From NCBI RefSeq assembly GCF_014904705.1, contig NZ_JACZCQ010000003.1, positions 496,001-560,000 on the forward strand: a DNA stretch of 64,000 nt, given 5' to 3'. Of the stretch, positions 1-64,000 are shown in pieces; within the stretch, counting starts at the first letter, position 1; each line of letters opens with the position of its first letter. Below the pieces are notes generated by a model that was not told the origin of the DNA, did not search any database, and saw only the letters and a program-made list of their open reading frames with translations. This stretch comes from Nisaea sediminum. Lineage in GTDB: Bacteria > Pseudomonadota > Alphaproteobacteria > Thalassobaculales > Thalassobaculaceae. The translations under genes were made by a program, and so were the position numbers.

Positions 1-274
1 CGCGCGGCCAATTCGGATAGCGGAGTTCCAGCTCTACCTGTGGGAGGGCCTCCAGCTCGCCCCAGGTGAAGCTGCGCGCCTTTTCGAAACGCTCCTCGAG
101 GGCGTTCAGGAAGGCATCGCCGAACGGTTCCGAGGGACCCCGGTTCGGCTTCGAGACCAGACCGCTCACGGTCAGGACCACCAGGTCGGTGGAGTCGGAC
201 CGCGCGTTTTGGGAGGCAAGGCTCAGTGAGAGGCAGAGTGCAAACGCCGTCAACAGGCGGATTGGGAAGATCAT
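1..274 (-). CDS. secreted molybdopterin-oxidoreductase-like protein, N-terminal part
   Basis: Only the first 91 codons lie in the window; the rest runs off the left edge. It starts with ATG at 274-272 and opens with a typical signal peptide (MIFPIRLLTAFALCLSLSLA, cleavage probably after a SQNARS-type stretch). The mature part has the pattern VVLTVSGLV followed by FLNALEERF and LEALPQVEL. That pattern is familiar from periplasmic alphaproteobacterial proteins with an oxidoreductase molybdopterin-binding (SUOX-like) fold, in which LTVSG is the first strand. The catalytic region is outside the window, so the reaction cannot be judged. It is on the same strand as the unknown gene at 363-917, 88 bases downstream of it, so it may be cotranscribed with it. 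Confidence 0.55.
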   Translation of the reverse strand, partial: MIFPIRLLTAFALCLSLSLASQNARSDSTDLVVLTVSGLVSKPNRGPSEPFGDAFLNALEERFEKARSFTWGELEALPQVELELRYPNWPR

Positions 275-362
275 GGCCGTTCCCCTGCATGAGTTGCAGG
301 ACGACTCTATCGAACCCCCGGTGCGGGCCAAAGCGACAAATCGGTGAAGGCGGTTGTTTCGG

Positions 363-917
363 CTATTCGCCGGACGGAAGCGAGCGGCGCCAAGTGTGGC
401 CCTGATCGGGGCCGAGCATCTGCTCTCGCAGCTCCTGCAGCGGATCCTTCTTCTTCTTCGGCATCAGCGGATCGTCCGGCAAGGCCTGCCAGTTCCAGTT
501 TCCGGACTCATCGTCCGGCAGCGGCGCCTGTTTGGTCGGCTCGGTTTTCTTTCGCTCGCGGTATTTCGCTTCGGTCTGCGGCAATTTCTTCGCCGGGGCC
601 TCAGTCTTTCCCAGAAGCCAGTCCATGCTGACCTCTTGTGGCTCGTCGCGCTTCGGTGCTGCCTTGGTCGCGGCTTTCGCGCGCTTGAGTTCGATTTTCA
701 CCGTCTCGGCCTGCACGACGGCGCCGGCGCCGATCGTGCGCTTCTGTTCCGCCGGCAGGGCCTCGAAAGAGTCCTTAGCGCGATCGTAATGTTCGCGGTT
801 GCCCGTCTCGGCGGCGGCCTCGAGATTGCGCGTCAGATCGCTCTCGCCATGGCTTTCCCGCGTCGAGTCGGCGAGGATCTTCAAACTCTTGCGTTCAATC
901 TGGTCCACTTGCAGCAC
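363..917 (-). CDS. hypothetical charged protein downstream of rodA
   Basis: A 184-residue protein, very rich in Lys, Glu and Ala, with no signal peptide or membrane segment. The start is GTG at 917. The middle (residues about 75-120) is a Lys/Glu/Ala-rich low-complexity stretch likely to be helical or disordered. The C-terminal third contains a Trp/Pro segment (NWNWQALPDDP) and the basic run PKKKKDP. I do not recognise the family. It follows rodA on the same strand after a 128-base gap, so it may be the tail of the cell-shape operon or have its own promoter. A cytoplasmic partner for the shape complex is possible but nothing in the sequence shows it. Confidence 0.6.
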   Translation of the reverse strand: MLQVDQIERKSLKILADSTRESHGESDLTRNLEAAAETGNREHYDRAKDSFEALPAEQKRTIGAGAVVQAETVKIELKRAKAATKAAPKRDEPQEVSMDWLLGKTEAPAKKLPQTEAKYRERKKTEPTKQAPLPDDESGNWNWQALPDDPLMPKKKKDPLQELREQMLGPDQGHTWRRSLPSGE

Positions 918-1045
918 TCACCCGGTTTGCCGGACCGCGCGATTCGGCGGGAGAAAGCCGCGCGCAGAACTCGAACACGCGAAGTTTACTTCAAAAATCG
1001 TCTAAAAGTCTATCGGAACGACTTTCGAAAAGCCTCAGCCACGCT

Positions 1046-2209
1046 TCAGCGGTGGTGATCGTCCAGCCCCTGACGGCCGATTTCGACATCCTTGTGAACG
1101 TAGCAGTTGATAATCAGCCCGAAACCGATCATCGCCGTCAGCATCGCGGTGCCGCCGTAGGAGATCAGCGGCAGCGGAACGCCCACCACCGGGATCAGCC
1201 CCATGACCATCGCGATATTGATGAAGACGTAGAGGAACAGCGTCGTCGTGGTTCCGAGCGCCAGCAGGCGGCCGAACTGGCTCGAGCTGCGCAGCGCAAT
1301 GGCAAAACCGTAGCCGAGCGCCAGCACATAGAGCAGCAGCAGGAACATCGCCCCCGCCAGTCCCATCTCCTCGGCCAGCATGGTGAAGATGAAGTCGGTC
1401 TGTTTCTCCGGCAGGAAGTTCAGATGGCTCTGCGAGCCCTGCAGAAAGCCCTTGCCGAACAGCCCGCCGGAACCGAGGGCGATCTTCGACTGCAGGATGT
1501 GATAGCCGGCGCCGAGCGGATCGTTCTCGGGGTTGATGAAGGTGAGGATCCGGTTCTTCTGGTAATTGTGCAGGAACTGCCAGCCGACCGGGATCGCGGA
1601 GAGCCCGAGCACCAGCACAGTGATGAATTTCCACATCCGCACGCCGGCCAGGAAGAAGATCGCGCCGCCGCCGAGGATGATCATGCCCGCGGTGCCGAGA
1701 TCGGGCTGGCGCAGCACCAGGATGGCCGGCGCGAACACCAGGAAAAGCGGCGCGAACAGGCTGCGGATGCGCCCGACCTCCTCGAAGGTCAGGTGATGGA
1801 AGTAGCGCGCCAGGGCCAGCACCAGAGCCAGCTTCATCAGTTCCGAGGGCTGCAGGCGGAAGAACCCGACATCGATCCAGCGCTGCGCGCCCATGCCGAT
1901 CTCGCCCGCGATCTCGACCACGCCGAGCAGGCCGAGAGTGATGAAGTAGAACAGGTAGGCCCAGCGCAGCAGAAAGCGGATGTCGATCAGCGCGATGCCG
2001 AGTGTGATGACCAGACCGATGCCGAAACGGATCGCCTGGCGCACGGCCCAGGGCGTCCAGCTGCCGTTGGCGGCGGAATAGAGCATCGCGAAGCCGACCG
2101 AAGAGATCAGGACCAGAAGCAGGATCAGCCCCCAGTTGATCTGCTGCAGCTTGGTACCGAGCGTAAGCTCGGGCGGATTGAGGGAACTCGACGGCATTCC
2201 GATCGACAT
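1046..2209 (-). CDS. rodA: rod shape-determining protein RodA (SEDS glycosyltransferase)
   Basis: A 387-residue polytopic inner-membrane protein of the SEDS (FtsW/RodA/SpoVE) family, which polymerises lipid II glycan strands for side-wall growth together with PBP2. Hydrophobic helices run from LILLLVLISSVGFAMLYS near the N-terminus to the C-terminus. Family signatures are visible: GAQRWIDVGFFRLQPSELMKLA, with the conserved QPSE, and near the C-terminus GVPLPLISYGGTAM. Length is normal for RodA. It starts three bases after the mrdA stop, so the pair is translationally linked in the usual mrdA-rodA order. It is the fifth gene of the mreB-mreC-mreD-mrdA-rodA operon. Confidence 0.95.
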   Translation of the reverse strand: MSIGMPSSSLNPPELTLGTKLQQINWGLILLLVLISSVGFAMLYSAANGSWTPWAVRQAIRFGIGLVITLGIALIDIRFLLRWAYLFYFITLGLLGVVEIAGEIGMGAQRWIDVGFFRLQPSELMKLALVLALARYFHHLTFEEVGRIRSLFAPLFLVFAPAILVLRQPDLGTAGMIILGGGAIFFLAGVRMWKFITVLVLGLSAIPVGWQFLHNYQKNRILTFINPENDPLGAGYHILQSKIALGSGGLFGKGFLQGSQSHLNFLPEKQTDFIFTMLAEEMGLAGAMFLLLLYVLALGYGFAIALRSSSQFGRLLALGTTTTLFLYVFINIAMVMGLIPVVGVPLPLISYGGTAMLTAMIGFGLIINCYVHKDVEIGRQGLDDHHR

Positions 2210-2212
2210 GGC

Positions 2213-4219
2213 TTACCCCCGCTCCGTCTGTTCGCCATCCGGCAGAATGCTCACCGGATCGGCCTCGGAGGATTTCAGTCCGTCCCGCTCCATCGCCTTG
2301 GCGAGGATGTCGCGGGCGACCGGAACCGCATATTTGCTCCCCCCGCCATGTTCCAGCACGACGGCGACCGCGTAGCGCGGCGCCGCCACGGGCGCATAGC
2401 CGACGAAAAGACCGTGGTCGCGCCGGTGCCAGGGAAGATCCTCGTTGTCGATCACGCCTGCGGCGCGCTCCGCCTTGGTGATCCGGCGCACCTGGGACGT
2501 GCCGGTCTTGCCGCCAACCTCGAAATCCGCGCCCGGAACCTTTGCGGTCCGCGCCGTACCGCGCTGGCCGTTGACGACGCGACGCATGCCTTCGAGCACA
2601 AGAGACAGATGCGTGCGCGACACATTCACCTTCGGCGGTTCCTGGATCGCCCCGTCCGGCTTGCGCACCAGCGACGGCGTCACGGCATAGCCGCCATTGA
2701 CCATGCGCGCCGTCATGACGGCGAGTTGCAGCGGTGTTGTCAGCACGAAGCCCTGGCCGATGCCGGTAACCAGGGTTTCACCTTTCTGCCAGCGCTCGCC
2801 CATCACCGCGAGCTTCCATTCGCGGGTCGGGATCAGACCGCCGCGCTCGCCCGGCAGCTCGATGGCGAGGCTTTCCCCGAGCCCGAACCGGCGTGCCATT
2901 TCCGCGATCCGGTCGATGCCGACGCGCTTCGCCACCTCGTAGAAATAGACGTCGCAGCTCTGCTCCAGAGCCGTGATGACGTCCATGTGGCCGTGTCCCC
3001 AGCGCTTCCAGCAATGGAAACGGGCATTGCCGAGATCCATATGACCGTTGCAGAAGACCCGGGTTTCCGGACCCGCGACCCCGGCCTCGAGCGCCGCCAG
3101 CGCCACGATCATCTTGAAGGTCGAGCCGGGCGGGTAGGTGCCTGCGATCGCCTTGTTGGTCAGCGGATGGCGCGGATTGGAGAGCAGGTCCTCCCAGTCG
3201 CGCGCGCTCAGCCCCTTGTTGAAATTGTTCGGATCGAAACCCGGCGTCGAAGCGAGCGCATGGATCTCGCCGGTATGGACGTCCATCACCACCGCACCGC
3301 CGCTCTCGCCCGGCACGATGTTGCCGTCCTTGTCGAGGAAGACCGTACCGTCCTCGTTCTCCAGATAACGTTTCGGCACGCCGGAGCGGGCAAGCGCTTC
3401 CTGCACCCTGATATCCGCGATCGGGACCCGCTCGGAGGTGCCGATCTCGAGCCTTCCATGCGCGTAGGTCTGCAGGTCCATGTCCAGGGTGAGCTGGATA
3501 TTCTGTCCCGGCTGGCCATCGTCGCCCGGCAGCTTGCGGATGATCCGGCCAAGCGCGTTGACCTCGACCTGGCGGCGACCGGCCGCGCCGCGCATCCGCT
3601 CGTCGAAGAGTTTCTCGATCCCGCTCTTGCCGATCCGGAAATCCGGGAGCTCCAGCACCGGGTCCCCGGTAAGCTCGCTGTCGGAGACCGCGGCGACATA
3701 GCCGGTCACATTCACCGCCTTGGAGCCGAACGGGTAATGGCGCGAGCGCCCCTCCTCGATCCTCACGCCCGGAAGATAGGGCGCGTTGACCGCGACGCGG
3801 CTGATATCCTCGCGCGTCAGGTTTTCGACCACGGTCACGGGCACGAAGCTGCGCTTGCGCGAGACTTCTTTCAACACGCGCTTGATGTTCCATTCGTCGA
3901 CATGAACGATCTGGCGCAGCGCCTCGATCGTGGCGCGGACGTCGTTGGTCTGCTCCGGGACAAGGTCGACGCGGAAATTATCCTCGTTGGAGGCGATTTC
4001 GATCCCGTTACGGTCCAGGATCAGCCCGCGGGTCGGAGGCAGCAGCTCGAGGTTGAACTGGTTCTCCTCCGACAGCGTCCGGTAGCGGTCCGCCTCGACG
4101 ACCTGGAGATAATAGAGGCGCGCGCCGAGGGCCCCGACAAGGCCGAGTTGACCGGCCCCGAGGATCAGAGAGCGGCGCGTAAAGGCCCGCTTTGTATCCT
4201 GATCTTTGGGATTCTTCAT
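2213..4219 (-). CDS. mrdA: penicillin-binding protein 2 (peptidoglycan transpeptidase)
   Basis: A 668-residue class B penicillin-binding protein that cross-links side-wall peptidoglycan with RodA. A single N-terminal membrane anchor (residues about 17-40) is followed by the pedestal domain, with the LPPTRGLILDRNG motif at 60-72. The transpeptidase domain shows all three catalytic motifs: STFK (Ser366, Lys369), SCD (421-423, the SxN/SxD motif) and KTGT (571-574). An insertion of about 40 residues around 265-305, before the SGGAVVMDVHTGEI strand, is acidic and probably a loop. It lies between mreD (7-base gap) and rodA in the cell-elongation operon. Confidence 0.95.
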   Translation of the reverse strand: MKNPKDQDTKRAFTRRSLILGAGQLGLVGALGARLYYLQVVEADRYRTLSEENQFNLELLPPTRGLILDRNGIEIASNEDNFRVDLVPEQTNDVRATIEALRQIVHVDEWNIKRVLKEVSRKRSFVPVTVVENLTREDISRVAVNAPYLPGVRIEEGRSRHYPFGSKAVNVTGYVAAVSDSELTGDPVLELPDFRIGKSGIEKLFDERMRGAAGRRQVEVNALGRIIRKLPGDDGQPGQNIQLTLDMDLQTYAHGRLEIGTSERVPIADIRVQEALARSGVPKRYLENEDGTVFLDKDGNIVPGESGGAVVMDVHTGEIHALASTPGFDPNNFNKGLSARDWEDLLSNPRHPLTNKAIAGTYPPGSTFKMIVALAALEAGVAGPETRVFCNGHMDLGNARFHCWKRWGHGHMDVITALEQSCDVYFYEVAKRVGIDRIAEMARRFGLGESLAIELPGERGGLIPTREWKLAVMGERWQKGETLVTGIGQGFVLTTPLQLAVMTARMVNGGYAVTPSLVRKPDGAIQEPPKVNVSRTHLSLVLEGMRRVVNGQRGTARTAKVPGADFEVGGKTGTSQVRRITKAERAAGVIDNEDLPWHRRDHGLFVGYAPVAAPRYAVAVVLEHGGGSKYAVPVARDILAKAMERDGLKSSEADPVSILPDGEQTERG

Positions 4220-4226
4220 CGGCTCA

Positions 4227-4736
4227 TCATCGCACCAGATAGCGGTGAACGCGAACGAAGATCCAGGCCGCCGCCGGGAACAGCGCCGCGGTCAGGGCGA
4301 AACGGAACATCACCGTGTCCGGGAAGATCCAGGCGAGGGAGAAGACCGACATCAGGATCCAGCCGAGCGCGAACGCCCCGAAGGAGATCAGCACGAAACC
4401 GCCCCAGACGATGAAGAACGGCTTGCCGACGAAGGTTTGACGCTGGGTGCCGGTAACCCCGTAAACGGCGAGGAAGACGATGGCGGTGAGGCCGAGCGGA
4501 TATCCGTTCACCAGATCCTCCGCGAGCCCGGTCACGAAGACCAGCGCCGCCGGCATCAGGTCCGGGCGATAGACGACCCAGTAGAAGACCGACATGAGCG
4601 TGAGAGAGGGTGCGACCTGCGCATAGCCAGGGATGCCCAAGGGAACAGCGCTCAGAAGCACCAGGAACAGCGTCAGCGCCGCCGGCATCAGGTGGCGCGC
4701 CCAAAGATCCATTCTTTGGACGAAGGCGGTCTTCAT
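4227..4736 (-). CDS. mreD: rod shape-determining protein MreD
   Basis: A 169-residue membrane protein with about five hydrophobic helices and little else, typical of MreD, which joins MreC and RodA/PBP2 in the elongasome. The motif FVTGLAEDLVNGYPLGL matches the conserved MreD centre (G-x-x-x-D-x-x-x-G-x-P-x-G). The ATG at 4736-4734 overlaps the mreC stop in an ATGA arrangement, which settles the start; a longer reading in the same frame upstream is a shadow of mreC. The order mreC-mreD-mrdA supports the call. Confidence 0.9.
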   Translation of the reverse strand: MKTAFVQRMDLWARHLMPAALTLFLVLLSAVPLGIPGYAQVAPSLTLMSVFYWVVYRPDLMPAALVFVTGLAEDLVNGYPLGLTAIVFLAVYGVTGTQRQTFVGKPFFIVWGGFVLISFGAFALGWILMSVFSLAWIFPDTVMFRFALTAALFPAAAWIFVRVHRYLVR

Positions 4737-5674
4737 CGCTCGGTCTTTCCGCGCGTCACCCCGAGACGTTCGACAAGGCTCGGCTCCGGATCGGGCGCCA
4801 GAACCGTGAAGGGCGGCGGGTCCATCGGGCCTGGGATCACCCCCTGCATGCGATAATCGACGACCCGCACGAACTCGAGATGCGTCCAGTCCACCACCGG
4901 CTTGATCCGGATGCCTGACTCCGTGACAGCGGATACAGTTCCGACCGGAAGCCCGGCCGGCATCATGCCGCCATGTCCCGACGTGATCACCAGATCGCCG
5001 GGCGAAACCACACTGTTCTGCGGCAGGTACAGCACCCGCGCGAGATTCGTATTGTCGCCGACCATGATCCCCGGATCGCGCGCGGCGCCGAGCAGCACCG
5101 GGATCTGCGCGTTCAGATCGGTGACGAGCAGCATGCGGGCATGCAGTTCCCCAACCTCGACGATGGTGCCGGCCAGACCGTCCTCGGAAATTACCGCCTG
5201 TCCGCGCCGGACGCCGTTGCGCCGGCCGACATTGAGCAGGGCGCTGCGGACGAAGGCACCGCCGGCTTCGGCGATGACCCGCGCGGAGATGAAGCTCGCC
5301 GGTGGCGGGCCGACATGCTTCGTCAGACGCTTCAGCGCCTTGTTCTCGCTTTCCAGCAGATTGGCGACATGCTGCCACTGCTTCAGCCGCCCGTTCTCCT
5401 CGCGCAGCCGCTCGTTCTCGGCATGCAGGTCACGCAGCGAGACGACGGTGGAGACACCCTTGGAGATCGCGGCGGCCGGATGGGACAGAGCTTCGAGGAT
5501 TGGCGCCATCGCATCGACGGCGGCCACCTGCAGGCGCTTCACCATGACGATATCGGCCTTGCCGAGCAGCATCAGGCCGAAGGCGGCGAGTACGAGCGCT
5601 GTGAAGGCGAAGCGCTGCCAGAGGGTCCGCACAGGCTGGGCGACGCGGGAGAAAGATGCCGGTCTGCGCCCCAT
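4733..5674 (-). CDS. mreC: rod shape-determining protein MreC
   Basis: A 313-residue bitopic protein. A membrane helix near residues 20-45 is followed by a coiled coil (LRDLHAENERLREENGRLKQ), then the periplasmic beta-barrel domain with the conserved stretch NVGRRNGVRRGQAVISEDGL. The C-terminal tail is Pro-rich (GPMDPPPF) and probably disordered. MreC links the MreB filament to the transpeptidase and to RodA. It overlaps mreD by four bases and follows mreB after 52 bases, giving the classical mreBCD order. Confidence 0.93.
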   Translation of the reverse strand: MGRRPASFSRVAQPVRTLWQRFAFTALVLAAFGLMLLGKADIVMVKRLQVAAVDAMAPILEALSHPAAAISKGVSTVVSLRDLHAENERLREENGRLKQWQHVANLLESENKALKRLTKHVGPPPASFISARVIAEAGGAFVRSALLNVGRRNGVRRGQAVISEDGLAGTIVEVGELHARMLLVTDLNAQIPVLLGAARDPGIMVGDNTNLARVLYLPQNSVVSPGDLVITSGHGGMMPAGLPVGTVSAVTESGIRIKPVVDWTHLEFVRVVDYRMQGVIPGPMDPPPFTVLAPDPEPSLVERLGVTRGKTER

Positions 5675-5726
5675 TTTCCTGCCTGGCCTTTCCTAAGTGA
5701 ATGCCCCTACCGCAACCCTCGCCGGC

Positions 5727-7002
<1,276 letters not shown>

Positions 7003-7035
7003 GTGTGCGGCGGCGCGTTTCCGGCCGCCGCACAC
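7003..7035 (-). terminator. ilvC terminator hairpin
   Basis: A perfect 11-base-pair inverted repeat (GTGTGCGGCGG at 7003-7013 and CCGCCGCACAC at 7025-7035) with an 11-base loop, beginning eight bases beyond the ilvC stop codon. On the minus strand it is followed by CGCTTATTCC, a weak T tract. It would end ilvC transcription before mreB. Confidence 0.7.
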
Positions 7036-7042
7036 CCGATTC

Positions 7043-8089
<1,047 letters not shown>

Positions 8090-8197
8090 TCACTCGGACA
8101 CTTGGGGCGGAGCCCCCGCATTCCCGCCCGGCAGGACCGGACAGAACAGTTCAGGCAGCGGGCCGGGGCTCCATCAAGTCCCGCCGCCTTCGGCCGC

Positions 8198-8791
8198 TCA
8201 GGCCTTTTTCGATGCCTTCTTCTTCTCGGGCGATTTCTTTTCCCGGTTCTTTTCCAGCGTGCTGAAGACCGGCATGTCGAGATTGCTGCCGCGCGCGATG
8301 GCGACGACGCCGGTGCGCGAAACCTCGATGGCTCCCAGCGCGCTCATCAGTTCGACGAAAGCGGTGATCTTGGACGGTCCGCCGGTAAGCTCGAAGACAA
8401 AGCTCTCAAGCGTGCTGTCGATGGCCCGGGCGCGGAACATGTCCGCGATGCGGAGCGCCTCGATACGGTGCTCGCCGACATTGCGGATCTTGATCAGCGC
8501 CAGTTCCCGCTCCAGGTGCGGGCCTTCGAGCGTCAGGTCATGCACCGCATGAACCGGAACCAGACGGCCGAGCTGGGCCTTGATCTGGGCGATGATCTGC
8601 GGCGTACCGGTGGTCACGATGGTGATGCGGGAGAGATGCTTGGCGGTGTCGACGGAGGACACGGTCAGGCTCTCGATATTGTAGCCGCGGCCGGAGAACA
8701 GGCCGATGACCCGCGCCAGCACGCCCGGCTCGTCATCCACCAGCACGGCGAGGGTATGGGTCGCTTCTGCGATCGGAGTGGCTGCGTTCAC
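8198..8791 (-). CDS. ilvH: acetolactate synthase small (regulatory) subunit
   Basis: The regulatory subunit that binds valine and activates the IlvB catalytic subunit. An N-terminal ACT domain begins THTLAVLVDDEPGVLARVIG and continues with FSGRGYNIESLTV, the family signature. The second half is the ALS_ss C-terminal domain. The C-terminus is an unusual Lys-rich tail (KNREKKSPEKKKASKKA). I chose GTG at 8791 because GGAG lies seven bases upstream; a TTG start at 8869 would add 26 residues not typical of the family and has no visible Shine-Dalgarno. It follows ilvB by about 110 bases on the same strand. Confidence 0.93.
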   Translation of the reverse strand: MNAATPIAEATHTLAVLVDDEPGVLARVIGLFSGRGYNIESLTVSSVDTAKHLSRITIVTTGTPQIIAQIKAQLGRLVPVHAVHDLTLEGPHLERELALIKIRNVGEHRIEALRIADMFRARAIDSTLESFVFELTGGPSKITAFVELMSALGAIEVSRTGVVAIARGSNLDMPVFSTLEKNREKKSPEKKKASKKA

Positions 8792-8905
8792 GAATGGGCT
8801 CCAGTAACTGGGCGGCCCGAAGGCCGCCGAAACCTTATAGGATGATGGGATGGACGGCGCCCGCACCAATTTCCGGGCGGGCGCCGAAAGCTCCTTCGGG
8901 TGTTT

Positions 8906-10696
8906 CTAGACCAGAACCATCCCGTCTTCCGACGTTTCCAGCTCCGCCTTGTCGTCCGGACCGAGCAGCATCTCGTAATGCGCAGCGCCCGACGGGATCA
9001 TCGGGAAACAGTTCTCATCCTTCTTGACCAGGATGTCGGCGAGCACGAAGCGGTCGGTCTCCAGCATCTCCATGATGACGTCGTCGAGCTGGTCGACATT
9101 CTCCGCGCGCAGGCCGACACCGCCGAAAGCGTCCGCGACCTTGATGAAGTCGGGCAGGCTTTCCGAATAGCTCTCGGAATAGCGCCCGCCGTGATTCAGC
9201 TCCTGCCACTGGCGGACCATGCCCATCCACTGGTTGTTGACGATGAAGGACTTCACCGGCAGGCGGTACTGGGCCAGGGTCGAGAGCTCCTGGATGTTCA
9301 TCAGGTAGGAGGCCTCGCCGGCGATATCGATCACGGTAGCGTCCGGATGCGCGATCTGCACGCCCATCGCCGCCGGCAGGCCGTAGCCCATGGTGCCGAG
9401 GCCGCCGGAGGTCATCCAGCGGTTCGGCTCCTCGAAACCGAAATACTGCGCCGCCCACATCTGGTGCTGGCCGACTTCGGTGGTGATGTAGATGTCACGG
9501 TCACGGGTCAGCTCGTAGAGCCGCTTGATGGCGTGCTGCGGCTTGATGATCTTCGGATCTTCCTCGAACTTCAGGCATTCGCGCTTGCGCCAGCCCTCGA
9601 TCTGAGCCCACCACTTCTCCAGCGGCTTGGCATTGGCCTTGTAGTTCTTGGCCTTCCAGACCTTGATCATCTGTTCGAGCACTTCGGCGGCATCGCCGAT
9701 GATCGGCAGGTCGACGACCACGTTCTTGTTGATCGAGCTCGGATCGATATCGACGTGGACCTTGGTCGAGTCCGGCGAGAAGTCGGAGATCCGTCCCGTC
9801 ACCCGGTCATCGAAGCGGGCGCCGATATTCATCATCACGTCGCAATTATACATCGCGAGGTTGGCTTCGTAGGTGCCGTGCATGCCGAGCATGCCGAGGA
9901 ACTGGCGATCCAGCGACGGATAGGCGCCGAGCCCCATCAGCGTCAGGGTCGCCGGCGCCTGGGTCAGGCGGACGAGCTCGGTGAACAGTTTCGAGGCCTT
10001 CGGGCCGGCATTGATCAGCCCGCCGCCGCCATAGAAGATCGGCCGTTTCGCCTTGGCGAGCAGATCGACGGCGCGCTCGATCGCATCGGGCTCGCCCTTC
10101 ACCTGCGGCTTGTAGCTCGCATGCTCGTGGCCATTCGGCGCGTAATACGGCCCCTCGGCGAACAGCACGTCCTTCGGCAGATCGACCACCACCGGGCCCG
10201 GACGGCCGGTCTTGGCGACATAGACCGCCTCATGGATGATGTCGGCGAGCTTGGTGACGTCCTTCACCAGGTAATTGTGCTTGGTGCAGGGCCGGGTGAT
10301 GCCGGTCGTGTCCGCTTCCTGGAAGGCGTCGTTGCCGATCAGATGCGTCGGCACCTGGCCGGTCAGGCAGACGATCGGAATGCTGTCCATCAGCGCGTCG
10401 GTCAGGCCGGTCACGGCATTGGTCGCGCCAGGGCCGGAGGTCACCAGCACGCAGCCCACCTTGCCGGTGGAGCGGGCATAACCCTCCGCCGCATGGACAG
10501 CGGCCTGTTCGTGGCGCACGAGAATGTGGCGGATCCGGTTGGACTTGAAGATCTCGTCATAGATCGGCAATACCGCCCCGCCGGGATAGCCGAATACGAC
10601 CTCTACGCCCTGATCCTGCAACGCCTTGAGAATGATTGCCGCCCCGTTCATCTGGGCGTCGGGTTTTCGGGCATGCGGCGTGCGCGGGGTAGCCAT
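8906..10696 (-). CDS. ilvB: acetolactate synthase large (catalytic) subunit
   Basis: A 596-residue thiamin-diphosphate enzyme making acetolactate or acetohydroxybutyrate from pyruvate. The N-terminal domain has YPGGAVLPIYDE and the activating glutamate in VRHEQAAVHAAEGYAR. The C-terminal domain has VNNQWMGMVRQWQELNHGGRYSESY. The cofactor motif reads AGEASYLMN where many family members have GDG or GDA; the GEA form is, as I recall, common in alphaproteobacteria and not a defect. The start has the Shine-Dalgarno AAAGGA. It heads the ilvB-ilvH(-ilvC) genes and has a structured leader. Confidence 0.96.
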   Translation of the reverse strand: MATPRTPHARKPDAQMNGAAIILKALQDQGVEVVFGYPGGAVLPIYDEIFKSNRIRHILVRHEQAAVHAAEGYARSTGKVGCVLVTSGPGATNAVTGLTDALMDSIPIVCLTGQVPTHLIGNDAFQEADTTGITRPCTKHNYLVKDVTKLADIIHEAVYVAKTGRPGPVVVDLPKDVLFAEGPYYAPNGHEHASYKPQVKGEPDAIERAVDLLAKAKRPIFYGGGGLINAGPKASKLFTELVRLTQAPATLTLMGLGAYPSLDRQFLGMLGMHGTYEANLAMYNCDVMMNIGARFDDRVTGRISDFSPDSTKVHVDIDPSSINKNVVVDLPIIGDAAEVLEQMIKVWKAKNYKANAKPLEKWWAQIEGWRKRECLKFEEDPKIIKPQHAIKRLYELTRDRDIYITTEVGQHQMWAAQYFGFEEPNRWMTSGGLGTMGYGLPAAMGVQIAHPDATVIDIAGEASYLMNIQELSTLAQYRLPVKSFIVNNQWMGMVRQWQELNHGGRYSESYSESLPDFIKVADAFGGVGLRAENVDQLDDVIMEMLETDRFVLADILVKKDENCFPMIPSGAAHYEMLLGPDDKAELETSEDGMVLV

Positions 10697-10730
10697 TTTA
10701 CCGTTCCTTTCTCAATTCACATTCGCAGTT

Positions 10731-10762
10731 GCGGCAAGAGCCGCGCCCGCACATTTGCGGGC
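10731..10762 (-). promoter_or_regulatory. tandem hairpins in the ilvB leader
   Basis: Two perfect hairpins stand back to back in the presumed 5' leader of ilvB, 35 bases before its start codon. The first on the minus strand has arms GCCCGCA/TGCGGGC with a four-base loop (10745-10762); the second has arms GCGGC/GCCGC with a four-base loop (10731-10744). Neither is followed by a T run, so a classical attenuator is not proven, and I see no leader peptide rich in Ile, Leu or Val. They could be part of a translational control element or mRNA-stability structure. Confidence 0.4.
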
Positions 10763-10816
10763 AGGATCAGAAAAACCCAGTCAAATCAGTACGATTCAAT
10801 GGATCAAAGACGAATA

Positions 10817-10839
10817 TCGCGACACCGAAGGCGTCGCGA
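10817..10839 (-). terminator. hairpin after miaA
   Basis: A ten-base-pair stem (TCGCGACACC at 10817-10826 with GGCGTCGCGA at 10830-10839, one G-U) closing a three-base loop, about 20 bases past the miaA stop. On the minus strand it is followed by TATTCGTCTTT, which is only a weak T tract. It probably separates miaA from ilvB. Confidence 0.5.
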
Positions 10840-10858
10840 CGGGGCGGAACCTAGACCG

Positions 10859-11824
10859 TCAGTTATGCCCGGTCAACAGAAACTGACGAATATTCTTAAA
10901 GATTTTTGCGTCCGATCTTTCCGAATATTGCTTTTCGACCATCAAATTTGCATGGACCTGATTGCGGAACCACGTCATCTGGCGCTTCGCATAGCGCCGC
11001 GTGTCCCGCTGCGCAAGCCGGACGCATTCCTCGCGCGAAATTTTTTCTTTAAGAAAATCAATAATTTGCGGAATACCCAGCGCCTTCATGGACGGAAGCG
11101 CCGGATCGAGATTGAGCGCCATCAGGGCGCGAACCTCGTCCAGCCCCCCCTCTTCCAGCATTCTTTCGAAGCGCAGATCGCATCTGCGATACAAGGCCGC
11201 ACGCTCCGGCAGAACGGTCACGGTGAAGAACGCCATCCCCTCCGGCACCCGCGCGGGCTGCTCCTGCCACTCGGACAAGGGCCGGCCGGTTTCCTGAAGG
11301 ACCTCCCAGGCGCGGATCAGGCGCTGGCTGTCGCCGTCATGCAGTCTGGCGGCGAGGATCGGGTCGCCCTCGGCGAGACGCCTGCGGAGCTCGGCACCGC
11401 CGATCCGTGTATGCAGCGCCCGCGCCTCTGCTCGCACTTCGGGCGGGACCTCCGGCATCTCGGAAAGCCCGTGCGTCAGCGCCCGGAGATAGAGACCAGT
11501 CCCGCCGCACAGGATCGGCACCCTGCCCTCCGCCGCCGCGGCATGAATCTCCGCCAGAGCGCGTTCGCGCCAGAGTGCGGCGGAACAGACCTCCGCCGCG
11601 CCGAGAAAGCCGTAGAGCCGGTGTGGAGCACGTGCGAGATCCTCCGCCCCCGGCCGTGCCGTGACGATCGCGAGCTCGCGATAGACCTGCATGGAATCCG
11701 CATTGATGACGGTGCCGCCCAGGTCTTCGGCGAGATCGACGGCAAGCGCGGATTTCCCGCTCGCGGTCGGGCCGCCAATGACGACAACGCGGATCGGCTC
11801 CGCTGAGGAAACTTCACTGGACAT
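10859..11824 (-). CDS. miaA: tRNA dimethylallyltransferase
   Basis: A 321-residue enzyme that transfers a dimethylallyl group to A37 of tRNAs reading UNN codons. The P-loop GGPTASGKSAL is at residues 18-28, then INADSMQVYREL, the conserved substrate-binding stretch, and GGTGLYLRALTHGLSEMP. The C-terminal half has RQMTWFRNQ, also conserved. I placed the start at ATG 11824 (MSSEVSSAEP), 17 residues before the P-loop; an in-frame extension to 12145 runs antisense through serB and is rejected. It diverges from serB with only 31 bases between the start codons, so the two promoters must overlap. Confidence 0.94.
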   Translation of the reverse strand: MSSEVSSAEPIRVVVIGGPTASGKSALAVDLAEDLGGTVINADSMQVYRELAIVTARPGAEDLARAPHRLYGFLGAAEVCSAALWRERALAEIHAAAAEGRVPILCGGTGLYLRALTHGLSEMPEVPPEVRAEARALHTRIGGAELRRRLAEGDPILAARLHDGDSQRLIRAWEVLQETGRPLSEWQEQPARVPEGMAFFTVTVLPERAALYRRCDLRFERMLEEGGLDEVRALMALNLDPALPSMKALGIPQIIDFLKEKISREECVRLAQRDTRRYAKRQMTWFRNQVHANLMVEKQYSERSDAKIFKNIRQFLLTGHN

Positions 11825-11855
11825 GAATATGGCGCTTACGCGATAAGCCGGGGCC

Positions 11856-12752
11856 ATGCAACACGTGCTTACCCTCACATCGAACCCGGCAAGCCCAGCT
11901 CTTGACGCCTCCGTGGTCGAGCGTGCCGAGGATGTCCTCCGCACCGCCGGACTGACGGTCGGCGCCGCCGACTGGCTCGATCCGGATACCGCGCTCGACT
12001 TGCCATTCGACGGCACTGTTTCGGAGAGCCTGTCTGTGGCACTGCATGAGGCGCTCGCGGGCCTCGCTGTCGACATCAATATCCAGGCAGCCGAAGGGCG
12101 CCGGAAGCGGTTGCTGATCGCCGACATGGATTCCACCGTCATCACGTCGGAATCCCTCGACGATCTCGCGGCCTATGCCGGCATCGGCGACAAGATCGCG
12201 CCGATCACAGCCCGCGCCATGCGTGGCGAGATAGACTTCGAAGGCGCGCTGAAGGCACGCGTGGCGATGCTGGCCGGCCATCCGGCGAGCCTGCTCGACC
12301 GCCTGCTCAAGGAAGTCGAGATCACACCCGGCGCCCGAACCCTCGTCGCGACAATGAAACGCGACGGCGCATACACAGCTCTGGTTTCCGGCGGTTTCAC
12401 CTCGCTGACCGGGCCTGTGCGCGAGCGCCTCGGTTTTCATACCGACCGTGCGAACACGCTGAACGTCACCGGCGGCGCGTTTACCGGGACTGTCGGAGAG
12501 CCGATCCTCGGACGTGACGCGAAGCTGGTGGCGCTGAACGAGTTTTGCGCCGAACTCGGGATCGGGCCGGGGGATGCCGTGACGGTCGGCGACGGGGCCA
12601 ACGACCTTGCCATGCTGCAAGCCGCCGGAACCGGTGTCGCCTTCCGCGGCAAACCGGCGGTGCGCGAAGCCGCGCGGTTCCGTATCGATCACGGCGATCT
12701 GAGTGCCCTGCTTCATCTTCAGGGTTACAGGCGCGCCGATTTCGCTCCCTGA
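11856..12752 (+). CDS. serB: phosphoserine phosphatase
   Basis: A 298-residue HAD-family phosphatase catalysing the last step of the phosphorylated serine pathway. Motif I is DMDST with nucleophile Asp90 and acid Asp92; motif II is the SGGFTSLTGP serine; motif III and IV are the lysine of GRDAKL and GDGANDLAML. The N-terminal 80 residues form the ACT-like domain found in the longer SerB forms. It acts with SerA and SerC, encoded at 41.7-44.5 kb in this window, so the three-step pathway is complete here although split. It diverges from miaA. Confidence 0.94.
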   Translation: MQHVLTLTSNPASPALDASVVERAEDVLRTAGLTVGAADWLDPDTALDLPFDGTVSESLSVALHEALAGLAVDINIQAAEGRRKRLLIADMDSTVITSESLDDLAAYAGIGDKIAPITARAMRGEIDFEGALKARVAMLAGHPASLLDRLLKEVEITPGARTLVATMKRDGAYTALVSGGFTSLTGPVRERLGFHTDRANTLNVTGGAFTGTVGEPILGRDAKLVALNEFCAELGIGPGDAVTVGDGANDLAMLQAAGTGVAFRGKPAVREAARFRIDHGDLSALLHLQGYRRADFAP

Positions 12753-12769
12753 GTGAACGCATAAAACAA

Positions 12770-12795
12770 CGGCGCCGGCCTTTCGACCGGCGCCG
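12770..12795 (-). terminator. terminator between serB and degP
   Basis: A nine-base-pair stem (CGGCGCCGG at 12770-12778, CCGGCGCCG at 12787-12795) between two convergent genes. On the minus strand it is followed by GTTGTTTTATG, a reasonable T tract, so it fits best as the degP terminator; on the plus strand no T run follows. A G-rich run, G7CG6, lies at 12822-12835 between the hairpin and the degP stop. Confidence 0.65.
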
Positions 12796-12837
12796 CGCGT
12801 CGCACCCGCTAGGGCTGCCTGGGGGGGCGGGGGGAGA

Positions 12838-14337
12838 TTAGCCCTCAGTAATGCGGAGTGCGACAAACCTCATCTCGCCGCCGCGATTCACGGTGAGGAG
12901 CACCGATTTCTTGCCGGCGCTTCTGGCGTCCGAAATGCCCTTCTGCACGCCGTCCGGAGACGAAACCGCGTTCTGCTGAACCTCGACGATCACGTCGCCG
13001 GCCCGGAGATCACGAGCGGCCGGACCATCCGGATCGACTTCCGTCACGACGACCCCGGACGCGTCGCTATCGAGCGAATACTTGGACTTCATTTCGTCGC
13101 TGATCGCCGACAATTCAAGGCCAAGCGACTCGACCCTATCCGGCTCTGACGGAGCCGGCTGCGGGCCACCGCTGGTCAGCAGAGCCTGCTTCTCGGCTTC
13201 CTCGAGCTCTCCGATATTCGCCGTCACGCGAACCTTCTTGCCGCCGCGCCAGAGCTCGACCGGAACGTCCCTCCCGATCGGGGTCTGCGCGACGATCTTC
13301 GGCAGTTCCCGCATGGTATCCACGTCGCGGTTGTTGAATTTCAGGATCACGTCGCCTGCCCTGATTCCGGCCGTCTTCGCCGGGCCCTGGTCATTGACGT
13401 GAGCCACGAGCGCGCCGCGCGCACCGTCGAGAGACAGGCTTTCGGCGACCTCGGGGGTCACTTCCTGGATCCGCACACCGAGCCAGCCGCGGCGGGTGCG
13501 GCCGAATTCCTTGAGCTGCTTCACCACAGGATCGGCCAGTGCGGAGGAAACCGCGAAACCGATGCCGACCGAACCGCCGGACTGCGAGAAGATCACGGTG
13601 TTCACACCGATGACCTCGCCGTCGATATTGAACAGCGGGCCGCCGGAATTGCCCTTGTTGATCGCCGCGTCGGTCTGGATGAAATCGTCATACGGACCCT
13701 GCCCGATGTCGCGGCCGCGGGCCGAGACAATACCGGCCGTAACCGTTCCACCGAGGCCGAACGGATTGCCGATCGCGACAACCCAGTCGCCGACCCGCAT
13801 CTTGTCGGAATCGCCAAACTTGACCGCCGGAAGGTCGACCCCTTTCGGATCGAACTTGAGTACGGCGATGTCAGTCTTCGGATCGGTGCCGACCAGCTCG
13901 GCAGCGAATTCCGTGTCGTCCTGCATGCGAATCAGGATCTCGTCGGCGTCCTTGATCACGTGGTTGTTGGTGACGACGTAGCCGGCCTTGTCGATGATGA
14001 AGCCTGACCCGAGCGACTGGGCGCGACGCGAGCGGCGCTCGTTATCGGGTCGCATCCGGTCTTCGAATTCCTTGAAGAACTCCTCGAAGGGAGTGCCCGG
14101 CGGCAAGGTGCGTCCATTGTCGGATGCGGTGATGGTTTGTGTCGTGGAAATGTTCACGACCGCGGGCAGCAGTTTCTCCGCCAGGTCGGCGAAGCTCTCC
14201 GGAGCGGCCCGGGCGAACGCCGGAGCGGCCGGCGTAAACGCCGGTACGGCCACGGCAACCGCCAGGAACCCGGCCATAAGACCGTTTCTGAGGCCTTTCA
14301 AGACCATGACAGAGACCTCTGTGGTGACGCCTTTCAT
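12838..14337 (-). CDS. degP: periplasmic serine protease DegP/HtrA (Do family)
   Basis: A secreted trypsin-like protease and chaperone of 499 residues for misfolded envelope proteins. A signal peptide (VLKGLRNGLMAGFLAVAVAV then APAFA) is followed by the protease domain with catalytic His126 (TNNHV), Asp156 (TDIAV) and Ser231 (GNSGGPLF), then two PDZ domains (about 290-380 and 410-495). The start could be ATG 14337 or the internal ATG ten codons later (MVLKGL), which gives a more typical signal peptide; an upstream in-frame extension is rejected. It follows hflK-hflC-DUF2065 on the same strand, the usual alphaproteobacterial order. Confidence 0.94.
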   Translation of the reverse strand: MKGVTTEVSVMVLKGLRNGLMAGFLAVAVAVPAFTPAAPAFARAAPESFADLAEKLLPAVVNISTTQTITASDNGRTLPPGTPFEEFFKEFEDRMRPDNERRSRRAQSLGSGFIIDKAGYVVTNNHVIKDADEILIRMQDDTEFAAELVGTDPKTDIAVLKFDPKGVDLPAVKFGDSDKMRVGDWVVAIGNPFGLGGTVTAGIVSARGRDIGQGPYDDFIQTDAAINKGNSGGPLFNIDGEVIGVNTVIFSQSGGSVGIGFAVSSALADPVVKQLKEFGRTRRGWLGVRIQEVTPEVAESLSLDGARGALVAHVNDQGPAKTAGIRAGDVILKFNNRDVDTMRELPKIVAQTPIGRDVPVELWRGGKKVRVTANIGELEEAEKQALLTSGGPQPAPSEPDRVESLGLELSAISDEMKSKYSLDSDASGVVVTEVDPDGPAARDLRAGDVIVEVQQNAVSSPDGVQKGISDARSAGKKSVLLTVNRGGEMRFVALRITEG

Positions 14338-14602
14338 GTTTCCATAGCTCCTTAGCCAAGCTTTTCTGTTCGTTCGGAACAGGGAACCCGCATCGCACCG
14401 GCGACCAGGCCGCGCACGGCAGTCCGAGTGCCATTCGTCCCTAAGAAACACGTCAACAAGGTGGGGACGATCAGGCGACTGTCAACGCCATCCCTTCCAT
14501 AATGTCAGATATAGCCGCAGGGTGTGGCGGCATTATGGTGAGAATTGCACAACTATGTCCGAAAAGGGGCATGTCCCGGCAGGGCAGCACACGCGATTGT
14601 GC
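14338..14602. other. spacer between the DUF2065 gene and degP
   Basis: About 265 bases with no supportable gene. It probably contains a separate degP promoter, since the gap is much larger than the other gaps of the cluster. AAGGAG stands about ten bases before the chosen degP start. I found no clear envelope-stress promoter by eye. Confidence 0.4.
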
Positions 14603-14791
14603 TTACGCGGCCCGGATCAGCCATGCCAGCCCGAAGCCGATCGCCATCGCGATCAGACCCGCGCGGCGCAGGCTCGCCGGATCCATTTCGAGGGCCAGCC
14701 GCATCATGTGCTGCATGCGCCCCGGCATCAGCGCATAGAGACAGCCCTCGATAAAAAAAACGAGGGCAAGCGCCGTCAGAAAATCTGTCAC
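14603..14791 (-). CDS. DUF2065 small membrane protein
   Basis: A 62-residue protein made of two hydrophobic helices: LTALALVFFIEGCLYALMPG and AGLIAMAIGFGLAWLIR. The central PGRMQHMMRLALEMDPASLRRAGLI is the DUF2065 (YjeT) signature. The start is GTG at 14791 behind a G-rich Shine-Dalgarno. Family members are regularly found directly after hflC, as here, and are thought to accompany the HflKC membrane complex, but no biochemical role is established to my knowledge. It stands 39 bases after hflC and well before degP. Confidence 0.88.
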   Translation of the reverse strand: MTDFLTALALVFFIEGCLYALMPGRMQHMMRLALEMDPASLRRAGLIAMAIGFGLAWLIRAA

Positions 14792-14830
14792 GGCCCCTGC
14801 CCCCGCCTGTTCCCGGGTTGCGCGGCGTCC

Positions 14831-15706
14831 CTACTTGGACGCCGGCGCTCCCTGGATGTCCTTGAAGTACTTGAAGAAGTCGCTATCCGGCGAAAGCACC
14901 ATCGTGGTGTCCCCCGACTTCATCGCGTTCCGATAGGCCTGCATCGAACGGTAGAATGCGAAGAACTCCGGATCCTGGCCGAAAGCATCGGCGTAGATCT
15001 TGATCGCCTCCGCATCGCCCTGACCGCGCAGGATCTCGGACTGCTTCTTGGCTTCCGCCACGATGACCACGCGCTGTTTGTCGGCATCGGCGCGGATCTT
15101 CTGCGCCTCTTCCTGACCCTGCGCCCGGAATTCCTTGGCCTCGCGTTCACGCTCGGACTTCATCCGATTGTAAATATTGAGGCTGGTTTCTTCCGGATAA
15201 TCCGCTCGGCGGATCCGCACCTCGACCAGTTCCATGCCAAGCGGGCGGGCGCCGTCATTGGCCTGGGCCCGGATGCTGGCCATGATCTGGATACGCTGAT
15301 CCGACAGGATGCTCAGCAGCGTCTCGTTACCGAGAACGCGGCGCAGCGCCGAATTGATGATCGGGCTGAGACGCGAGCGCGCGCCGAGTTCGTCGCGAAC
15401 CGTTTGATAGAACAGCAGCGGATCGACGATCTTGAAACGCGCGTAGCTGTCCACGTCGAGACGCTTCTGGTCGGAGAGGATGACCTGCTGTTTCGGCGGA
15501 TCGAGATCGAGCACGCGCTTGTCGTAGTAGATCACGTTCTGCCAGGGCATCTTCACTTTGAGGCCCGGATCCTTGACGGCCGCCTTCGGTTCACCGAACT
15601 GGAGCACGATCGCCTGCTGAACCTGAGAGACGACGAAAAGGGAAGTGAAGGCGACGATCCCCGCGATCAGGACCAGTACGCCGATAATGGCGAGTCCGCG
15701 GTTCAT
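14831..15706 (-). CDS. hflC: HflC, prohibitin-like modulator of FtsH
   Basis: A 291-residue bitopic membrane protein of the stomatin/prohibitin (band 7) family. The N-terminal helix LAIIGVLVLIAGIVAFTSLFVV is followed by VQQAIVLQFGEPKAAVKDPGL, the start of the band 7 domain, and a long Ala/Glu/Arg-rich coiled coil (ERERE...IRADADKQRVV). HflC and HflK form a large periplasmic cage that regulates the FtsH protease. Its ATG overlaps the hflK stop (ATGA). Confidence 0.95.
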   Translation of the reverse strand: MNRGLAIIGVLVLIAGIVAFTSLFVVSQVQQAIVLQFGEPKAAVKDPGLKVKMPWQNVIYYDKRVLDLDPPKQQVILSDQKRLDVDSYARFKIVDPLLFYQTVRDELGARSRLSPIINSALRRVLGNETLLSILSDQRIQIMASIRAQANDGARPLGMELVEVRIRRADYPEETSLNIYNRMKSEREREAKEFRAQGQEEAQKIRADADKQRVVIVAEAKKQSEILRGQGDAEAIKIYADAFGQDPEFFAFYRSMQAYRNAMKSGDTTMVLSPDSDFFKYFKDIQGAPASK

Positions 15707-16887
15707 TGCGTGCCTCCCGTCGAGGAGCGGTTCTGCTGGATCTGCTTCTGCACTTCGGGCAGAGGCAGATATGGAACCACTCCGCCTTCGCCGCTAGCGC
15801 CGTTGTCGATGATGACCTTGTTCACGTTGCCGAGAACCTCTTCCAGTGTCTCGAGATAGATCCGCTTCTGGGTCACGTCCTTGGCCGCCGAATAAGCCGT
15901 GTAGACGGACCGGAAGCGGTCGGCGTCACCGGTTGCGCGGTTGATGACTTCCTGACGGTAGGCGTCCGCCTCCTCGATGATCTGCGCCGCCTCGCCCCGG
16001 GCCCGCGGGACAACGTCGTTGCGGAACGTCTCGGCTTCGTTTTTCAGCCGGTCCTTGTCCTGACGGGCACGCTGGACCTCGTTGAAAGCGTCGATCACCT
16101 GCTTCGGCGGATCGACCGCGAGCAGCTGGACCTGACGCACATCGACGCCGGCCACGTATTCATTCATCAGATTCTGCAGATCTTCCTGCACCGTGCTTTC
16201 GATCAGCTGACGGCCTTCGGTCAGCGCGACCTGAATCGGCCGTTTGCCGATGGCGTCGCGCATCGCGGACTCTGCCGCCATTTTCACGGTCTCTTCCGGA
16301 TCCTGGAGATTGAAGAGAAAGTGGCCGGCATCGGCGATACGCCAGAACACGACGAAATCGATATCGACGATATTCTCGTCGCCGGTGATCATCTGGCTTT
16401 CTTCGGGCACGTCACGCTGCACGGAGCTGCGGCTGGAGCCGTCGCCGGAGCTGCGGTAGCCCACCTCGATGCGGTTTTCGCGCGTCACGTCCGGCCGGAT
16501 GACGGATCCGATCGGCGACGGAAAATTCCAGTGCAGGCCCGGGTCGGTCGGCACGCCGGTATAACGGCCGAAAACAAGCTCAATGCCCTGCTGGTTCGGC
16601 TGCACACGGTAGAGGCCGGAGAAAAGCCAGAGTGCGAGAAGACCGACGACGACAAGAGTGATCCCGGTCGGACCTCCGAGGCCCTTCGGCAACATGCCCC
16701 TCAACCGCGCCTGGCCCTGGCGGATCACCTCGTCGATGTCCGGCGGCTGCTGGCCGCCCCCACCACCGCCGAAACCTCCCGGTCCGCGGCCGCCCCAGGG
16801 AGACTTGCCGCCTCCACCGCCGCCTGACCCGTTACCACCGCCGCCGCCCCAAGGACCGCCGCCACCACCTTGATTACTCCAAGGCAT
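15703..16887 (-). CDS. hflK: HflK, prohibitin-like modulator of FtsH
   Basis: A 394-residue partner of HflC. The first 50 residues are an extreme Gly/Trp/Pro-rich cytoplasmic segment, then a membrane helix (LVVVGLLALWLFSGLY) and the band 7 domain beginning VQPNQQGIELVFGRY. The conserved DEVIRQGQARLRGMLP precedes the helix. The Gly-rich segment makes a G/C-skewed stretch at 16740-16870. It leads the hflK-hflC-DUF2065-degP cluster and diverges from mrp across 142 bases. Confidence 0.95.
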   Translation of the reverse strand: MPWSNQGGGGGPWGGGGGNGSGGGGGGKSPWGGRGPGGFGGGGGGQQPPDIDEVIRQGQARLRGMLPKGLGGPTGITLVVVGLLALWLFSGLYRVQPNQQGIELVFGRYTGVPTDPGLHWNFPSPIGSVIRPDVTRENRIEVGYRSSGDGSSRSSVQRDVPEESQMITGDENIVDIDFVVFWRIADAGHFLFNLQDPEETVKMAAESAMRDAIGKRPIQVALTEGRQLIESTVQEDLQNLMNEYVAGVDVRQVQLLAVDPPKQVIDAFNEVQRARQDKDRLKNEAETFRNDVVPRARGEAAQIIEEADAYRQEVINRATGDADRFRSVYTAYSAAKDVTQKRIYLETLEEVLGNVNKVIIDNGASGEGGVVPYLPLPEVQKQIQQNRSSTGGTQ

Positions 16888-17029
16888 ATATGTTTCCCCT
16901 CATTTCCAAGCGCATCGTCGCTCTTAGCAGATGCCCCCCCGGTTGCAAAGAAATAGGGGAAGCGTATATCTGCTTGCGCACCACAGAGTGCTGCATCCGC
17001 ATATTGGCCAAAAGCCGGAGAAATCAAGC

Positions 17030-18184
17030 ATGGCACGGGTAACGGAAGAACAGGTCCTGGCGGCGCTGAAGGCCGTCGAAGACCCCGACAAGGGGCAGGA
17101 CATCGTCAGCCTCGGCATGGTGAGCGGCCTTGTCGTCAAGGACGGCAATGTCGGTTTCGCGATCGAGGTCGACCCCCAGCGCGGCCCACAGCTCGAGCCG
17201 CTGCGCCAGGCAGCGGAGAAGGCCGTCGACGGCCTCGCCGGCGTGCTCTCCGTCACCGCCGTGCTGACGGCCCACCGCCCGTCCGGACAAGGTCAGCCGC
17301 CGCAGCAGGGCGCGCCGAGGCAGGCGCCGCAAGCCGGCCCCGGAACGCAGGCGCGCCCGGCGCAGAACACTCAGAAGACGCTGGTCCCTGGCATCAAGTC
17401 GATCATCGCCATCGCCTCGGGCAAGGGTGGTGTCGGCAAATCCACCACCGCGATCAACCTCGCGCTCGCGCTGAAGGCGTCCGGCCTCACCGTCGGCATC
17501 CTCGACGCCGATATCTACGGCCCCTCCCTGCCCCGCATGATGGGCATTTCCGGCCGCCCGACCACGGAGGACGGCAAGACCCTAAAGCCGCTGGAGCGGT
17601 TCGGGATCAAATGCATGTCCATCGGCTTCCTGGTGCCGGAGGACAGCCCGACGATCTGGCGCGGGCCTATGGTGATGAGCGCGCTGGAACAGATGCTGCG
17701 CGACGTGCTCTGGGGCGAGCTCGACGTGCTCGTGGTCGACATGCCGCCGGGCACCGGCGACGCCCAGCTCACCATGTCGCAGCGCGTGCCGCTCGCCGGC
17801 GCCGTGATCGTCTCGACGCCGCAGGACATCGCCCTGCTGGACGCCCGCAAGGGCCTCAACATGTTCCGCAAGGTCGATGTGCCGGTGCTCGGCATCATCG
17901 AGAACATGAGCTATTTCCTCTGCCCGAGCTGCGGCGAGCGCTCCGACATCTTCGGCCATGGCGGCGCCCGCGACGAGGCCGAGCGGATCGGCGTCGATTT
18001 CCTCGGCGAAGTTCCGCTGCATATGGACATCCGCGAGACGTCGGATGCCGGTAACCCGATCGTCGTTTCCGCTCCGGAGAGCGCGCATGCGGTTGCCTAC
18101 AAGGGCATCGCGGAGAAGGTCTGGGCGAAGATCGGCAGCGGCGACAGCGGGCGCCGGGCGGCGCCCAAGATCGTCTTCAACTAG
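17030..18184 (+). CDS. mrp: Mrp/ApbC iron-sulfur cluster carrier ATPase
   Basis: A 384-residue P-loop protein that binds and passes on Fe-S clusters. An N-terminal DUF59/MIP18-like domain (ALKAVEDPDKGQDIVSLGMV) is joined by a Gln/Pro-rich linker to the ATPase domain with the deviant Walker A GKGGVGKSTT, then DADIYGPSLPRMMG and VVDMPPGTGDAQL. The CPSC pair (LCPSCGERSDIFGHGG) is the cluster-binding motif. The start is ATG 17030 with GGAG ten bases before it; a longer in-frame form into the intergenic region is unlikely. Its TAG stop shares a CTAG with the stop of the convergent gene. Confidence 0.94.
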   Translation: MARVTEEQVLAALKAVEDPDKGQDIVSLGMVSGLVVKDGNVGFAIEVDPQRGPQLEPLRQAAEKAVDGLAGVLSVTAVLTAHRPSGQGQPPQQGAPRQAPQAGPGTQARPAQNTQKTLVPGIKSIIAIASGKGGVGKSTTAINLALALKASGLTVGILDADIYGPSLPRMMGISGRPTTEDGKTLKPLERFGIKCMSIGFLVPEDSPTIWRGPMVMSALEQMLRDVLWGELDVLVVDMPPGTGDAQLTMSQRVPLAGAVIVSTPQDIALLDARKGLNMFRKVDVPVLGIIENMSYFLCPSCGERSDIFGHGGARDEAERIGVDFLGEVPLHMDIRETSDAGNPIVVSAPESAHAVAYKGIAEKVWAKIGSGDSGRRAAPKIVFN

Positions 18185-18699
18185 ACGCCGACAGTGGCGC
18201 TCCGCCGTTCCATGATCACGGTGTCGCGCCACTGCCCTTCCATCGGGCCGTAGGTCATCTTGGCGATCCGCTCGCGGCGCCCGAGAACGCGGAAGCCGTA
18301 AGCCTCATGCAAACGGATGCTGGCCTCGTTCTCGGGGAAAATGCTGGTCTGCAAGGTCCAGAACCCGGCACGCTCGGAGGCCGACACCAGCGCTTCGAGC
18401 AGCTTCCGTCCGACACCCTGTCCGCGTGCGTTTGCCGAGATATAGATGCTGTGCTCGGCGACGCCGCGATAGACCGCGCGCTTGGAGACCGGCGTCAGGG
18501 CGACCCAGCCGACGACTTCGCGGCCGATCGCCGCCACGAGCCGGCATTCCGGCAGATATTTCTCGTCGAAGGCCGGCCAGTCGGGCGCAACGGACTCGAA
18601 GGTCGCGTGACCGGTCTCGATCCCGGCCTGATAGATCGCCAGCACCCGGCTCGCATCCTCCGGAACCATCGCCCGGATTTCGATCGCGCTTGCGGTCAT
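18181..18699 (-). CDS. GNAT-family N-acetyltransferase, phosphinothricin/Met-sulfoximine type
   Basis: A 172-residue acetyltransferase. IEIRAMVPEDASRVLAIYQAGIETGHATFE is the start of the phosphinothricin-acetyltransferase-like group, and the acetyl-CoA loop is ARGQGVGRKLLEAL. The aromatic-rich C-terminal IRLHEAYGFRVLGRRERIAKM is conserved in the group. The substrate is likely an amino-acid analogue, but this is inference. ATG 18699 lies four bases past the folA stop, so it is the third gene of a thyA-folA operon. Confidence 0.88.
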   Translation of the reverse strand: MTASAIEIRAMVPEDASRVLAIYQAGIETGHATFESVAPDWPAFDEKYLPECRLVAAIGREVVGWVALTPVSKRAVYRGVAEHSIYISANARGQGVGRKLLEALVSASERAGFWTLQTSIFPENEASIRLHEAYGFRVLGRRERIAKMTYGPMEGQWRDTVIMERRSATVGV

Positions 18700-18703
18700 G
18701 GCC

Positions 18704-19228
18704 TCAGCTCCGCTCCAGCGTGACGAAACTGTGCGCCGGGCTGCCGTCCTTCTCCGGATGGTCCGTCCGCTCCGTCTCTCTCCAGTCCGCGCGGTCGAAA
18801 TCCGGGAAACGGGTCTTGCCCTCGACCTCGAGATGGATCTCGGTGACGTGCATGCGCTGCACCTTGTCCATCGCCTGACGGTAGATCTCCGCTCCTCCGA
18901 AGACAACGATCTCGTCGACACCGTCATTCAGCGCAATGCGGCGCGCCAGATCCAGCGCCTCGGTAACATCGTGAGCGACCTGCACGCCGTCCGCCTTGAA
19001 GCCGCGGTCGCGGGTGACGACGATGTTGGTGCGCCCCGGCAGCGGCCGTCCGATCGACTGGAAGGTCTTGCGCCCCATCACCAGGGGCTTGCCCATGGTG
19101 ATCCGTTTCACCCGCCTCAGGTCGTCCGGAAGATGCCAGGGCATCTTCTCCCCGTCACCGATCACGCCATTGTCGGAGACGGCGACGACGATCGCCGGCA
19201 CCGGAAACTTCACCACTTTGTCGCTCAT
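18704..19228 (-). CDS. folA: dihydrofolate reductase
   Basis: A 174-residue enzyme reducing dihydrofolate, needed to regenerate the folate used by thymidylate synthase. Recognisable elements are NGVIGDGEKMPWHLPDDL (with the catalytic acid in the DDL region), MGRKTFQSIGRPLPGRTNIV and VFGGAEIYRQAM. Family length is normal. The start ATG 19228 has GGA seven bases upstream; the much longer open frame that runs into thyA is a shadow. It follows thyA by eight bases. Confidence 0.96.
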   Translation of the reverse strand: MSDKVVKFPVPAIVVAVSDNGVIGDGEKMPWHLPDDLRRVKRITMGKPLVMGRKTFQSIGRPLPGRTNIVVTRDRGFKADGVQVAHDVTEALDLARRIALNDGVDEIVVFGGAEIYRQAMDKVQRMHVTEIHLEVEGKTRFPDFDRADWRETERTDHPEKDGSPAHSFVTLERS

Positions 19229-19236
19229 GAAAGGTC

Positions 19237-20031
<795 letters not shown>

Positions 20032-20202
20032 GCGGGAGTCGCCCAGTCGAGTTCCGAGTAATAGGATATATATTGTGAAGCCGTGCCCGGCCAACGCAAG
20101 CGATTGCGGTTCGCCAGCGATTGCAGATTGACACCCGTCTGAATCCGCTCGCACTTTTGCCCCGATCATTCCTGCCGACGGGACCGGACCGAAAGGGCCA
20201 CG

Positions 20203-21720
20203 ATGCCGGATAGCCGCGACTCATTGCTGGCCGACAGCCGCCGCCTGATGACCGAAGGCAGATGGAACGAGGCCTGCGCGCGCCTGGAACAAGGCCTCGC
20301 CGCGGCGCCCAGCGACATACTGATCGCCTTTACCCTCGCGACGGCCTACCGGCTCTCCGGTTCCACCGAGCGCGCCGCCGACCTGTTCGATCGCCTGCAC
20401 AATGCGCTACCGGACATGGCCGAGGCCGCGGTCGGTCTGGCCCAGTGCCGGTCTGATCTCGGCGCACCGGACGAGGCAAGAACGGCACTGCGCCGCTTCG
20501 CCATCCGCAACCCGGAGGCGTCCCAGGTTTATTCGGCGCTCGGCGAGATCAGCTTGAAAACCGGGTGCAATGACGATGTCGTTGCGGCATTTTCCCGCTC
20601 GGTCGCGCTCGCCCCGACGGCGGCACATCACGGCAACCTCGCCGAGGCCCTCAGCCTGCGAAACATGTTCGAAAGCGCCGAGCGCCACTACAAGGCCGCC
20701 CTAAAACTCGCGCCGGACAGTCCGGCATCGCGACGGAATTACGCCATTCACCTTCTGGTCCAGGGCAAGGTCGAGGAAGGGTGGCGCGCCTTCGAAGCAC
20801 GGCTCGATCCGCGTCTGCCCGACGCGCCCGCACGCACCCTGACACTGCCCCGCTGGGACGGAAGCGACATTCGTGAGCGGCACCTGCTTGTGGTCAGCGA
20901 ACAGGGCCTCGGCGACGAGATTCGCCTCGCGGCTTTGCTGCCAGAACTTGCCGGGAAAGCTCGGCAATTGACGGTCGAATGCGACCCGCGCCTTGTTTCG
21001 CTGTTCGAACGGTCACTTCCCGGCATCCGGATCCATGCCTTCTCCCGCATCAAACGGGGCGGTCGCGGCCACTATTCCTATGGCTGGCTGCCGCCGGAAG
21101 ATGGCCCGGACTGTTACATCGAACTTGGCAGCGTCGCTTTCAGGCTCGCCCGCCCGCTGACCTTGCCGAATAACGATCACGGTTTCCTCAAACCTGACCC
21201 GGACATTTCGGCGCCGCTTCGGGACCGGCTGCGCGATCAGCCGGGGCCCGCGCGCTGGGTCGGCCTTTCCTGGGCCAGCGGAGCGCAGCATTTCGGCCGC
21301 GCCACGAACTATCCGCCCCTCGAAGCCTGGCGCGATCTCCTGTCGCTGCCGGACGTTTCCTTCCTGTGCCTGCAATACGATCCGACGGCCGAGGATATCG
21401 AGCGGCTTTCGGAGTTCTCGGGACAGAATATCCTGCAGCTCGAAGGACTGGATCTGCGCAACGACATCGAAAGCCTCGCCGCCCTTTCCGGCTGCCTCGA
21501 TCTCGTACTCTCCGTCGGTAACGCGACAGCCGCGCTCGCTGGTGCCGTCGGGACACCGACCATCGAATTGCTGTCAACGCCCGGCTGGGTCCCGCTGATC
21601 GAGGGACAGGACAGTTTTCTCGCCGCGAACCACCGCTGCACGCAATCCGTTCCCGGAGACTGGAGCGCGCCGATGAAACGTGCGAGAGAACTCGCACTCC
21701 TGCGTCTCGCGCAATCCTGA
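20203..21720 (+). CDS. TPR-repeat protein with glycosyltransferase-9-like C-terminal domain
   Basis: A 505-residue protein. The first 200 residues form about five tetratricopeptide units (for example [19 protein letters not shown], then [18 protein letters not shown]). From about residue 205 a Rossmann-like domain starts ([25 protein letters not shown]) and ends with [23 protein letters not shown], the pattern seen in ADP-heptose-transferase-like domains fused to TPRs. Such proteins often modify surface proteins, including flagellin, in alphaproteobacteria. A flagellin gene lies 4 kb away, but the link is inference. ATG 20203 has AAGGG six bases upstream. No signal peptide. Confidence 0.8.
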
Positions 21721-21771
21721 ATCTCTCGATCTGCGGCCAACTCTCCTCTTTTTCCCGAGGGCACAAGCGCC

Positions 21772-21777
21772 TATATT
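21772..21777 (+). promoter_or_regulatory. probable ssrA -10 element
   Basis: TATATT, about 15 bases before the presumed 5' end of the tmRNA precursor. The -35 region is not clear by eye (the C/T-rich stretch CTCTTTTTCCC occupies it). Confidence 0.35.
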
Positions 21778-21787
21778 CAGCCTGTCG

Positions 21788-22103
21788 GGCAACCGACTAT
21801 GGCGATAAACGGCCTATGGAATAAGCATTGCGGACCCGGGGGCGGTACCCGGCGCCTCCACCAAAGATATCTGGCCTCACGGCTGGCTCCTTGGGGGCGA
21901 AATAGGATCGACGCGTGTGGTAAAGATAGTCTTTTCGCTCGGCATGGTTCCGCCGTTATCGGGCCATTATAGTAGTTGCAAACGACAACTATGCGGAAGC
22001 TCGCCTCGCTGCGTAAGCAGTCAGGTGCTTCAATTAAGTCCTAAGGGTTCGCACTTTTAGGCGGGGTTTGGGGCGCACCTGGCAACAGAAGCGTCCCGCT
22101 TAA
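21788..22103 (+). ncRNA. ssrA: circularly permuted two-piece tmRNA
   Basis: Transfer-messenger RNA that rescues stalled ribosomes and tags the nascent chain for proteolysis. The gene is permuted: the acceptor piece comes first and ends in CCTCCACCA at 21855-21863, and the coding piece starts with GGGGGCGA at 21893. GGGGGCG pairs with the CGCCTCC before ACCA (seven pairs, one G-U) to rebuild the acceptor stem. The tag frame starts with the GCA resume codon at 21978 and ends in TAA at 22014-22016, reading ANDNYAEARLAA, an alphaproteobacterial tag. The T-arm-like stem CCGGG/CCCGG is at about 21836-21852. Outer ends are approximate; the spacer 21864-21892 is presumably removed. sspB follows directly. 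Confidence 0.93.
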
Positions 22104-22141
22104 ATTTGAGAGTGCCGAACGACGCGTACCCGGGGGAAATT

Positions 22142-22630
22142 TTGGAAGAGCCTTTCCAATACGACATGATGGTGGACGAGGCGCTGCGCGGAGTTGTCCG
22201 GCGCGCGCTCCGACAGGTCGCGCAGCATGGCCTCCCCGGCAATCACCACTTCTATATCACCTTCAAGACCCGGGCCGATGGCGTCTCCATTCCGCCCTAC
22301 CTGCTTGAGAAATATGCCGACGAGATGACCATCGTGCTCCAGTTCCAGTTCTGGGACCTGGAAATCGAGGAAGAGCTCTTCACCGTCTCGCTCAGCTTCA
22401 ACGACGTGCGCGAGCGGCTCGTCATTCCGTTCGCGGCAATCACCGGGTTTGCGGATCCGTCCGTCAAGTTCGGGCTCCAGTTCCAGACCCTCGACGAGAG
22501 CGAGCTGGAAGACATGGACCTGCCCGAAATGTCCGACGACGAGGCCGCGGAAGAGCTGCCGGAAAACGACGGCAATACAGAGGCCATGGGCCAGGTCGTC
22601 TCGCTCGATAATTTCCGCAAGAAGAAGTAA
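22142..22630 (+). CDS. sspB: SspB, adaptor delivering tmRNA-tagged proteins to ClpXP
   Basis: An alpha-type SspB of about 162 residues that binds ssrA-tagged proteins and tethers them to ClpX. The core reads YDMMVDEALRGVVRRALRQ, then HHFYITFKTRADGVSIP, DEMTIVLQFQFWDLEI and DPSVKFGLQFQ. After an acidic linker, the C-terminus VVSLDNFRKKK is the basic/hydrophobic ClpX-binding tail. No ATG precedes the fold: TTG at 22142 has GGGGGA just upstream and does not overlap the tmRNA, so I prefer it to the in-frame TTG at 22106. Its position right after ssrA makes tag and tag-reader neighbours, possibly cotranscribed. Confidence 0.9.
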   Translation: MEEPFQYDMMVDEALRGVVRRALRQVAQHGLPGNHHFYITFKTRADGVSIPPYLLEKYADEMTIVLQFQFWDLEIEEELFTVSLSFNDVRERLVIPFAAITGFADPSVKFGLQFQTLDESELEDMDLPEMSDDEAAEELPENDGNTEAMGQVVSLDNFRKKK

Positions 22631-22715
22631 GGTCCGGCGCGCCTGCGCCTCGGGCCGGCCATAACGGGACGCGACCAACGCGACCGAAGTGCTGAGCTAT
22701 GCTGGAGAGAGACTG

Positions 22716-24326
22716 ATGGAAGAGATGAACTTCACCGAGATGTTTCCGCTCGCGGAAGACAAGACCGAATACCGCAAGCTGAGCGGCGACCATGTCGGCG
22801 TCGAGAAATTCCGCGGTCAGGACATGCTCGTGATCGAGCCGGAAGCCTTCACGCTGCTGACCGAGCAGGCCTTCCGCGACATCTCCCACCTGCTGCGCCC
22901 GGCGCATCTGCAGCAACTGAAGAACATCCTCGAGGACAGCGAGGCGACGAACAACGACAAGTTCGTCGCCTACGAGCTTCTGAAGAACGCGGCCATTTCC
23001 GCCGGCGGCGTGCTGCCGATGTGCCAGGACACCGGCACCGCCATCGTGATGGGCAAGAAGGGCCAGAACGTCTTCACCGGCTTCAACGAGGAACGCGACA
23101 TCGCGCGCGGCGTCTTCAACATCTACACCAAGCACAATCTGCGCTACAGCCAGATGGCGCCGCTCGACATGTTTACGGAGAAGAACACGGCCTCGAACCT
23201 GCCGGCGCAGATCGAGCTCTATGCGACCGAGGGCGACGCCTACAAGTTCATGTTCTGCCAGAAGGGCGGCGGCTCGGCGAACAAGTCGTTCCTATATCAG
23301 GAAACCAAGGCGATCCTGAACCCGTCCGCCCTGATGAAGTTCCTCGACACCAAGATCCGCACGCTCGGCACCGCGGCCTGCCCGCCCTATCACCTCGCGA
23401 TCGTGATCGGCGGCACCTCGGCCGAATTCAACATGAAGACGGTGAAACTGGCCTCGACGAAGTATCTCGACGGCCTGCCGACCAAGGGCAGCGAGTCCGG
23501 CCACGCCTTCCGCGACGTGGAGATGGAGCAGCAGGTGCTGAAGATGACCCAGGAAATGGGCATCGGCGCGCAGTTCGGCGGCAAGTATTACTGCCACGAC
23601 GTCCGCGTCATCCGCCTGCCGCGCCACGGCGCCTCCCTTCCGGTCGGCATCGGCGTTTCCTGCTCCGCCGACCGCCAGTGCTTTGCCAAGATCACGAAGG
23701 ACGGGATCTTCGTCGAGAGGCTCGAGACCGATCCGGCGAAATACATGCCGGACATCGATCCGAGCGAGTTCGAGGGTGACGTGGTGAAGATCGATCTCAA
23801 CAAGCCGATGGAAGAGATCCGCAAGACCCTCAGCCAGTATCCGATCAAGACCCCGGTCTCGCTGAGCGGCCCGATCATCGTCGCGCGCGACATCGCCCAC
23901 GCGAAGCTGAAGGAGCGCCTCGACAGCGGCCAGGGACTGCCGGACTACATCAAGAACCACCCGGTCTATTATGCAGGCCCGGCCAAAACCCCGGAAGGCT
24001 ACGCTTCCGGCTCGTTCGGTCCGACCACCGCCGGTCGCATGGACTCTTACGTCGATCCCTTCATGGAAGCGGGCGGCAGCTTCGTCATGCTGGCCAAGGG
24101 CAACCGCTCGCCGCAGGTTCGCGAAGCCTGCAAGAAGTACGGCGGCTTCTATCTCGGCTCCGTCGGCGGCGCGGCCGCGAAGCTGGCGCTGGACAGCATC
24201 AAGAAGGTCGAGGTGCAGGAATATCCGGAGCTCGGCATGGAAGCGGTCTGGCGTATCGAGGTCGAGGACTTCCCGGCCTTCATCGTCACCGACGACAAGG
24301 GCAACGACTTCTTCTCCAACATCTGA
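22716..24326 (+). CDS. fumA: fumarate hydratase class I (iron-sulfur)
   Basis: A 536-residue 4Fe-4S fumarase interconverting fumarate and malate in the citric acid cycle. The alpha part has the cluster-ligand motif PMCQDTGTA and further conserved cysteines in [18 protein letters not shown] and VSCSADRQC. The C-terminal beta part has [20 protein letters not shown] and [16 protein letters not shown]. Both parts are in one chain, as in E. coli FumA/FumB. ATG 22716 follows GGAGAGAG; an alternative GTG nine codons upstream is less likely. It lies 85 bases after sspB. Confidence 0.95.
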
Positions 24327-24336
24327 TCCCTGCCCG

Positions 24337-24978
24337 GTGCCGGCATCAGACTTCCTCGAGAACGGCCCCGAGAATGCGCCTGCGACCCTGATCCTGGCGC
24401 ACGGGGCCGGTGCGCCGATGGATACGCCCTTCATGAACCGGGTCGCGGAGGGCATCGCCGAAGCCGGGTACCGTGTCCTGCGGTTTGAATTCCCCTATAT
24501 GGCAGCCCGCCGGACCGAAGGTGGCCGAAGACCGCCTGACCGGCAACCCGTGTTGCTCGAAACCTGGCGCGAGACAATTGCAGCGGCTTCGGGGACTGGG
24601 CCGCTCTTCATAGGCGGCAAGTCCATGGGCGGGCGCATGGCAACGCTTGTCGCGGAGGAATCCGGCGTCGCCGGCACGCTCTGTTTCGGCTACCCGTTCC
24701 ACCCGCCCGGCAACCCCGAGAAACTCCGCACCGCGCATCTCGAGACCATGACCTGCCCAACTCTGATCCTGCAGGGCGAGCGCGATCCGTTCGGGGGCCG
24801 GGAAGAAGTTGAAGGCTACAAGCTGTCCGGCAATGTCGAACTTTATTGGGCGGCGGACGGAAATCACGATCTCGCCCCGCGCAAGGCGTCCGGTCATACG
24901 GTCAACGACAACCTCGCGGGCGCAATCGATGCCGCTCTGAAATTCATGAAGAAGGTGAGCCGGTCAGGACCGTCCTAG
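24337..24978 (+). CDS. alpha/beta hydrolase, KANL3/Tex30-like
   Basis: A 213-residue hydrolase-fold protein. LILAHGAGAPMDTPFM is the oxyanion-side strand, FIGGKSMGGRMA holds the nucleophile serine in G-x-S-x-G form, and the acid/base appear in QGERDPFGGREEV and the late GNHDLAPR. This layout is typical of the small KANL3/Tex30 group, often annotated dienelactone-hydrolase-like, of unknown substrate. GTG at 24337, ten bases after the fumarase stop, is needed to include the first strand; the first ATG (24420) would remove it. I see no strong Shine-Dalgarno, so translation may be coupled to fumA. Confidence 0.8.
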   Translation: MPASDFLENGPENAPATLILAHGAGAPMDTPFMNRVAEGIAEAGYRVLRFEFPYMAARRTEGGRRPPDRQPVLLETWRETIAAASGTGPLFIGGKSMGGRMATLVAEESGVAGTLCFGYPFHPPGNPEKLRTAHLETMTCPTLILQGERDPFGGREEVEGYKLSGNVELYWAADGNHDLAPRKASGHTVNDNLAGAIDAALKFMKKVSRSGPS

Positions 24979-25226
24979 TGCTTCGCGGACCGCGTATTGG
25001 CCGAAGACTGGATCAGTTCGGTGGGCGACGGGATTTTCTTTTCAAGGGCCGGGAGCTGCAGTTCGTCTGAGTTCGTTCGGTAGACGATATAGGCGCTGGC
25101 CATCCATCCACCAGCGACCACCGGACCGACGACAAGGGTAACAAGGCAGACCATGCCAACGAAACGTGCGACGGAGCGAAGCAACGCTTCGGAAAAGCTT
25201 TCTTCGGCCTGTTCCCAAACAGCCAC
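24975..25226 (-). CDS. small membrane protein of unknown function
   Basis: An 83-residue reading frame with one long hydrophobic segment (MVCLVTLVVGPVVAGGWMASAYIVY, residues about 25-49) between charged ends. It overlaps the end of the convergent hydrolase gene by four bases, a spacing often seen for real genes here. I do not recognise it. The upstream area is AT-rich and may be less conserved. It is probably a real inner-membrane protein but the support is only hydrophobicity and spacing. Confidence 0.45.
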   Translation of the reverse strand: MAVWEQAEESFSEALLRSVARFVGMVCLVTLVVGPVVAGGWMASAYIVYRTNSDELQLPALEKKIPSPTELIQSSANTRSAKH

Positions 25227-25871
25227 TATTCAACCCCACCAAGTCTTCGCGAGCCGACTTTCCGAACGCCCGACGCTCTGCTCACCCCAAAATACAGCGC
25301 AACAATAGCAGAAAGGATTCGGACTCTCAATGCTATGTCGCAACAAGATGCTACAAGTCTCACAAATTACTGGATTTTCTCTAGCCAGAGTTACCCGGAA
25401 GGTGGGCCGCTCCACGAAGCCAATCGCAGTCAAGACCTTCACAATTGAAACTTCTTGCAGAAAATTATTAAAAAAAGATAACTGAATATGCTCGTTCTCT
25501 ATGCATATCTTAAGCGAGGCCACAGCCACCCAAACGACCAAAAGGGTGGCAATTTGTCACGTCAGAAGAACGCTGGGCCTACTCATATTCACGCCAAGTT
25601 ATCTTCTTGACGCGAGCAGCTTCATCCCCGAGCCGAAAAAAAGTCCGCACCGGACTCGGGATCTTCAGGCGCCACGAGCAGATCCGGACCGGGTCGAACT
25701 CGACGAAGGTCGCAATCCCCTCGAAATCGCATTTAAATTACAGAAAATACAACGCGATAGATGAAGCCTGTAACTTACAAAACAGCCGTTTGATGCTATA
25801 TTTAAAAATAAGAGCATATAATCGGCAGGTGCTCGATTGCTCTGCTGCATTGTCAAAATGGAACTGAGGCC
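25227..25871. other. AT-rich intergenic stretch before the flagellin gene
   Basis: About 645 bases, clearly lower in GC than either flank. Short open frames exist on both strands, but none has good codon use, a Shine-Dalgarno or a recognisable product. A TATAAT-like hexamer at 25816-25821 lies about 50 bases before the flagellin start and is the best promoter candidate; I could not find a matching -35 or a sigma-54 or sigma-28 site. The rest looks like untranslated DNA. Confidence 0.5.
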
Positions 25872-26693
25872 ATGGCCATCAACAACTCCATCAACACGAA
25901 TGCCGGCGCGTTTACCGCGCTCCGGAATCTGAATTCCGCGCGCTCCTTTCAGGATCAGACACAGAACCGGATCTCGACCGGACAGCGTGTATCGGGCGCC
26001 CTCGATCAGGCCGCGATCTTCGCTATTGCACAGAGCATCCGCGGCGAGCTCAGCGCGAATGCCGCTGTCCAGCAGGGGCTCAATCAGACGGCGGGCGCCG
26101 TAAGCGTTGCGACCGCCGGCGCGACCGGAATTTCCAACCTGACCCAGGATATTCAGGGCAAGCTTGTCGAACTGTCGAACCCCGCGCTTACCGCCGAACA
26201 GCGCGGCATCGTCCAGAACGACGTGAACGCGCTTCTGGAACAGGCGCAGGGTTTCGTCGACAACGCCAGCTTCAACGGAACGAACCTGCTGCAATCCGGC
26301 GCAGGCGACCTGAACACGCTGCAGAACGAGAACGGCGACACCCTGACCGTTTCCGGTCAGGGCAGCGTGGGAGACAGTCTCACGGCGCTTGCCGCGGCGG
26401 ATTTCAGCGATCCGGCTTCCGTCCTGTCGAACGAGTTTGCGGCCTTCCAGACCGCCCTCAACAATTCGCTCGGAGAGCTGGGGGCAAGTTCCCGGCGCAT
26501 CGTCGCGCAGAACGACCAGCTCCAGGGTATCTCGGATGCAACGGAAGAAGGTCTCGGCAATCTCGTCGACGCCAATCTCGGACGCGAAGCCGCCCGGCTC
26601 GCAGCCGATCAGGCACGCGGCCAACTCAGCCAGCTCTCCCTTGGCATCGCCAACCGCAGCCCGGAAGTCGTGCTCGGTCTGTTCCGCTCCTGA
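25872..26693 (+). CDS. fliC: flagellin, short form
   Basis: A 273-residue flagellin. The N-terminal D0/D1 region reads INTNAGAFTALRNLNSARSFQDQTQNRISTGQRV, and the C-terminal D0 ends with AADQARGQLSQLSLGIANRSPEVVLGLFRS. The variable domain is almost absent, as in many alphaproteobacterial flagellins. GAGG stands just before the ATG. No flagellar assembly, hook or motor gene is near, so it is a stand-alone filament gene. Secretion is by the flagellar export apparatus; no signal peptide is expected. The TPR glycosyltransferase-like protein at 20.2 kb is a possible modifying enzyme, by inference only. Confidence 0.93.
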   Translation: MAINNSINTNAGAFTALRNLNSARSFQDQTQNRISTGQRVSGALDQAAIFAIAQSIRGELSANAAVQQGLNQTAGAVSVATAGATGISNLTQDIQGKLVELSNPALTAEQRGIVQNDVNALLEQAQGFVDNASFNGTNLLQSGAGDLNTLQNENGDTLTVSGQGSVGDSLTALAAADFSDPASVLSNEFAAFQTALNNSLGELGASSRRIVAQNDQLQGISDATEEGLGNLVDANLGREAARLAADQARGQLSQLSLGIANRSPEVVLGLFRS

Positions 26694-26745
26694 CCCTCGC
26701 CTGAACCAGCCAATCAGGCCGGTCTTTACGGCAGCAAGGACAGAG

Positions 26746-27729
26746 TCACATCCAGCCCCGCTCCCTGAAATAGCGCACCGCGCCGTTATGGACCGGCGCG
26801 GAACGGCCGCTGGTTATCATTTCGGATTCTTTGAGATGCGAAAAGGCCGGATGGAGGTTCTTGAAAACCTCCAAGTTTGCGAAGACCGCCTTCGTAATTT
26901 CGTAGATGACGTCATCGGATAACGCGGCGGAAGTGATCAGGGTCGCGGCGACACCGATGCTGTGTACGTCGTTCGAATTACCTGCATACATGCCCCCCGG
27001 AATCATGACCTTGCGGTAATAGGGATGCTCCTCGACCAGCTTGTCGATTTCCCGACCTGTGACATTGACCAGCACGGCATCGCAGGAAGCGACCGATTCC
27101 TTGGTCAGCGCCGACGGATGACCGACCAGCCAGAAATAGGCATCGATCTTGTTGTCACAAAGCGCCTGTCCGGTTTCAGCGGATGTGAGCTCAGCGGCGA
27201 ATTTCAGGTCGCTACGCGTCCAGCCGAGGGCTTTCTCGACGATCTGATAGGTATCTCGGCTGCCGGAACCCGGATTTCCGATATTGACCCGGTGCCCCTT
27301 CAGATCGGTCACATTTTTGATGCCTGCGTCTGCGCGGGCAACGACCGTGATAGGTTCGGAATGCAATGAGAATACAGAGCGCAGATCGGCGAAGGCGCCG
27401 GCGTCCTCGAACGACCCCTCTCCCTTATAGGCACTGTAGAGGACGTCCGCCTGGGCAACGCCCATGTCCAGTTCGCCATCGCGGATCGTGTTGATGTTAT
27501 AGATCGAGCCGCCGGTCGATTCGACGGAGCAACGGATGCCGTGCTTCTTGCGGTCTTTGTTCACAAGGCGGCAGATCGCGCCGCCGGTCGGGTAGTAAAC
27601 GCCGGTCACTCCACCGGTGCCGATTGTGATGAGCCTTTGCTCGACGGCATTGGCATCCCGGGTTGAGCCCAAGAAAGCCGCGCCGGAAACCAGTGCCGTC
27701 GCGATGCCAAGTGCGAACGCCTTTTTCAT
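26746..27729 (-). CDS. TAXI-family TRAP transporter solute-binding protein
   Basis: A 327-residue periplasmic receptor. The signal peptide MKKAFALGIATALVSGAAFL is followed by LITIGTGGVTGVYYPTGGAICRLV, the TAXI (TRAP-associated extracytoplasmic immunogenic) signature, then VESTGGSIYNINTIRDGELDMGVAQAD. A strong Shine-Dalgarno (GAGGAGG) precedes ATG 27729. The fused-membrane TRAP component is not encoded nearby, so this is an orphan receptor here. The next gene upstream is a class III aminotransferase on the same strand, hinting at an amine or amino-acid substrate, which is inference. Confidence 0.92.
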   Translation of the reverse strand: MKKAFALGIATALVSGAAFLGSTRDANAVEQRLITIGTGGVTGVYYPTGGAICRLVNKDRKKHGIRCSVESTGGSIYNINTIRDGELDMGVAQADVLYSAYKGEGSFEDAGAFADLRSVFSLHSEPITVVARADAGIKNVTDLKGHRVNIGNPGSGSRDTYQIVEKALGWTRSDLKFAAELTSAETGQALCDNKIDAYFWLVGHPSALTKESVASCDAVLVNVTGREIDKLVEEHPYYRKVMIPGGMYAGNSNDVHSIGVAATLITSAALSDDVIYEITKAVFANLEVFKNLHPAFSHLKESEMITSGRSAPVHNGAVRYFRERGWM

Positions 27730-27869
27730 GAAGCCTCCTCGAATGAACGTGTTGGCCTGAATTGCAGCAGGGTAAAAGCCGAGTTCCCGAAAATCGAGCG
27801 TCCGACCCGATATCCGCGTGTTCCGAAGCACACCGTAAATCCGGGTAATGGGCCGCGGAACGTCAGGCA

Positions 27870-29192
27870 TCAGCCAACCGCGGCGTCGATCGCCTCGCCG
27901 AGCTTCGTGACGATTTCCTCGACATGGCTGTCGTCGATGATGAACGGCGGCGCCAGCAGCACATGATCGCCGACCCGGCCGTCGATCGTGCCGCCCATCG
28001 GATAGCACATCAGACCGAGTTCCATCGCCTTTGCCTTCACCTTCGCATTCACCTTGCGCGCGGGATCGAAGCACTTTTTCGTCGCCCGGTCCTCGACCAG
28101 TTCAAGACCGATGAACAGCCCGCGGCCGCGGATGTCTCCGACATGGTGATGATTCCCGAATCGCTCCTCGAGCGCGGTGCGCAGCTTCGCGCCCATGGTC
28201 CGGACATTCTCCAGCAGATTGTCCTCCTCGATCACCTTCTGTACCGCCAGAGCGCCGGCGCAGGCCGCCGGGTGCCCCATATAGGTATGGCCGTGCTGGA
28301 AGAAGCCGCTGCCGTCATGGATCGCCTTGAAGATCTTCGCGGAGACCAGCGTGGCACCGATAGGCTGGTACCCCGCACCGAGACCCTTGGCGATGGTCAG
28401 GAGATCCGGCGCGACACCGTCCTCCTCGCAGGCGAAGAGGTAGCCCGTGCGCCCCATGCCGCACATGACCTCGTCGAAAATCAGCAGCACGCCATGCTTG
28501 TCGCAGATCTCGCGGATCCGCTTCAGGTATCCGGGCACCGCCGGCACCGCGCCGAGTGTCGCTCCGACGACCGGCTCGCAGACGAAGGCCGCGACCGTCT
28601 CCGGGCCATGTTCCAGGATCGCCGTCTCAAGTTCGTTGGCGACGCGCTGGCCGTAGGCTTTCTCGCTCTCGTCGTCGCGCCGGTCGCGATAGGCGAAGCA
28701 GGGCGAGACGTGGGAGGTGTCGATCAGAAGCGGCTTGAACTGCTCGCGCCGCCACTCGTTGCCGCCGACGGCGAGCGCGCCCAGCGTGTTGCCGTGATAG
28801 CTCTGCCGGCGGGCGATGATCTTGTGCCGCTCCGGCTGGCCGGTCTCCATGAAATACTGCCGCGCCATCTTCAGCGCCGCCTCGATCGCCTCCGACCCAC
28901 CGGAAACGAAATAGACCCGGTCGAGATCGCCCGGAGCCCGCGCGATCAGGTGATCCGCCAGTTGCTCCATCGGATCGTTCGAGAAGAATCCGGTATGGGC
29001 GAACGGGATCTTGTCGAGCTGCTGCTTGATCGCTTCGGTCACGCGGCGCTCGCTATGGCCGAGACAGGACACCGCCGCGCCGCCGCTGGCATCGAGATAA
29101 CGCTTGCCCTCCGTGTCGACGATGTAGACGCCCTCGCCTCTCTCAGCGGTCGGATAGGCGGCTTTGGCATTGCGATGGAAGACGTGGTTCAT
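27870..29192 (-). CDS. class III aminotransferase (omega-amino acid/amine:pyruvate type)
   Basis: A 440-residue PLP enzyme. The cofactor-binding features are VYFVSGGSEAIEAALKMARQY, the aspartate in LLIFDEVMCGMGRTG, and the Schiff-base lysine in LLTIAKGLGAGYQPIGA. The motif HGHTYMGHPAACAGALAV is typical of aspartate aminotransferase family class III proteins. Annotated relatives act on amines, beta-alanine or taurine, and the exact substrate cannot be read from the sequence. ATG 29192 gives the natural N-terminus MNHVFHRNAKAAYPTAERGE. It lies 140 bases upstream of the TAXI receptor gene and may share its transcript. Confidence 0.92.
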   Translation of the reverse strand: MNHVFHRNAKAAYPTAERGEGVYIVDTEGKRYLDASGGAAVSCLGHSERRVTEAIKQQLDKIPFAHTGFFSNDPMEQLADHLIARAPGDLDRVYFVSGGSEAIEAALKMARQYFMETGQPERHKIIARRQSYHGNTLGALAVGGNEWRREQFKPLLIDTSHVSPCFAYRDRRDDESEKAYGQRVANELETAILEHGPETVAAFVCEPVVGATLGAVPAVPGYLKRIREICDKHGVLLIFDEVMCGMGRTGYLFACEEDGVAPDLLTIAKGLGAGYQPIGATLVSAKIFKAIHDGSGFFQHGHTYMGHPAACAGALAVQKVIEEDNLLENVRTMGAKLRTALEERFGNHHHVGDIRGRGLFIGLELVEDRATKKCFDPARKVNAKVKAKAMELGLMCYPMGGTIDGRVGDHVLLAPPFIIDDSHVEEIVTKLGEAIDAAVG

Positions 29193-29275
29193 GGCCGGGT
29201 CTCTCTTGGTGCTTGCAGGCGTCGCTGACGCGTCCGGAAACACTGCGCGTCCGGTCCCGGCGGGTCAACCCGGCG

Positions 29276-29926
29276 TCACCCGGCGGTCAGTTCAACCGCG
29301 CTCTTCAGCGTCCAGCCGACGATTTTCCTCATCACCTTGCCGAGCGCAAGATCGAAGCTCTTCACGATGCTCTCGATGCGGTTGTCCGGCGCTTCCACAA
29401 GGGCTTCGAAAGGCTGCGACGCAAGAATGATGCGCTGCGGTTTCTTGATGAGCTTGCAATTGATACGTACGCGAATGGTCGGCACGGACGCGCCCTCCAC
29501 ATATTCCGCCTGGAATTCGCGGAGTTCTGTCCTGAGCTCGAAATCGTTCCGGAGGCTGGCACCGCTCCGCCCGACGCCGACGATCTTCTTCGAGTTTTCG
29601 AACGACTCGATCAGCAGTCGGTAGACCATGGAGGGAGCGGTATCGATCCATTTGGCTCCCGAATAGTAATCCATGGTCAGCGCACCGCGGATGACCGCGA
29701 TCCGTGCGGAATTCAGACCCGAGGGCGCGATCGGCGGCTCCAGCCCGAGTTGCCAGTCGACCGTCGGAATATCGGCGTCGAAGGTGCTTTTCGGCGAGAG
29801 TCGGTAGAGCTGCTCCGGCGGTTTCGGCGTCGGCAGGATGCTGCACCCCGCCAGCGCGACAGGCAGAAGGGTTCCGGTGCCGGCGAGAAGTCTGCGGCGG
29901 CTGATCTCCGAACGTTTCTGGCTCAT
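29276..29926 (-). CDS. ABC-transport auxiliary lipoprotein (PqiC/LetB-type partner of the MCE system)
   Basis: A 216-residue lipoprotein. The N-terminus RRRLLAGTGTLLPVALAGC combines a twin-arginine-like start with a lipobox (ALAGC). The mature part (EQLYRLSPKSTF then GLNSARIAVIRGALTMDYYSGAKW) is the ABC_trans_aux domain found in the Mla/Pqi-like lipid transporters. It probably docks the MCE protein at the outer membrane. It is the last gene of a four-gene operon, overlapping the MCE gene by four bases. Confidence 0.87.
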   Translation of the reverse strand: MSQKRSEISRRRLLAGTGTLLPVALAGCSILPTPKPPEQLYRLSPKSTFDADIPTVDWQLGLEPPIAPSGLNSARIAVIRGALTMDYYSGAKWIDTAPSMVYRLLIESFENSKKIVGVGRSGASLRNDFELRTELREFQAEYVEGASVPTIRVRINCKLIKKPQRIILASQPFEALVEAPDNRIESIVKSFDLALGKVMRKIVGWTLKSAVELTAG

Positions 29927-30912
29927 CGGTCGGTCTCCACACCTTGCTGCCTGTTGCCGAAGAGTATGCGCGACGGATCCGACTCCACCTGTCGGACCAG
30001 GCGGCTCATGTCCGCCATGAGCGACCGGCCCTCGGCGAGGAACTCCGTCAGTTCGTAGAGGCCCGTCGTGGCGAAATCGTTCACCGCGTCGCGATTGTCT
30101 TTTATCAGAAGGGCGGCTCCGCCCGACGCGTCACTGACATTTTTCAGCGCGACCTGCAATTCGTCCGACACCGCCGCGATCTCGGCATCGAGGGCGGTGA
30201 CGGTCCCGCGTGTCGTCGCCATGGTCAGCGCGATCTCCTCGCTCATCACCGCGACATCGCCCCGGATATCGCGCACGGTTTCGTCCATGGTCGCCATGGT
30301 GACTTGCAGATCGTCTATGATCGCCTCCATCGCGCCCGACCGGCTTGCGAGCACGCCTGAGAACCGCTCGAGATTTTCCAGGGTGCCCCGGAGTGCCGCC
30401 TGGTTTTCCGGGCTCAGGATCTGGTTCGCACGGTTCACCAGAACCACCAGCTGCGCGGCGATCTCGGGCGCCGCCGCCGCGACATCCTGCAGGACCGAGT
30501 TTCTCGACGGCAGCACCGGCACCTCGTCGCCGGGCCGCGCCGTCAGCGGCGGCGCGTCATTGGATCCGCCCGCAAGCTGGATATAACCGACACCGGTCAG
30601 GCCCTGGCTCTCGAGCACGGCGTAGACGTCGCTCTTGATCGGAACCTTGCTGTCGATCTCGATGCGCACGTCGATGATCTCGACATTGTCGGGGTTGATG
30701 CCGATGGTCAGCACCTGCCCGACCGGAATGCCCCGGTAACGCACCGGGCTGCCGACCGAAAGGCCGGTGACCTGCTGCTCGAAAGCGACGTCGTAGAGCG
30801 CGACCTCGCGGTCCAGTTCGACCTTGCCGAGCCAGATGACGAAGCCCATCGCGGAGGCGAACATCGCGAAGACGAACAGACCGACGATGACGTAACTCGC
30901 ACGTGTTTCCAT
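29923..30912 (-). CDS. MCE/MlaD-domain lipid transport protein
   Basis: A 329-residue protein with a single N-terminal membrane helix (SYVIVGLFVFAMFASAMGFVIWL) and one MCE domain: VTGLSVGSPVRYRGIPVGQV, then VGYIQLAGGSN. The C-terminal half is a long helical region. MCE proteins form hexameric rings that carry phospholipids between membranes. It is directly followed by the lipoprotein gene and preceded by the ATPase gene, so it is the substrate-binding ring of a Mla-type importer or exporter. No MlaC-like shuttle is encoded here. Confidence 0.92.
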   Translation of the reverse strand: METRASYVIVGLFVFAMFASAMGFVIWLGKVELDREVALYDVAFEQQVTGLSVGSPVRYRGIPVGQVLTIGINPDNVEIIDVRIEIDSKVPIKSDVYAVLESQGLTGVGYIQLAGGSNDAPPLTARPGDEVPVLPSRNSVLQDVAAAAPEIAAQLVVLVNRANQILSPENQAALRGTLENLERFSGVLASRSGAMEAIIDDLQVTMATMDETVRDIRGDVAVMSEEIALTMATTRGTVTALDAEIAAVSDELQVALKNVSDASGGAALLIKDNRDAVNDFATTGLYELTEFLAEGRSLMADMSRLVRQVESDPSRILFGNRQQGVETDR

Positions 30913-31752
30913 CTAGGGTGCGCCTCCTTCTGCGTGGCGGTCTCCAAGGCCCGGAGTGTCGAACGCGGCCCGCGCCCGCGGCCCGTGAAAATATTCCTGG
31001 ATCCACGGATGCGGGTTGGCCACGAGCTCCGCCATGGTACCCACCGTGATCTTCTTGTCGATGAGGACGGCGATGCGGTCGCAGATCGCGACCAGGCTGT
31101 CGAGATCGTGCGTCACCATGACCACCGTGAGATTGAGGCTGCGCTGCAGGTCGCGGATCAGCAGGTCGAAATTCGAGGCGCCGATCGGATCGAGCCCCGC
31201 CGTCGGCTCGTCGAGGAAGACGACCTGCGGATCGAGCGCGAGCGCGCGGGCGAGGCTGGCGCGCTTGCGCATGCCGCCGGAAAGCTGCGAGGGAAACTTG
31301 TCCGCCGCGTTCGGCGGCAGGCCGACGAGATTGATCTTCAGCAGCGCCAGTTCATGCATCAGCGCTTTCGGAATGCCGCCCTTCTCGCGCATCGGCGCCA
31401 TGATGTTCTGCGCCACGGTGAGCGAGCTGAACAGCGCGCCGTCCTGGAACATCATGCCAAAGCGGCCCTGCAGCTTGCGGGTCGCCATCTCCCCCCGCCC
31501 GGCCTCGATTTTCTCGCCGAGCAGCTCGATCTCGCCCGCCGCCGGGATCTGCAGACCGATGATCGTCCGCAGCAGAACCGACTTGCCGCTCCCCGAGCCG
31601 CCCACGACGCCCAGAACTTCGCCGCGCCGGACATCGAGATCCAACCCGTCATGCACGACCTGCGTGCCGAACTGGTTGCGCACCCCGCGCAGCCGGATCG
31701 CCATCTCCCCGCCCGGATCCGCGTCCATGCTTTCCTCGTTCATCGCCGCCAT
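30913..31752 (-). CDS. ABC transporter ATPase, MlaF type
   Basis: A 279-residue ATPase. Walker A is GGSGSGKSVLLRTI, the signature is LSGGMRKRASLARALALDP, Walker B is VVFLDEPTAGLDPI, and the H-loop is VMVTHDL. The GMRKR form of the signature is typical of the Mla/Ttg2 lipid transporters. It starts 3 bases after the permease gene and abuts the MCE gene, so it energises this lipid-transport complex. Confidence 0.93.
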   Translation of the reverse strand: MAAMNEESMDADPGGEMAIRLRGVRNQFGTQVVHDGLDLDVRRGEVLGVVGGSGSGKSVLLRTIIGLQIPAAGEIELLGEKIEAGRGEMATRKLQGRFGMMFQDGALFSSLTVAQNIMAPMREKGGIPKALMHELALLKINLVGLPPNAADKFPSQLSGGMRKRASLARALALDPQVVFLDEPTAGLDPIGASNFDLLIRDLQRSLNLTVVMVTHDLDSLVAICDRIAVLIDKKITVGTMAELVANPHPWIQEYFHGPRARAAFDTPGLGDRHAEGGAP

Positions 31753-31755
31753 GGC

Positions 31756-32931
31756 TCAGATCCCCACTTCGGCGAAGAAGACGGCGAAGAGCGCATCGAG
31801 CACGATCACGATGAAGATCGACTCCACCACCGATTTTGTGGTCCGGAACCCGACGCTCTCGGCGCTCCCGGAGACCTGCAGGCCCTGGTGGCAGCCGACC
31901 ACGGCGATGACATAGGCGAAGACCGGCGCCTTCATCATCCCGGTCCAGAAATCCCAGAGATCGACCGCGCTCTTCAGCTGCGTCAGGAACTGCTGGATCG
32001 TGAGGTCAAGCGTCAGGACAGCGATCATCGCGCCCCCCGCGAGCCCCGCGATATTACCGATGAAAACCAGCACCGGCAGGGCGATGAAAAGCGCGATCAG
32101 ACGCGGGATCACCAGCACGTCGACCGGCGAGAGGCCGAGCGTCTCCAGCGCATCCACCTCCTGATTCACTTTCATGGTGCCGATCTGTGCGGTGAAGGCG
32201 CTCCCCGAACGGCCGGCGACGATGATCGCGGTCAGCAGAACGCCGATTTCGCGGAGGACCGAGACGCCGACGAGGTTGACCGTCAGGATCGCGGCGCCGA
32301 AGCGCTCGAGCTGCAGCGAGCCCATATAGGCGAGCACCACGCCGACGAGGAAACAGAGCAGCGAGACGATGCCCACCGCGTTCAGGCCGACATATTCGAG
32401 CTGGCTGACGAGAGCGACGAAACGCAGCCTGGTGCGCCCCGTGAAAAGCGACAGCAGCGAGACGATGGTAAGGCCGAAAAAGCCGAACAGATCGCGGCCG
32501 ACGCGGGCCATTTCGAACATCGCCTCGCCGGCGCGCGCCGTCATCGCGATCAGAGGATTGGGGCCGTTCTCGCCGTCCGGCACCTCCGGTTCGGGCACGA
32601 AGGCCTTCTCGACCAGGGCCGCGTAACGCGCCTGTAGCCCATCCAGCCGAACATCGATCCCGCGGCCGCTGAACGCGTCCGAGGTCCGGCGCAGCACCCA
32701 GGCCCCGGCGCTGTCGAGCGCGGTGATGCCGGTGGCATCGATGACCACCTGGCGCGGGGTCGCGGAGAGCGCGTCGCGGAACTGCCGGTCGAGCCGCCCG
32801 ACCGCTTCCACGGTCAAAGGCCCGGCGATCCCGACGCGCAATTCGCCTCCGGTCTCCGAGATGGATAGCGAGGTCTCCGCTCCAGCCACGTGATCGTCCC
32901 CCCGGACAACGGTACCGGCCAATCCCGGCAC
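31756..32931 (-). CDS. STAS-MlaE fusion permease
   Basis: A 391-residue protein that fuses an MlaB-like STAS domain to an MlaE-like permease. Residues about 20-110 form the STAS part (LRVGIAGPLTVEAVGRLD, VVIDATGITALDSAGAW). The permease part has five or six helices with LREIGVLLTAIIVAGRSGSAF and GTMKVNQEVDALETLGLSPVDVLVIPR, the MlaE signature. GTG 32931 has AAGG-type sequence before it. In gammaproteobacteria these domains are separate mlaB and mlaE genes. It heads the operon and diverges from apt. Confidence 0.92.
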   Translation of the reverse strand: MPGLAGTVVRGDDHVAGAETSLSISETGGELRVGIAGPLTVEAVGRLDRQFRDALSATPRQVVIDATGITALDSAGAWVLRRTSDAFSGRGIDVRLDGLQARYAALVEKAFVPEPEVPDGENGPNPLIAMTARAGEAMFEMARVGRDLFGFFGLTIVSLLSLFTGRTRLRFVALVSQLEYVGLNAVGIVSLLCFLVGVVLAYMGSLQLERFGAAILTVNLVGVSVLREIGVLLTAIIVAGRSGSAFTAQIGTMKVNQEVDALETLGLSPVDVLVIPRLIALFIALPVLVFIGNIAGLAGGAMIAVLTLDLTIQQFLTQLKSAVDLWDFWTGMMKAPVFAYVIAVVGCHQGLQVSGSAESVGFRTTKSVVESIFIVIVLDALFAVFFAEVGI

Positions 32932-33051
32932 GCAAATGGACCGCCTTCAGGACTCCCCCACGGGCCTGAAAAGCTTTGCATTTCATAAGATACTGGAATT
33001 TATCGCAACTCTCACCTATCAAGGCCGCTGCTCAACCCGAGGCTCGAGGAC

Positions 33052-33573
33052 ATGTCGATGGACCTGAAACAGCACATCCGCGAAGTGCCGGATTTCCCGA
33101 AGCCGGGGATCCTGTTCTACGACATCTCGACGCTGCTCGCGCACCCCGAAGCCTGGAAGGCGACGGTCGATCGCCTGAAGGACGTGGTCTCGGCCTACAA
33201 GCCGGACGTGCTGGCCGGCATCGAATCGCGCGGCTTCCTCGTCGCCGCCCCGCTCGCGCTAGAGCTCGGCCTCGGCTTCCACATGGTGCGCAAGAAGGGC
33301 AAGCTGCCGGGCAAGACCATTCCCTATACCTACGACCTCGAATACGGCACAGACACCATCGAGGTGCAGGAGGGCGCGATTCTGCCGGGCCAGCGCGTGG
33401 TCATCCTCGACGACCTGCTCGCCACCGGCGGCACGCTCGCCGCGGCGGTCGAACTGGTGCGCAAGGTCGGCGGCGAGGTCACCGGTGCGGCCAGCATCAT
33501 GGAACTGACCTTCCTCAAGGGCCGTGAACGGCTGGATATTCCCTTCAGCTCGCTGATCGCCTACGACGACTGA
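33052..33573 (+). CDS. apt: adenine phosphoribosyltransferase
   Basis: A 173-residue salvage enzyme making AMP from adenine and PRPP. The PRPP-binding motif [16 protein letters not shown] is at residues about 121-136, and [15 protein letters not shown] and [18 protein letters not shown] are conserved in Apt. It diverges from the Mla-type operon. Downstream the sequence turns AT-rich. Confidence 0.96.
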
Positions 33574-33613
33574 CCTAAATGGAAACCAATATTATATGTC
33601 CCCATCAATCAGC

Positions 33614-34465
33614 CTAATCTGAATAAAAACCCACGACCCCTTCGATTGAGACTGATGCCGCGACAGATCTGTTTGCAGATGCGTAAAGAAAAACCTCTCT
33701 CGCAAAAGTAGTAAAGCAACTATCGACAGCAATGTCTGCCGGAAAGATCTCGCGATTAAGTCTGGTTGATACTCTAGTCGCCCTCATGAGCTTACCATCT
33801 ACGATCGGCGAAATTAATACACCGTCAACATCTGTCAAACCGCGACAAACTCTCACCAATGTATTTTCTTCCAACCCCAAGACACCAGTAGATTGCGCTG
33901 ATGACATCCCGGTTCGAAATATTGTTTTGATATTCCAACGCGAGAGTACTAGCTCGCCCGCATCTCCCGGATCAGATCCACCTAAATCTAACGGCTCAAA
34001 AGTTCCAAAAAACGTTTCGTTTCCCGATTGAAGATCCAGAATCATCGCAATTCTAGAACCAGTAACAACAACACAGCCACCTGCGCTTAAATGGCCATAA
34101 ACTGGATCAATTTCTCGCTCCCCTGGATTATGAGTATTTTCAAGTGGATACCCCCAAACATCACCATCCACTTCAAGCCAAAGCGTACTTGCCAACTCAA
34201 TACTATTTATGTCACGGCAAATCCTGTATTGCACAGGATAGGGCGTGTCAGAAATTACTGTAGATTTTGTTCGAGTGTCGAGATTCCAATGCCCACATTT
34301 CTTTGGGTCCCATATAATAGGAACGCCACTTGCATTCGCTTCACACTTCATGGAGCGATCTAAAGGGCTTTTTACATCCCCTTGCTCTTTTTCCGCAGAA
34401 ACTGCAGCCCCAATCAGAACCAGAAAACAAAACAAAACAGAAAACGCTTTTAAAATTTTTTTCAC
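33614..34465 (-). CDS. secreted protein of unknown function in an AT-rich island
   Basis: A 283-residue protein with a good signal peptide (MKKILKAFSVLFCFLVLIGA, then AVSAE). The mature part has several cysteines (including MKCEAN, KKCGHWN, YRICRDI, GGCVVV, RVCRGL, DSCFTT), likely paired in the periplasm. The tail is rich in beta-forming residues. Base use is far more AT-rich than in the flanking genes, with codons such as ATA and AGA, which suggests recent transfer. I do not recognise the family. It is convergent with apt (40-base gap) and has 290 AT-rich bases upstream. Confidence 0.75.
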   Translation of the reverse strand: MKKILKAFSVLFCFLVLIGAAVSAEKEQGDVKSPLDRSMKCEANASGVPIIWDPKKCGHWNLDTRTKSTVISDTPYPVQYRICRDINSIELASTLWLEVDGDVWGYPLENTHNPGEREIDPVYGHLSAGGCVVVTGSRIAMILDLQSGNETFFGTFEPLDLGGSDPGDAGELVLSRWNIKTIFRTGMSSAQSTGVLGLEENTLVRVCRGLTDVDGVLISPIVDGKLMRATRVSTRLNREIFPADIAVDSCFTTFAREVFLYASANRSVAASVSIEGVVGFYSD

Positions 34466-34755
34466 GGCTCACCCCACAACATCATTCTTCTTGAAACCAC
34501 CCATAAATTTCTCAACTCAGAGATGAAAATATATGTTAAAAATATAATTTATGTAATCATATAAAAATCAAAATTGATACTTCATAATTTTCTTTGGCCA
34601 ATCGATCTAAGTCCACCGGCATTACGCGGCTAAGAATTCAGCCAGACCAAGACTCTCCGCTCGCCCCCCCCCCCTGACAAAAAAGAAAACCGAAGTGACA
34701 CCGCACTTTACTCCACGCGCACCTATGCCTGTAACTTCCCGCCGGCCCCTATTTT
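34466..34755. other. AT-rich intergenic stretch with a C11 tract
   Basis: This contains no supportable gene. It is the AT-rich upstream part of the island and probably holds the promoter of the secreted-protein gene. A run of eleven C residues at 34664-34674 stands out; it lies 3' of the LysR gene and is not inside any coding region. Confidence 0.5.
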
Positions 34756-35667
34756 TCAAGCAGACTGCAGATCCCGCGCCTCCTCCAGCAACCACTCCCG
34801 GAATGCCGCGATCTTCGGAACCTCCACGCGATCCTCCGCGCATAGCAAATAATAGGAAAACGCGAGCGGCGTGCTGAAGCTTGGATCGAACGGGCGCACG
34901 AGGCGTCCGGCGGCGAGATGGTCGGCGACCAGCACGTCCCCGACCAGCGCGACCCCGTAGCCGTCGAGGGCGGACTGTACCGCCATGCTCTCCATGCTGA
35001 ACCAGGGGCCGCTCGCCGGATCGATGTCGTGTAGGCCGGCCGCCGTCAGCCACATGCGCCAGCTCGGTTCCGCCTCGGTCCAGTCGATATGCAGCAACGT
35101 GTGATGACGGAGATCCTCCGGTTTGCGCAAGGGATGCTCGCCCTCAAGCAGCGCCGGACTGCAGACCGGCGTGTTGATTTGGTGGAAGAGCCAGTCGATC
35201 CGCACCCCGTCATACACGCCGGGGCCATAGCGTATCGCAATGTCGGCTTCGCCGCGGGCGAAATCGGCCAGCCGGTCGGTGCCGTCGATGCGGATCTCGA
35301 TCTCAGGATGCCGGCGGCGGAAGCGCTCCAGCCGGGGCACCAGCCACATGCCGCCGAAGGACGGACTGACGCTGATGGTCAGAACCCCGCTCTCGGAATG
35401 CGCGCGCATGGCCTCGACGCCCTGGGCCAGCCTGTCGAAGCCCTGTCCCAGCAGCGGCAGGGCCGCCTGGCCGGCATCCGTCAGCGTCAGCGCCCGGGTC
35501 AGACGGCGGAACAGGGGCACACCGAGCAGGTCTTCGAGTGCCTTCACCTGATGGCTGACGGCGGCCGGCGTGACGTTCAGTTCTGCCGCCGCCCTGGTGA
35601 AGCTGAGATGCCGGCCGGCGGCCTCGAAGGCGCGGAGGGCGTTCAGCGGGGGAAGCGGTCGAGCCAT
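34756..35667 (-). CDS. LysR-family regulator, GcvA-like
   Basis: A 303-residue transcription factor. The helix-turn-helix starts LPPLNALRAFEAAGRHLSFTRAAAELNVTPAAVSHQVKALED, typical of the GcvA branch, and the periplasmic-binding-like effector domain follows from about residue 92 (GVLTISVSPSFGGMWLVPRL). It diverges from the DUF1127 gene across 191 bases that contain two inverted repeats, so it may control that gene and its own. The effector is not evident. Confidence 0.93.
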   Translation of the reverse strand: MARPLPPLNALRAFEAAGRHLSFTRAAAELNVTPAAVSHQVKALEDLLGVPLFRRLTRALTLTDAGQAALPLLGQGFDRLAQGVEAMRAHSESGVLTISVSPSFGGMWLVPRLERFRRRHPEIEIRIDGTDRLADFARGEADIAIRYGPGVYDGVRIDWLFHQINTPVCSPALLEGEHPLRKPEDLRHHTLLHIDWTEAEPSWRMWLTAAGLHDIDPASGPWFSMESMAVQSALDGYGVALVGDVLVADHLAAGRLVRPFDPSFSTPLAFSYYLLCAEDRVEVPKIAAFREWLLEEARDLQSA

Positions 35668-35699
35668 CGTCTATCTTCAAATTTTTCTAAGCTATAAAG

Positions 35700-35712
35700 C
35701 GAGATCTTCTCG
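35700..35712. promoter_or_regulatory. inverted repeat upstream of the LysR gene
   Basis: CGAGA-TCT-TCTCG, five-base arms, 33 bases upstream of the LysR start. A possible LysR operator; short, so weak on its own. Confidence 0.3.
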
Positions 35713-35796
35713 TTTGTTCCTCCAACCACATAGCCTCATCTTCTCGGTAAATCAACGGACCTTGGACCCACCACTCCTCGCCCCGATCTCCCTCGA

Positions 35797-35821
35797 TTCA
35801 AATAAAAATATTCTATTTGAA
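35797..35821. promoter_or_regulatory. inverted repeat upstream of the DUF1127 gene
   Basis: TTCAAATA and TATTTGAA, perfect eight-base arms separated by nine bases, 37 bases before the DUF1127 start. It lies where a promoter would be expected and the spacing suits a LysR dimer or another dimeric regulator. Confidence 0.4.
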
Positions 35822-35858
35822 CAGGAGCTCCGGAGCGATCAACCGACGGAGATCATCC

Positions 35859-36113
35859 ATGTCGCTCTGCTGCGCCTCGCCGAAACCCGACATCATTCCT
35901 TCGCCGACCAATGCGGCGTCCCGGCTGCTCAAAGCCGTAAAGACGGCACTTCTTCACGGCATTGCCGAAATCCGCCGCGCACTACGGCGCAGAGCGAACA
36001 TCCGGACTTTGGACGCAATGAGCGACCGCCAGTTGCTGGATATTGGCATCGACCGCTCCGAAATCCCGGGGGCGGTCGATCGCGCGCTCGATACGAGGAA
36101 ACTGCCTATGTGA
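35859..36113 (+). CDS. DUF1127 small protein
   Basis: An 84-residue basic protein whose C-terminal half is the DUF1127 motif: RRRANIRTLDAMSDRQLLDIGIDRSEIPGAVDR. Small DUF1127 proteins are common in alphaproteobacteria, where some affect mRNA or phosphate-related physiology, but the role of this one is unknown. ATG 35859 has GGAG eight bases upstream; a TTG at 35817 would extend it but is not needed. It sits next to a LysR gene in divergent orientation. Confidence 0.85.
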   Translation: MSLCCASPKPDIIPSPTNAASRLLKAVKTALLHGIAEIRRALRRRANIRTLDAMSDRQLLDIGIDRSEIPGAVDRALDTRKLPM

Positions 36114-36116
36114 CGG

Positions 36117-36656
36117 TCAGGAAGACGCGCCTGCGAGCGGCTTGCTCATGATCACACTGCGGTAGTTCGTGTGATCCCATTGCATGTATTCGACGAACCG
36201 GTATCCGATCCGGCCGTACCATTCGACGAGGTGGGCCGCCGGCTCGGCCGTGTCGAGCGCGATTTCCGCCGCCCCGGAGGCCGCCGCGCGCTTCTCCGCC
36301 TCGTCCATCAGACGCCGTCCGAGACCTTTCGCTTGCAGGTCCGGCTCGACCGCGAACTGTCCGATGGATGCGATCCCCGGCCGGTCGTACCAGGCGCAGC
36401 CTTTGGTCTGGGTTGCGTCCTTGACGATGATGGTTCCGACGATCTTGCCGTCCGAGAGGGCGACGAGGCACGTTCCCTCGGCCGCGCGCTGCCGGGTGAC
36501 GTCTTCGCCCTGATGGGTGGCCATGTAGCGCAACCCCATGCGGGCGAGCTGGCCATAGGCCCGGTGCAGCAGGGATGTCAGGTCCGAAATGGAGTCCGTC
36601 TCCGCCAGCGGGCGGATGACGATGGCATCGGGTTTCATGGTGTCGGCAGTCGGCAT
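36117..36656 (-). CDS. GNAT-family N-acetyltransferase
   Basis: A 179-residue acetyltransferase. IVIRPLAETDSISDLTSLLHRAYG starts the fold and the acetyl-CoA loop is DLQAKGLGRRLMDEAEKRAA. Substrate unknown. It ends three bases from the convergent DUF1127 gene and diverges from a LysR gene across 94 bases, so that regulator may control it. Confidence 0.87.
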   Translation of the reverse strand: MPTADTMKPDAIVIRPLAETDSISDLTSLLHRAYGQLARMGLRYMATHQGEDVTRQRAAEGTCLVALSDGKIVGTIIVKDATQTKGCAWYDRPGIASIGQFAVEPDLQAKGLGRRLMDEAEKRAAASGAAEIALDTAEPAAHLVEWYGRIGYRFVEYMQWDHTNYRSVIMSKPLAGASS

Positions 36657-36733
36657 GTCGGCTCTCGCGTGTTATTCGCTCATCATTTTCCAGACAGATG
36701 CGCAAGAGACAAACGAGATTGTTTCTCCATTCC

Positions 36734-36748
36734 GTGAGATAATCTCAC
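36734..36748. promoter_or_regulatory. 15-base palindrome before the second LysR gene
   Basis: GTGAGAT-A-ATCTCAC, perfect seven-base arms. Its right end lies two bases before the LysR start codon, where a bound regulator would block both transcription and ribosome access. A looser repeat (GAGACAAAC and GTTTCTC) lies just upstream at 36709-36728. Confidence 0.5.
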
Positions 36749-36750
36749 AC

Positions 36751-37632
36751 ATGCACAGACGACTCCCGCCCCTCAATGCGGTGAAGGCCTTCGAGGCCGC
36801 CGCCCGGCTCGAGAGCTTTTCCGCCGCCGCCGACGAGCTCGGCGTGACCCACGGCGCCGTCAGCCGGCAGGTCCGTGCGCTCGAGGACTGGTTCGGCTTT
36901 CCGCTCTTCGCCCGCGCGAACCGCAAGGTCACGCTGACCCGGGAAGGACGGGAATACAGGGACCAGGCGAGTGCGGTCCTCGACCGGCTGTCTGTTGCGA
37001 CCGAACGGCTGGCCGGCCCGCGGGGCATCCATGTGCTGCAGATCTGCGCGCCGGAGACATTTTCCGTGCGCTGGCTGATCCCCCGCCTCTCGGCCTTCGC
37101 ACGAGCCTATCCGAACATCGAGGTCCGCATCCGCCCGATGATCTCGGTGGAGGACCACCTCAAGGACACATTCGATCTGGTCATCGCCCGGCGGCGGATG
37201 GACCGGCCCGGTTACACGAGCACGCCGTTCCTCGGCGAGACCTGTGTCCCGGTGATCAGTCCCCGCCTGCTTGAGCAGACACCGCTCGCCTCGCCCAGAG
37301 CGCTCCGGAACCATACCCTGCTCCATGCGGAATCGGTGGAGCATCTATGGCCTGACTGGCTGAATGCGGCCGGGATCGGGGATCTGCAGCCGGCGCGCCA
37401 GCTGCGTTTCCAGAGCCTCAATTACGTGCTTCAGGCCGCGGTGGAAGGAGTGGGCGTGGCGATGGGGCCGTCGGCCCTCGTCGCCGACGACCTGATATCT
37501 GGCCGGCTCGTCGCCCCGTTGCCGGAGCCCGTCCTCACACTCGGAGATTTTCACGTGATGGCGCCGGCGGACATCAGACCGCACGATCCCGCCGCGATCT
37601 TCCGCCGCTGGTTGATCGAGGAGCAGAAATAG
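36751..37632 (+). CDS. LysR-family regulator
   Basis: A 293-residue regulator of the GcvA/AmpR-like branch. The DNA-binding part is LPPLNAVKAFEAAARLESFSAAADELGVTHGAVSRQVRALED; the effector domain runs from about residue 90. ATG 36751 gives the standard N-terminus but has no Shine-Dalgarno and directly follows a palindrome, so the mRNA could be leaderless or the gene strongly autoregulated. It diverges from a GNAT gene, its likely target. Confidence 0.9.
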   Translation: MHRRLPPLNAVKAFEAAARLESFSAAADELGVTHGAVSRQVRALEDWFGFPLFARANRKVTLTREGREYRDQASAVLDRLSVATERLAGPRGIHVLQICAPETFSVRWLIPRLSAFARAYPNIEVRIRPMISVEDHLKDTFDLVIARRRMDRPGYTSTPFLGETCVPVISPRLLEQTPLASPRALRNHTLLHAESVEHLWPDWLNAAGIGDLQPARQLRFQSLNYVLQAAVEGVGVAMGPSALVADDLISGRLVAPLPEPVLTLGDFHVMAPADIRPHDPAAIFRRWLIEEQK

Positions 37633-37633
37633 C

Positions 37634-37721
37634 TCGTCATCCCGGCCGGAGAGCCGGGACCCAGATGATGGAAGGGACGGACCCTCCTTCCCCTGGGTCC
37701 CCGCTTTCGCGAGGATGACGA
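37634..37721. repeat. intergenic palindromic repeat, copy A
   Basis: About 88 bases filling the whole gap between two convergent genes. The ends TCGTCATCC and GGATGACGA are a perfect terminal inverted repeat. Inside, GGGACCCAG pairs with CTGGGTCCC, and the stem is flanked by a small hairpin CCGGC/GCCGG. A second copy at 41570-41655 is about 80-85 percent identical by eye, and a shortened copy at 40571-40599 keeps only the ends. Family name unknown to me; such elements are common in alphaproteobacterial genomes. It may act as a transcription terminator on both strands. Confidence 0.8.
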
Positions 37722-37722
37722 C

Positions 37723-38340
37723 CTATGGGTTTGAAGCGGGGCTTTTGAACTCCGCCCGCGCCGCTGTCACCTCGTTCCGCACGACGCAGTCCTCCGTATG
37801 ATCGTTGATCAGCCCCATCGCCTGCATGAAGGCAAAGACCGTGGTCGGGCCGACGAATTTCCAGCCGCGCTTCTTCAGCTCCTTCGAGATCGCCTTGGAG
37901 ACCTCGGAGACCGACTGGCTCTGGGGCGTGCCGAGCGTCGCCGGATCGGGCTCGTAGGACCAGAAGAAGGCCGCGAGCGAACCCTCCCGCTCGACCATCT
38001 CCAGTGCTCTTGCCGCGTTGTTGATCACCGCCTCGATCTTGCCGCGGTGGCGGACGATGCCGGGATCCTGTAGCAGGCGCTCGATATCGGCGGCGCCGAA
38101 GCGCGCCACCCTAGAGAAGTCGAAATTCTCGAAGGCCGTGCGGAAATTCTCCCGTTTCACGAGGATGGTCCGCCAGCTGAGGCCGGACTGGAAACCCTCG
38201 AGACACAGCTTCTCGAACAGACGCCTGTCGTCCGAGACGGGGAAGCCCCATTCGCGGTCGTGATAGTCGAGGAATTCCGGCGCCGCGCCGCACCAGCGGC
38301 ACCGCGGCTTCCCGTCCGGGGCAATGAAGGGTTCGCTCAT
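37723..38340 (-). CDS. tag: DNA-3-methyladenine glycosylase I
   Basis: A 205-residue base-excision enzyme removing 3-methyladenine. The N-terminus has CRWCGAAPEFLDYHDREWGFP and the C-terminus NDHTEDCVVR, together supplying the Cys/His zinc ligands known in Tag. The core LFEKLCLEGFQSGLSWRTILVKRENFR is strongly conserved. It is the last gene of a TetR-yciI-tag operon (3 bases after yciI). Confidence 0.95.
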   Translation of the reverse strand: MSEPFIAPDGKPRCRWCGAAPEFLDYHDREWGFPVSDDRRLFEKLCLEGFQSGLSWRTILVKRENFRTAFENFDFSRVARFGAADIERLLQDPGIVRHRGKIEAVINNAARALEMVEREGSLAAFFWSYEPDPATLGTPQSQSVSEVSKAISKELKKRGWKFVGPTTVFAFMQAMGLINDHTEDCVVRNEVTAARAEFKSPASNP

Positions 38341-38343
38341 GGC

Positions 38344-38631
38344 TCAGGCCGCGAGGAAGGAAAGCCGCGCGTCGCTCATGGACGGCGACCAGTCGAGGAT
38401 CTCGGCACTCACGACCTTTTCGGCGACGAACGGGTCCTCGGCGACAACGGCTTCCACCGCCTGCCGGGAAGCACCGCCCGCAAGGATCGCCCCGCCCTGC
38501 CCCTCTCCGAGCGTCCCTGCAAGCAGGAAAGCGCCCTCGTCGAAGCCGCGCTTCAGCCACGCCTTGTGCCCCTCGACAAACGTCCCGGCATTGGCGCGGT
38601 TCTCGGCAAATCTGAGCAGGATGATGAACAT
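38344..38631 (-). CDS. YciI-like protein
   Basis: A 95-residue YCII-domain protein (MFIILLRFAENRANAGTFVEGHKAWLKRG then GAFLLAGTLGEGQGGAI). The fold is a ferredoxin-like dimer; a catalytic or detoxifying role is proposed for some members but not known here. It lies 39 bases after the TetR gene and 3 bases before tag, so all three are probably one transcript. Confidence 0.85.
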   Translation of the reverse strand: MFIILLRFAENRANAGTFVEGHKAWLKRGFDEGAFLLAGTLGEGQGGAILAGGASRQAVEAVVAEDPFVAEKVVSAEILDWSPSMSDARLSFLAA

Positions 38632-38670
38632 TCTTGGTCTCCGGAGAAGGTTGGTCTCTGTTGTGATACG

Positions 38671-39249
38671 TCAGGCTGCGCAGTCGCGGACGCGCGCGCT
38701 CAGCCAGTCGGTGATTTCCTCGACCTCGCGCCGGACGAATTCCTCGTCACGGTAGGCATTCGCGAGGGTCGCGACGCCCTGGCTCCAGGCGAGCACGCGC
38801 ATCGCGTTCCGGTCGGACTCCGGGCCGCAGCCGAGCCGCTCGAACTGCAGCCGGAGCCAGTCGCGGAACAGGGTGAAGATCCCGTTCGCGGCGCCCTGCG
38901 CCTGATGGTTCAGCTTGGCGAGCTCCGAGGTCAGCGTCCCGACCGGACAGCCATGCGCCATGATTTCGTTCCGGTGGTCGAGCAGGATGCGGATATAGCA
39001 GCGGATGCGGGTTTCAGGATCCTCCGTCTCCGCCTCCCAGGCCGCGATCATCGCGCGGGTGTCGGCGAGACGGGCCTCGATGACGGCGCCGAGGATCTCG
39101 TCCTTGCTCTTGAAATGATAATAGAAATTGCCGCGCGAGATACCGACCTCGGACGCGATGTCAGCGAAGGAGGTGTTCTCGAAACCCTGGCGGTAGAAGA
39201 GATCGTCCGCGGACGCGACGATCTGCTCGAAGGTCTTTCCGTCGCTCAT
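38671..39249 (-). CDS. TetR-family repressor
   Basis: A 192-residue regulator. The DNA-binding domain is FEQIVASADDLFYRQGFENTSFADIASEVGISRGNFYYHFKSKDEIL, with a good helix-turn-helix; the C-terminal ligand domain resembles the TetR_C group of NemR-like proteins (HGCPVGTLTSEL). NemR relatives sense electrophiles, so this is a plausible sensor for reactive aldehydes or quinones, by inference. AAGGAGG precedes ATG 39249. Two operator-like dyads lie 29 and 56 bases upstream, implying autoregulation of the TetR-yciI-tag operon. Confidence 0.9.
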   Translation of the reverse strand: MSDGKTFEQIVASADDLFYRQGFENTSFADIASEVGISRGNFYYHFKSKDEILGAVIEARLADTRAMIAAWEAETEDPETRIRCYIRILLDHRNEIMAHGCPVGTLTSELAKLNHQAQGAANGIFTLFRDWLRLQFERLGCGPESDRNAMRVLAWSQGVATLANAYRDEEFVRREVEEITDWLSARVRDCAA

Positions 39250-39269
39250 TTCCGCCTCCTTGATTGGCC

Positions 39270-39320
39270 AATCGAATTAGGACGCTCGTCCTAATTCGAT
39301 TGTTTAGGACAAGCGTCCTA
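39270..39320. promoter_or_regulatory. paired TetR operators
   Basis: Two copies of TAGGAC-N4-GTCCTA: site 1 at 39278-39293 and site 2 at 39305-39320, centres 27 bases apart. Site 1 is embedded in a larger perfect dyad with 14-base arms (AATCGAATTAGGAC and GTCCTAATTCGATT, 39270-39301). They stand directly upstream of the TetR gene on its transcript side, the position expected for autorepression. Confidence 0.75.
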
Positions 39321-39325
39321 GAGAG

Positions 39326-40198
39326 TCAAGCAGGCTGCGCGGCGGGTTTCGTCCGCCTTTCCCGGAACATCATGTAAAGCGAGGAGGTGAAGATGACGGC
39401 CGCGCCGGCAAGCGTGTAGACGCTCGGCAGTTCGGCGAAGAACAGGTAGCCAAAGCCGGCGGCATAGATCAGCTTGGTATATTCCACCGGCCCCACGACG
39501 CTGGCCTCGCCGAGGCGGAGCGCCTTGACCGCGATCCATTGTCCGGCGACGGCGAGCAGGCCGATGGCGGCGAGGATCGCCCCGTCGCCCGGATCCGGCG
39601 TCTTCCAGAGCCACAGCATCGGAAAACCGGACAGCAGACCGATAAAGATTGCCTGGTAGGCGAGGATCGTCCCGGTGCTCTCGGTCTGGGCGAGACGGCG
39701 TACCGAGACCTGGGCCACCGCCGCGCCGAGCGCTCCCGCCACCGGGATGAGGACATAGAGATCAAACAGCCCCTCGGCACCCGGCCGCATCACGACGAGC
39801 ACACCGAAGAACCCCGCGACAACCGCGACAATCCGGTGCGGCCCGACCCGTTCTCTCAGAAAAAACGCCGCCAGCAGCGCGACGAAGAACACCTTCGCGA
39901 AGGCGAGTGTCACCGCCATGGTGAGCGGCAGCACGGCGATCGCCCAGATGGCCGTCGAGAGCGCCGTGAAGGCCCCGGTCAGCCGCAAGATGTGAAGACC
40001 GGGGCGCTCCGTCTTCAGGCTTCCCGGGAAACCACGGGCGAGCGCCGGCAGCACTGACAGAAGGACGCAAAGCTGGCGGACGAAAAGAATCTCCAGCACG
40101 TGATAGTCGGCAACGACACTCTTCATCAGGGCCGATTGCCCGGCGAACAGACCGGCGGCAAGCAGCGCCCAGAGGAGTCCCTGAAGGTTCCCCGGCAT
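39326..40198 (-). CDS. EamA-family (DMT) transporter
   Basis: A 290-residue inner-membrane permease with ten hydrophobic helices arranged as two EamA repeats (LLWALLAAGLFAGQSALMKSV, then LGAAVAQVSVRRLAQTES). The substrate is unknown; relatives export amino acids, metabolites or drugs. ATG 40198 starts the natural N-terminus. It diverges from a small DNA-binding protein across a palindrome at 40226-40245 and ends six bases before the TetR operators. Confidence 0.88.
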   Translation of the reverse strand: MPGNLQGLLWALLAAGLFAGQSALMKSVVADYHVLEILFVRQLCVLLSVLPALARGFPGSLKTERPGLHILRLTGAFTALSTAIWAIAVLPLTMAVTLAFAKVFFVALLAAFFLRERVGPHRIVAVVAGFFGVLVVMRPGAEGLFDLYVLIPVAGALGAAVAQVSVRRLAQTESTGTILAYQAIFIGLLSGFPMLWLWKTPDPGDGAILAAIGLLAVAGQWIAVKALRLGEASVVGPVEYTKLIYAAGFGYLFFAELPSVYTLAGAAVIFTSSLYMMFRERRTKPAAQPA

Positions 40199-40225
40199 GG
40201 TATGACTTTCTTGTGAGAAATTTAT

Positions 40226-40245
40226 TTTGGTACATTGGTACCAAA
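40226..40245. promoter_or_regulatory. 20-base palindrome in a divergent promoter region
   Basis: TTTGGTAC-ATTG-GTACCAAA, perfect eight-base arms, lying midway between the EamA gene and a ribbon-helix-helix-like gene. Its symmetry and position fit an operator controlling both genes. Confidence 0.5.
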
Positions 40246-40247
40246 TT

Positions 40248-40547
40248 ATGGAGGAGTCAATCCGCGCCGCTCCGGCGCGGGGAAAGCGGCCGGTCATGGC
40301 AATGATAAAGCAGGTCGAGCGGGTGCAGACCGGGGTGCGGATCGAGAAACGGATCCTTAAGGTCCTGAAGGCGCTGGCGGCGCATCACGAGATCAGCCTC
40401 GGCGATCTGATCGAGGGGATGGTACTGCACAATTTCGAGGGTAAGGCGCCGTTCGGTCCGGAGACGCTGGCCTTCATCGAGACGATGCGATCCGCCTACA
40501 AGCTGGATCTGACGGCGGCAGATGCGCACAGGCTGTCGGAGGATTGA
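40248..40547 (+). CDS. ribbon-helix-helix-like small DNA-binding protein
   Basis: About 99 residues. The segment VQTGVRIEKRILKVLKALAAHHEISLGDLIEGMVLHNFEG has the beta-strand, helix and helix order and spacing of CopG/Arc-type proteins. The remaining C-terminus is a short helical extension. ATG 40248 starts three bases after the palindrome and has no visible Shine-Dalgarno; ATG 40296 (MAMIKQVERV) is an alternative. It may bind the adjoining palindrome and control the EamA gene. Confidence 0.7.
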   Translation: MEESIRAAPARGKRPVMAMIKQVERVQTGVRIEKRILKVLKALAAHHEISLGDLIEGMVLHNFEGKAPFGPETLAFIETMRSAYKLDLTAADAHRLSED

Positions 40548-40570
40548 GGGGCACCCCCCATCATCCAAGT

Positions 40571-40599
40571 CGTCATCCTGGCCGGAGAACCGGGATGAC
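40571..40599 (+). repeat. intergenic palindromic repeat, shortened copy C, also terminator-like
   Basis: GTCATCCTGGCCGGAGAACC then GGGATGAC: the two ends of the repeat seen at 37634-37721, joined without the middle. It folds as GTCATCC/GGATGAC plus internal GG/CC and is followed by GTTCCTTT, so it could terminate the upstream plus-strand gene. Confidence 0.65.
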
Positions 40600-40877
40600 G
40601 TTCCTTTAATTGCGAGGCTCAGAAAGTCAGGGCATCGCCACTGGCAACGTTCGACCCCATCCGCGTGAACGCTATGAAACGTGCCCTTTCCATTCACAGG
40701 AAACGCTTTTTTTGAAATCCAAAAACGTCACTCCCGCTCACCTGATCGGCCTGATTGATTACACGCATAAAGCGTATTAATAATTTATTGCTCGCCCGTT
40801 AAATAAAAGTCAGCAAATCGCAAAGCATCCAGCTTTTCGAGCGCACTGGATCTGGCGAACCTCAAGAGGAGCCTGGA
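40600..40877. other. gap before the S74 protein gene
   Basis: No supportable gene. A promoter fits here: TTGATT at 40755-40760, 17 bases, then TAATAA at 40778-40783, with an AT-rich stretch and a Shine-Dalgarno AGAGGAG six bases before the next ATG. Confidence 0.45.
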
Positions 40878-41474
40878 ATGACAAATATGACAATCGTTGC
40901 CGAAGCAACAGATGATCAAACAATTATTGACATGAAGCCCAATGGCTTAGGCGGAGCAGCTCTCCGGCTATTCCATGGCGGCGATACTCAACGCTGGGAA
41001 TTCCGTAACATCAACAAGGTCTGGGATTTGCTTTACGTCGACGACACCGGCCAGCTTTTTCAGGTCCTGGTATCAAACGGAAACGGCAGCCTGATCTTTC
41101 CCGAGGCACCGCAAATTCCGAACGCGACCGACATGGTGATCGATGGGAACGGAAACATCGGCAAACAAAGCTCTTCGGCGCGCTACAAGGAGAACATCAA
41201 GCCCCTGAGCGAAGACTTCGCGAAAGTGATGGCGCTGAAGCCGGTCTCGTTTTCCTACAAGGGAACCTCAGCCGAACAGATCGGCTATCTCGCGGAAGAC
41301 GTCGATGCGGCCGGGCTGTCGAACCTCGTGCAATGCGATAACGAGGGACAGCCCGATGCGGTCAATTACAAACATCTCGGCATCTACGCGATCGAACTGC
41401 TGAAACAACAGAGCCAGGTCATCGAACAGCTCCAGGAGAAACTCCAGGCGCTTGAGACCAAGCTGGTCAATTAG
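40878..41474 (+). CDS. peptidase-S74 (intramolecular chaperone) tail-type protein
   Basis: A 198-residue protein. The C-terminal 90 residues are the S74 chaperone domain of phage tail spikes and fibres: SSSARYKENIKPL (Ser-Lys self-cleavage dyad), LKPVSFSYKGTSAEQIGYLAEDVD and PDAVNYKHLGIYAIELLKQQ, ending in a coiled coil (IEQLQEKLQALETKL). Residues 1-95 are a beta-rich part without a known fold to me. No other phage gene is near, so it is a moron or domesticated gene. Base use is ordinary for the genome except for the first 20 codons. Confidence 0.8.
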   Translation: MTNMTIVAEATDDQTIIDMKPNGLGGAALRLFHGGDTQRWEFRNINKVWDLLYVDDTGQLFQVLVSNGNGSLIFPEAPQIPNATDMVIDGNGNIGKQSSSARYKENIKPLSEDFAKVMALKPVSFSYKGTSAEQIGYLAEDVDAAGLSNLVQCDNEGQPDAVNYKHLGIYAIELLKQQSQVIEQLQEKLQALETKLVN

Positions 41475-41520
41475 CCACCGCCTCTGTGGGCGTCGATGTG
41501 ATACCCCCAGCCGCCTCGCC

Positions 41521-41566
41521 GGAACCCGGCGGTGACGACACGATCAATGTCGCTCGACCGGGTTCC
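41521..41566 (+). terminator. hairpin after the S74 protein gene
   Basis: GGAACCCGG (41521-41529) and CCGGGTTCC (41558-41566) make a nine-pair stem with a 28-base loop; a smaller CGCCGG/CCGGCG hairpin overlaps its left arm. It lies 47 bases past the stop codon, with no T run, so it is a weak terminator candidate. Confidence 0.35.
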
Positions 41567-41569
41567 GCC

Positions 41570-41655
41570 ATCATTCCGGCCGGAGAGCCGGGACCCAGGC
41601 GATCGAAGGGCCGCGCCCTCCCTCCCCCGGGTCCCCGCGTTCGCGAGGATGACGA
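41570..41655. repeat. intergenic palindromic repeat, copy B
   Basis: The second full copy of the element described at 37634-37721: TCATTCCGGCCGGAGAGCC, internal GGGACCCAGG and CCGGGTCCCC, and the right end GCGAGGATGACGAC. It lies 25 bases past the serA stop, between convergent genes. Confidence 0.8.
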
Positions 41656-41680
41656 CCTTTAGAGGTGTTACTGCCGAACC

Positions 41681-43258
41681 TCAGAACTTCAGCGCATCGA
41701 CCCGGGCGACGTTCGGCAGGCTCTTCACCCTTGCCAGCAGATCGTCGCTCACCGCGCTGTCGACCTCGACCAGCGCGACGGCCTCGCCGCCCTCTTCCCG
41801 GCGGCCGAGATGGAAGGTCGCGATATTGACCCCCGCATCGCCGAGCGCGGAGCCGAGCGCGCCGATAAAGCCCGGCTTGTCGTAGTTGCGGACATAGAGC
41901 ATGTGCGCGCCGAACTCGGCCTCGATGGCGATGCCCTGGACGTCGACCAGACGCGGCAGGGTGCCGGCGAAGAGCGTTCCGGCCATCGAGCGGGTGCGCT
42001 CGCCGGTCTCGACCGTGACCCGGAGCATGGTCTGGTAGTCGCAGGGCCGGTCATGCCTGACCGTGGTGACCGCGATGCCGCGGGCTTGTGCCTCGGCAGG
42101 CGCGCTGACCATGTTGACCGAGGCGAGCGCCGGCTTCAGCAGCCCCGCGAGCGCCGCCGCGACCACCGGCGCCGGATTGATCTCTGCCGCCTGCCCCTCG
42201 AACTCGATTGCCACCGACTTGATCGCGCTGCCGATCACCTGCCCGGTAAAAGCTCCGAGATTCTCGGCGAGCTTCATGTAGGGCTTCAGCAGCGGCGCCT
42301 CCTCGGCGGTCACCGAGGGCATGTTCACCGCGTTCGTGACGGCGCCGGTCAGCAGGTAGTCGGACATCTGCTCCGCCACCTGCAATGCCACTTTCTCCTG
42401 CGCTTCCGTGGTGGAGGCGCCGAGATGCGGCGTGGCGACGAAATTCGGCGCACCGAACAGCACGTTCTCCTTCGCCGGTTCCTCGACGAAAACGTCGAAG
42501 GCCGCGCCCGCTACGTGTCCGGTCTCGAGCGCACCCCGCAGCGCCACCTCGTCCACCAGACCGCCGCGGGCGCAGTTGATGATGCGCACGCCCGGCTTCA
42601 TCTTCTGGATCGCCGCCGCATCGATGATATTGCGGGTCGCGTCGGTCAACGGCGTGTGCAGGCTGATGATGTCCGCCTCGGCGAAGAGCTCGTCCAGCTC
42701 CAGCTTGGTCACGCCGAGTTGCGCCGCGCGGTCGTCGCTGAGATAGGGATCGTAAGCGGCGACCTTCATCTTCAGGCCCCGCGCCCGTTCGGCGACGATG
42801 GCGCCGATATTGCCGCAGCCGATCAGGCCAAGACGCTTGCCGGTGAGCTCGACGCCCATGAACTTTGATTTCTCCCACTTGCCGTCCTGGGTGGAACGGT
42901 CCGCGGCGGGAATCTGGCGGGCGAGCGCGAACATCATGGCGATCGCGTGTTCCGCCGTGGTGATGGCGTTTCCGAAGGGCGTGTTCATGACGACCACGCC
43001 GGCAGAGGTCGCGGCGGCGGTGTCGACATTGTCCACGCCGATCCCTGCCCTCCCGACGACTTTCAGGTTTGTCGCCTTCGCCAGCACCTCCGCCGTCACC
43101 TTGGTGGCGGACCGGATGGCGAGACCGTCGTAATCGGCAATGATCGCGAGCAGTTCTTCGGCCGAAAGGCCGGGTTTGAAATCGGTTTCGAGGCCGCGGG
43201 CGCGGAAGATCTCCACGGCGGCAGGGCTCAGCTTGTCTGAGATAAGGACTTTGGGCAC
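41681..43258 (-). CDS. serA: D-3-phosphoglycerate dehydrogenase
   Basis: A 525-residue enzyme for the first step of serine synthesis. The NAD-binding motif is GLIGCGNIGAIVAERARGL, the catalytic His is in TPHLGASTTEAQ and the catalytic Arg region is INCARGGLVDE. The C-terminal third is the ASB plus ACT domains of the longer bacterial form, with the ACT motif KPGFIGALGSALGDAGVNIA. GTG 43258 has GAGGAG seven bases before it and gives the standard start PKVLISDKLSP; ATG 43288 adds ten residues and is less likely. It follows serC by 78 bases. Confidence 0.95.
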   Translation of the reverse strand: MPKVLISDKLSPAAVEIFRARGLETDFKPGLSAEELLAIIADYDGLAIRSATKVTAEVLAKATNLKVVGRAGIGVDNVDTAAATSAGVVVMNTPFGNAITTAEHAIAMMFALARQIPAADRSTQDGKWEKSKFMGVELTGKRLGLIGCGNIGAIVAERARGLKMKVAAYDPYLSDDRAAQLGVTKLELDELFAEADIISLHTPLTDATRNIIDAAAIQKMKPGVRIINCARGGLVDEVALRGALETGHVAGAAFDVFVEEPAKENVLFGAPNFVATPHLGASTTEAQEKVALQVAEQMSDYLLTGAVTNAVNMPSVTAEEAPLLKPYMKLAENLGAFTGQVIGSAIKSVAIEFEGQAAEINPAPVVAAALAGLLKPALASVNMVSAPAEAQARGIAVTTVRHDRPCDYQTMLRVTVETGERTRSMAGTLFAGTLPRLVDVQGIAIEAEFGAHMLYVRNYDKPGFIGALGSALGDAGVNIATFHLGRREEGGEAVALVEVDSAVSDDLLARVKSLPNVARVDALKF

Positions 43259-43336
43259 GGCTTGCTCCTCGTGCTCGGAATTCTGCATGTCTGGGAAAGA
43301 CGCCCCCGGCGGCCTCGCCGGGAGCCATCCGTCAGG

Positions 43337-44500
43337 TCAGGCGGCCCGCGAGTTGGACTGCTTCACCTCGCCATAGGCCCAGTCGAGCCATGGCAGGAGC
43401 GCTTCCATGTCGGAGGCCTCGACCGTCGCCCCGCCCCAGAGCCTGAGCCCGGCCGGCGCGTCGCGGTAGCCGTTGATGTCAAAAGCGACACCTTCGGCCT
43501 CCAGCAGGCTGTCGATCTGCTTGGTCGCGGCCCGCTGGTCCACCTCTGAAAGCCCGTCGAACCAGGGATCGGAGATCGAGACGCAGATCGAGGTGCAGGA
43601 GCGCACTGCCGGATCCTTTGCAAGGAAGCCGGCCCAGTCGCTCGTCGCGACCCATTTCTCGACCGCGGCGAGATTGGCCTCGGAGCGGGCGATCAGGCCC
43701 TTCAGGCCGCCGACGCCTTCCGCCCATTTCAGCGCGTCGAGCACGTCCTCGACCGCCAGCATGGAGGGCGTGTTGATGGTCTCGCCCTTGAAGATGCCCT
43801 CGATGAGCTTGCCGCCCTTGGTCATGCGGAAGAGCTTTGGCAGCGGCCAGGCCGGGACATAGGTCTCCAGCCGTTCGACGGCGCGCGGGCTGAGGATCAG
43901 CATGCCGTGCGCCCCCTCGCCGCCCAGCACCTTCTGCCAGGAGAAGGTGGTGACGTCGAGCTTGTCCCAGGGCAGATCCATGGCGAAGACGGCCGAGGTC
44001 GCATCGCAGATCGTCAGCCCCTCGCGGTCATCGGCTATCCAGTCGCCGTTCGGGACGCGAACGCCTGAGGTGGTGCCGTTCCAGGTGAAGACCACGTCGC
44101 GCTTCGGATCCACTTTGGCCAGGTCGGCGATCTCGCCGTAGCCAGCCTCGATCACGCGGACATCCTTCAGCTTCAGCTGCTTGACCGCGTCGGTGACCCA
44201 GCCGGAGCCAAAGCTTTCCCAGGCCAGCAGGTCGACGCCGCGGGCACCGAGCATGGTCCACATGGCCATCTCGACGGCACCGGTGTCGGAGCCGGGCACG
44301 ATGCCGATCCGGTAATCGTCCGGCACGCCGAGCACGGCGCGGGTGCGGTCGATCACTTCCTTGAGTTTTGATTTTCCGATTTTCGAGCGGTGAGACCGCC
44401 CGAGAGCGGCGTCAGAGAGTGCAGCGGGGCCCCATCCGGGTCGCTTAGCGCAAGGTCCGGATGAGAACTGGGGAGCGCGCGGGGTTGCCGTCGGCTTCAT
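43337..44500 (-). CDS. serC: phosphoserine aminotransferase
   Basis: A 387-residue class V aminotransferase converting phosphohydroxypyruvate to phosphoserine. The PLP lysine is in [17 protein letters not shown], and [12 protein letters not shown] at the N-terminus and [16 protein letters not shown] are typical of the alphaproteobacterial/archaeal-type enzyme. ATG 44500 has GAAGGA before it. It is the first gene of a serC-serA operon behind a structured leader. SerB is encoded at 11.9 kb. Confidence 0.95.
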
Positions 44501-44579
44501 CGTATCATCCTTCAATGTGACCACTCGTTGGGGAGTGGCGGCCCGCCGCTGACGCTATGGATTTCCGCGGCGCTGTCAA
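44501..44579 (-). promoter_or_regulatory. serC leader: promoter and probable serC RNA motif
   Basis: On the minus strand, TTGACA stands at 44579-44574 as a -35 element, with the -10 unclear. Next comes a GC-rich segment with GGCGG/CCGCC and a hairpin of perfect six-base arms (CCACTC, loop of six, GAGTGG; 44521-44538), then GAAGGA and the serC start. This matches what I recall of the serC motif, a conserved RNA upstream of serC-serA operons in alphaproteobacteria, ending close to the ribosome-binding site. The ligand, if any, is unknown. Confidence 0.5.
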
Positions 44580-44662
44580 CCGGTGAATTCGGCCGAAAAT
44601 GCTGCGGCGCACCAATTTCCGTGCGATCTCACCCTTATGTGGCGGCCCGTCAAACCGTTCGC

Positions 44663-44726
44663 CCCATTGTTGCAATGGGCTCAATTACATCGATAATTGG
44701 CTTAAATCTTTTGCAATAGTTGCAAA
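44663..44726. promoter_or_regulatory. cluster of three dyads with TTGCAA cores
   Basis: Three perfect or near-perfect palindromes within 65 bases: CCCATTG-TTG-CAATGGG (44663-44679), CAATTA-CATCGA-TAATTG (44682-44699) and TTTGCAA-TAG-TTGCAAA (44710-44726). They lie between the serC promoter and the small RNA promoter and are probably binding sites for one or more dimeric regulators. Confidence 0.4.
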
Positions 44727-44792
44727 TTCCACACATTCCCCGATGGAAAGCGGCTCGTGCGCATTCGAAATCAATTTGCTTGGAGGAATGGG

Positions 44793-44821
44793 TTGCACCG
44801 CGAAAAAATGCGACATATATT
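44793..44821 (+). promoter_or_regulatory. promoter of the small RNA
   Basis: TTGCAC at 44793-44798, a 17-base spacer, then TATATT at 44816-44821: a near-consensus vegetative promoter. The expected start is about 44828, which is the base of the first hairpin of the RNA below. Confidence 0.75.
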
Positions 44822-44827
44822 GTGCAC

Positions 44828-44912
44828 TGCAATACGGACTGCCCAGCCGTATTGTTTACTTCTTGGGCGTTTCCTCCCTTAACTCGGGCCGCTGAAAAGC
44901 GGCCCTTTTTTC
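44828..44912 (+). ncRNA. mmgR: MmgR/alpha-r8-like trans-acting small RNA
   Basis: About 85 nucleotides. Hairpin 1 has eight pairs (CAATACGG at 44830-44837, CCGTATTG at 44847-44854, nine-base loop). A single-stranded region follows with TTTCCTCCCT at 44870-44879, a stretch complementary to Shine-Dalgarno sequences. A Rho-independent terminator ends it: GGGCCGC (44886-44892), TGAAAA loop, GCGGCCC (44899-44905), six T's. Conserved UUUCCUCCCU next to a terminator hairpin is, as I recall, the hallmark of the alpha-r8 family, whose member MmgR limits polyhydroxybutyrate in Sinorhizobium. The overlapping short reading frames are not needed. Function here is inferred from the family. Confidence 0.75.
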
Positions 44913-45101
44913 TTGCCTACCGGCCGGATCTGACCGGCAAGTTCCGCCCCCCCAAGGGCGGCAGAAATCTCCTGCCCGATCACGCAGGATGATATTTTAT
45001 TATTTATTTTCAACATATTATCCATCTTCAACGCACTTGGCCCCGGAATTGCTCCGTTGCTTCCGACAACGAACACAGCATCCGAGACCTGGAGCAATTA
45101 A
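44913..45101. other. gap between the small RNA and the next gene
   Basis: No supportable gene. It begins with a second hairpin just after the small-RNA terminator (CTTGCC at 44912-44917 with GGCAAG at 44936-44941), and contains a strongly T/A-rich stretch at 44990-45030 that may be the promoter of the gene at 45102. Confidence 0.45.
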
Positions 45102-45611
45102 ATGGCTGATATCGATTTCCGAACCTGGCCCGCACACTCTTCCGACAGCGCCCACGGGCGCCAGGAATGGATGGTTCCCGCGGGTCGCTTCAATCGCGGC
45201 CACGGTAGGGCAAGCCTCGGAAACAGCGTTTCCGATGCCGCGAACCAGAATTTCGGGGCACCCGAGTTTTCCCTGCTCGACCAGCTTCCGGAAGTCATCG
45301 TCGATGCCGTTGGAGAATGGGCTCTGCACCTTCAGGGACAGTCCTGGCGCCTGCGCCGACGCGCCCTGAACCGTTTCGCCGAAGCCTTCGCGGACCAGTT
45401 TCTCGCTCTCAACCCGTCCCTCACGGACGAGGAATACGAGAGCCTGACCGATATTGGATATACCTGCCTGCTTGAGCTTCTCGACGAAGGCCAGCCACTG
45501 TTCGACCTCGACCAGGCCCATTGCTTCAAGCGTAGCGTCCATGACGCCCATAGGGACGCAGCGGAACTCTATCTGGCATTGAACGGCCCGTCTCCCGCGA
45601 CGGTTCACTGA
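45102..45611 (+). CDS. hypothetical protein
   Basis: A 169-residue soluble protein. The N-terminus is rich in His, Gly and Asn; the core PEFSLLDQLPEVIVDAVGEWALHLQG... looks like a helical bundle with acidic and aromatic residues (LNPSLTDEEYESLTDIGYTCLLELLDEGQPLFDL). I do not recognise it. GGAG precedes the ATG by eight bases, and a strong terminator follows at 45644-45671, so it is a complete single-gene unit. A long antisense frame over the same bases lacks these signals. Confidence 0.7.
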   Translation: MADIDFRTWPAHSSDSAHGRQEWMVPAGRFNRGHGRASLGNSVSDAANQNFGAPEFSLLDQLPEVIVDAVGEWALHLQGQSWRLRRRALNRFAEAFADQFLALNPSLTDEEYESLTDIGYTCLLELLDEGQPLFDLDQAHCFKRSVHDAHRDAAELYLALNGPSPATVH

Positions 45612-45643
45612 TTTTCCCCGCGCCGCCCGGCGCCCCCCCCCAC

Positions 45644-45671
45644 TAGGGCCGCAGATGCGGCCCTATTTTTT
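45644..45671 (+). terminator. Rho-independent terminator
   Basis: TAGGGCCGC (45644-45652), loop AGAT, GCGGCCCTA (45657-45665), then six T's: a strong terminator for the hypothetical gene at 45102-45611. A run of nine C residues lies just upstream (45633-45641). Confidence 0.85.
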
Positions 45672-45697
45672 GTCTGCCGGCGAAAAGCTGAGCCGGC

Positions 45698-46150
45698 TCA
45701 GTTACCCTGCTCGCAGCCGCGAAACTGCCGGGTCTCCGGGACGGCTTTTCCGCCGACCCATGCGGCAGCCGGATCGTAGCGCCGGAAGATGCGGCGATCA
45801 TGGTCAGGAGATGTCGGCGAGATCTCGAGCATTTCCTTGTAGAGCTTCATGATCAACTCATCGGCTTCGCTTGCGACAAGGAAGACAACCCTCCGCGCCT
45901 CCGGGGCGAGGGATGCCGCATCCTGCTCCGACAGGCGCGAGGTTGATTCTTTCAGCGATTGCATGAAATTCAGATCGAGCGAAGAGAGCTCGGCCTGCCG
46001 CAAATCGAACAGAAGATGCATTCCCTGCTGGTAATGCTCATCCTCGATGAGGCGTCCGATACGGTCCTGGGAGCTCGCGATGCTGAGTGGCCCTGCGATC
46101 CGAATTTCGATAAACGGCCGCTCGAATCCGCGACGCACCTCAAAGTCCAT
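45698..46150 (-). CDS. STAS/SpoIIAA-like domain protein A
   Basis: A 150-residue protein resembling the SpoIIAA-like (STAS fold) group: FERPFIEIRIAGPLSIASSQDRIGRLIED, then LLFDLRQAELSSLDLNFMQSL and VVFLVASEADELIMKLYKEM. It is a paralogue of the gene at 46232-46612: both share D-[LF]-R-x-A-[ED]-L-S and an A-x-x-A-D-x-L-x-x-K-L pattern. Members of this group are thought to act in regulation or lipid binding; function unknown here. Start ATG 46150. Confidence 0.7.
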   Translation of the reverse strand: MDFEVRRGFERPFIEIRIAGPLSIASSQDRIGRLIEDEHYQQGMHLLFDLRQAELSSLDLNFMQSLKESTSRLSEQDAASLAPEARRVVFLVASEADELIMKLYKEMLEISPTSPDHDRRIFRRYDPAAAWVGGKAVPETRQFRGCEQGN

Positions 46151-46231
46151 GTCACCCAGCTCGAATAACGTTCAAGGCAGATATTCTAATGTCGCGGCTG
46201 CGGAAAGACCACCACGCGGTCGGAACCTGCG

Positions 46232-46612
46232 TTACCCCGGACCGCTCAGCCATCGGTGCGCGTCTTCGCGATCGGTGAAAAGCTTCGTCGTCTGGCCGTA
46301 ACGCCGGTTCGAGACCACCTGCCATAACTTCAGGAGCAGGAGATCCGCCGCTCCCGCAACCAGAATGGCGATCTGTACATCCTTTCGCCGCGGCGTCTGT
46401 TCCATGTATGCGAGCACGGCCTTCATATCATCGGCCGCGAAACCGGAAAGATCAGCCTCCCGGAAATCCCAGAGAGCGTTCAGACCGTCGACATAACCTT
46501 CGACCCTGCGCAGGTCGGCGATCGCCTCCATCAGGCCCTTGCGATCGACAAAGCCCCTGCACACGGCTTCGACATATTTGTCGTCCGTGTGTTCCCTGAT
46601 CTCCAGGCGCAT
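46232..46612 (-). CDS. STAS/SpoIIAA-like domain protein B
   Basis: A 126-residue paralogue of the preceding gene: YVEAVCRGFVDRKGLMEAIADL, LWDFREADLSGFAADDMKAVL, IAILVAGAADLLLLKLWQVVSNRRYG and TDREDAHRWL. ATG 46612 follows AAGGGG closely; a 14-residue in-frame extension is possible but has no better signal. It lies 81 bases upstream of gene A on the same strand, so the two form a tandem pair. Confidence 0.72.
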   Translation of the reverse strand: MRLEIREHTDDKYVEAVCRGFVDRKGLMEAIADLRRVEGYVDGLNALWDFREADLSGFAADDMKAVLAYMEQTPRRKDVQIAILVAGAADLLLLKLWQVVSNRRYGQTTKLFTDREDAHRWLSGPG

Positions 46613-46676
46613 GCGCCCCCCTTGCGCACAGATTATCCGCTGCGCCGGTTGCAAGTCTTCCGGTGGTCAGCAAATT

Positions 46677-46693
46677 GGCCTAATTAATTTAGG
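46677..46693. promoter_or_regulatory. AT-rich palindrome between two hypothetical genes
   Basis: GCCTAA-TTAAT-TTAGGC, six-base arms with a five-base centre. It sits in the space between the gene at 46738 and the STAS-like pair on the same strand, so it may be an operator or part of a terminator. Nearby CCGAGATGATTCGG then seven T's (46711-46732) reads as a weak plus-strand terminator. Confidence 0.3.
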
Positions 46694-46737
46694 CAAATAA
46701 TCCAGACTTGCCGAGATGATTCGGTTTTTTTCGAAAC

Positions 46738-47385
46738 TTACCGCTTCTTCATACCGGTCACGCTGATGTCGCCGGCTTCAATGGCATCGCGCATCGCTTC
46801 GAAACCCTGGGTCATTTCCTCGTACATCTCGCGATAGAAGCGGAGCTCGGCGATCTCGGCCTCCTGCAGGAAACCGTGGCGCGGGGCACCGGCATCGAGC
46901 AGCCTGGCAAAATAGCGTCCCCGAGCCTTCGCGGCCATCTGGGCCACGCCTTCCAGCTCGCCAGCACCGACCTCCATAACCGTTTCCTGCGTCAGCTGGC
47001 GGTTCTGCTCGGTCATGTAGCGGTCGAGTTCGCGTGCATATTGCTGCGGATTGACCCGCAGCCCCGCCGCCTTGCCCTGAAGCCACGGGGCGCCGGACTC
47101 CCGACGCGCGCGCGGCGCTTTGGGTGCCGGAGCGGACGGCTCTTCGCTGTTCGCGTTGGCAGGGCGCGGCGTTTTCGCGACCGGCGCCATTGCGTTCTGG
47201 CGATCCGCCCGCAGCGGCTGGACCGCGCCGGTCTTCGCGGCAGCCTTGGACGGGACCTTGGCCTCGGCCTCAGCCTTGCCGCGCGCTTCCTCGGGGTAAG
47301 GATCCCAGTCCGCACCGGCACCGGTTCCGGAAAGATCCTTCAGGCGCGCGCCAAGACCTGCTTTCAATGCCGACGACAAGGACAT
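46738..47385 (-). CDS. hypothetical protein with basic disordered middle
   Basis: A 215-residue soluble protein. The N-terminal part MSLSSALKAGLGARLKDLSGTG is followed by a long Lys/Ala/Pro-rich disordered segment (residues about 35-105), then a helical domain beginning GKAAGLRVNPQQYARELDRYMTEQNRQL and rich in Glu/Met. I do not recognise it. ATG 47385 has GAGGAG six bases before it; the ATG 24 bases upstream has none. It precedes the STAS-like pair on the same strand. Confidence 0.65.
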   Translation of the reverse strand: MSLSSALKAGLGARLKDLSGTGAGADWDPYPEEARGKAEAEAKVPSKAAAKTGAVQPLRADRQNAMAPVAKTPRPANANSEEPSAPAPKAPRARRESGAPWLQGKAAGLRVNPQQYARELDRYMTEQNRQLTQETVMEVGAGELEGVAQMAAKARGRYFARLLDAGAPRHGFLQEAEIAELRFYREMYEEMTQGFEAMRDAIEAGDISVTGMKKR

Positions 47386-47465
47386 GTTCTGCTCCTCCGA
47401 GATAAGCACCGGCCCTTCGCCGGCTTTGTCGGAGATATCAAAGCAAGGACCGTGCCGGTTTCCCG

Positions 47466-48440
47466 TCAGGCCGCCAGCAAAAGATGCCGGTCATGCGGCC
47501 TGTCGAAATCCAGCTCCGGCCCTTTCGGCACGATCCCCTTCGGATTCAGGCTCTCGTGGCTCCGGAAGTAATGCTCCTTGATATGCCGGACATTCACCGT
47601 ATCAACCACACCGGGCACCTGATAGAGCTCACGCAAATAATTGGAAAGATTATGATAATCCTCGATCCGCTTCCGGTTGCACATGAAGTGGGTCAGATAG
47701 ACGGCATCGAACCGGATCAGCGTGACGAAGAACCGCCAGTCCGCCTCGGTAATGCGGTCTCCGACCAGGTATCTGTTGCGGCCGAGCCGCTCTTCCATTT
47801 CGTCGAGACGGGAAAAAACTGCATCGAAGGCCTCCTCGTAGGCCTCCTGCGTGCCGGCAAATCCGGACCGGTAGACGCCGTTGTTGATGTCCCGGTAAAT
47901 GCGCTCGTTCACCGCGTCGATCTCCTGACGGAGCGGTTCCGGATAAAGATCCAGAGAGGCATCGACGCCCTCGAGGCCGTTGAAGGCCGCGTTGAACATG
48001 CGGAGAATTTCCGACGACTCGTTGGAGACGATTGTGCCTTCGCGCTTGTCCCAGAGCACCGGCACCGTGACCTTGCCGGTGAACCGGGGGTCGGCAGCGG
48101 TATAGACCTCGCGCAGAAAGCGGGCGCCGTTGATCGGGTCATCCGTTGCGTCCGGATCGTCGCCAAACGCCCAGCCGTCATCCCCCATCAGCGGATCGAC
48201 GACGGAGAAACCTATGTGCGGTTCAAGTCCCTTTAGTTTGCGCGCGATGAGCGTCCGGTGCGCCCACGGACAGGCATAGGAAACATAGAGGTGGTAGCGG
48301 CCGGACTCCGGCGCGAAGCGTGCGCCCGGACGGTCCTCGACAAAATCGCGGAAGGTGGAATCCTTACGCTCGAATTTCCCGTTACGGCCACTCGAGCCGA
48401 CCTGTCCAATTTCCCATTTTCCGTCTACCAAGGCACCCAT
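47466..48440 (-). CDS. yqjG: glutathionyl-hydroquinone reductase
   Basis: A 324-residue xi-class glutathione transferase that removes glutathione from glutathionyl-hydroquinones. The catalytic motif is YVSYACPWAHRTLIARKLKGL with Cys in CPWAHR, and later VPVLWDKREGTIVSNESSEILRMFN, the conserved second motif of the family. Length is normal. ATG 48440 is favoured over upstream in-frame starts, which fall in divergent promoter DNA. It diverges from the PKHD hydroxylase gene across 130 bases. Confidence 0.93.
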   Translation of the reverse strand: MGALVDGKWEIGQVGSSGRNGKFERKDSTFRDFVEDRPGARFAPESGRYHLYVSYACPWAHRTLIARKLKGLEPHIGFSVVDPLMGDDGWAFGDDPDATDDPINGARFLREVYTAADPRFTGKVTVPVLWDKREGTIVSNESSEILRMFNAAFNGLEGVDASLDLYPEPLRQEIDAVNERIYRDINNGVYRSGFAGTQEAYEEAFDAVFSRLDEMEERLGRNRYLVGDRITEADWRFFVTLIRFDAVYLTHFMCNRKRIEDYHNLSNYLRELYQVPGVVDTVNVRHIKEHYFRSHESLNPKGIVPKGPELDFDRPHDRHLLLAA

Positions 48441-48570
48441 CTGCCGCTTTCCTCTCTTCTGTTTCGCTTGCCTGAAAGGTGGCGGCAAATCGCCCGACAT
48501 CAAGGCTCGCAATCGGAAACGGTCCTGTTACCATGGCGGCCAATTTCGTGACTTTCCGGGGGACGGGACC

Positions 48571-49242
48571 ATGGTGGCGGTTATCCGCGAGCTACTGAAC
48601 AAGGATCAGGTCAAGGCGATTGCGGCGAAGCTGTTCTCGGCCCAGTTCGTGGACGGAAGCTCCAGCGGCGGTCCGCTCGGCAAGGACATCAAGAAGAACA
48701 CGCAGGTTCCACCGAACAGCCCGCATTACCGCGAGATGTCTGAAATGGTGCTCGGCGCGATCCGGGCGAACGAAACGGTCGCCATCAAGGGCATGCCGCG
48801 CCGCATCCTCTCGCCGATCTTCGCCTCCTACATGACCGGCAACCAGTATGGCGAACATATCGACGCCGCCCTGATGGGCCCCTACCCCGGCATGCGCACC
48901 GACCTCTCGATGACGATCTTCCTGAACAAACCGGACGCCTACGAGGGCGGGGATCTCGTGCTCAGCACCGATTTCGGCGAGATGGTCTACAAGGAGAATC
49001 CGGGCGATGCGGTGCTCTATCCGACCCATTACCTGCACCGGGTAAACCCGGTTACCAAAGGGCGCCGCCTCGCCATCGTCACCTGGATGGAAAGCATGAT
49101 CCCCGACCCGATGAAGCGCGAGATCATCGGCGACCTGGCGGAGACACAGGCCATCCTGACCAGCTCGAATGTGGACAAGAAGGCCGTCCTGATGCTGGAG
49201 AAGGGTCGCCTCAACCTGATGCGGATGTGGGCCCAGACCTGA
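48571..49242 (+). CDS. PKHD-type Fe2+/2-oxoglutarate hydroxylase (PiuC-like)
   Basis: A 223-residue dioxygenase. It contains the ferrous ligands of the family as HIDAALM (His-x-Asp) and a distal HRVNPVTKGRR (His and the Arg that binds 2-oxoglutarate). N-terminal VIRELLNKDQVKAIAAKLFSAQFVDG and central FLNKPDAYEGGDLVLSTD match the YbiX/PiuC group, linked in some bacteria to iron uptake. ATG 48571 fits; a longer form is shadow of the divergent gene. Confidence 0.92.
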   Translation: MVAVIRELLNKDQVKAIAAKLFSAQFVDGSSSGGPLGKDIKKNTQVPPNSPHYREMSEMVLGAIRANETVAIKGMPRRILSPIFASYMTGNQYGEHIDAALMGPYPGMRTDLSMTIFLNKPDAYEGGDLVLSTDFGEMVYKENPGDAVLYPTHYLHRVNPVTKGRRLAIVTWMESMIPDPMKREIIGDLAETQAILTSSNVDKKAVLMLEKGRLNLMRMWAQT

Positions 49243-49251
49243 CGGGGACCT

Positions 49252-49842
49252 TCAGATAAAGTGCCGCGCGAGATCTGCCGGTAACGCCCCGCGCCGCGCC
49301 AGAAGATCCGCCTTCAGAAGCATGGTCTGCGAGAAGGCGTCGACGATCTCGCCGCTCATCGCCATCTCGACCGCCTCGCGTACCGGAACGCGCCTGACCT
49401 CAAGCCGCTCGCAGTCCTCCGGTGCGGCCGCGCCTTGCTCAAGATCCCAAGCAAGGAATCCTATGGCCTGCTCGTCGGTGATCGCGTTCGAAAGATCCAT
49501 GCGCAACAGTTCCTGCCAGTTGCGCGCCTTGAGGCCGGTCTCCTCGATCAGCTCGCGCTCGGCGGAGCCCTCGGGATCGTCGAATGTCCCGCCGCCTTCC
49601 GGCAGCTCCCAGCTGTAATAGTCCCTCGGGAAACGCTGTTGCCCGACAAGCCAGGTCATGCCTTCGGCATCGACCGGCAGAATGCCGACCGCCAGACCGC
49701 GAACGCGGACAACGCCGTAGAGTCCTGGGTTGCCGTTCGGATCTAGAACGTCATGCTCGGTCACGCCGATCCACGGGTTCTCGTAAATCTCCCGGGTTTC
49801 CAGCACCTGCCAGACCGCCCGCTCCCGCTGCTCCGTCATCAT
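49252..49842 (-). CDS. Nudix hydrolase, ADP-ribose-pyrophosphatase-like
   Basis: A 196-residue hydrolase. The Nudix box is GGTFDDPEGSAERELIEETG, preceded by WELPEGG, typical of the NDP-sugar/ADP-ribose pyrophosphatases. The acid after the box (LRMDLSNAITDEQAIGFLAWDLEQG) is as in NudF-like enzymes. The exact substrate is uncertain. It ends ten bases from the convergent PKHD gene. Confidence 0.88.
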   Translation of the reverse strand: MMTEQRERAVWQVLETREIYENPWIGVTEHDVLDPNGNPGLYGVVRVRGLAVGILPVDAEGMTWLVGQQRFPRDYYSWELPEGGGTFDDPEGSAERELIEETGLKARNWQELLRMDLSNAITDEQAIGFLAWDLEQGAAAPEDCERLEVRRVPVREAVEMAMSGEIVDAFSQTMLLKADLLARRGALPADLARHFI

Positions 49843-49915
49843 CCGACCGCCATTGCCTCAGACCGGCAGCACCCTAGTCGAGTGCGAGCGAGGGGAAAAG
49901 ACGGAGCCGCGTCTC

Positions 49916-51802
49916 TCAGGCGGTTTCCGGATCGGCCAGAGGACGGAGTTCGGTGACCGGCGGAATGACAGCCAGAGTCACCGTGTTCGCGAGATCCGTC
50001 GGCTCCGCGACGCGACGAAGCGTTTCGGGGACTTCGAGCTCCTCCGGAATGGCGCAAAGGCCGGTCCGGAGCATGATCCGTCCCAATCCCGGCAGCGCGC
50101 TGACGGTTGCGACCGGCACGGCGAGCAGCAGCCCGGCGATGACCGGCGTGGCCCATGGCAGAACCTGAGGCGCCACTGTCCAGAGCGTTGCGAGAAAGAT
50201 CGCTCCGAGAAGGGTCTGCGGCCAGAGCCCGCTCATCGCCTCGACCAGAGTGACGCGTCGATCGTCACGTTCCTGTGCATCCCAGCGGATCCGCTTTCCG
50301 AAGAACAGCCCGCCGATGAAGATCGTCTGCGCGAGCGCGGCAACCGGTGAGACCAGCATCGAGAAAACGAGTTCGACCAGCGTGCCGGCGAGGATTTTCG
50401 CCATGCCGCCATAGCTCCGCCGTGCGCTCCGTCGCAGAGCGACGTCCAGCACGCCCAGAATCTTCGGCGCGAAGGTCATCACCATCACCGCGACGAAAAG
50501 CGCGAAACCAAAACCGGGAACACCCGGCGGGAAGTGGGCTTCCGGCACACTGATAGGAGCGAACGGTCCGAAAACGAGGTCGACGAGACCAAGCCCCATG
50601 AAGGCGTACCAGAGCGGCGCGCCGGTATACATCATGATCGCGAGCAGAAGCTGGATCCGTCCCATCGGCCGCACGCCGCGGATCAGCGACGGATGCAGGA
50701 AGAGCTTCACATACTGCATGTTACCCTGGCACCAGCGCAGGTCCCGTGTCAGGAAATCCGGCAGGTTGGTCGGATTCTCCTCGTAACTGCCGTCTTCCAG
50801 CGGCAGCACGCGGACCTCGTATCCGGCGCGGCGCATGAACACCGCCTCGACCTGGTCGTGGCTCAGGATCTCCCCGCCGAGCGGCCGTTCACCGGGCAGC
50901 GCCGGCAGGCGGCATTGGGTACGGAAGACCGGGAGGCGCAGGATCGCGTTATGGCCCCAGTAAGGTCCGTCCGGTCCCTGCCACCAGGCGCTGCCGGTGG
51001 TGTAGGAGCGCATGCCGTGCCGCATGCCGAACTGGAACATCCGGGCGAAGGCGCTGCTCGCAGGCATGCCGGTGACGAGCGTCTGCAGAATGCCGACATT
51101 CGGGTTCTGCTGCATCAGGCGAACCATACGGAGGATGGCCTCGCCGGACATCACGCTGTCCGCGTCGAGCACGATCATGTACTCGAAACCGTCGCCCCAG
51201 CGCTCACAGAAATCCTCGATATTGCCGACCTTCTGGCGCGTGTTTTCCTCGCGTCGCCGGTAGTGTAGCCGGTCCGGCCGCGCATTACCGTTGCGCCAGC
51301 TCTCGAACAGGGCCTGCTCTTCGGCTGCGATCTCGAGCTTGTTGGTGTCGCTCAGCAGGAACAGGTCGAAATTGTCTGCCTGTTTGGTCGCGTCCAGCCC
51401 GTCAGTCACCGCCCGCAGATTGCGGATGACCAGGGACGGGTCCTCGTTGAAGACCGGCATCACGATGGCGACGCGCGCCGTGATCGGCGACTGAACGTCC
51501 TCGAGACCAGCCAGCCCTGTGACCTTGCGGAGCCAGTCGCGGCGGAAATGCAGCAGGCCGAACCCGATGATCGCGTTCCAGAACCCGATCACCATCCACG
51601 GCGTATTGAGGGTGAAGACCGCAATCATCGCGATCTCTATCCAGGTGAGCCCATTGCGGGAGAAAATATAGGTAAGAGCCGCGACGAGGGCACAGATCGT
51701 ACCGGTCACCAGACCGGCGAAAATCAGGCGCCGCGCGCGCAGGGGCGAGCCCCGGTGCGCCGTGTTGCGTTCGTCAGAAACCATCAGGTGAGCTGCGTCC
51801 AT
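49916..51802 (-). CDS. opgH: glucan biosynthesis glucosyltransferase H
   Basis: A 628-residue inner-membrane family-2 glycosyltransferase that makes the beta-1,2-glucan backbone of osmoregulated periplasmic glucans. The catalytic parts are VAIVMPVFNEDPSLVIRNL, DADSVMSGEAILR (DxD) and LTRDLRWCQGNMQYVK (the RW pair). About eight membrane helices surround it, from RRLIFAGLVTGTICALVAALTYIF to the C-terminus. Residues 1-20 are cytoplasmic and lack the long N-terminal part of the E. coli protein. ATG 51802 is preferred. It diverges from opgC; no opgG is in the window. Confidence 0.92.
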   Translation of the reverse strand: MDAAHLMVSDERNTAHRGSPLRARRLIFAGLVTGTICALVAALTYIFSRNGLTWIEIAMIAVFTLNTPWMVIGFWNAIIGFGLLHFRRDWLRKVTGLAGLEDVQSPITARVAIVMPVFNEDPSLVIRNLRAVTDGLDATKQADNFDLFLLSDTNKLEIAAEEQALFESWRNGNARPDRLHYRRREENTRQKVGNIEDFCERWGDGFEYMIVLDADSVMSGEAILRMVRLMQQNPNVGILQTLVTGMPASSAFARMFQFGMRHGMRSYTTGSAWWQGPDGPYWGHNAILRLPVFRTQCRLPALPGERPLGGEILSHDQVEAVFMRRAGYEVRVLPLEDGSYEENPTNLPDFLTRDLRWCQGNMQYVKLFLHPSLIRGVRPMGRIQLLLAIMMYTGAPLWYAFMGLGLVDLVFGPFAPISVPEAHFPPGVPGFGFALFVAVMVMTFAPKILGVLDVALRRSARRSYGGMAKILAGTLVELVFSMLVSPVAALAQTIFIGGLFFGKRIRWDAQERDDRRVTLVEAMSGLWPQTLLGAIFLATLWTVAPQVLPWATPVIAGLLLAVPVATVSALPGLGRIMLRTGLCAIPEELEVPETLRRVAEPTDLANTVTLAVIPPVTELRPLADPETA

Positions 51803-52065
51803 TGTCCCCAAGCCCCGAGTTCGACGGGCCGGGAATTTACTCTTCGGCCCGGGAATATCAATTGATATCGGCAGGGCGGGATTTCGATCCCTCCACCGTG
51901 CTCCTCGATAGAAAATTGAGCGCAGACCGGGCGCTGTCAGCAAAACAAGCTTCACAAAGGCGCGATAGCGAATTGACTGGATGCGGGCGCGCTTGCGGCG
52001 CTATCTCGCCCTATATATTACAGCGGCGAGTGTGAGGACGGTCCCCGGGACCGGATACGAAGACC
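51803..52065. other. divergent control region of opgH and opgC
   Basis: About 260 bases between the two start codons. It holds a perfect 14-base palindrome, ATATCAATTGATAT, at 51855-51868, preceded by a direct repeat (GGGCCGGGAATTTA and GGCCCGGGAATATC, spaced 19 bases). A TATATT-like -10 for opgC lies at 52013-52018. An osmoregulatory site is plausible, by position only. Confidence 0.4.
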
Positions 52066-53286
52066 ATGGCAGAACAAGCAGCAAAGAAGCTGAAGCAGCG
52101 CGATCCGAGGCTGGATTTCTTCCGCGGGATCGCAATGCTGATCATCTTCATCGCCCATGTCCCAGGAAACCATTGGTCGAACTTTATTCCGGCCCGCTTC
52201 GGCTTCTCGGACGCCGCGGAAATGTTCGTCTTCTGCTCAGGTTTCGCCGCCGCTATCGCCTTCGGCGGCACCTTCATCCGCGCAGGTTTCTGGCACGGTA
52301 CGGGGCGTGTGCTCTACCGGATCTGGCAACTCTACACGTCGCACATCCTGATCTTCTTCCTGATCGTCGGACTGATGCTTGCCGGCAATGCGCTGTTCGC
52401 CGAACCGGATTACATCAACCGCCTGAACCTCGAGTTCTTCTTCGAGGAAACGCCAAAGGCGCTGCTCGGCCTGCTGACCCTCACCTACGTGCCCAACTAT
52501 TTCGACATCATGCCGATGTATATGGGCGCGCTGCTGATGATCCCGGTCTTCATGGCGCTGGCGCATATCCATCCCTGGCTTGCGATGGGTTTCTCGGTCA
52601 CGGTCTATTGTGCGAACTGGATCTTCGACGGCGGACTCCCGGCGCATCCGAATTACGATCACATCGAGTGGTTCTTCAATCCGTTCGGCTGGCAGCTCGT
52701 CTTCTTCACCGGCTATTCGATCTCGCGCGGCTGGCTGAAAGTGCCCGGCTTCAACCGCTATCTGATGGCGGCCTGCGTCGTCTTCGTCGTGGCCGCCGCG
52801 CCGATCTCGCACTGGTGGTTCTTCGTCGGCTATCAGGACAGCCTGCCCTTCCTTGCCGAGTGGCGCGAGGCGACCCTGCCGTGGCAGGCAAAGACGGATT
52901 ACGGGATTCTGCGCTTCATCCATTTCCTCGCGCTGGCCTATATCGTGGTCAACCTCGTGCGCGGCCGGGAAGAGTTGTTGCTGCACAAGGCCTGCAACCC
53001 GATCTTGACCGTCGGCCAGCAGGCCCTGCCCGTCTTCCTGCTCAATATGTGGCTGGCGCAGCTCGGCGGAATGGTGCTCGACCAACTCGGCCGCAGCCAG
53101 CTGACCTGGGCCCTGGTCAATATCGCCGGGCTCTCAATCGTCGTGCTGTTCGCCTATCTCGTGACAGCCATCAAGACCGAGTGGTGGCGCAAGGCGATCA
53201 ACGAACGCTCGTGGGTCGCCGCGGCACCCGGCCGCACGGAGCACCCGCGCCCGGTGGCGACTTCGGCTCTTTCGCCGGCAGAATGA
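52066..53286 (+). CDS. opgC: OpgC, glucan-modifying acyltransferase
   Basis: A 406-residue inner-membrane protein with ten or more helices of the OpgC/acyltransferase-3-like fold, which adds succinyl groups to periplasmic glucans. The start RDPRLDFFRGIAMLIIFIAHVPGN includes the D-F-F-R-G-I motif and conserved His. The last segment is a Pro/Arg-rich cytoplasmic tail. It diverges from opgH and overlaps the next gene (ATGA). Confidence 0.92.
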   Translation: MAEQAAKKLKQRDPRLDFFRGIAMLIIFIAHVPGNHWSNFIPARFGFSDAAEMFVFCSGFAAAIAFGGTFIRAGFWHGTGRVLYRIWQLYTSHILIFFLIVGLMLAGNALFAEPDYINRLNLEFFFEETPKALLGLLTLTYVPNYFDIMPMYMGALLMIPVFMALAHIHPWLAMGFSVTVYCANWIFDGGLPAHPNYDHIEWFFNPFGWQLVFFTGYSISRGWLKVPGFNRYLMAACVVFVVAAAPISHWWFFVGYQDSLPFLAEWREATLPWQAKTDYGILRFIHFLALAYIVVNLVRGREELLLHKACNPILTVGQQALPVFLLNMWLAQLGGMVLDQLGRSQLTWALVNIAGLSIVVLFAYLVTAIKTEWWRKAINERSWVAAAPGRTEHPRPVATSALSPAE

Positions 53287-54143
53287 CGCTCCGTACTCTC
53301 CTCGCGACCGGCGCCGTCTATCTGTCGCTCATGGCGGCCGCGGCAGCGGATCTGCAGGAAAGCCTTTCCCTGGAAAGCCCAGCGCTCGGCCGGGAGATGA
53401 AATATTCGCTCTATCTGCCGGAGCAGCGATCCGGAGTTCTGCCCGCGTTATACTTGCTGCACGGTCTCGGCGGGAACGAGCGGGACTGGCAGACCCTCGG
53501 CGAGATCCGGCAAACGGCGGACCGGCTCATCGCCGAAAAGGCCATCCCGCCTCTTGCCATCGTCATGCCCGATGCCGGGAATAGCTGGTATATCAATTCG
53601 CCGGCGCACGGTGCTTACGAGGATGCGATCCTCAAGGATCTGATCCCCCAGGTGGAAGTCCGGCATAGTATCGGTGGGACGGCCGCGGACCGGGCCATCG
53701 CCGGTCTTTCGATGGGCGGCTATGGCGCCTTGCGGCTGGCATTTCGCAATCCCGGAACGTTCGCCATGACCGGCGCGTTGAGCGCGGCGATCTTTCCAGA
53801 TCTCGCGCGCCGGGAGGACGTCACCGAGCAGCAGATCGGTTTCTTCAAGGGAGCCTTCGGCACGCCGTTCGACATCGCCGCCTTCAACCGGGAAAACTTT
53901 TTCGCCGACATCCCGTCGCTCGCGGCAGCCAAAGCGCGGCCCGCGATCTTCGTCACGGTCGGCGACGATGACGGTTTCGGCCTCTACGAGGGCAATGTCG
54001 CGCTCTATCTGGCGCTGAAACGCGCCGGGGTGCCGGTCGAGTTCCGGATGACCGACGGAAACCACACATGGAAGCTCTGGCGCGAGGAGATCGAGGATGT
54101 CCTGCGCTATTACGGCGAGGTGCTGCGCGCCAGAGCCGGATAG
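53283..54143 (+). CDS. secreted esterase, Ag85/esterase-D-like
   Basis: A 286-residue alpha/beta hydrolase. The signal peptide (LRTLLATGAVYLSLMAAAAA) is followed by LPALYLLHGLGGNERDWQTLGE, the nucleophile motif AIAGLSMGGYGALRLA (Ser in GLSMGG), and the late His in DGNHTWKLWREEIED. The family (putative esterase, PF00756-like) acts on acylated sugars or similar. Its tight coupling to opgC (four-base overlap) suggests it trims or edits substituted periplasmic glucans, an inference. Confidence 0.88.
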   Translation: MTLRTLLATGAVYLSLMAAAAADLQESLSLESPALGREMKYSLYLPEQRSGVLPALYLLHGLGGNERDWQTLGEIRQTADRLIAEKAIPPLAIVMPDAGNSWYINSPAHGAYEDAILKDLIPQVEVRHSIGGTAADRAIAGLSMGGYGALRLAFRNPGTFAMTGALSAAIFPDLARREDVTEQQIGFFKGAFGTPFDIAAFNRENFFADIPSLAAAKARPAIFVTVGDDDGFGLYEGNVALYLALKRAGVPVEFRMTDGNHTWKLWREEIEDVLRYYGEVLRARAG

Positions 54144-54150
54144 GCCGGGT

Positions 54151-54321
54151 TCAATTGACCAGAACCATGTCCAGTTCGAGCACGTCGTCCTCTTCCAGCG
54201 ACCAGTCGTCGCCGAGAAGCTCAAGCATTTCGCTGCTGTCATTGTACAGGAACGACGCGTCGAACGCCTCGTCCAGGCCGGTCACACCGTAATCGTCTGC
54301 ATGTTTCGGAATGTAACGCAT
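54151..54321 (-). CDS. small acidic protein of 56 residues
   Basis: ATG 54321 to TGA 54151. The product (MRYIPKHADDYGVTGLDEAF then DASFLYNDSSEMLELLGDDW, ending VLELDMVLVN) is strongly acidic with a short hydrophobic tail, and has no membrane segment. It has a consensus Shine-Dalgarno, GAGGAGG, five bases before the ATG, which is stronger than most in the window, and it fits exactly between two genes. I do not recognise the family. It converges on the esterase (7-base gap). Because it is so short, it would be missed by standard length cut-offs. Confidence 0.65.
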   Translation of the reverse strand: MRYIPKHADDYGVTGLDEAFDASFLYNDSSEMLELLGDDWSLEEDDVLELDMVLVN

Positions 54322-54506
54322 TATAGCCTCCTCAAAGAGCTGATCCGTTCAGCGTTTCACTCACTCCCGAACTCACATTTCAGTCACAGCAAATGCCGTG
54401 CCAATTCGCCGCTCCCGGCGCCTGCGCCGCCGGAGCTACTGGTCAGCACGACTTTCCTGCTGGTAGCATCCGGCAAAAGACTGCATTCGAGGGTAGGGGA
54501 ACGCGG

Positions 54507-56045
54507 ATGAACCAAGCCGCGATACTGGCGCAAGTCGCGCGCATTCACGGGGATCGGCCGGCCATCTCCGAGGGCAAGCAGGTGCGCCGGACCTATCGCG
54601 AGCTCGGCGAGCGGGTCGCCCGCCTCGCGGGCGCGCTCCGCAACGAGCTCGATCTGCTCCCCGGCGACCGCGTCGCGCTGGCGATGAAGAACCACCCGCT
54701 CTTTCTCGAGATCCTCTACGCGATCTGGCACGCCGGCCTCGCGGCGGTGCCGATCAACGCCAAGCTGCACCCGAAGGAATTCGCCTACATCCTCTACAAC
54801 AGCGGCGCGCGCGCCTGTTTCGCGACGCCGGATCTTGCCGGCACGCTGGCGGACGCGAAACGCGAGGCGCCGGACCTCGAACATCTGATCGCCATCAGCG
54901 ATCCGGATTTCGAAGCTCTCTTCCGCGCCGCACCGATCCCGGCGGCGAGCGTCGATCCGGAAGGACTTTGCTGGCTCTTCTACACTTCCGGCACCACCGG
55001 ACGGCCGAAAGGCGCGATGATCACCCACCGCAGCCTGATGTTCGCCACCACGAACTATCTCGCCGACGTCGACGCCATCGCGCCGGCCGACTGCATGATC
55101 CACGCCGCCCCGCTGAGCCACGGTTCCGGCCTCTACGCGATGCCGCATGTCGCCAGGGGTGCCAACAACATCGTGCCGGAAAGCGGCGGCTACGATGTCG
55201 AGGAGACGCTGGAGCTGATCGCCCACTGGCCGGGCGCGAGCTTCTTCTTCGCCCCGACCATGGTCAGCCGCCTGATTAACCATCCGGGGCTCGAAGACGC
55301 GGACCTCTCGAACCTGAAGACCATCGTCTATGGCGGCGGACCGATGTATCTGGAGGACGTGGTGAAGGCGCTCGACCGGCTCGGTCCGAAGCTGACGCAG
55401 ATCTACGGTCTCGGCGAGGCGCCCATGACCATCACCGGGTTGCCGAAATCCGCCTATCTCGACACGGAGCATCCGCGCTATCTCGCCCGCCTCGCCTCCG
55501 CCGGCTTTGCCCGCACAGGCGTGGAGGTCCGCATCGTCGATGCTGACGGAAAGGACGTACCGTTCGGCGAGACCGGGGAGATCATCTGCCGCGGCGACAT
55601 CGTCATGGGCGGCTACTGGCTCAACCCGGACGCGACCGCCTCGGCGATCCGCAACGGCTGGCTCTGGACCGGCGATCTCGGCGCCATGGATGAAGACGGC
55701 TACGTCACCCTGAAGGACCGCTCGAAAGACATGATCATCTCCGGCGGCACAAACATCTATCCGCGCGAGATCGAGGAAGTGCTGCTGCGCCATCCCTATG
55801 TCTACGAGTGCGCCGTGGTCGGCCGCCCGCATGCCGACTGGGGCGAGGAAGTCGTCGCCTTCGTCGTTCCGCATCCGGAAAAGGAAATCGACACGGCGGA
55901 GCTCGACCGGCTCTGTCTCGACAACATCGCCCGCTTCAAGCGGCCGAAGGCCTACCGGGTGGTCACGGCGCTGACCAAGAACAATTACGGAAAGATCCTG
56001 AAGACGGAGCTGCGCGACTTGCTGGCGAAGGAGGCGGAAGGCTAA
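54507..56045 (+). CDS. acyl-CoA synthetase (AMP-forming)
   Basis: A 512-residue ANL-superfamily ligase. The P-loop-like motif is YTSGTTGRPKGAMITHRSL; other markers are IYGLGEAPMTITGLP, GYWLNPDATASAIRNGWLWTGDLG and the C-terminal lysine in NNYGKILKTEL. It activates a carboxylic acid as the CoA thioester; the substrate is probably a fatty or aromatic acid but cannot be read off. ATG 54507 follows GGGGA. It lies 41 bases before a guanidino-modifying enzyme gene and may be cotranscribed. Confidence 0.92.
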   Translation: MNQAAILAQVARIHGDRPAISEGKQVRRTYRELGERVARLAGALRNELDLLPGDRVALAMKNHPLFLEILYAIWHAGLAAVPINAKLHPKEFAYILYNSGARACFATPDLAGTLADAKREAPDLEHLIAISDPDFEALFRAAPIPAASVDPEGLCWLFYTSGTTGRPKGAMITHRSLMFATTNYLADVDAIAPADCMIHAAPLSHGSGLYAMPHVARGANNIVPESGGYDVEETLELIAHWPGASFFFAPTMVSRLINHPGLEDADLSNLKTIVYGGGPMYLEDVVKALDRLGPKLTQIYGLGEAPMTITGLPKSAYLDTEHPRYLARLASAGFARTGVEVRIVDADGKDVPFGETGEIICRGDIVMGGYWLNPDATASAIRNGWLWTGDLGAMDEDGYVTLKDRSKDMIISGGTNIYPREIEEVLLRHPYVYECAVVGRPHADWGEEVVAFVVPHPEKEIDTAELDRLCLDNIARFKRPKAYRVVTALTKNNYGKILKTELRDLLAKEAEG

Positions 56046-56086
56046 GCTGCCCGGCCTTACCTGACCACTCGCTCCGGATCGTCCTC

Positions 56087-56980
56087 ATGTCTTCTGGCTC
56101 GAATGCCTTCGCCGTCGGCTCCGAATACGGCGTCTTGCGCGACGTCTATCTTTGCCGTCCCGACAATTTCCAGTGGTCCGACATCGCCAAGGAGGACACG
56201 ACCGCGAATGCCGTGGTCCGCGCCACCCTGCGCGACGGAGTGCCGTTCGACCGAAAGACGGCGGAAACCGGCTACCGCGAGTTTATTGACGCCTACGAGG
56301 GCGCCGGCGTCACCTGCCATTTCGTCGAGACGGACCCGGCACTGAGCTACCAGATCTATACCCGCGATCCGTCGGTCATGACCCCCTGGGGCGTCTTCCT
56401 CTGCCAGATGTACCGCCAGCAGCGCCGCGGCGAGATCGCCCCGACCTACCGCTTCTACGAGAAGCTCGGCATTCCGGTCTGGAACTGGGCGACGGCGGGG
56501 CCGATCGAGGGCGGCGATATCCATCTGATCAAGCCGGGCGTCGCGGTCGTCGGCTATACCGGTCAGCGCACCACCGAGGTCGCGGCAAAGCAGCTCCAGT
56601 CCTGGCTCGAAGCCGAGGGCTGGGAATGCCGCCTGCAGCGCTTTGCCGAGCATTTCCTCCATCTCGACCTGCTCTACGCCACGGTGAACGAGCGCCTCGC
56701 CCTGATGTGCCTCGACGTGCTGCCGGATGATTTCGTCGCCTGGGTGAAGGGCCACGGCATCCAGCCCGTCGCGGTCACCTACAAGGAGGCGATGCAGCTG
56801 CAGTGCAACTGCATGTCGCTCGGGGACGACCGGGTGATTTCCTCGAAGGGCGCGAAGCGCGTGAACGAGGCGCTGCGGGCCGAGGGCATCACGGTGCTCG
56901 ACCCGGACCTCTCCATGTTCACCCAGGCCGGCGGCGGCCCGCGCTGCCTCTCGATGGCGCTGAAACGGGAAACGGTCTAA
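56087..56980 (+). CDS. amidinotransferase/DDAH-like guanidino-modifying enzyme
   Basis: A 297-residue enzyme of the guanidino-group modifying superfamily (arginine deiminase, DDAH, glycine amidinotransferase). Visible catalytic elements are TRDPSVMTPWG, GPIEGGDIHLI (EGGD), the central His in EHFLHLDLLYATVNERLALM and Cys287 in GGGPRCLSMA. The pattern resembles dimethylarginine dimethylaminohydrolase-like proteins rather than arginine deiminase. Substrate likely arginine or a methylarginine. ATG 56087 has no good Shine-Dalgarno. It shares four bases with the convergent VOC gene. Confidence 0.85.
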   Translation: MSSGSNAFAVGSEYGVLRDVYLCRPDNFQWSDIAKEDTTANAVVRATLRDGVPFDRKTAETGYREFIDAYEGAGVTCHFVETDPALSYQIYTRDPSVMTPWGVFLCQMYRQQRRGEIAPTYRFYEKLGIPVWNWATAGPIEGGDIHLIKPGVAVVGYTGQRTTEVAAKQLQSWLEAEGWECRLQRFAEHFLHLDLLYATVNERLALMCLDVLPDDFVAWVKGHGIQPVAVTYKEAMQLQCNCMSLGDDRVISSKGAKRVNEALRAEGITVLDPDLSMFTQAGGGPRCLSMALKRETV

Positions 56981-57351
56981 CGCGGGAAGGTCACCGCCTC
57001 GATCTTGTTGCCGTCCGGATCACGGATGAAGGCGCCGTAATAGACCGTGACCGTTGCCTGCCGATCGCCCGGCGCGCCATCACTGCGGCCGCCGCCCTCG
57101 AGCGCGGCAGCGTGGAACGCGTCGACAGCGTCTTTCGACGGCGCGCGGAGGCAGATATGGATGCCGGTCCCCTCCTCCACCGGTGCCATGCCCTCGCGCA
57201 GGTTCATCCAGAACTCCGGATATTTCTTGCCGAAGCCGATCGTCCGCTCCCTCTCGGTAAGCCGAACGAGGCCAAGCGGCGCCAGCACCCGGTCATAAAA
57301 CGCAGCGCTGCGAGCGAGGCTGGAGACGGCGATGGAGACATGGTCGATCAT
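56977..57351 (-). CDS. VOC-family protein (glyoxalase-like)
   Basis: A 124-residue vicinal-oxygen-chelate fold protein: IDHVSIAVSSLARSAAFYDRVLAPLGL opens the fold and AFIRDPDGNKIEAVTF closes it with the metal-ligand glutamate. The function is unknown; members include lyases, dioxygenases and resistance proteins. Only the first His and last Glu are clear metal ligands. Confidence 0.85.
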   Translation of the reverse strand: MIDHVSIAVSSLARSAAFYDRVLAPLGLVRLTERERTIGFGKKYPEFWMNLREGMAPVEEGTGIHICLRAPSKDAVDAFHAAALEGGGRSDGAPGDRQATVTVYYGAFIRDPDGNKIEAVTFPR

Positions 57352-57374
57352 CTCGCCAGTCTAGGCAGGTCCGG

Positions 57375-58625
57375 TCAGCCGAGGAACCACGGATTGTTCC
57401 CCGCCCAGGCGGCGGAAAGCGTTCCCATGCGGTGGGCGTAGGCATAGACGTCGTTGCCCTGGAAACGGGCGATCTCGTTGTCGGCGATCCGCTCCTGGTA
57501 GGTCCGGCTCATTTCGACGAAACGGTCGTTGGCCGCACTTTCCTCCGACGCACCCTCCGCGACGCGGGCATGCATTTCCTGAACCGCTGCAAGCAGATCC
57601 TCGGACGAACAGTCCTTCGCCCTCAACTGATGCGCTTGATACCAGTCGATATCCGGCAGCGGTCCGGAGATAAGCCTGTTCGGAAGCATGAACTCGAGCT
57701 GCTCGGCATAGGACAGCGGCTCCGTGCTGTCGCCGCGATAGAGCCGCTTGAAGAGGAAGATATCGCTGTCGAGATGGTGGCTCATCACAGTCGGCAACAG
57801 GTTGCTGTTGACGCTCGGCCGGCCGAATGCCCGCGCCAGCGCTTCCGGTCCGGACTGACAGTTCAGCGAGAAACTGCAGGTCGCCATCAGATAGATGTCG
57901 AGAAAGTCCTCCGCCCTCGGATCGTGCGCAAGATCGATCATGCGAGGCGACGGGTGATCGAAGGGAGGCGCGCCGGCGGCGCCAAGCCGGATGACCGCAT
58001 AGCCGGCCTCCAGAAGCCAGTCGACCGCTGGACGGAACCCCGCGGGATCGACCGCCCTCAGCTTTCCATAAGGTGCGCTGCTGGAATCATGAGAATAGCC
58101 CTCGTCGCGCATATGGAGTGTCACGAACGGCGTTCCGGGCTCAATATCGACGTCCCGCAACCAGCGATCTCCTGCACTCCGCATCTCCTCGCTCAGTTCG
58201 AGGAACCGCATAGGCTTCCGGGCCGCGCGATGCAACGTGTAGGCACGGTAGAACTTGTGCGTGTGCACCAGGAACAGCTCGAACGGCCCCATCCGCACGA
58301 TCCCGCGATCCAGATCGCGGAGCAGGAGGAGAGGCGCATGCTGGGTTTCCGCCATGCCGAAATCGCGCGCCAGAAGGTCGTAGAGCGGACGTTTCATCTT
58401 CGGCACGGCGCGCGGCGGCGTCAGAAGCACGATCCGGTCGTATTCGTCGCCATAAAGCGAGGCCAGGTAGTGCGGCTCCGGCGCCAGATGCCCGATCGCG
58501 TCGGCATAGGGCATCGAGTAAACCAGCGTCCGTCCGCCTTCGCGCAGATGCGGCTGCAGAGTCTGTCCGAGGATCTCCAGGGTCTCGGGCTTGCGCAGTT
58601 CTGCGACGAGCGACTCGATATCCAT
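57375..58625 (-). CDS. TIGR04372-family putative glycosyltransferase
   Basis: A 416-residue protein. The centre FVTLHMRDEGY, then VDWLLEAGYAVIRLGAAG, EDFLDIYLMATCSFSLNCQSGPEALARAF and RPSVNSNLLP is the pattern of the TIGR04372 family, thought to modify polysaccharides or proteins. ATG 58625 starts a natural N-terminus (MDIESLVAELRKPE). It lies four bases from the heme-demethylase gene on the same strand, so the two are probably one unit. A link to flagellin or cell-surface glycan is inference. Confidence 0.8.
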   Translation of the reverse strand: MDIESLVAELRKPETLEILGQTLQPHLREGGRTLVYSMPYADAIGHLAPEPHYLASLYGDEYDRIVLLTPPRAVPKMKRPLYDLLARDFGMAETQHAPLLLLRDLDRGIVRMGPFELFLVHTHKFYRAYTLHRAARKPMRFLELSEEMRSAGDRWLRDVDIEPGTPFVTLHMRDEGYSHDSSSAPYGKLRAVDPAGFRPAVDWLLEAGYAVIRLGAAGAPPFDHPSPRMIDLAHDPRAEDFLDIYLMATCSFSLNCQSGPEALARAFGRPSVNSNLLPTVMSHHLDSDIFLFKRLYRGDSTEPLSYAEQLEFMLPNRLISGPLPDIDWYQAHQLRAKDCSSEDLLAAVQEMHARVAEGASEESAANDRFVEMSRTYQERIADNEIARFQGNDVYAYAHRMGTLSAAWAGNNPWFLG

Positions 58626-58629
58626 CGCG

Positions 58630-59544
58630 TTAAGCGGCCTTCGACGCGAGTCCGTCGAGATAACGCATGAGCGCATCTTGGAATGGCGGCAGGCTTTTGT
58701 AGCGCTGCATGCCTTCCGGCATCTCCGCCAGAGCGGATCGCAGAGCCGCAGCGAGGTCCGGGCGCGTCTCCAGGCAGGAAAGCGGATCGACGAAGGTGCG
58801 GATGGTGAAGAGAATATCGCCGGATTTCGGCAGACGCCTCAGGGTCTGGCGTTCGATCCGGATCCAGAGCCGGTCGCCCGCATTCTCCCGCGTAATCACG
58901 GCCTCCGCCTCCGTACGGAACTTGCCGCCGGTCTGGAACAGGGCAGGATCGTCCATGATCGACCAGTTGAGCCGCTGGACCGGCTTGTCGGACCTCAGAT
59001 GCTCGAAGAACCGGTCGACCGGGCGTCCCAGCTTTTCGGCATAGCCCGAAACGCGTTCATGGATCCGCATCATCGGCTGGCCGAGCTTCTCGGCGAGCAG
59101 CCAGCGTGCCGGAAAACAGAGCGAGGCGGCGATAAGGACATAGCCTTCCTCGCCCGGCCGCATCAGGCAGAGATCCTCCTGTACCAGCCGGCCCGCAAGA
59201 TCGAGCGCCTGGTCGGCGAAATCCGCCATCCGGTAACTCTTTCCGGTCTCGCGAACGGTGACGGTACCGTCTTCGAAGCCGATCAGCCCCGGATGGTATT
59301 TTTCCAGATGCTCCAGCAGGAGCACGAGCACCTCGCGCTGGGCCTCCTCGCAGCCCGGAAGGGCGTCGAACACCGCCTTGCGGTTCGCTGCGAGCAGGCG
59401 TTCCTTCTCCAGGAGTTCCGCCGCGCGATTGTCATCCGCGTCGATCCAGTCCTTGGGATCGAGCGCAACCAGCCCCATCGCCAATGCGAACTTGCCGTTG
59501 GCATAGGGTGCGTAGCGCGGGCCCGCAATTCCTGATGCTGTCAC
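58630..59544 (-). CDS. DUF3445 heme-dependent oxidative N-demethylase-like protein
   Basis: A 304-residue protein of the DUF3445 family, which includes heme oxidases that demethylate tertiary amines such as dimethylamine and whose relatives use other substrates. Conserved stretches are FALAMGLVALDPKDWIDADD, LIAASLCFPARWLLAEKLGQPMMRIHE and RIERQTLRRLPKSGDILFTIRTFVDPL. A His serving as heme ligand is likely in RIHERV. It is next to the TIGR04372 gene (four-base gap) and follows the FKBP gene by nine bases. Confidence 0.83.
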   Translation of the reverse strand: MTASGIAGPRYAPYANGKFALAMGLVALDPKDWIDADDNRAAELLEKERLLAANRKAVFDALPGCEEAQREVLVLLLEHLEKYHPGLIGFEDGTVTVRETGKSYRMADFADQALDLAGRLVQEDLCLMRPGEEGYVLIAASLCFPARWLLAEKLGQPMMRIHERVSGYAEKLGRPVDRFFEHLRSDKPVQRLNWSIMDDPALFQTGGKFRTEAEAVITRENAGDRLWIRIERQTLRRLPKSGDILFTIRTFVDPLSCLETRPDLAAALRSALAEMPEGMQRYKSLPPFQDALMRYLDGLASKAA

Positions 59545-59553
59545 CGGAATATC

Positions 59554-60306
59554 CTACTTCTCGACCGGATTGCCGTCCTTGGTCCAGCCGACAATTCCGG
59601 TTTCGTGATTGTAAACCCGCGCGTAACCGGCCTGGTCGGCCATCGCTCGGGCGAGCGCGAGGGAGCGGTTGCCCGTGCGGCAGATCAGGACGACTTCCTG
59701 ATCTCGGGCGACCAGCTTGTCGACCGCTTCCGGGAAACTCGGCACGAACTGGCCGCGCCCGTCGAAAGCGGTCAGCTTCTTCGCTCCCGGCACGGTTCCG
59801 GTCTCCGCCCACTCGTCCGGACGCCGGATGTCAATGACGGTGACCCCGCGATCGATCAACGCCTTCAGGTCCGCATTGCCGATCGTCTTGAATTTCGGCG
59901 CCGCGACGGAGATCAGCTCGACCTCGAACTTGAGCGTCGCATTCGGCGGAATGAGCCCCGCACCCGCGCCTTTCTCGCCATAGGCCATGTCGGCCGGAAT
60001 GATCAGCTCGCGCTTGCCTCCGGCCTTCATACCTTCCACGCCTTCATCCCAGCCGGGGATCACCTGTCCGGCGCCGAGCGTGAAGGTGAAGGGCGTATTG
60101 CGATCGAGGCTGGAGTCGAACTTGGTCCCGTCCATCAGCCAGCCGGTATAATGGACCGTCACCGAAGCGTTCTCGGAGGCTACGGCACCGGAACCAACGG
60201 CCAGGTCCTTGACGGTCAGATGACCAGGCTCGTGATAGGCTTCGCCAGCGCCCGGGAAAAGGGCAAGAGTGAGCGCAGCCGCAGCGGCGCGCAGAATATT
60301 CGGCAT
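59554..60306 (-). CDS. secreted FKBP-type prolyl isomerase fused to a rhodanese
   Basis: A 250-residue fusion. The signal peptide ([20 protein letters not shown]) is followed by an FKBP domain (residues about 30-130: [41 protein letters not shown]) and then a rhodanese domain (residues about 140-245: [20 protein letters not shown], with the active-site loop LICRTGNRS around Cys209). Prolyl isomerase and sulfur transfer in one periplasmic chain suggests protein folding plus a redox or thiol role. It precedes the DUF3445 gene by nine bases. Confidence 0.93.
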
Positions 60307-60394
60307 TTCCCTGATCCTTGCGATGGGATGTCCCGCTCAGGGTAATGGGTGGCGCCGGGAAGTCCAATCAATCTGCGACACGTGACAATCCGCC

Positions 60395-61093
60395 CTACTC
60401 AGGAAGGGTCATACGCCAGGCATCCGCCCGCTTGGCTGCTTCCGCCTGGTCCTTGTCTTCCATTGCCGCGCGCACCGTGCTCATTGCCTGATGGACGCCG
60501 TCGGCGCCGGCCCTCTCCGCCAGAATCAGCCATTTCAGGGCTTCGATCAGGTCGCGGTCGACACCTTCGCCGCGGGCATAAAGAATACCGAGCGGTAGGA
60601 AAGCCTGCCGCACACCCTTTCCGGCCGAAATCTCGTAGAGACGGGCCGCTTCCTTCGGATCCCGCGATCCGCCGGTCCCGGTCTCGAGCATAATCGCGTA
60701 ATTGAACTCCGCCTCGCGCAGACCGACATCCGAGGCGGCGCCAAACCACTTACGGGCTTCGGCGAGATCCTTCGGGACGCCTTGACCGATCTGGTAGAGC
60801 ACCCCGAGCCTGTATTGGGCGAGCGCGTACCCGCCTTCTGCGGCCTTCTTGTAGAGCTCGACCGCCCGCGCCCTGTCTGCTTCGCCCTGGCTACCTTGCG
60901 CGCCGCGCTCCAGTGCCAGACCGTAATAGAACTGCGCCTTCGCATCGCCGGCTTCGGCCTGTGCACGGTACCAGTCCATGGCCTCTCCATAGGTCTGCCG
61001 CTGGCTATCCGCGGCGACGGCGGGACCGGAAAGCAGAAGGGCGAAGGCTGCGAAGAGTGGCGGGAGTACCCGTTTCAAGGAAAATTCCGTCAA
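60395..61093 (-). CDS. Sel1-repeat protein, secreted
   Basis: A 232-residue protein with a signal peptide (LKRVLPPLFAAFALLLSGPAVA) and five Sel1-like repeats, for example AKAQFYYGLALERGAQGSQGE, AQYRLGVLYQIGQGVPKDLAEARKWF and AFLPLGILYARGEGVDRDLIEALKWL. Such proteins bind partners in envelope regulation. It is one of two small secreted genes in tandem, 21 bases downstream of the lipoprotein gene. Confidence 0.88.
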   Translation of the reverse strand: MTEFSLKRVLPPLFAAFALLLSGPAVAADSQRQTYGEAMDWYRAQAEAGDAKAQFYYGLALERGAQGSQGEADRARAVELYKKAAEGGYALAQYRLGVLYQIGQGVPKDLAEARKWFGAASDVGLREAEFNYAIMLETGTGGSRDPKEAARLYEISAGKGVRQAFLPLGILYARGEGVDRDLIEALKWLILAERAGADGVHQAMSTVRAAMEDKDQAEAAKRADAWRMTLPE

Positions 61094-61114
61094 ATCAATG
61101 AACTGAAAGCCCCG

Positions 61115-61363
61115 TCAGGGCGAGAGAGGACCGGTGCCGGCGTTCGGTCTGGGGGATGGGCCCTCATAGCCGACAAGCCGGTTGGCTTCCTTGCCGTCGA
61201 GAGGCTGGGAGTAGCAATTGACCTTGCCGAGGGTCTTGTAGCAATAGCGCGGCTCGGGCGGCCGGGGCGGCTCTGCCTCGGCTTTCTGCCCGAACTGCAG
61301 GGGCAGCTCGGCACAAGCGGCTGTCAGAAGGCACACCAGCAGGATCAGGGTTCGGACCGCCAA
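61115..61363 (-). CDS. small lipoprotein with PEPRYCYKTLG motif
   Basis: An 82-residue protein. The lipobox is LLTAAC (Cys17), and the mature part has a Pro-rich linker and PEPRYCYKTLGKVNCY with two cysteines, then LVGYEGPSP. The pattern is typical of small alphaproteobacterial outer-membrane lipoproteins of unknown role. It lies 21 bases upstream of the Sel1 gene on the same strand. Confidence 0.75.
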   Translation of the reverse strand: MAVRTLILLVCLLTAACAELPLQFGQKAEAEPPRPPEPRYCYKTLGKVNCYSQPLDGKEANRLVGYEGPSPRPNAGTGPLSP

Positions 61364-61495
61364 GGATGGCTCCAGTTTTTGTCCAAGTCGTTCGGAATGT
61401 GACGTTATTACCCGTAATTGGCAATTGAAAAGCGGACCGTGAGAAGAACCGCCGCATCCTCTCCCGGGCGGAAGATCGGCTCGTCCAGCCCGCTC

Positions 61496-62377
61496 TCACT
61501 CAGCTTTCAGGTGGCGGTCGAAGAAGGCCGGAACCCGTCGGAAAGCGTCTTGCCGTGCCACGTGGTCGGTCCCCTGAAGCGGCGCCTCGCCCGCGGCGGT
61601 GAGCGGTCCCGGCCGCTTCCGCAGCTTCATGTTCGGGGCGTCGAAGGAATGCACGGCACCTTCGTAAATCACCATCTCGACCGGCTCACCCCGGCTCCGG
61701 GCGAGATCGATGAAGGTCTTGCAGGGCGCGGGCCGGGTCCAGTTGTCGGCGCCGCCATGCAGGACCAGAAGCGGCGCGACCGTCGACCAGCTTCCCGGTG
61801 CCACGTCGGTAAAGGGCTGCGATTGCTGCCGTTCGCTGCACGAGCCCGGATAGAGCGCGACCGCCGCCCTGAAATCGTGCGCGGGCGGTGGCACCGGACG
61901 TCCTATGCTCCTGCGCGACAGGGTCAGCAGCGCGATGCCCCCGCCCTGGGACCAGCCGATCAGGCCGATCCGGTCCGCCTTGATGTCGCTGCGCGCCTGC
62001 AGAAAACGCAGCCCCGCATAGGCGTCTCCCGGACGCGCCCGGAGCATGGTCCTGCGTTCCGACACGTTGCCGCAGGTCGCGCCCATGCCGCGCGAGCCCG
62101 CGCTGTCGATCATCAGCACGGCATAGCCCTGCGCGGTCATGTGGTTGGACCATGCGCGATAGGTCGAGGAGACGCCCCCATTCCTGCCAAGGCCGCTGCA
62201 ACCATGGAGGAACACCAGAGCGGGCCAGGGCGCCGGGAAAAGGTAGGGACTGTCCGGAAGCTCGAGGCGGGCGTTCAAGGAAATCCCGCCCTCGGCGGGG
62301 ACCTGCACCTGCTCGGCGCGCGGCCCGGAAACCGCCGCCAGAAGGATCAGTATCCCAATGCACAGGACTCTCGCCAT
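61496..62377 (-). CDS. secreted dienelactone-hydrolase-like enzyme
   Basis: A 293-residue alpha/beta hydrolase. The signal peptide (MARVLCIGILILLAAVSGPRA) precedes LVFLHGCSGLGRNGG, then the nucleophile motif GLIGWSQGGGIALL (G-x-S-x-G) and the late VIYEGAVHSFDAP with the catalytic His. The group is often annotated dienelactone hydrolase; the real substrate is unknown. ATG 62377 fits the signal peptide; upstream extensions do not. It diverges from the agmatine-deiminase gene. Confidence 0.87.
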   Translation of the reverse strand: MARVLCIGILILLAAVSGPRAEQVQVPAEGGISLNARLELPDSPYLFPAPWPALVFLHGCSGLGRNGGVSSTYRAWSNHMTAQGYAVLMIDSAGSRGMGATCGNVSERRTMLRARPGDAYAGLRFLQARSDIKADRIGLIGWSQGGGIALLTLSRRSIGRPVPPPAHDFRAAVALYPGSCSERQQSQPFTDVAPGSWSTVAPLLVLHGGADNWTRPAPCKTFIDLARSRGEPVEMVIYEGAVHSFDAPNMKLRKRPGPLTAAGEAPLQGTDHVARQDAFRRVPAFFDRHLKAE

Positions 62378-62582
62378 GTCGCCGACTCTCCAAGCCAAGC
62401 ACGCCGGACGATATCCGATCCTGTCACAACCGGCCACATCCCCCGCAGCGCCGCACTCGCATGGTCCGACATGCGCCGAATGCGATAGCCTTGCCCGGTT
62501 TTTCCCTTTCCTTTTTGCCCGCCCCTGAAAAAATGCATGCGGCGGAGGTACCCCGCCTTTCAGTTTACAGGGGATTTCGAGA

Positions 62583-63611
62583 ATGACCTGGGTCATGCCG
62601 CCGGAAACAGCTCCCCAGGACCGGATCTGGATGGCGTTTCCGCGTGAAGGCGCAACGCTCGGCTCCAGCGCCTCCGAACAGGAAGCCGGTTATGCCGCCT
62701 GGGCCGAGGTTGCCAACACCATCGCGGCTTTCGAACCCGTGTCGATCCTCGTCGATCCGTCCGAGATGGCGCGGGCACGCCGCATGCTGTCGAGCGAGAT
62801 CGAGATCATCGAGCGTGTCATCGACGATTTCTGGATGCGCGATCCGGGACCGACCTTCGTGCATGCCGAAGACGGATCGCTTGCCGCAATCGACTGGATT
62901 TTCAATGGCTGGGGCGGCGGCGACTGGACATCCGCCCGGAACGATCGCGGCATCGCCCGTTTCATCGCCGGACTTACCGGCGTGCCGGTTGTCTCCTCGC
63001 TGCTCGTCAACGAGGGCGGCGGCCTGCATGTGGACGGCGAAGGAACAATCCTCCTCACCGAGACGGTGCAGCTCGATCCCGACCGCAACCCGCATGCCGA
63101 CAAGGAGCGCGTCGAGGCGGAAATGGCCCGCACCCTCGGCGCCACGAAAACGATCTGGCTGCCGCGCGGCCTGACGCGGGATTACGAGCGCTTCGGCACC
63201 CGCGGTCATGTCGATATCGTCGCGACCTTCCCCTCGCCCGGCACCGTGCTGCTGCACGACCAGTGTCATCCGGACCACCCCGACCATGCGGTGACGAAGG
63301 AGATCCGCGCGCTCCTGTCCGAAGCGACGGACGCGCGGGGTCGCCGTCTCGAGATCCTCGACCTGCCAGCGCCCGACACCCTGACCGACGCCCATGGGCC
63401 GGTCGACTGGAGCTACGTCAACCATCTCGTCGTCAATGATGGTGTGATCGCCTGCGGTTTCGGGGAAGCGGGGGCGGATGCACGGGCCCGGGATATCCTC
63501 GCCGCTGCCTATCCCGGCCGCCGCGTGGTGACGGTCGATGCCCGCGAGCTCTTCGCACGCGGCGGCGGCATTCATTGCATTACGCAGCAACAGCCGAAAC
63601 CGAAGACATGA
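62583..63611 (+). CDS. aguA: agmatine deiminase-like protein
   Basis: A 342-residue guanidino-modifying enzyme of the agmatine deiminase/porphyromonas-type family. It converts agmatine to N-carbamoylputrescine. Catalytic features are DDFWMRDPGPTFV, LLVNEGGGLHVDGEGTILL (EGGG), GHVDIVATF with the His, and Cys332 in GGGIHCITQQQP. AGGGGA precedes the ATG. It overlaps the amidase gene by four bases (ATGA), which suggests a two-step pathway in which the amidase handles the carbamoyl or another amide. Confidence 0.87.
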   Translation: MTWVMPPETAPQDRIWMAFPREGATLGSSASEQEAGYAAWAEVANTIAAFEPVSILVDPSEMARARRMLSSEIEIIERVIDDFWMRDPGPTFVHAEDGSLAAIDWIFNGWGGGDWTSARNDRGIARFIAGLTGVPVVSSLLVNEGGGLHVDGEGTILLTETVQLDPDRNPHADKERVEAEMARTLGATKTIWLPRGLTRDYERFGTRGHVDIVATFPSPGTVLLHDQCHPDHPDHAVTKEIRALLSEATDARGRRLEILDLPAPDTLTDAHGPVDWSYVNHLVVNDGVIACGFGEAGADARARDILAAAYPGRRVVTVDARELFARGGGIHCITQQQPKPKT

Positions 63612-64000
63612 GGCTGGTCGATGCCTCCATCGCCGAGCTTCGCGCCGCGCTCGAAACCGGCCGCACCAGCTCGGTTGCCCTCGTCGCGGGCTACCTCAAC
63701 CGCATCGCGTTCTATGACCGTCATGGAGCGCGACTGAATTCCGTAACCGCGCTGAACCCGGCCATGTTCGAGGAAGCGCTCGCCTCCGACCGGCGCCGCG
63801 CGCGCGGCGAAGTGCTCGGACCGCTGGACGGTATCCCCTATACGGCGAAGGACAGCTACATGGTGAAGGGGCTTCCGGTTTCCGCCGGTTCGCCCGCCTT
63901 TGCCGATCTCATCGCCGCCGACGACGCCTTCGCCATCGCCAGGTTGCGCGCCGCCGGCGCAATCTTCATCGGCCATACGAACATGCCACCGATGGCGAAT
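63608..64000 (+). CDS. amidase (amidase signature family), 5' part
   Basis: Only the first 131 codons are in the window; the gene runs off the right edge. The N-terminal part, LVDASIAELRAALETGRTSSVALVAGYLNRIAFYDRHG and GPLDGIPYTAKDSYMVKGLPVSAGSPAFA, is the amidase-signature lead with the catalytic lysine in PYTAKDS. The GGSSGG serine motif lies beyond the window. Its ATG overlaps the agmatine-deiminase stop. Together they may convert a polyamine-type precursor. Confidence 0.85.
   Translation, partial: MRLVDASIAELRAALETGRTSSVALVAGYLNRIAFYDRHGARLNSVTALNPAMFEEALASDRRRARGEVLGPLDGIPYTAKDSYMVKGLPVSAGSPAFADLIAADDAFAIARLRAAGAIFIGHTNMPPMAN

Follow-up and report, generated by a model that had tools for sequence, protein, structure and literature searches.

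A 64,000-nucleotide stretch of DNA from Nisaea sediminum, referred to here as the window, encodes a small RNA of the alpha-r8 (MmgR/SisA-type) family, and we regard this assignment as settled, with hardly any room for doubt, as far as sequence allows. We think it likely that this RNA of about 83 nt is an Hfq-dependent seed repressor that is repressed by PhaR and carries an H-type pseudoknot. Most likely, the alpha-r8 RNA would act with Hfq as a repressor of translation: its seed, UUUCCUCCCU, would pair with AGGGAGGAAA at ribosome-binding sites, mainly those of genes for periplasmic solute-binding proteins and catabolic functions. PhaR (AniA) probably represses alpha-r8 from a site that covers the transcription start, and the level of the RNA would therefore follow the PHB/carbon state. 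The helix beside the seed, P2, probably takes its 5′ strand from the loop of the preceding hairpin, P1, and not from the usual local hairpin. The altered 5′ domain is a point beyond the original prediction made for this DNA. What is new is modest: a probable pseudoknot in the 5′ domain, PhaR-type control of alpha-r8 that is perhaps widespread, and a conserved list of putative targets.

The alpha-r8 transcription unit and its neighbours

The locus contains the following features, in window coordinates.

43337..44506, minus strand: serC (phosphoserine transaminase; NCBIfam), the upstream neighbour, genus-specific
44499..44548, minus strand: serC-leader-like element (RF00517, 27.2 bits, below the cut-off of 35)
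44793..44821, plus strand: sigma-70-type promoter, TTGCAC-17-TATATT, found by sequence inspection
44794..44802: weaker PhaR/AniA-like core, TGCACCGCG, over the -35 element
44823..44831: PhaR/AniA-like operator core, TGCACTGCA, between the -10 element and the transcription start
44829..44911, plus strand: alpha-r8 (MmgR/SisA-type) small RNA, about 83 nt with both ends inferred (RF00519, 46.7 bits; fold z -4.2)
44830..44854, plus strand: P1 hairpin of 8 pairs with loop ACUGCCCAG, covarying in the family
44840..44846, plus strand: proposed 5′ strand of P2, UGCCCAG, in the P1 loop, by complementarity of loop and strand
44863..44869, plus strand: 3′ strand of P2, UUGGGCG, beside the seed
44870..44879, plus strand: seed, UUUCCUCCCU, the family 10-mer and a complement of ribosome-binding sites
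44886..44911, plus strand: Rho-independent terminator with six T's, from a terminator scan
45102..45611, plus strand: 169-aa gene, the conserved downstream neighbour

The unit had been assigned to the MmgR/alpha-r8 family by the original prediction, and the Rfam search proposed there bears this out: RF00519 (suhB/mmgR) matches positions 44834-44920 above its gathering score of 41 bits, and a narrower search gives 45.3 bits. In the accessible text of PMC12559287, the alpha-r8 family is described by an internal 10-mer and a Rho-independent terminator, and MmgR is named as its sole characterised member before SisA. Both elements are found here, the 10-mer in a sequence that reads TTTCCTCCCT and the terminator 3′ of it. 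Upstream of the 10-mer, the P1 hairpin is present, and the local GCCC/GGGC hairpin of the RF00519 model has two of its four pairs broken, at the UUGGGCG strand.

The other parts of the unit are located much as originally described. The putative promoter has its -35 element at 44793-44798 and its -10 element at 44816-44821, with a spacer of 17; a consensus promoter scan made a single prediction, at 44670-44697, and did not flag it, so that the evidence for this promoter is inspection together with the resemblance of upstream sequences in relatives. The strong terminator has a stem of 8 pairs with a loop of 4 (44886-44905), followed by the six T's (44906-44911); the 1.1 kb scanned holds four terminator-like sites, compared with 1.5 expected from shuffles. 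An 84-nt transcript has a folding energy of -33.5 kcal/mol, compared with a mean of -19.6 for shuffled sequences (1 of 200 shuffles as good), and the terminator supplies much of the difference. The seed had been called single-stranded, which is likely and not absolute, because the minimum-energy fold contains a weak pairing of GGG with some of the CCUCCC block. Open frames of at least 60 aa cross the spot on both strands and none is supported as a gene, in agreement with the earlier view that the unit has no credible protein. Most likely, the unit is transcribed by itself between serC and the 169-aa gene.

Comparison of about 1.5 kb on each side of the loci confirmed the adjacency to serC and narrowed its scope: serC adjoins the main alpha-r8 copy in 5/5 Nisaea and in 0/9 other loci of the family, so that the proposed placement next to serC in this lineage holds for the genus and not family-wide. 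SerC itself is 97% identical to that of a Nisaea MAG and 90% identical to those of N. denitrificans and N. nitritireducens. Among 80 named serC loci, some with short flanks, the motif and a T run were found at three, all from Nisaea. The neighbour that is conserved in related genomes is the downstream 169-aa gene, present on the same strand in all 14 main-type loci of the Nisaea family, with matches that are partial in length in most of the non-Nisaea loci. The unit had been placed between a serC leader and a gene without known function; the gene indeed has no Pfam, PHROGs or NCBIfam match, whereas the leader scores below threshold. A gene for FGase, a typical though not defining neighbour of alpha-r8 in most species, is absent here, the neighbours being SerC and the 169-aa protein.

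The constant position of the 169-aa gene is what might be expected if the unit were its leader or attenuator. We consider this highly improbable: the gene begins about 190 nt beyond the terminator that closes the unit, the 57 alpha-r8 loci of other families that were compared (L113-L142, L146-L172) have no match to it, and SisA, according to the accessible text of PMC12559287, acts in trans.

At E ≤ 0.001, RF00519 was detected in all five Nisaea genomes, in 15 of 36 family genomes, a set in which many assemblies are small or incomplete, and in 225 of 387 genomes of the class, with 175 of the 225 above the cut-off. The order-level and family-level samples are identical, consisting of the same 36 genomes. 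Elsewhere in the window, at 21745-22100, we observed an alphaproteobacterial two-piece tmRNA (RF01849, 301.6 bits).

A proposed pseudoknot in the 5′ domain

An eight-pair hairpin near the predicted first base was part of the original description, and we found P1 to covary within the family. Its strands are CAATACGG (44830-44837) and CCGTATTG (44847-44854), extended by the pair G44829.T44855. Two MAFFT alignments, A1 and A2, shift P1 by one base between Nisaea and the rest of the family; because this puts P1 out of register, we counted pairs on hand-anchored stems. Across 10 distinct family 5′ domains in this hand-set register, six of the eight pairs show changes in both strands and every pair stays intact; most of the changes separate Nisaea from the other members of the family. 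In alignment A3, from which Nisaea is left out, one P1 pair alone changes on both sides.

The usual alpha-r8 layout, derived from 158 distinct sequences, has P1 near the first base, followed by a local P2 hairpin whose 3′ strand abuts the seed. A strong local P2 was found in 131 of the 158, its letters varying while pairing is kept (GCCC/GGGC, ACGCC/GGCGU, AACGC/GCGUU, AUACCC/GGGUAU). The Nisaea family keeps the 3′ strand as UUGGGCG (CAGGGCG in L019), has variable letters in place of the local 5′ strand, and carries UGCCCA(A/G) in the P1 loop. A strong local P2 is missing from 12 of 13 distinct Nisaea-family sequences, the exception being L012.

Pairing of the P1 loop with the retained 3′ strand would give P1 of 8 pairs, P2 of 7 pairs including two G.U, and connecting loops of 2, 0 and 8 nt. 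This geometry matches a classical H-type pseudoknot. The predicted helix has a stacking energy of about -14 kcal/mol in 12 of the 13 family sequences and of -11.3 kcal/mol in L019, which is without the two outer P2 pairs; L012 has both this helix and a strong local alternative. We compared P1 loops in an automatic test that left out 17 of the 158 sequences, those without P1 under its rules, and that mis-assigned P1 of L170. A helix of -11 kcal/mol stacking or better was found in 13/13 family sequences, compared with 13/115 others that have a strong local P2 and 1/13 others that lack one. When loops were limited to 10 nt, the helix was found in 13/13 family sequences, compared with 1/49 and 0/9, respectively (1/58 in total). 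The 13 of 13 are not 13 independent events, because the family sequences share descent. Shuffling the P1 loop of the window gave an equally good helix in about 1% of cases.

From these comparisons we lean, by a fair measure, towards an H-type pseudoknot for the 5′ domain of the Nisaea family. It would be about an even bet that the RNA kept the helix next to its seed while its fold topology changed, the P2 5′ strand having shifted from its place just after P1 into the P1 loop and tandem hairpins having become an H-type pseudoknot. The alternative is that no pseudoknot forms and P1 is a simple hairpin, as in a normal alpha-r8 RNA, the GCCCA of the loop being kept for some other purpose, for example as a further loop that binds targets or as a contact for a protein; we give this a lesser, though appreciable, chance. 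The letters of P2 are nearly invariant within the family, so that no covariation, and hence no compensatory change, backs the helix; the nested fold predicted for the 84-nt RNA is complete without a pseudoknot. Unpaired C-rich loops are, moreover, common in alphaproteobacterial small RNAs. Two observations speak against a plain P1: the loop is complementary to the seed-adjacent strand throughout the family and in only one of the other short-loop sequences, and the loop partner appears where the local 5′ strand has been lost.

If the pseudoknot, which we prefer, does form, a target or sponge that pairs beyond the seed and into UUGGGCG could do so only by opening the knot, and P2 would therefore act as a gate. 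A testable point of wider interest is that the helix next to the seed might be supplied by another part of the RNA. In the open literature, a scope that does not include the 2017 J. Bacteriol. MmgR paper or a 2016 phylogenetic study, we found no description of a pseudoknot in mmgR.

A general rule by which loss of the local P2 leads to a pseudoknot was rejected, as just one of the 13 sequences outside the Nisaea family that lack a strong local P2 conforms to it. Three sequences from three other families, L157, L170 and L155, resemble the pseudoknot layout by eye, L155 in a CGGGC/GCCCG version; these lineages may have acquired a comparable rearrangement of their own. Their loop-shuffle values (0.03, 0.19 and 0.02, respectively) are modest and belong to sequences chosen after inspection.

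Putative PhaR/AniA-type sites at the promoter

In S. meliloti, PhaR binds the mmgR promoter, with the consensus core YGCRNYGCR, according to the accessible text of PMC12542648. The site at 44823-44831 shares 14 letters (TATTGTGCACTGCA) with the phaP1 operator of S. meliloti shown in that paper. The weaker core over the -35 element also matches YGCRNYGCR and is found at this position in three of five Nisaea. Single matches to YGCRNYGCR are common by chance (53 in the window compared with 78 expected), whereas TGCACTGCA occurs twice, compared with 0.3 expected. The second TGCACTGCA, at window positions 56799-56807, may be a further PhaR-type site.

The pattern TGCNNNGCA is present at the operator position in 14/14 Nisaea-family loci. 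Over the class, it lies upstream of 84 of 158 alpha-r8 copies, compared with a mean of 14.2 (sd 4.0, maximum 24) for shuffles, which ignore relatedness. These sites form two clusters about 30 nt apart, the upstream cluster lying outside the transcript. Each of the five Nisaea has two phasin genes, and at least two core matches were found upstream of all 10, a count made without a chance control. We recognised no PhaR gene beside the phasin genes in two stretches surveyed by ORF listing alone.

We infer with good confidence, as an expectation and not as a result, that PhaR controls alpha-r8 in Nisaea. The operator-like palindromes could instead mark a regulator other than PhaR, or could simply reflect a conserved start of P1 that overlaps the site, and positions 44830-44831 are indeed both the end of the site and the first two bases of P1. 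This is unlikely given the two clusters, one of which is clear of the transcript, the core upstream of both phasin genes (again without a chance control), and the letters common with the phaP1 operator. About half of the compared alpha-r8 promoters have a PhaR-type site, which suggests that a circuit of PHB sensor and RNA is widespread, beyond rhizobia. The link to polyhydroxybutyrate raised in the original prediction is an indirect one, through the PhaR-type sites of the promoter and the presence of phasin genes in the genome; the exact anti-seed, by contrast, sits at transporter and catabolic genes.

Candidate targets and related RNAs

We counted 18 sites for the anti-seed AGGGAGGAAA in the N. 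sediminum genome, compared with two for the reversed pattern. Over five Nisaea genomes the totals are 79 and 10 (18/14/15/16/16 compared with 2/3/2/3/0). Three of the 79 were left out, two being the RNA's own gene and one lying after isocitrate lyase in genome G004; of the 76 examined, three more are the RNA's own gene, leaving 73 non-self sites. A total of 44 of these 73 (8 of 17 in N. sediminum) are at ribosome-binding distance before an open frame, which accords with the earlier description of the block as complementary to ribosome-binding sites. The rule used, which asks for a frame of at least 80 aa whose start codon lies 9-21 nt downstream of where the motif begins, admits probably spurious frames (such as L344 and L372), and AGGGAGGAAA is itself Shine-Dalgarno-like, so that the reversed pattern is a partial control, for site counts rather than for ORF distance.

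Genes at anti-seed sites include, by Pfam, those for DctP TRAP and ABC periplasmic-binding proteins, glycerol kinase, alanine dehydrogenase and HbpS-like proteins. The exact 10-mer is kept at a DctP-type TRAP binding protein in 5/5 Nisaea, at an ABC-type periplasmic binding protein in 4/5, and at glycerol kinase, a second DctP protein and a thiamine-pyrophosphate enzyme in 3/5 each. From these patterns it is very likely that the RNA represses genes for uptake and catabolism through its seed, and the conserved solute-binding-protein genes form a short list of candidate targets in this marine genus. GcvB uses an unpaired block to repress many mRNAs for periplasmic binding proteins. The Nisaea RNA may be likened to GcvB in its mode of action; as a member of the GcvB family (RF00022) it was rejected, at 19.1 bits against a cut-off of 42.

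The RNA resembles MmgR of S. meliloti in its match to the RF00519 covariance model, its UUUCCUCCCU, its terminator and its putative PhaR/AniA-type promoter site. Unlike MmgR, it has a broken local P2 with a proposed P2 partner in the P1 loop, and serC and the 169-aa gene as neighbours; in addition, only 2 of 10 phasin starts were readable, and the exact anti-seed was absent from both. According to the accessible text of PMC12559287, SisA of Caulobacter uses its seed to repress transport genes, TonB receptors among them, in an Hfq-dependent manner, and CrfA is its sponge. SisA-D of Caulobacter crescentus have the same 10-mer (PMC12559287), and the proposed Nisaea targets are likewise transport and metabolic genes, although they are TRAP and ABC binding proteins and not TonB receptors; nor did we find a conserved CrfA-like sponge in Nisaea.

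We observed a 16-nt perfect anti-seed 9 nt past the stop codon of isocitrate lyase (Pfam ICL; L283 near 1500-1522, minus strand; G000:C5:240407-240419). It is a possible sponge or target. G004 keeps 13 nt of it, G001 a part, and G002 and G003 none; because it is just partly kept across Nisaea, a conserved CrfA-like sponge is unsupported.

Other alpha-r8-like sequences were found in Nisaea and beyond. Four candidate paralogues (L002, L003, L009 and L011; 29 to 35 Rfam bits) were rejected, as they have no CCTCCC block, and L173, L008 and L010 were retained as siblings. These siblings, consisting of CUUCCUCCCAAAACUCGGGCCGC and a terminator, follow glutamine synthetase (Pfam) in three Nisaea genomes (L173 at G000:C1:691722-691795, minus strand), starting less than 90 nt past its stop codon with seed gaps of 83-86 nt. 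Their 3′-UTR position resembles that of E. coli GlnZ. A second alpha-r8 type, with an ACGCC-UGAU-GGCGU local hairpin after a GAUCGG hairpin, is present in other genera of the family (L021-L028, L030); our searches did not detect it in Nisaea. In another family, two genomes each carry three alpha-r8 copies in tandem, spaced within about 1 kb (L139, L142).
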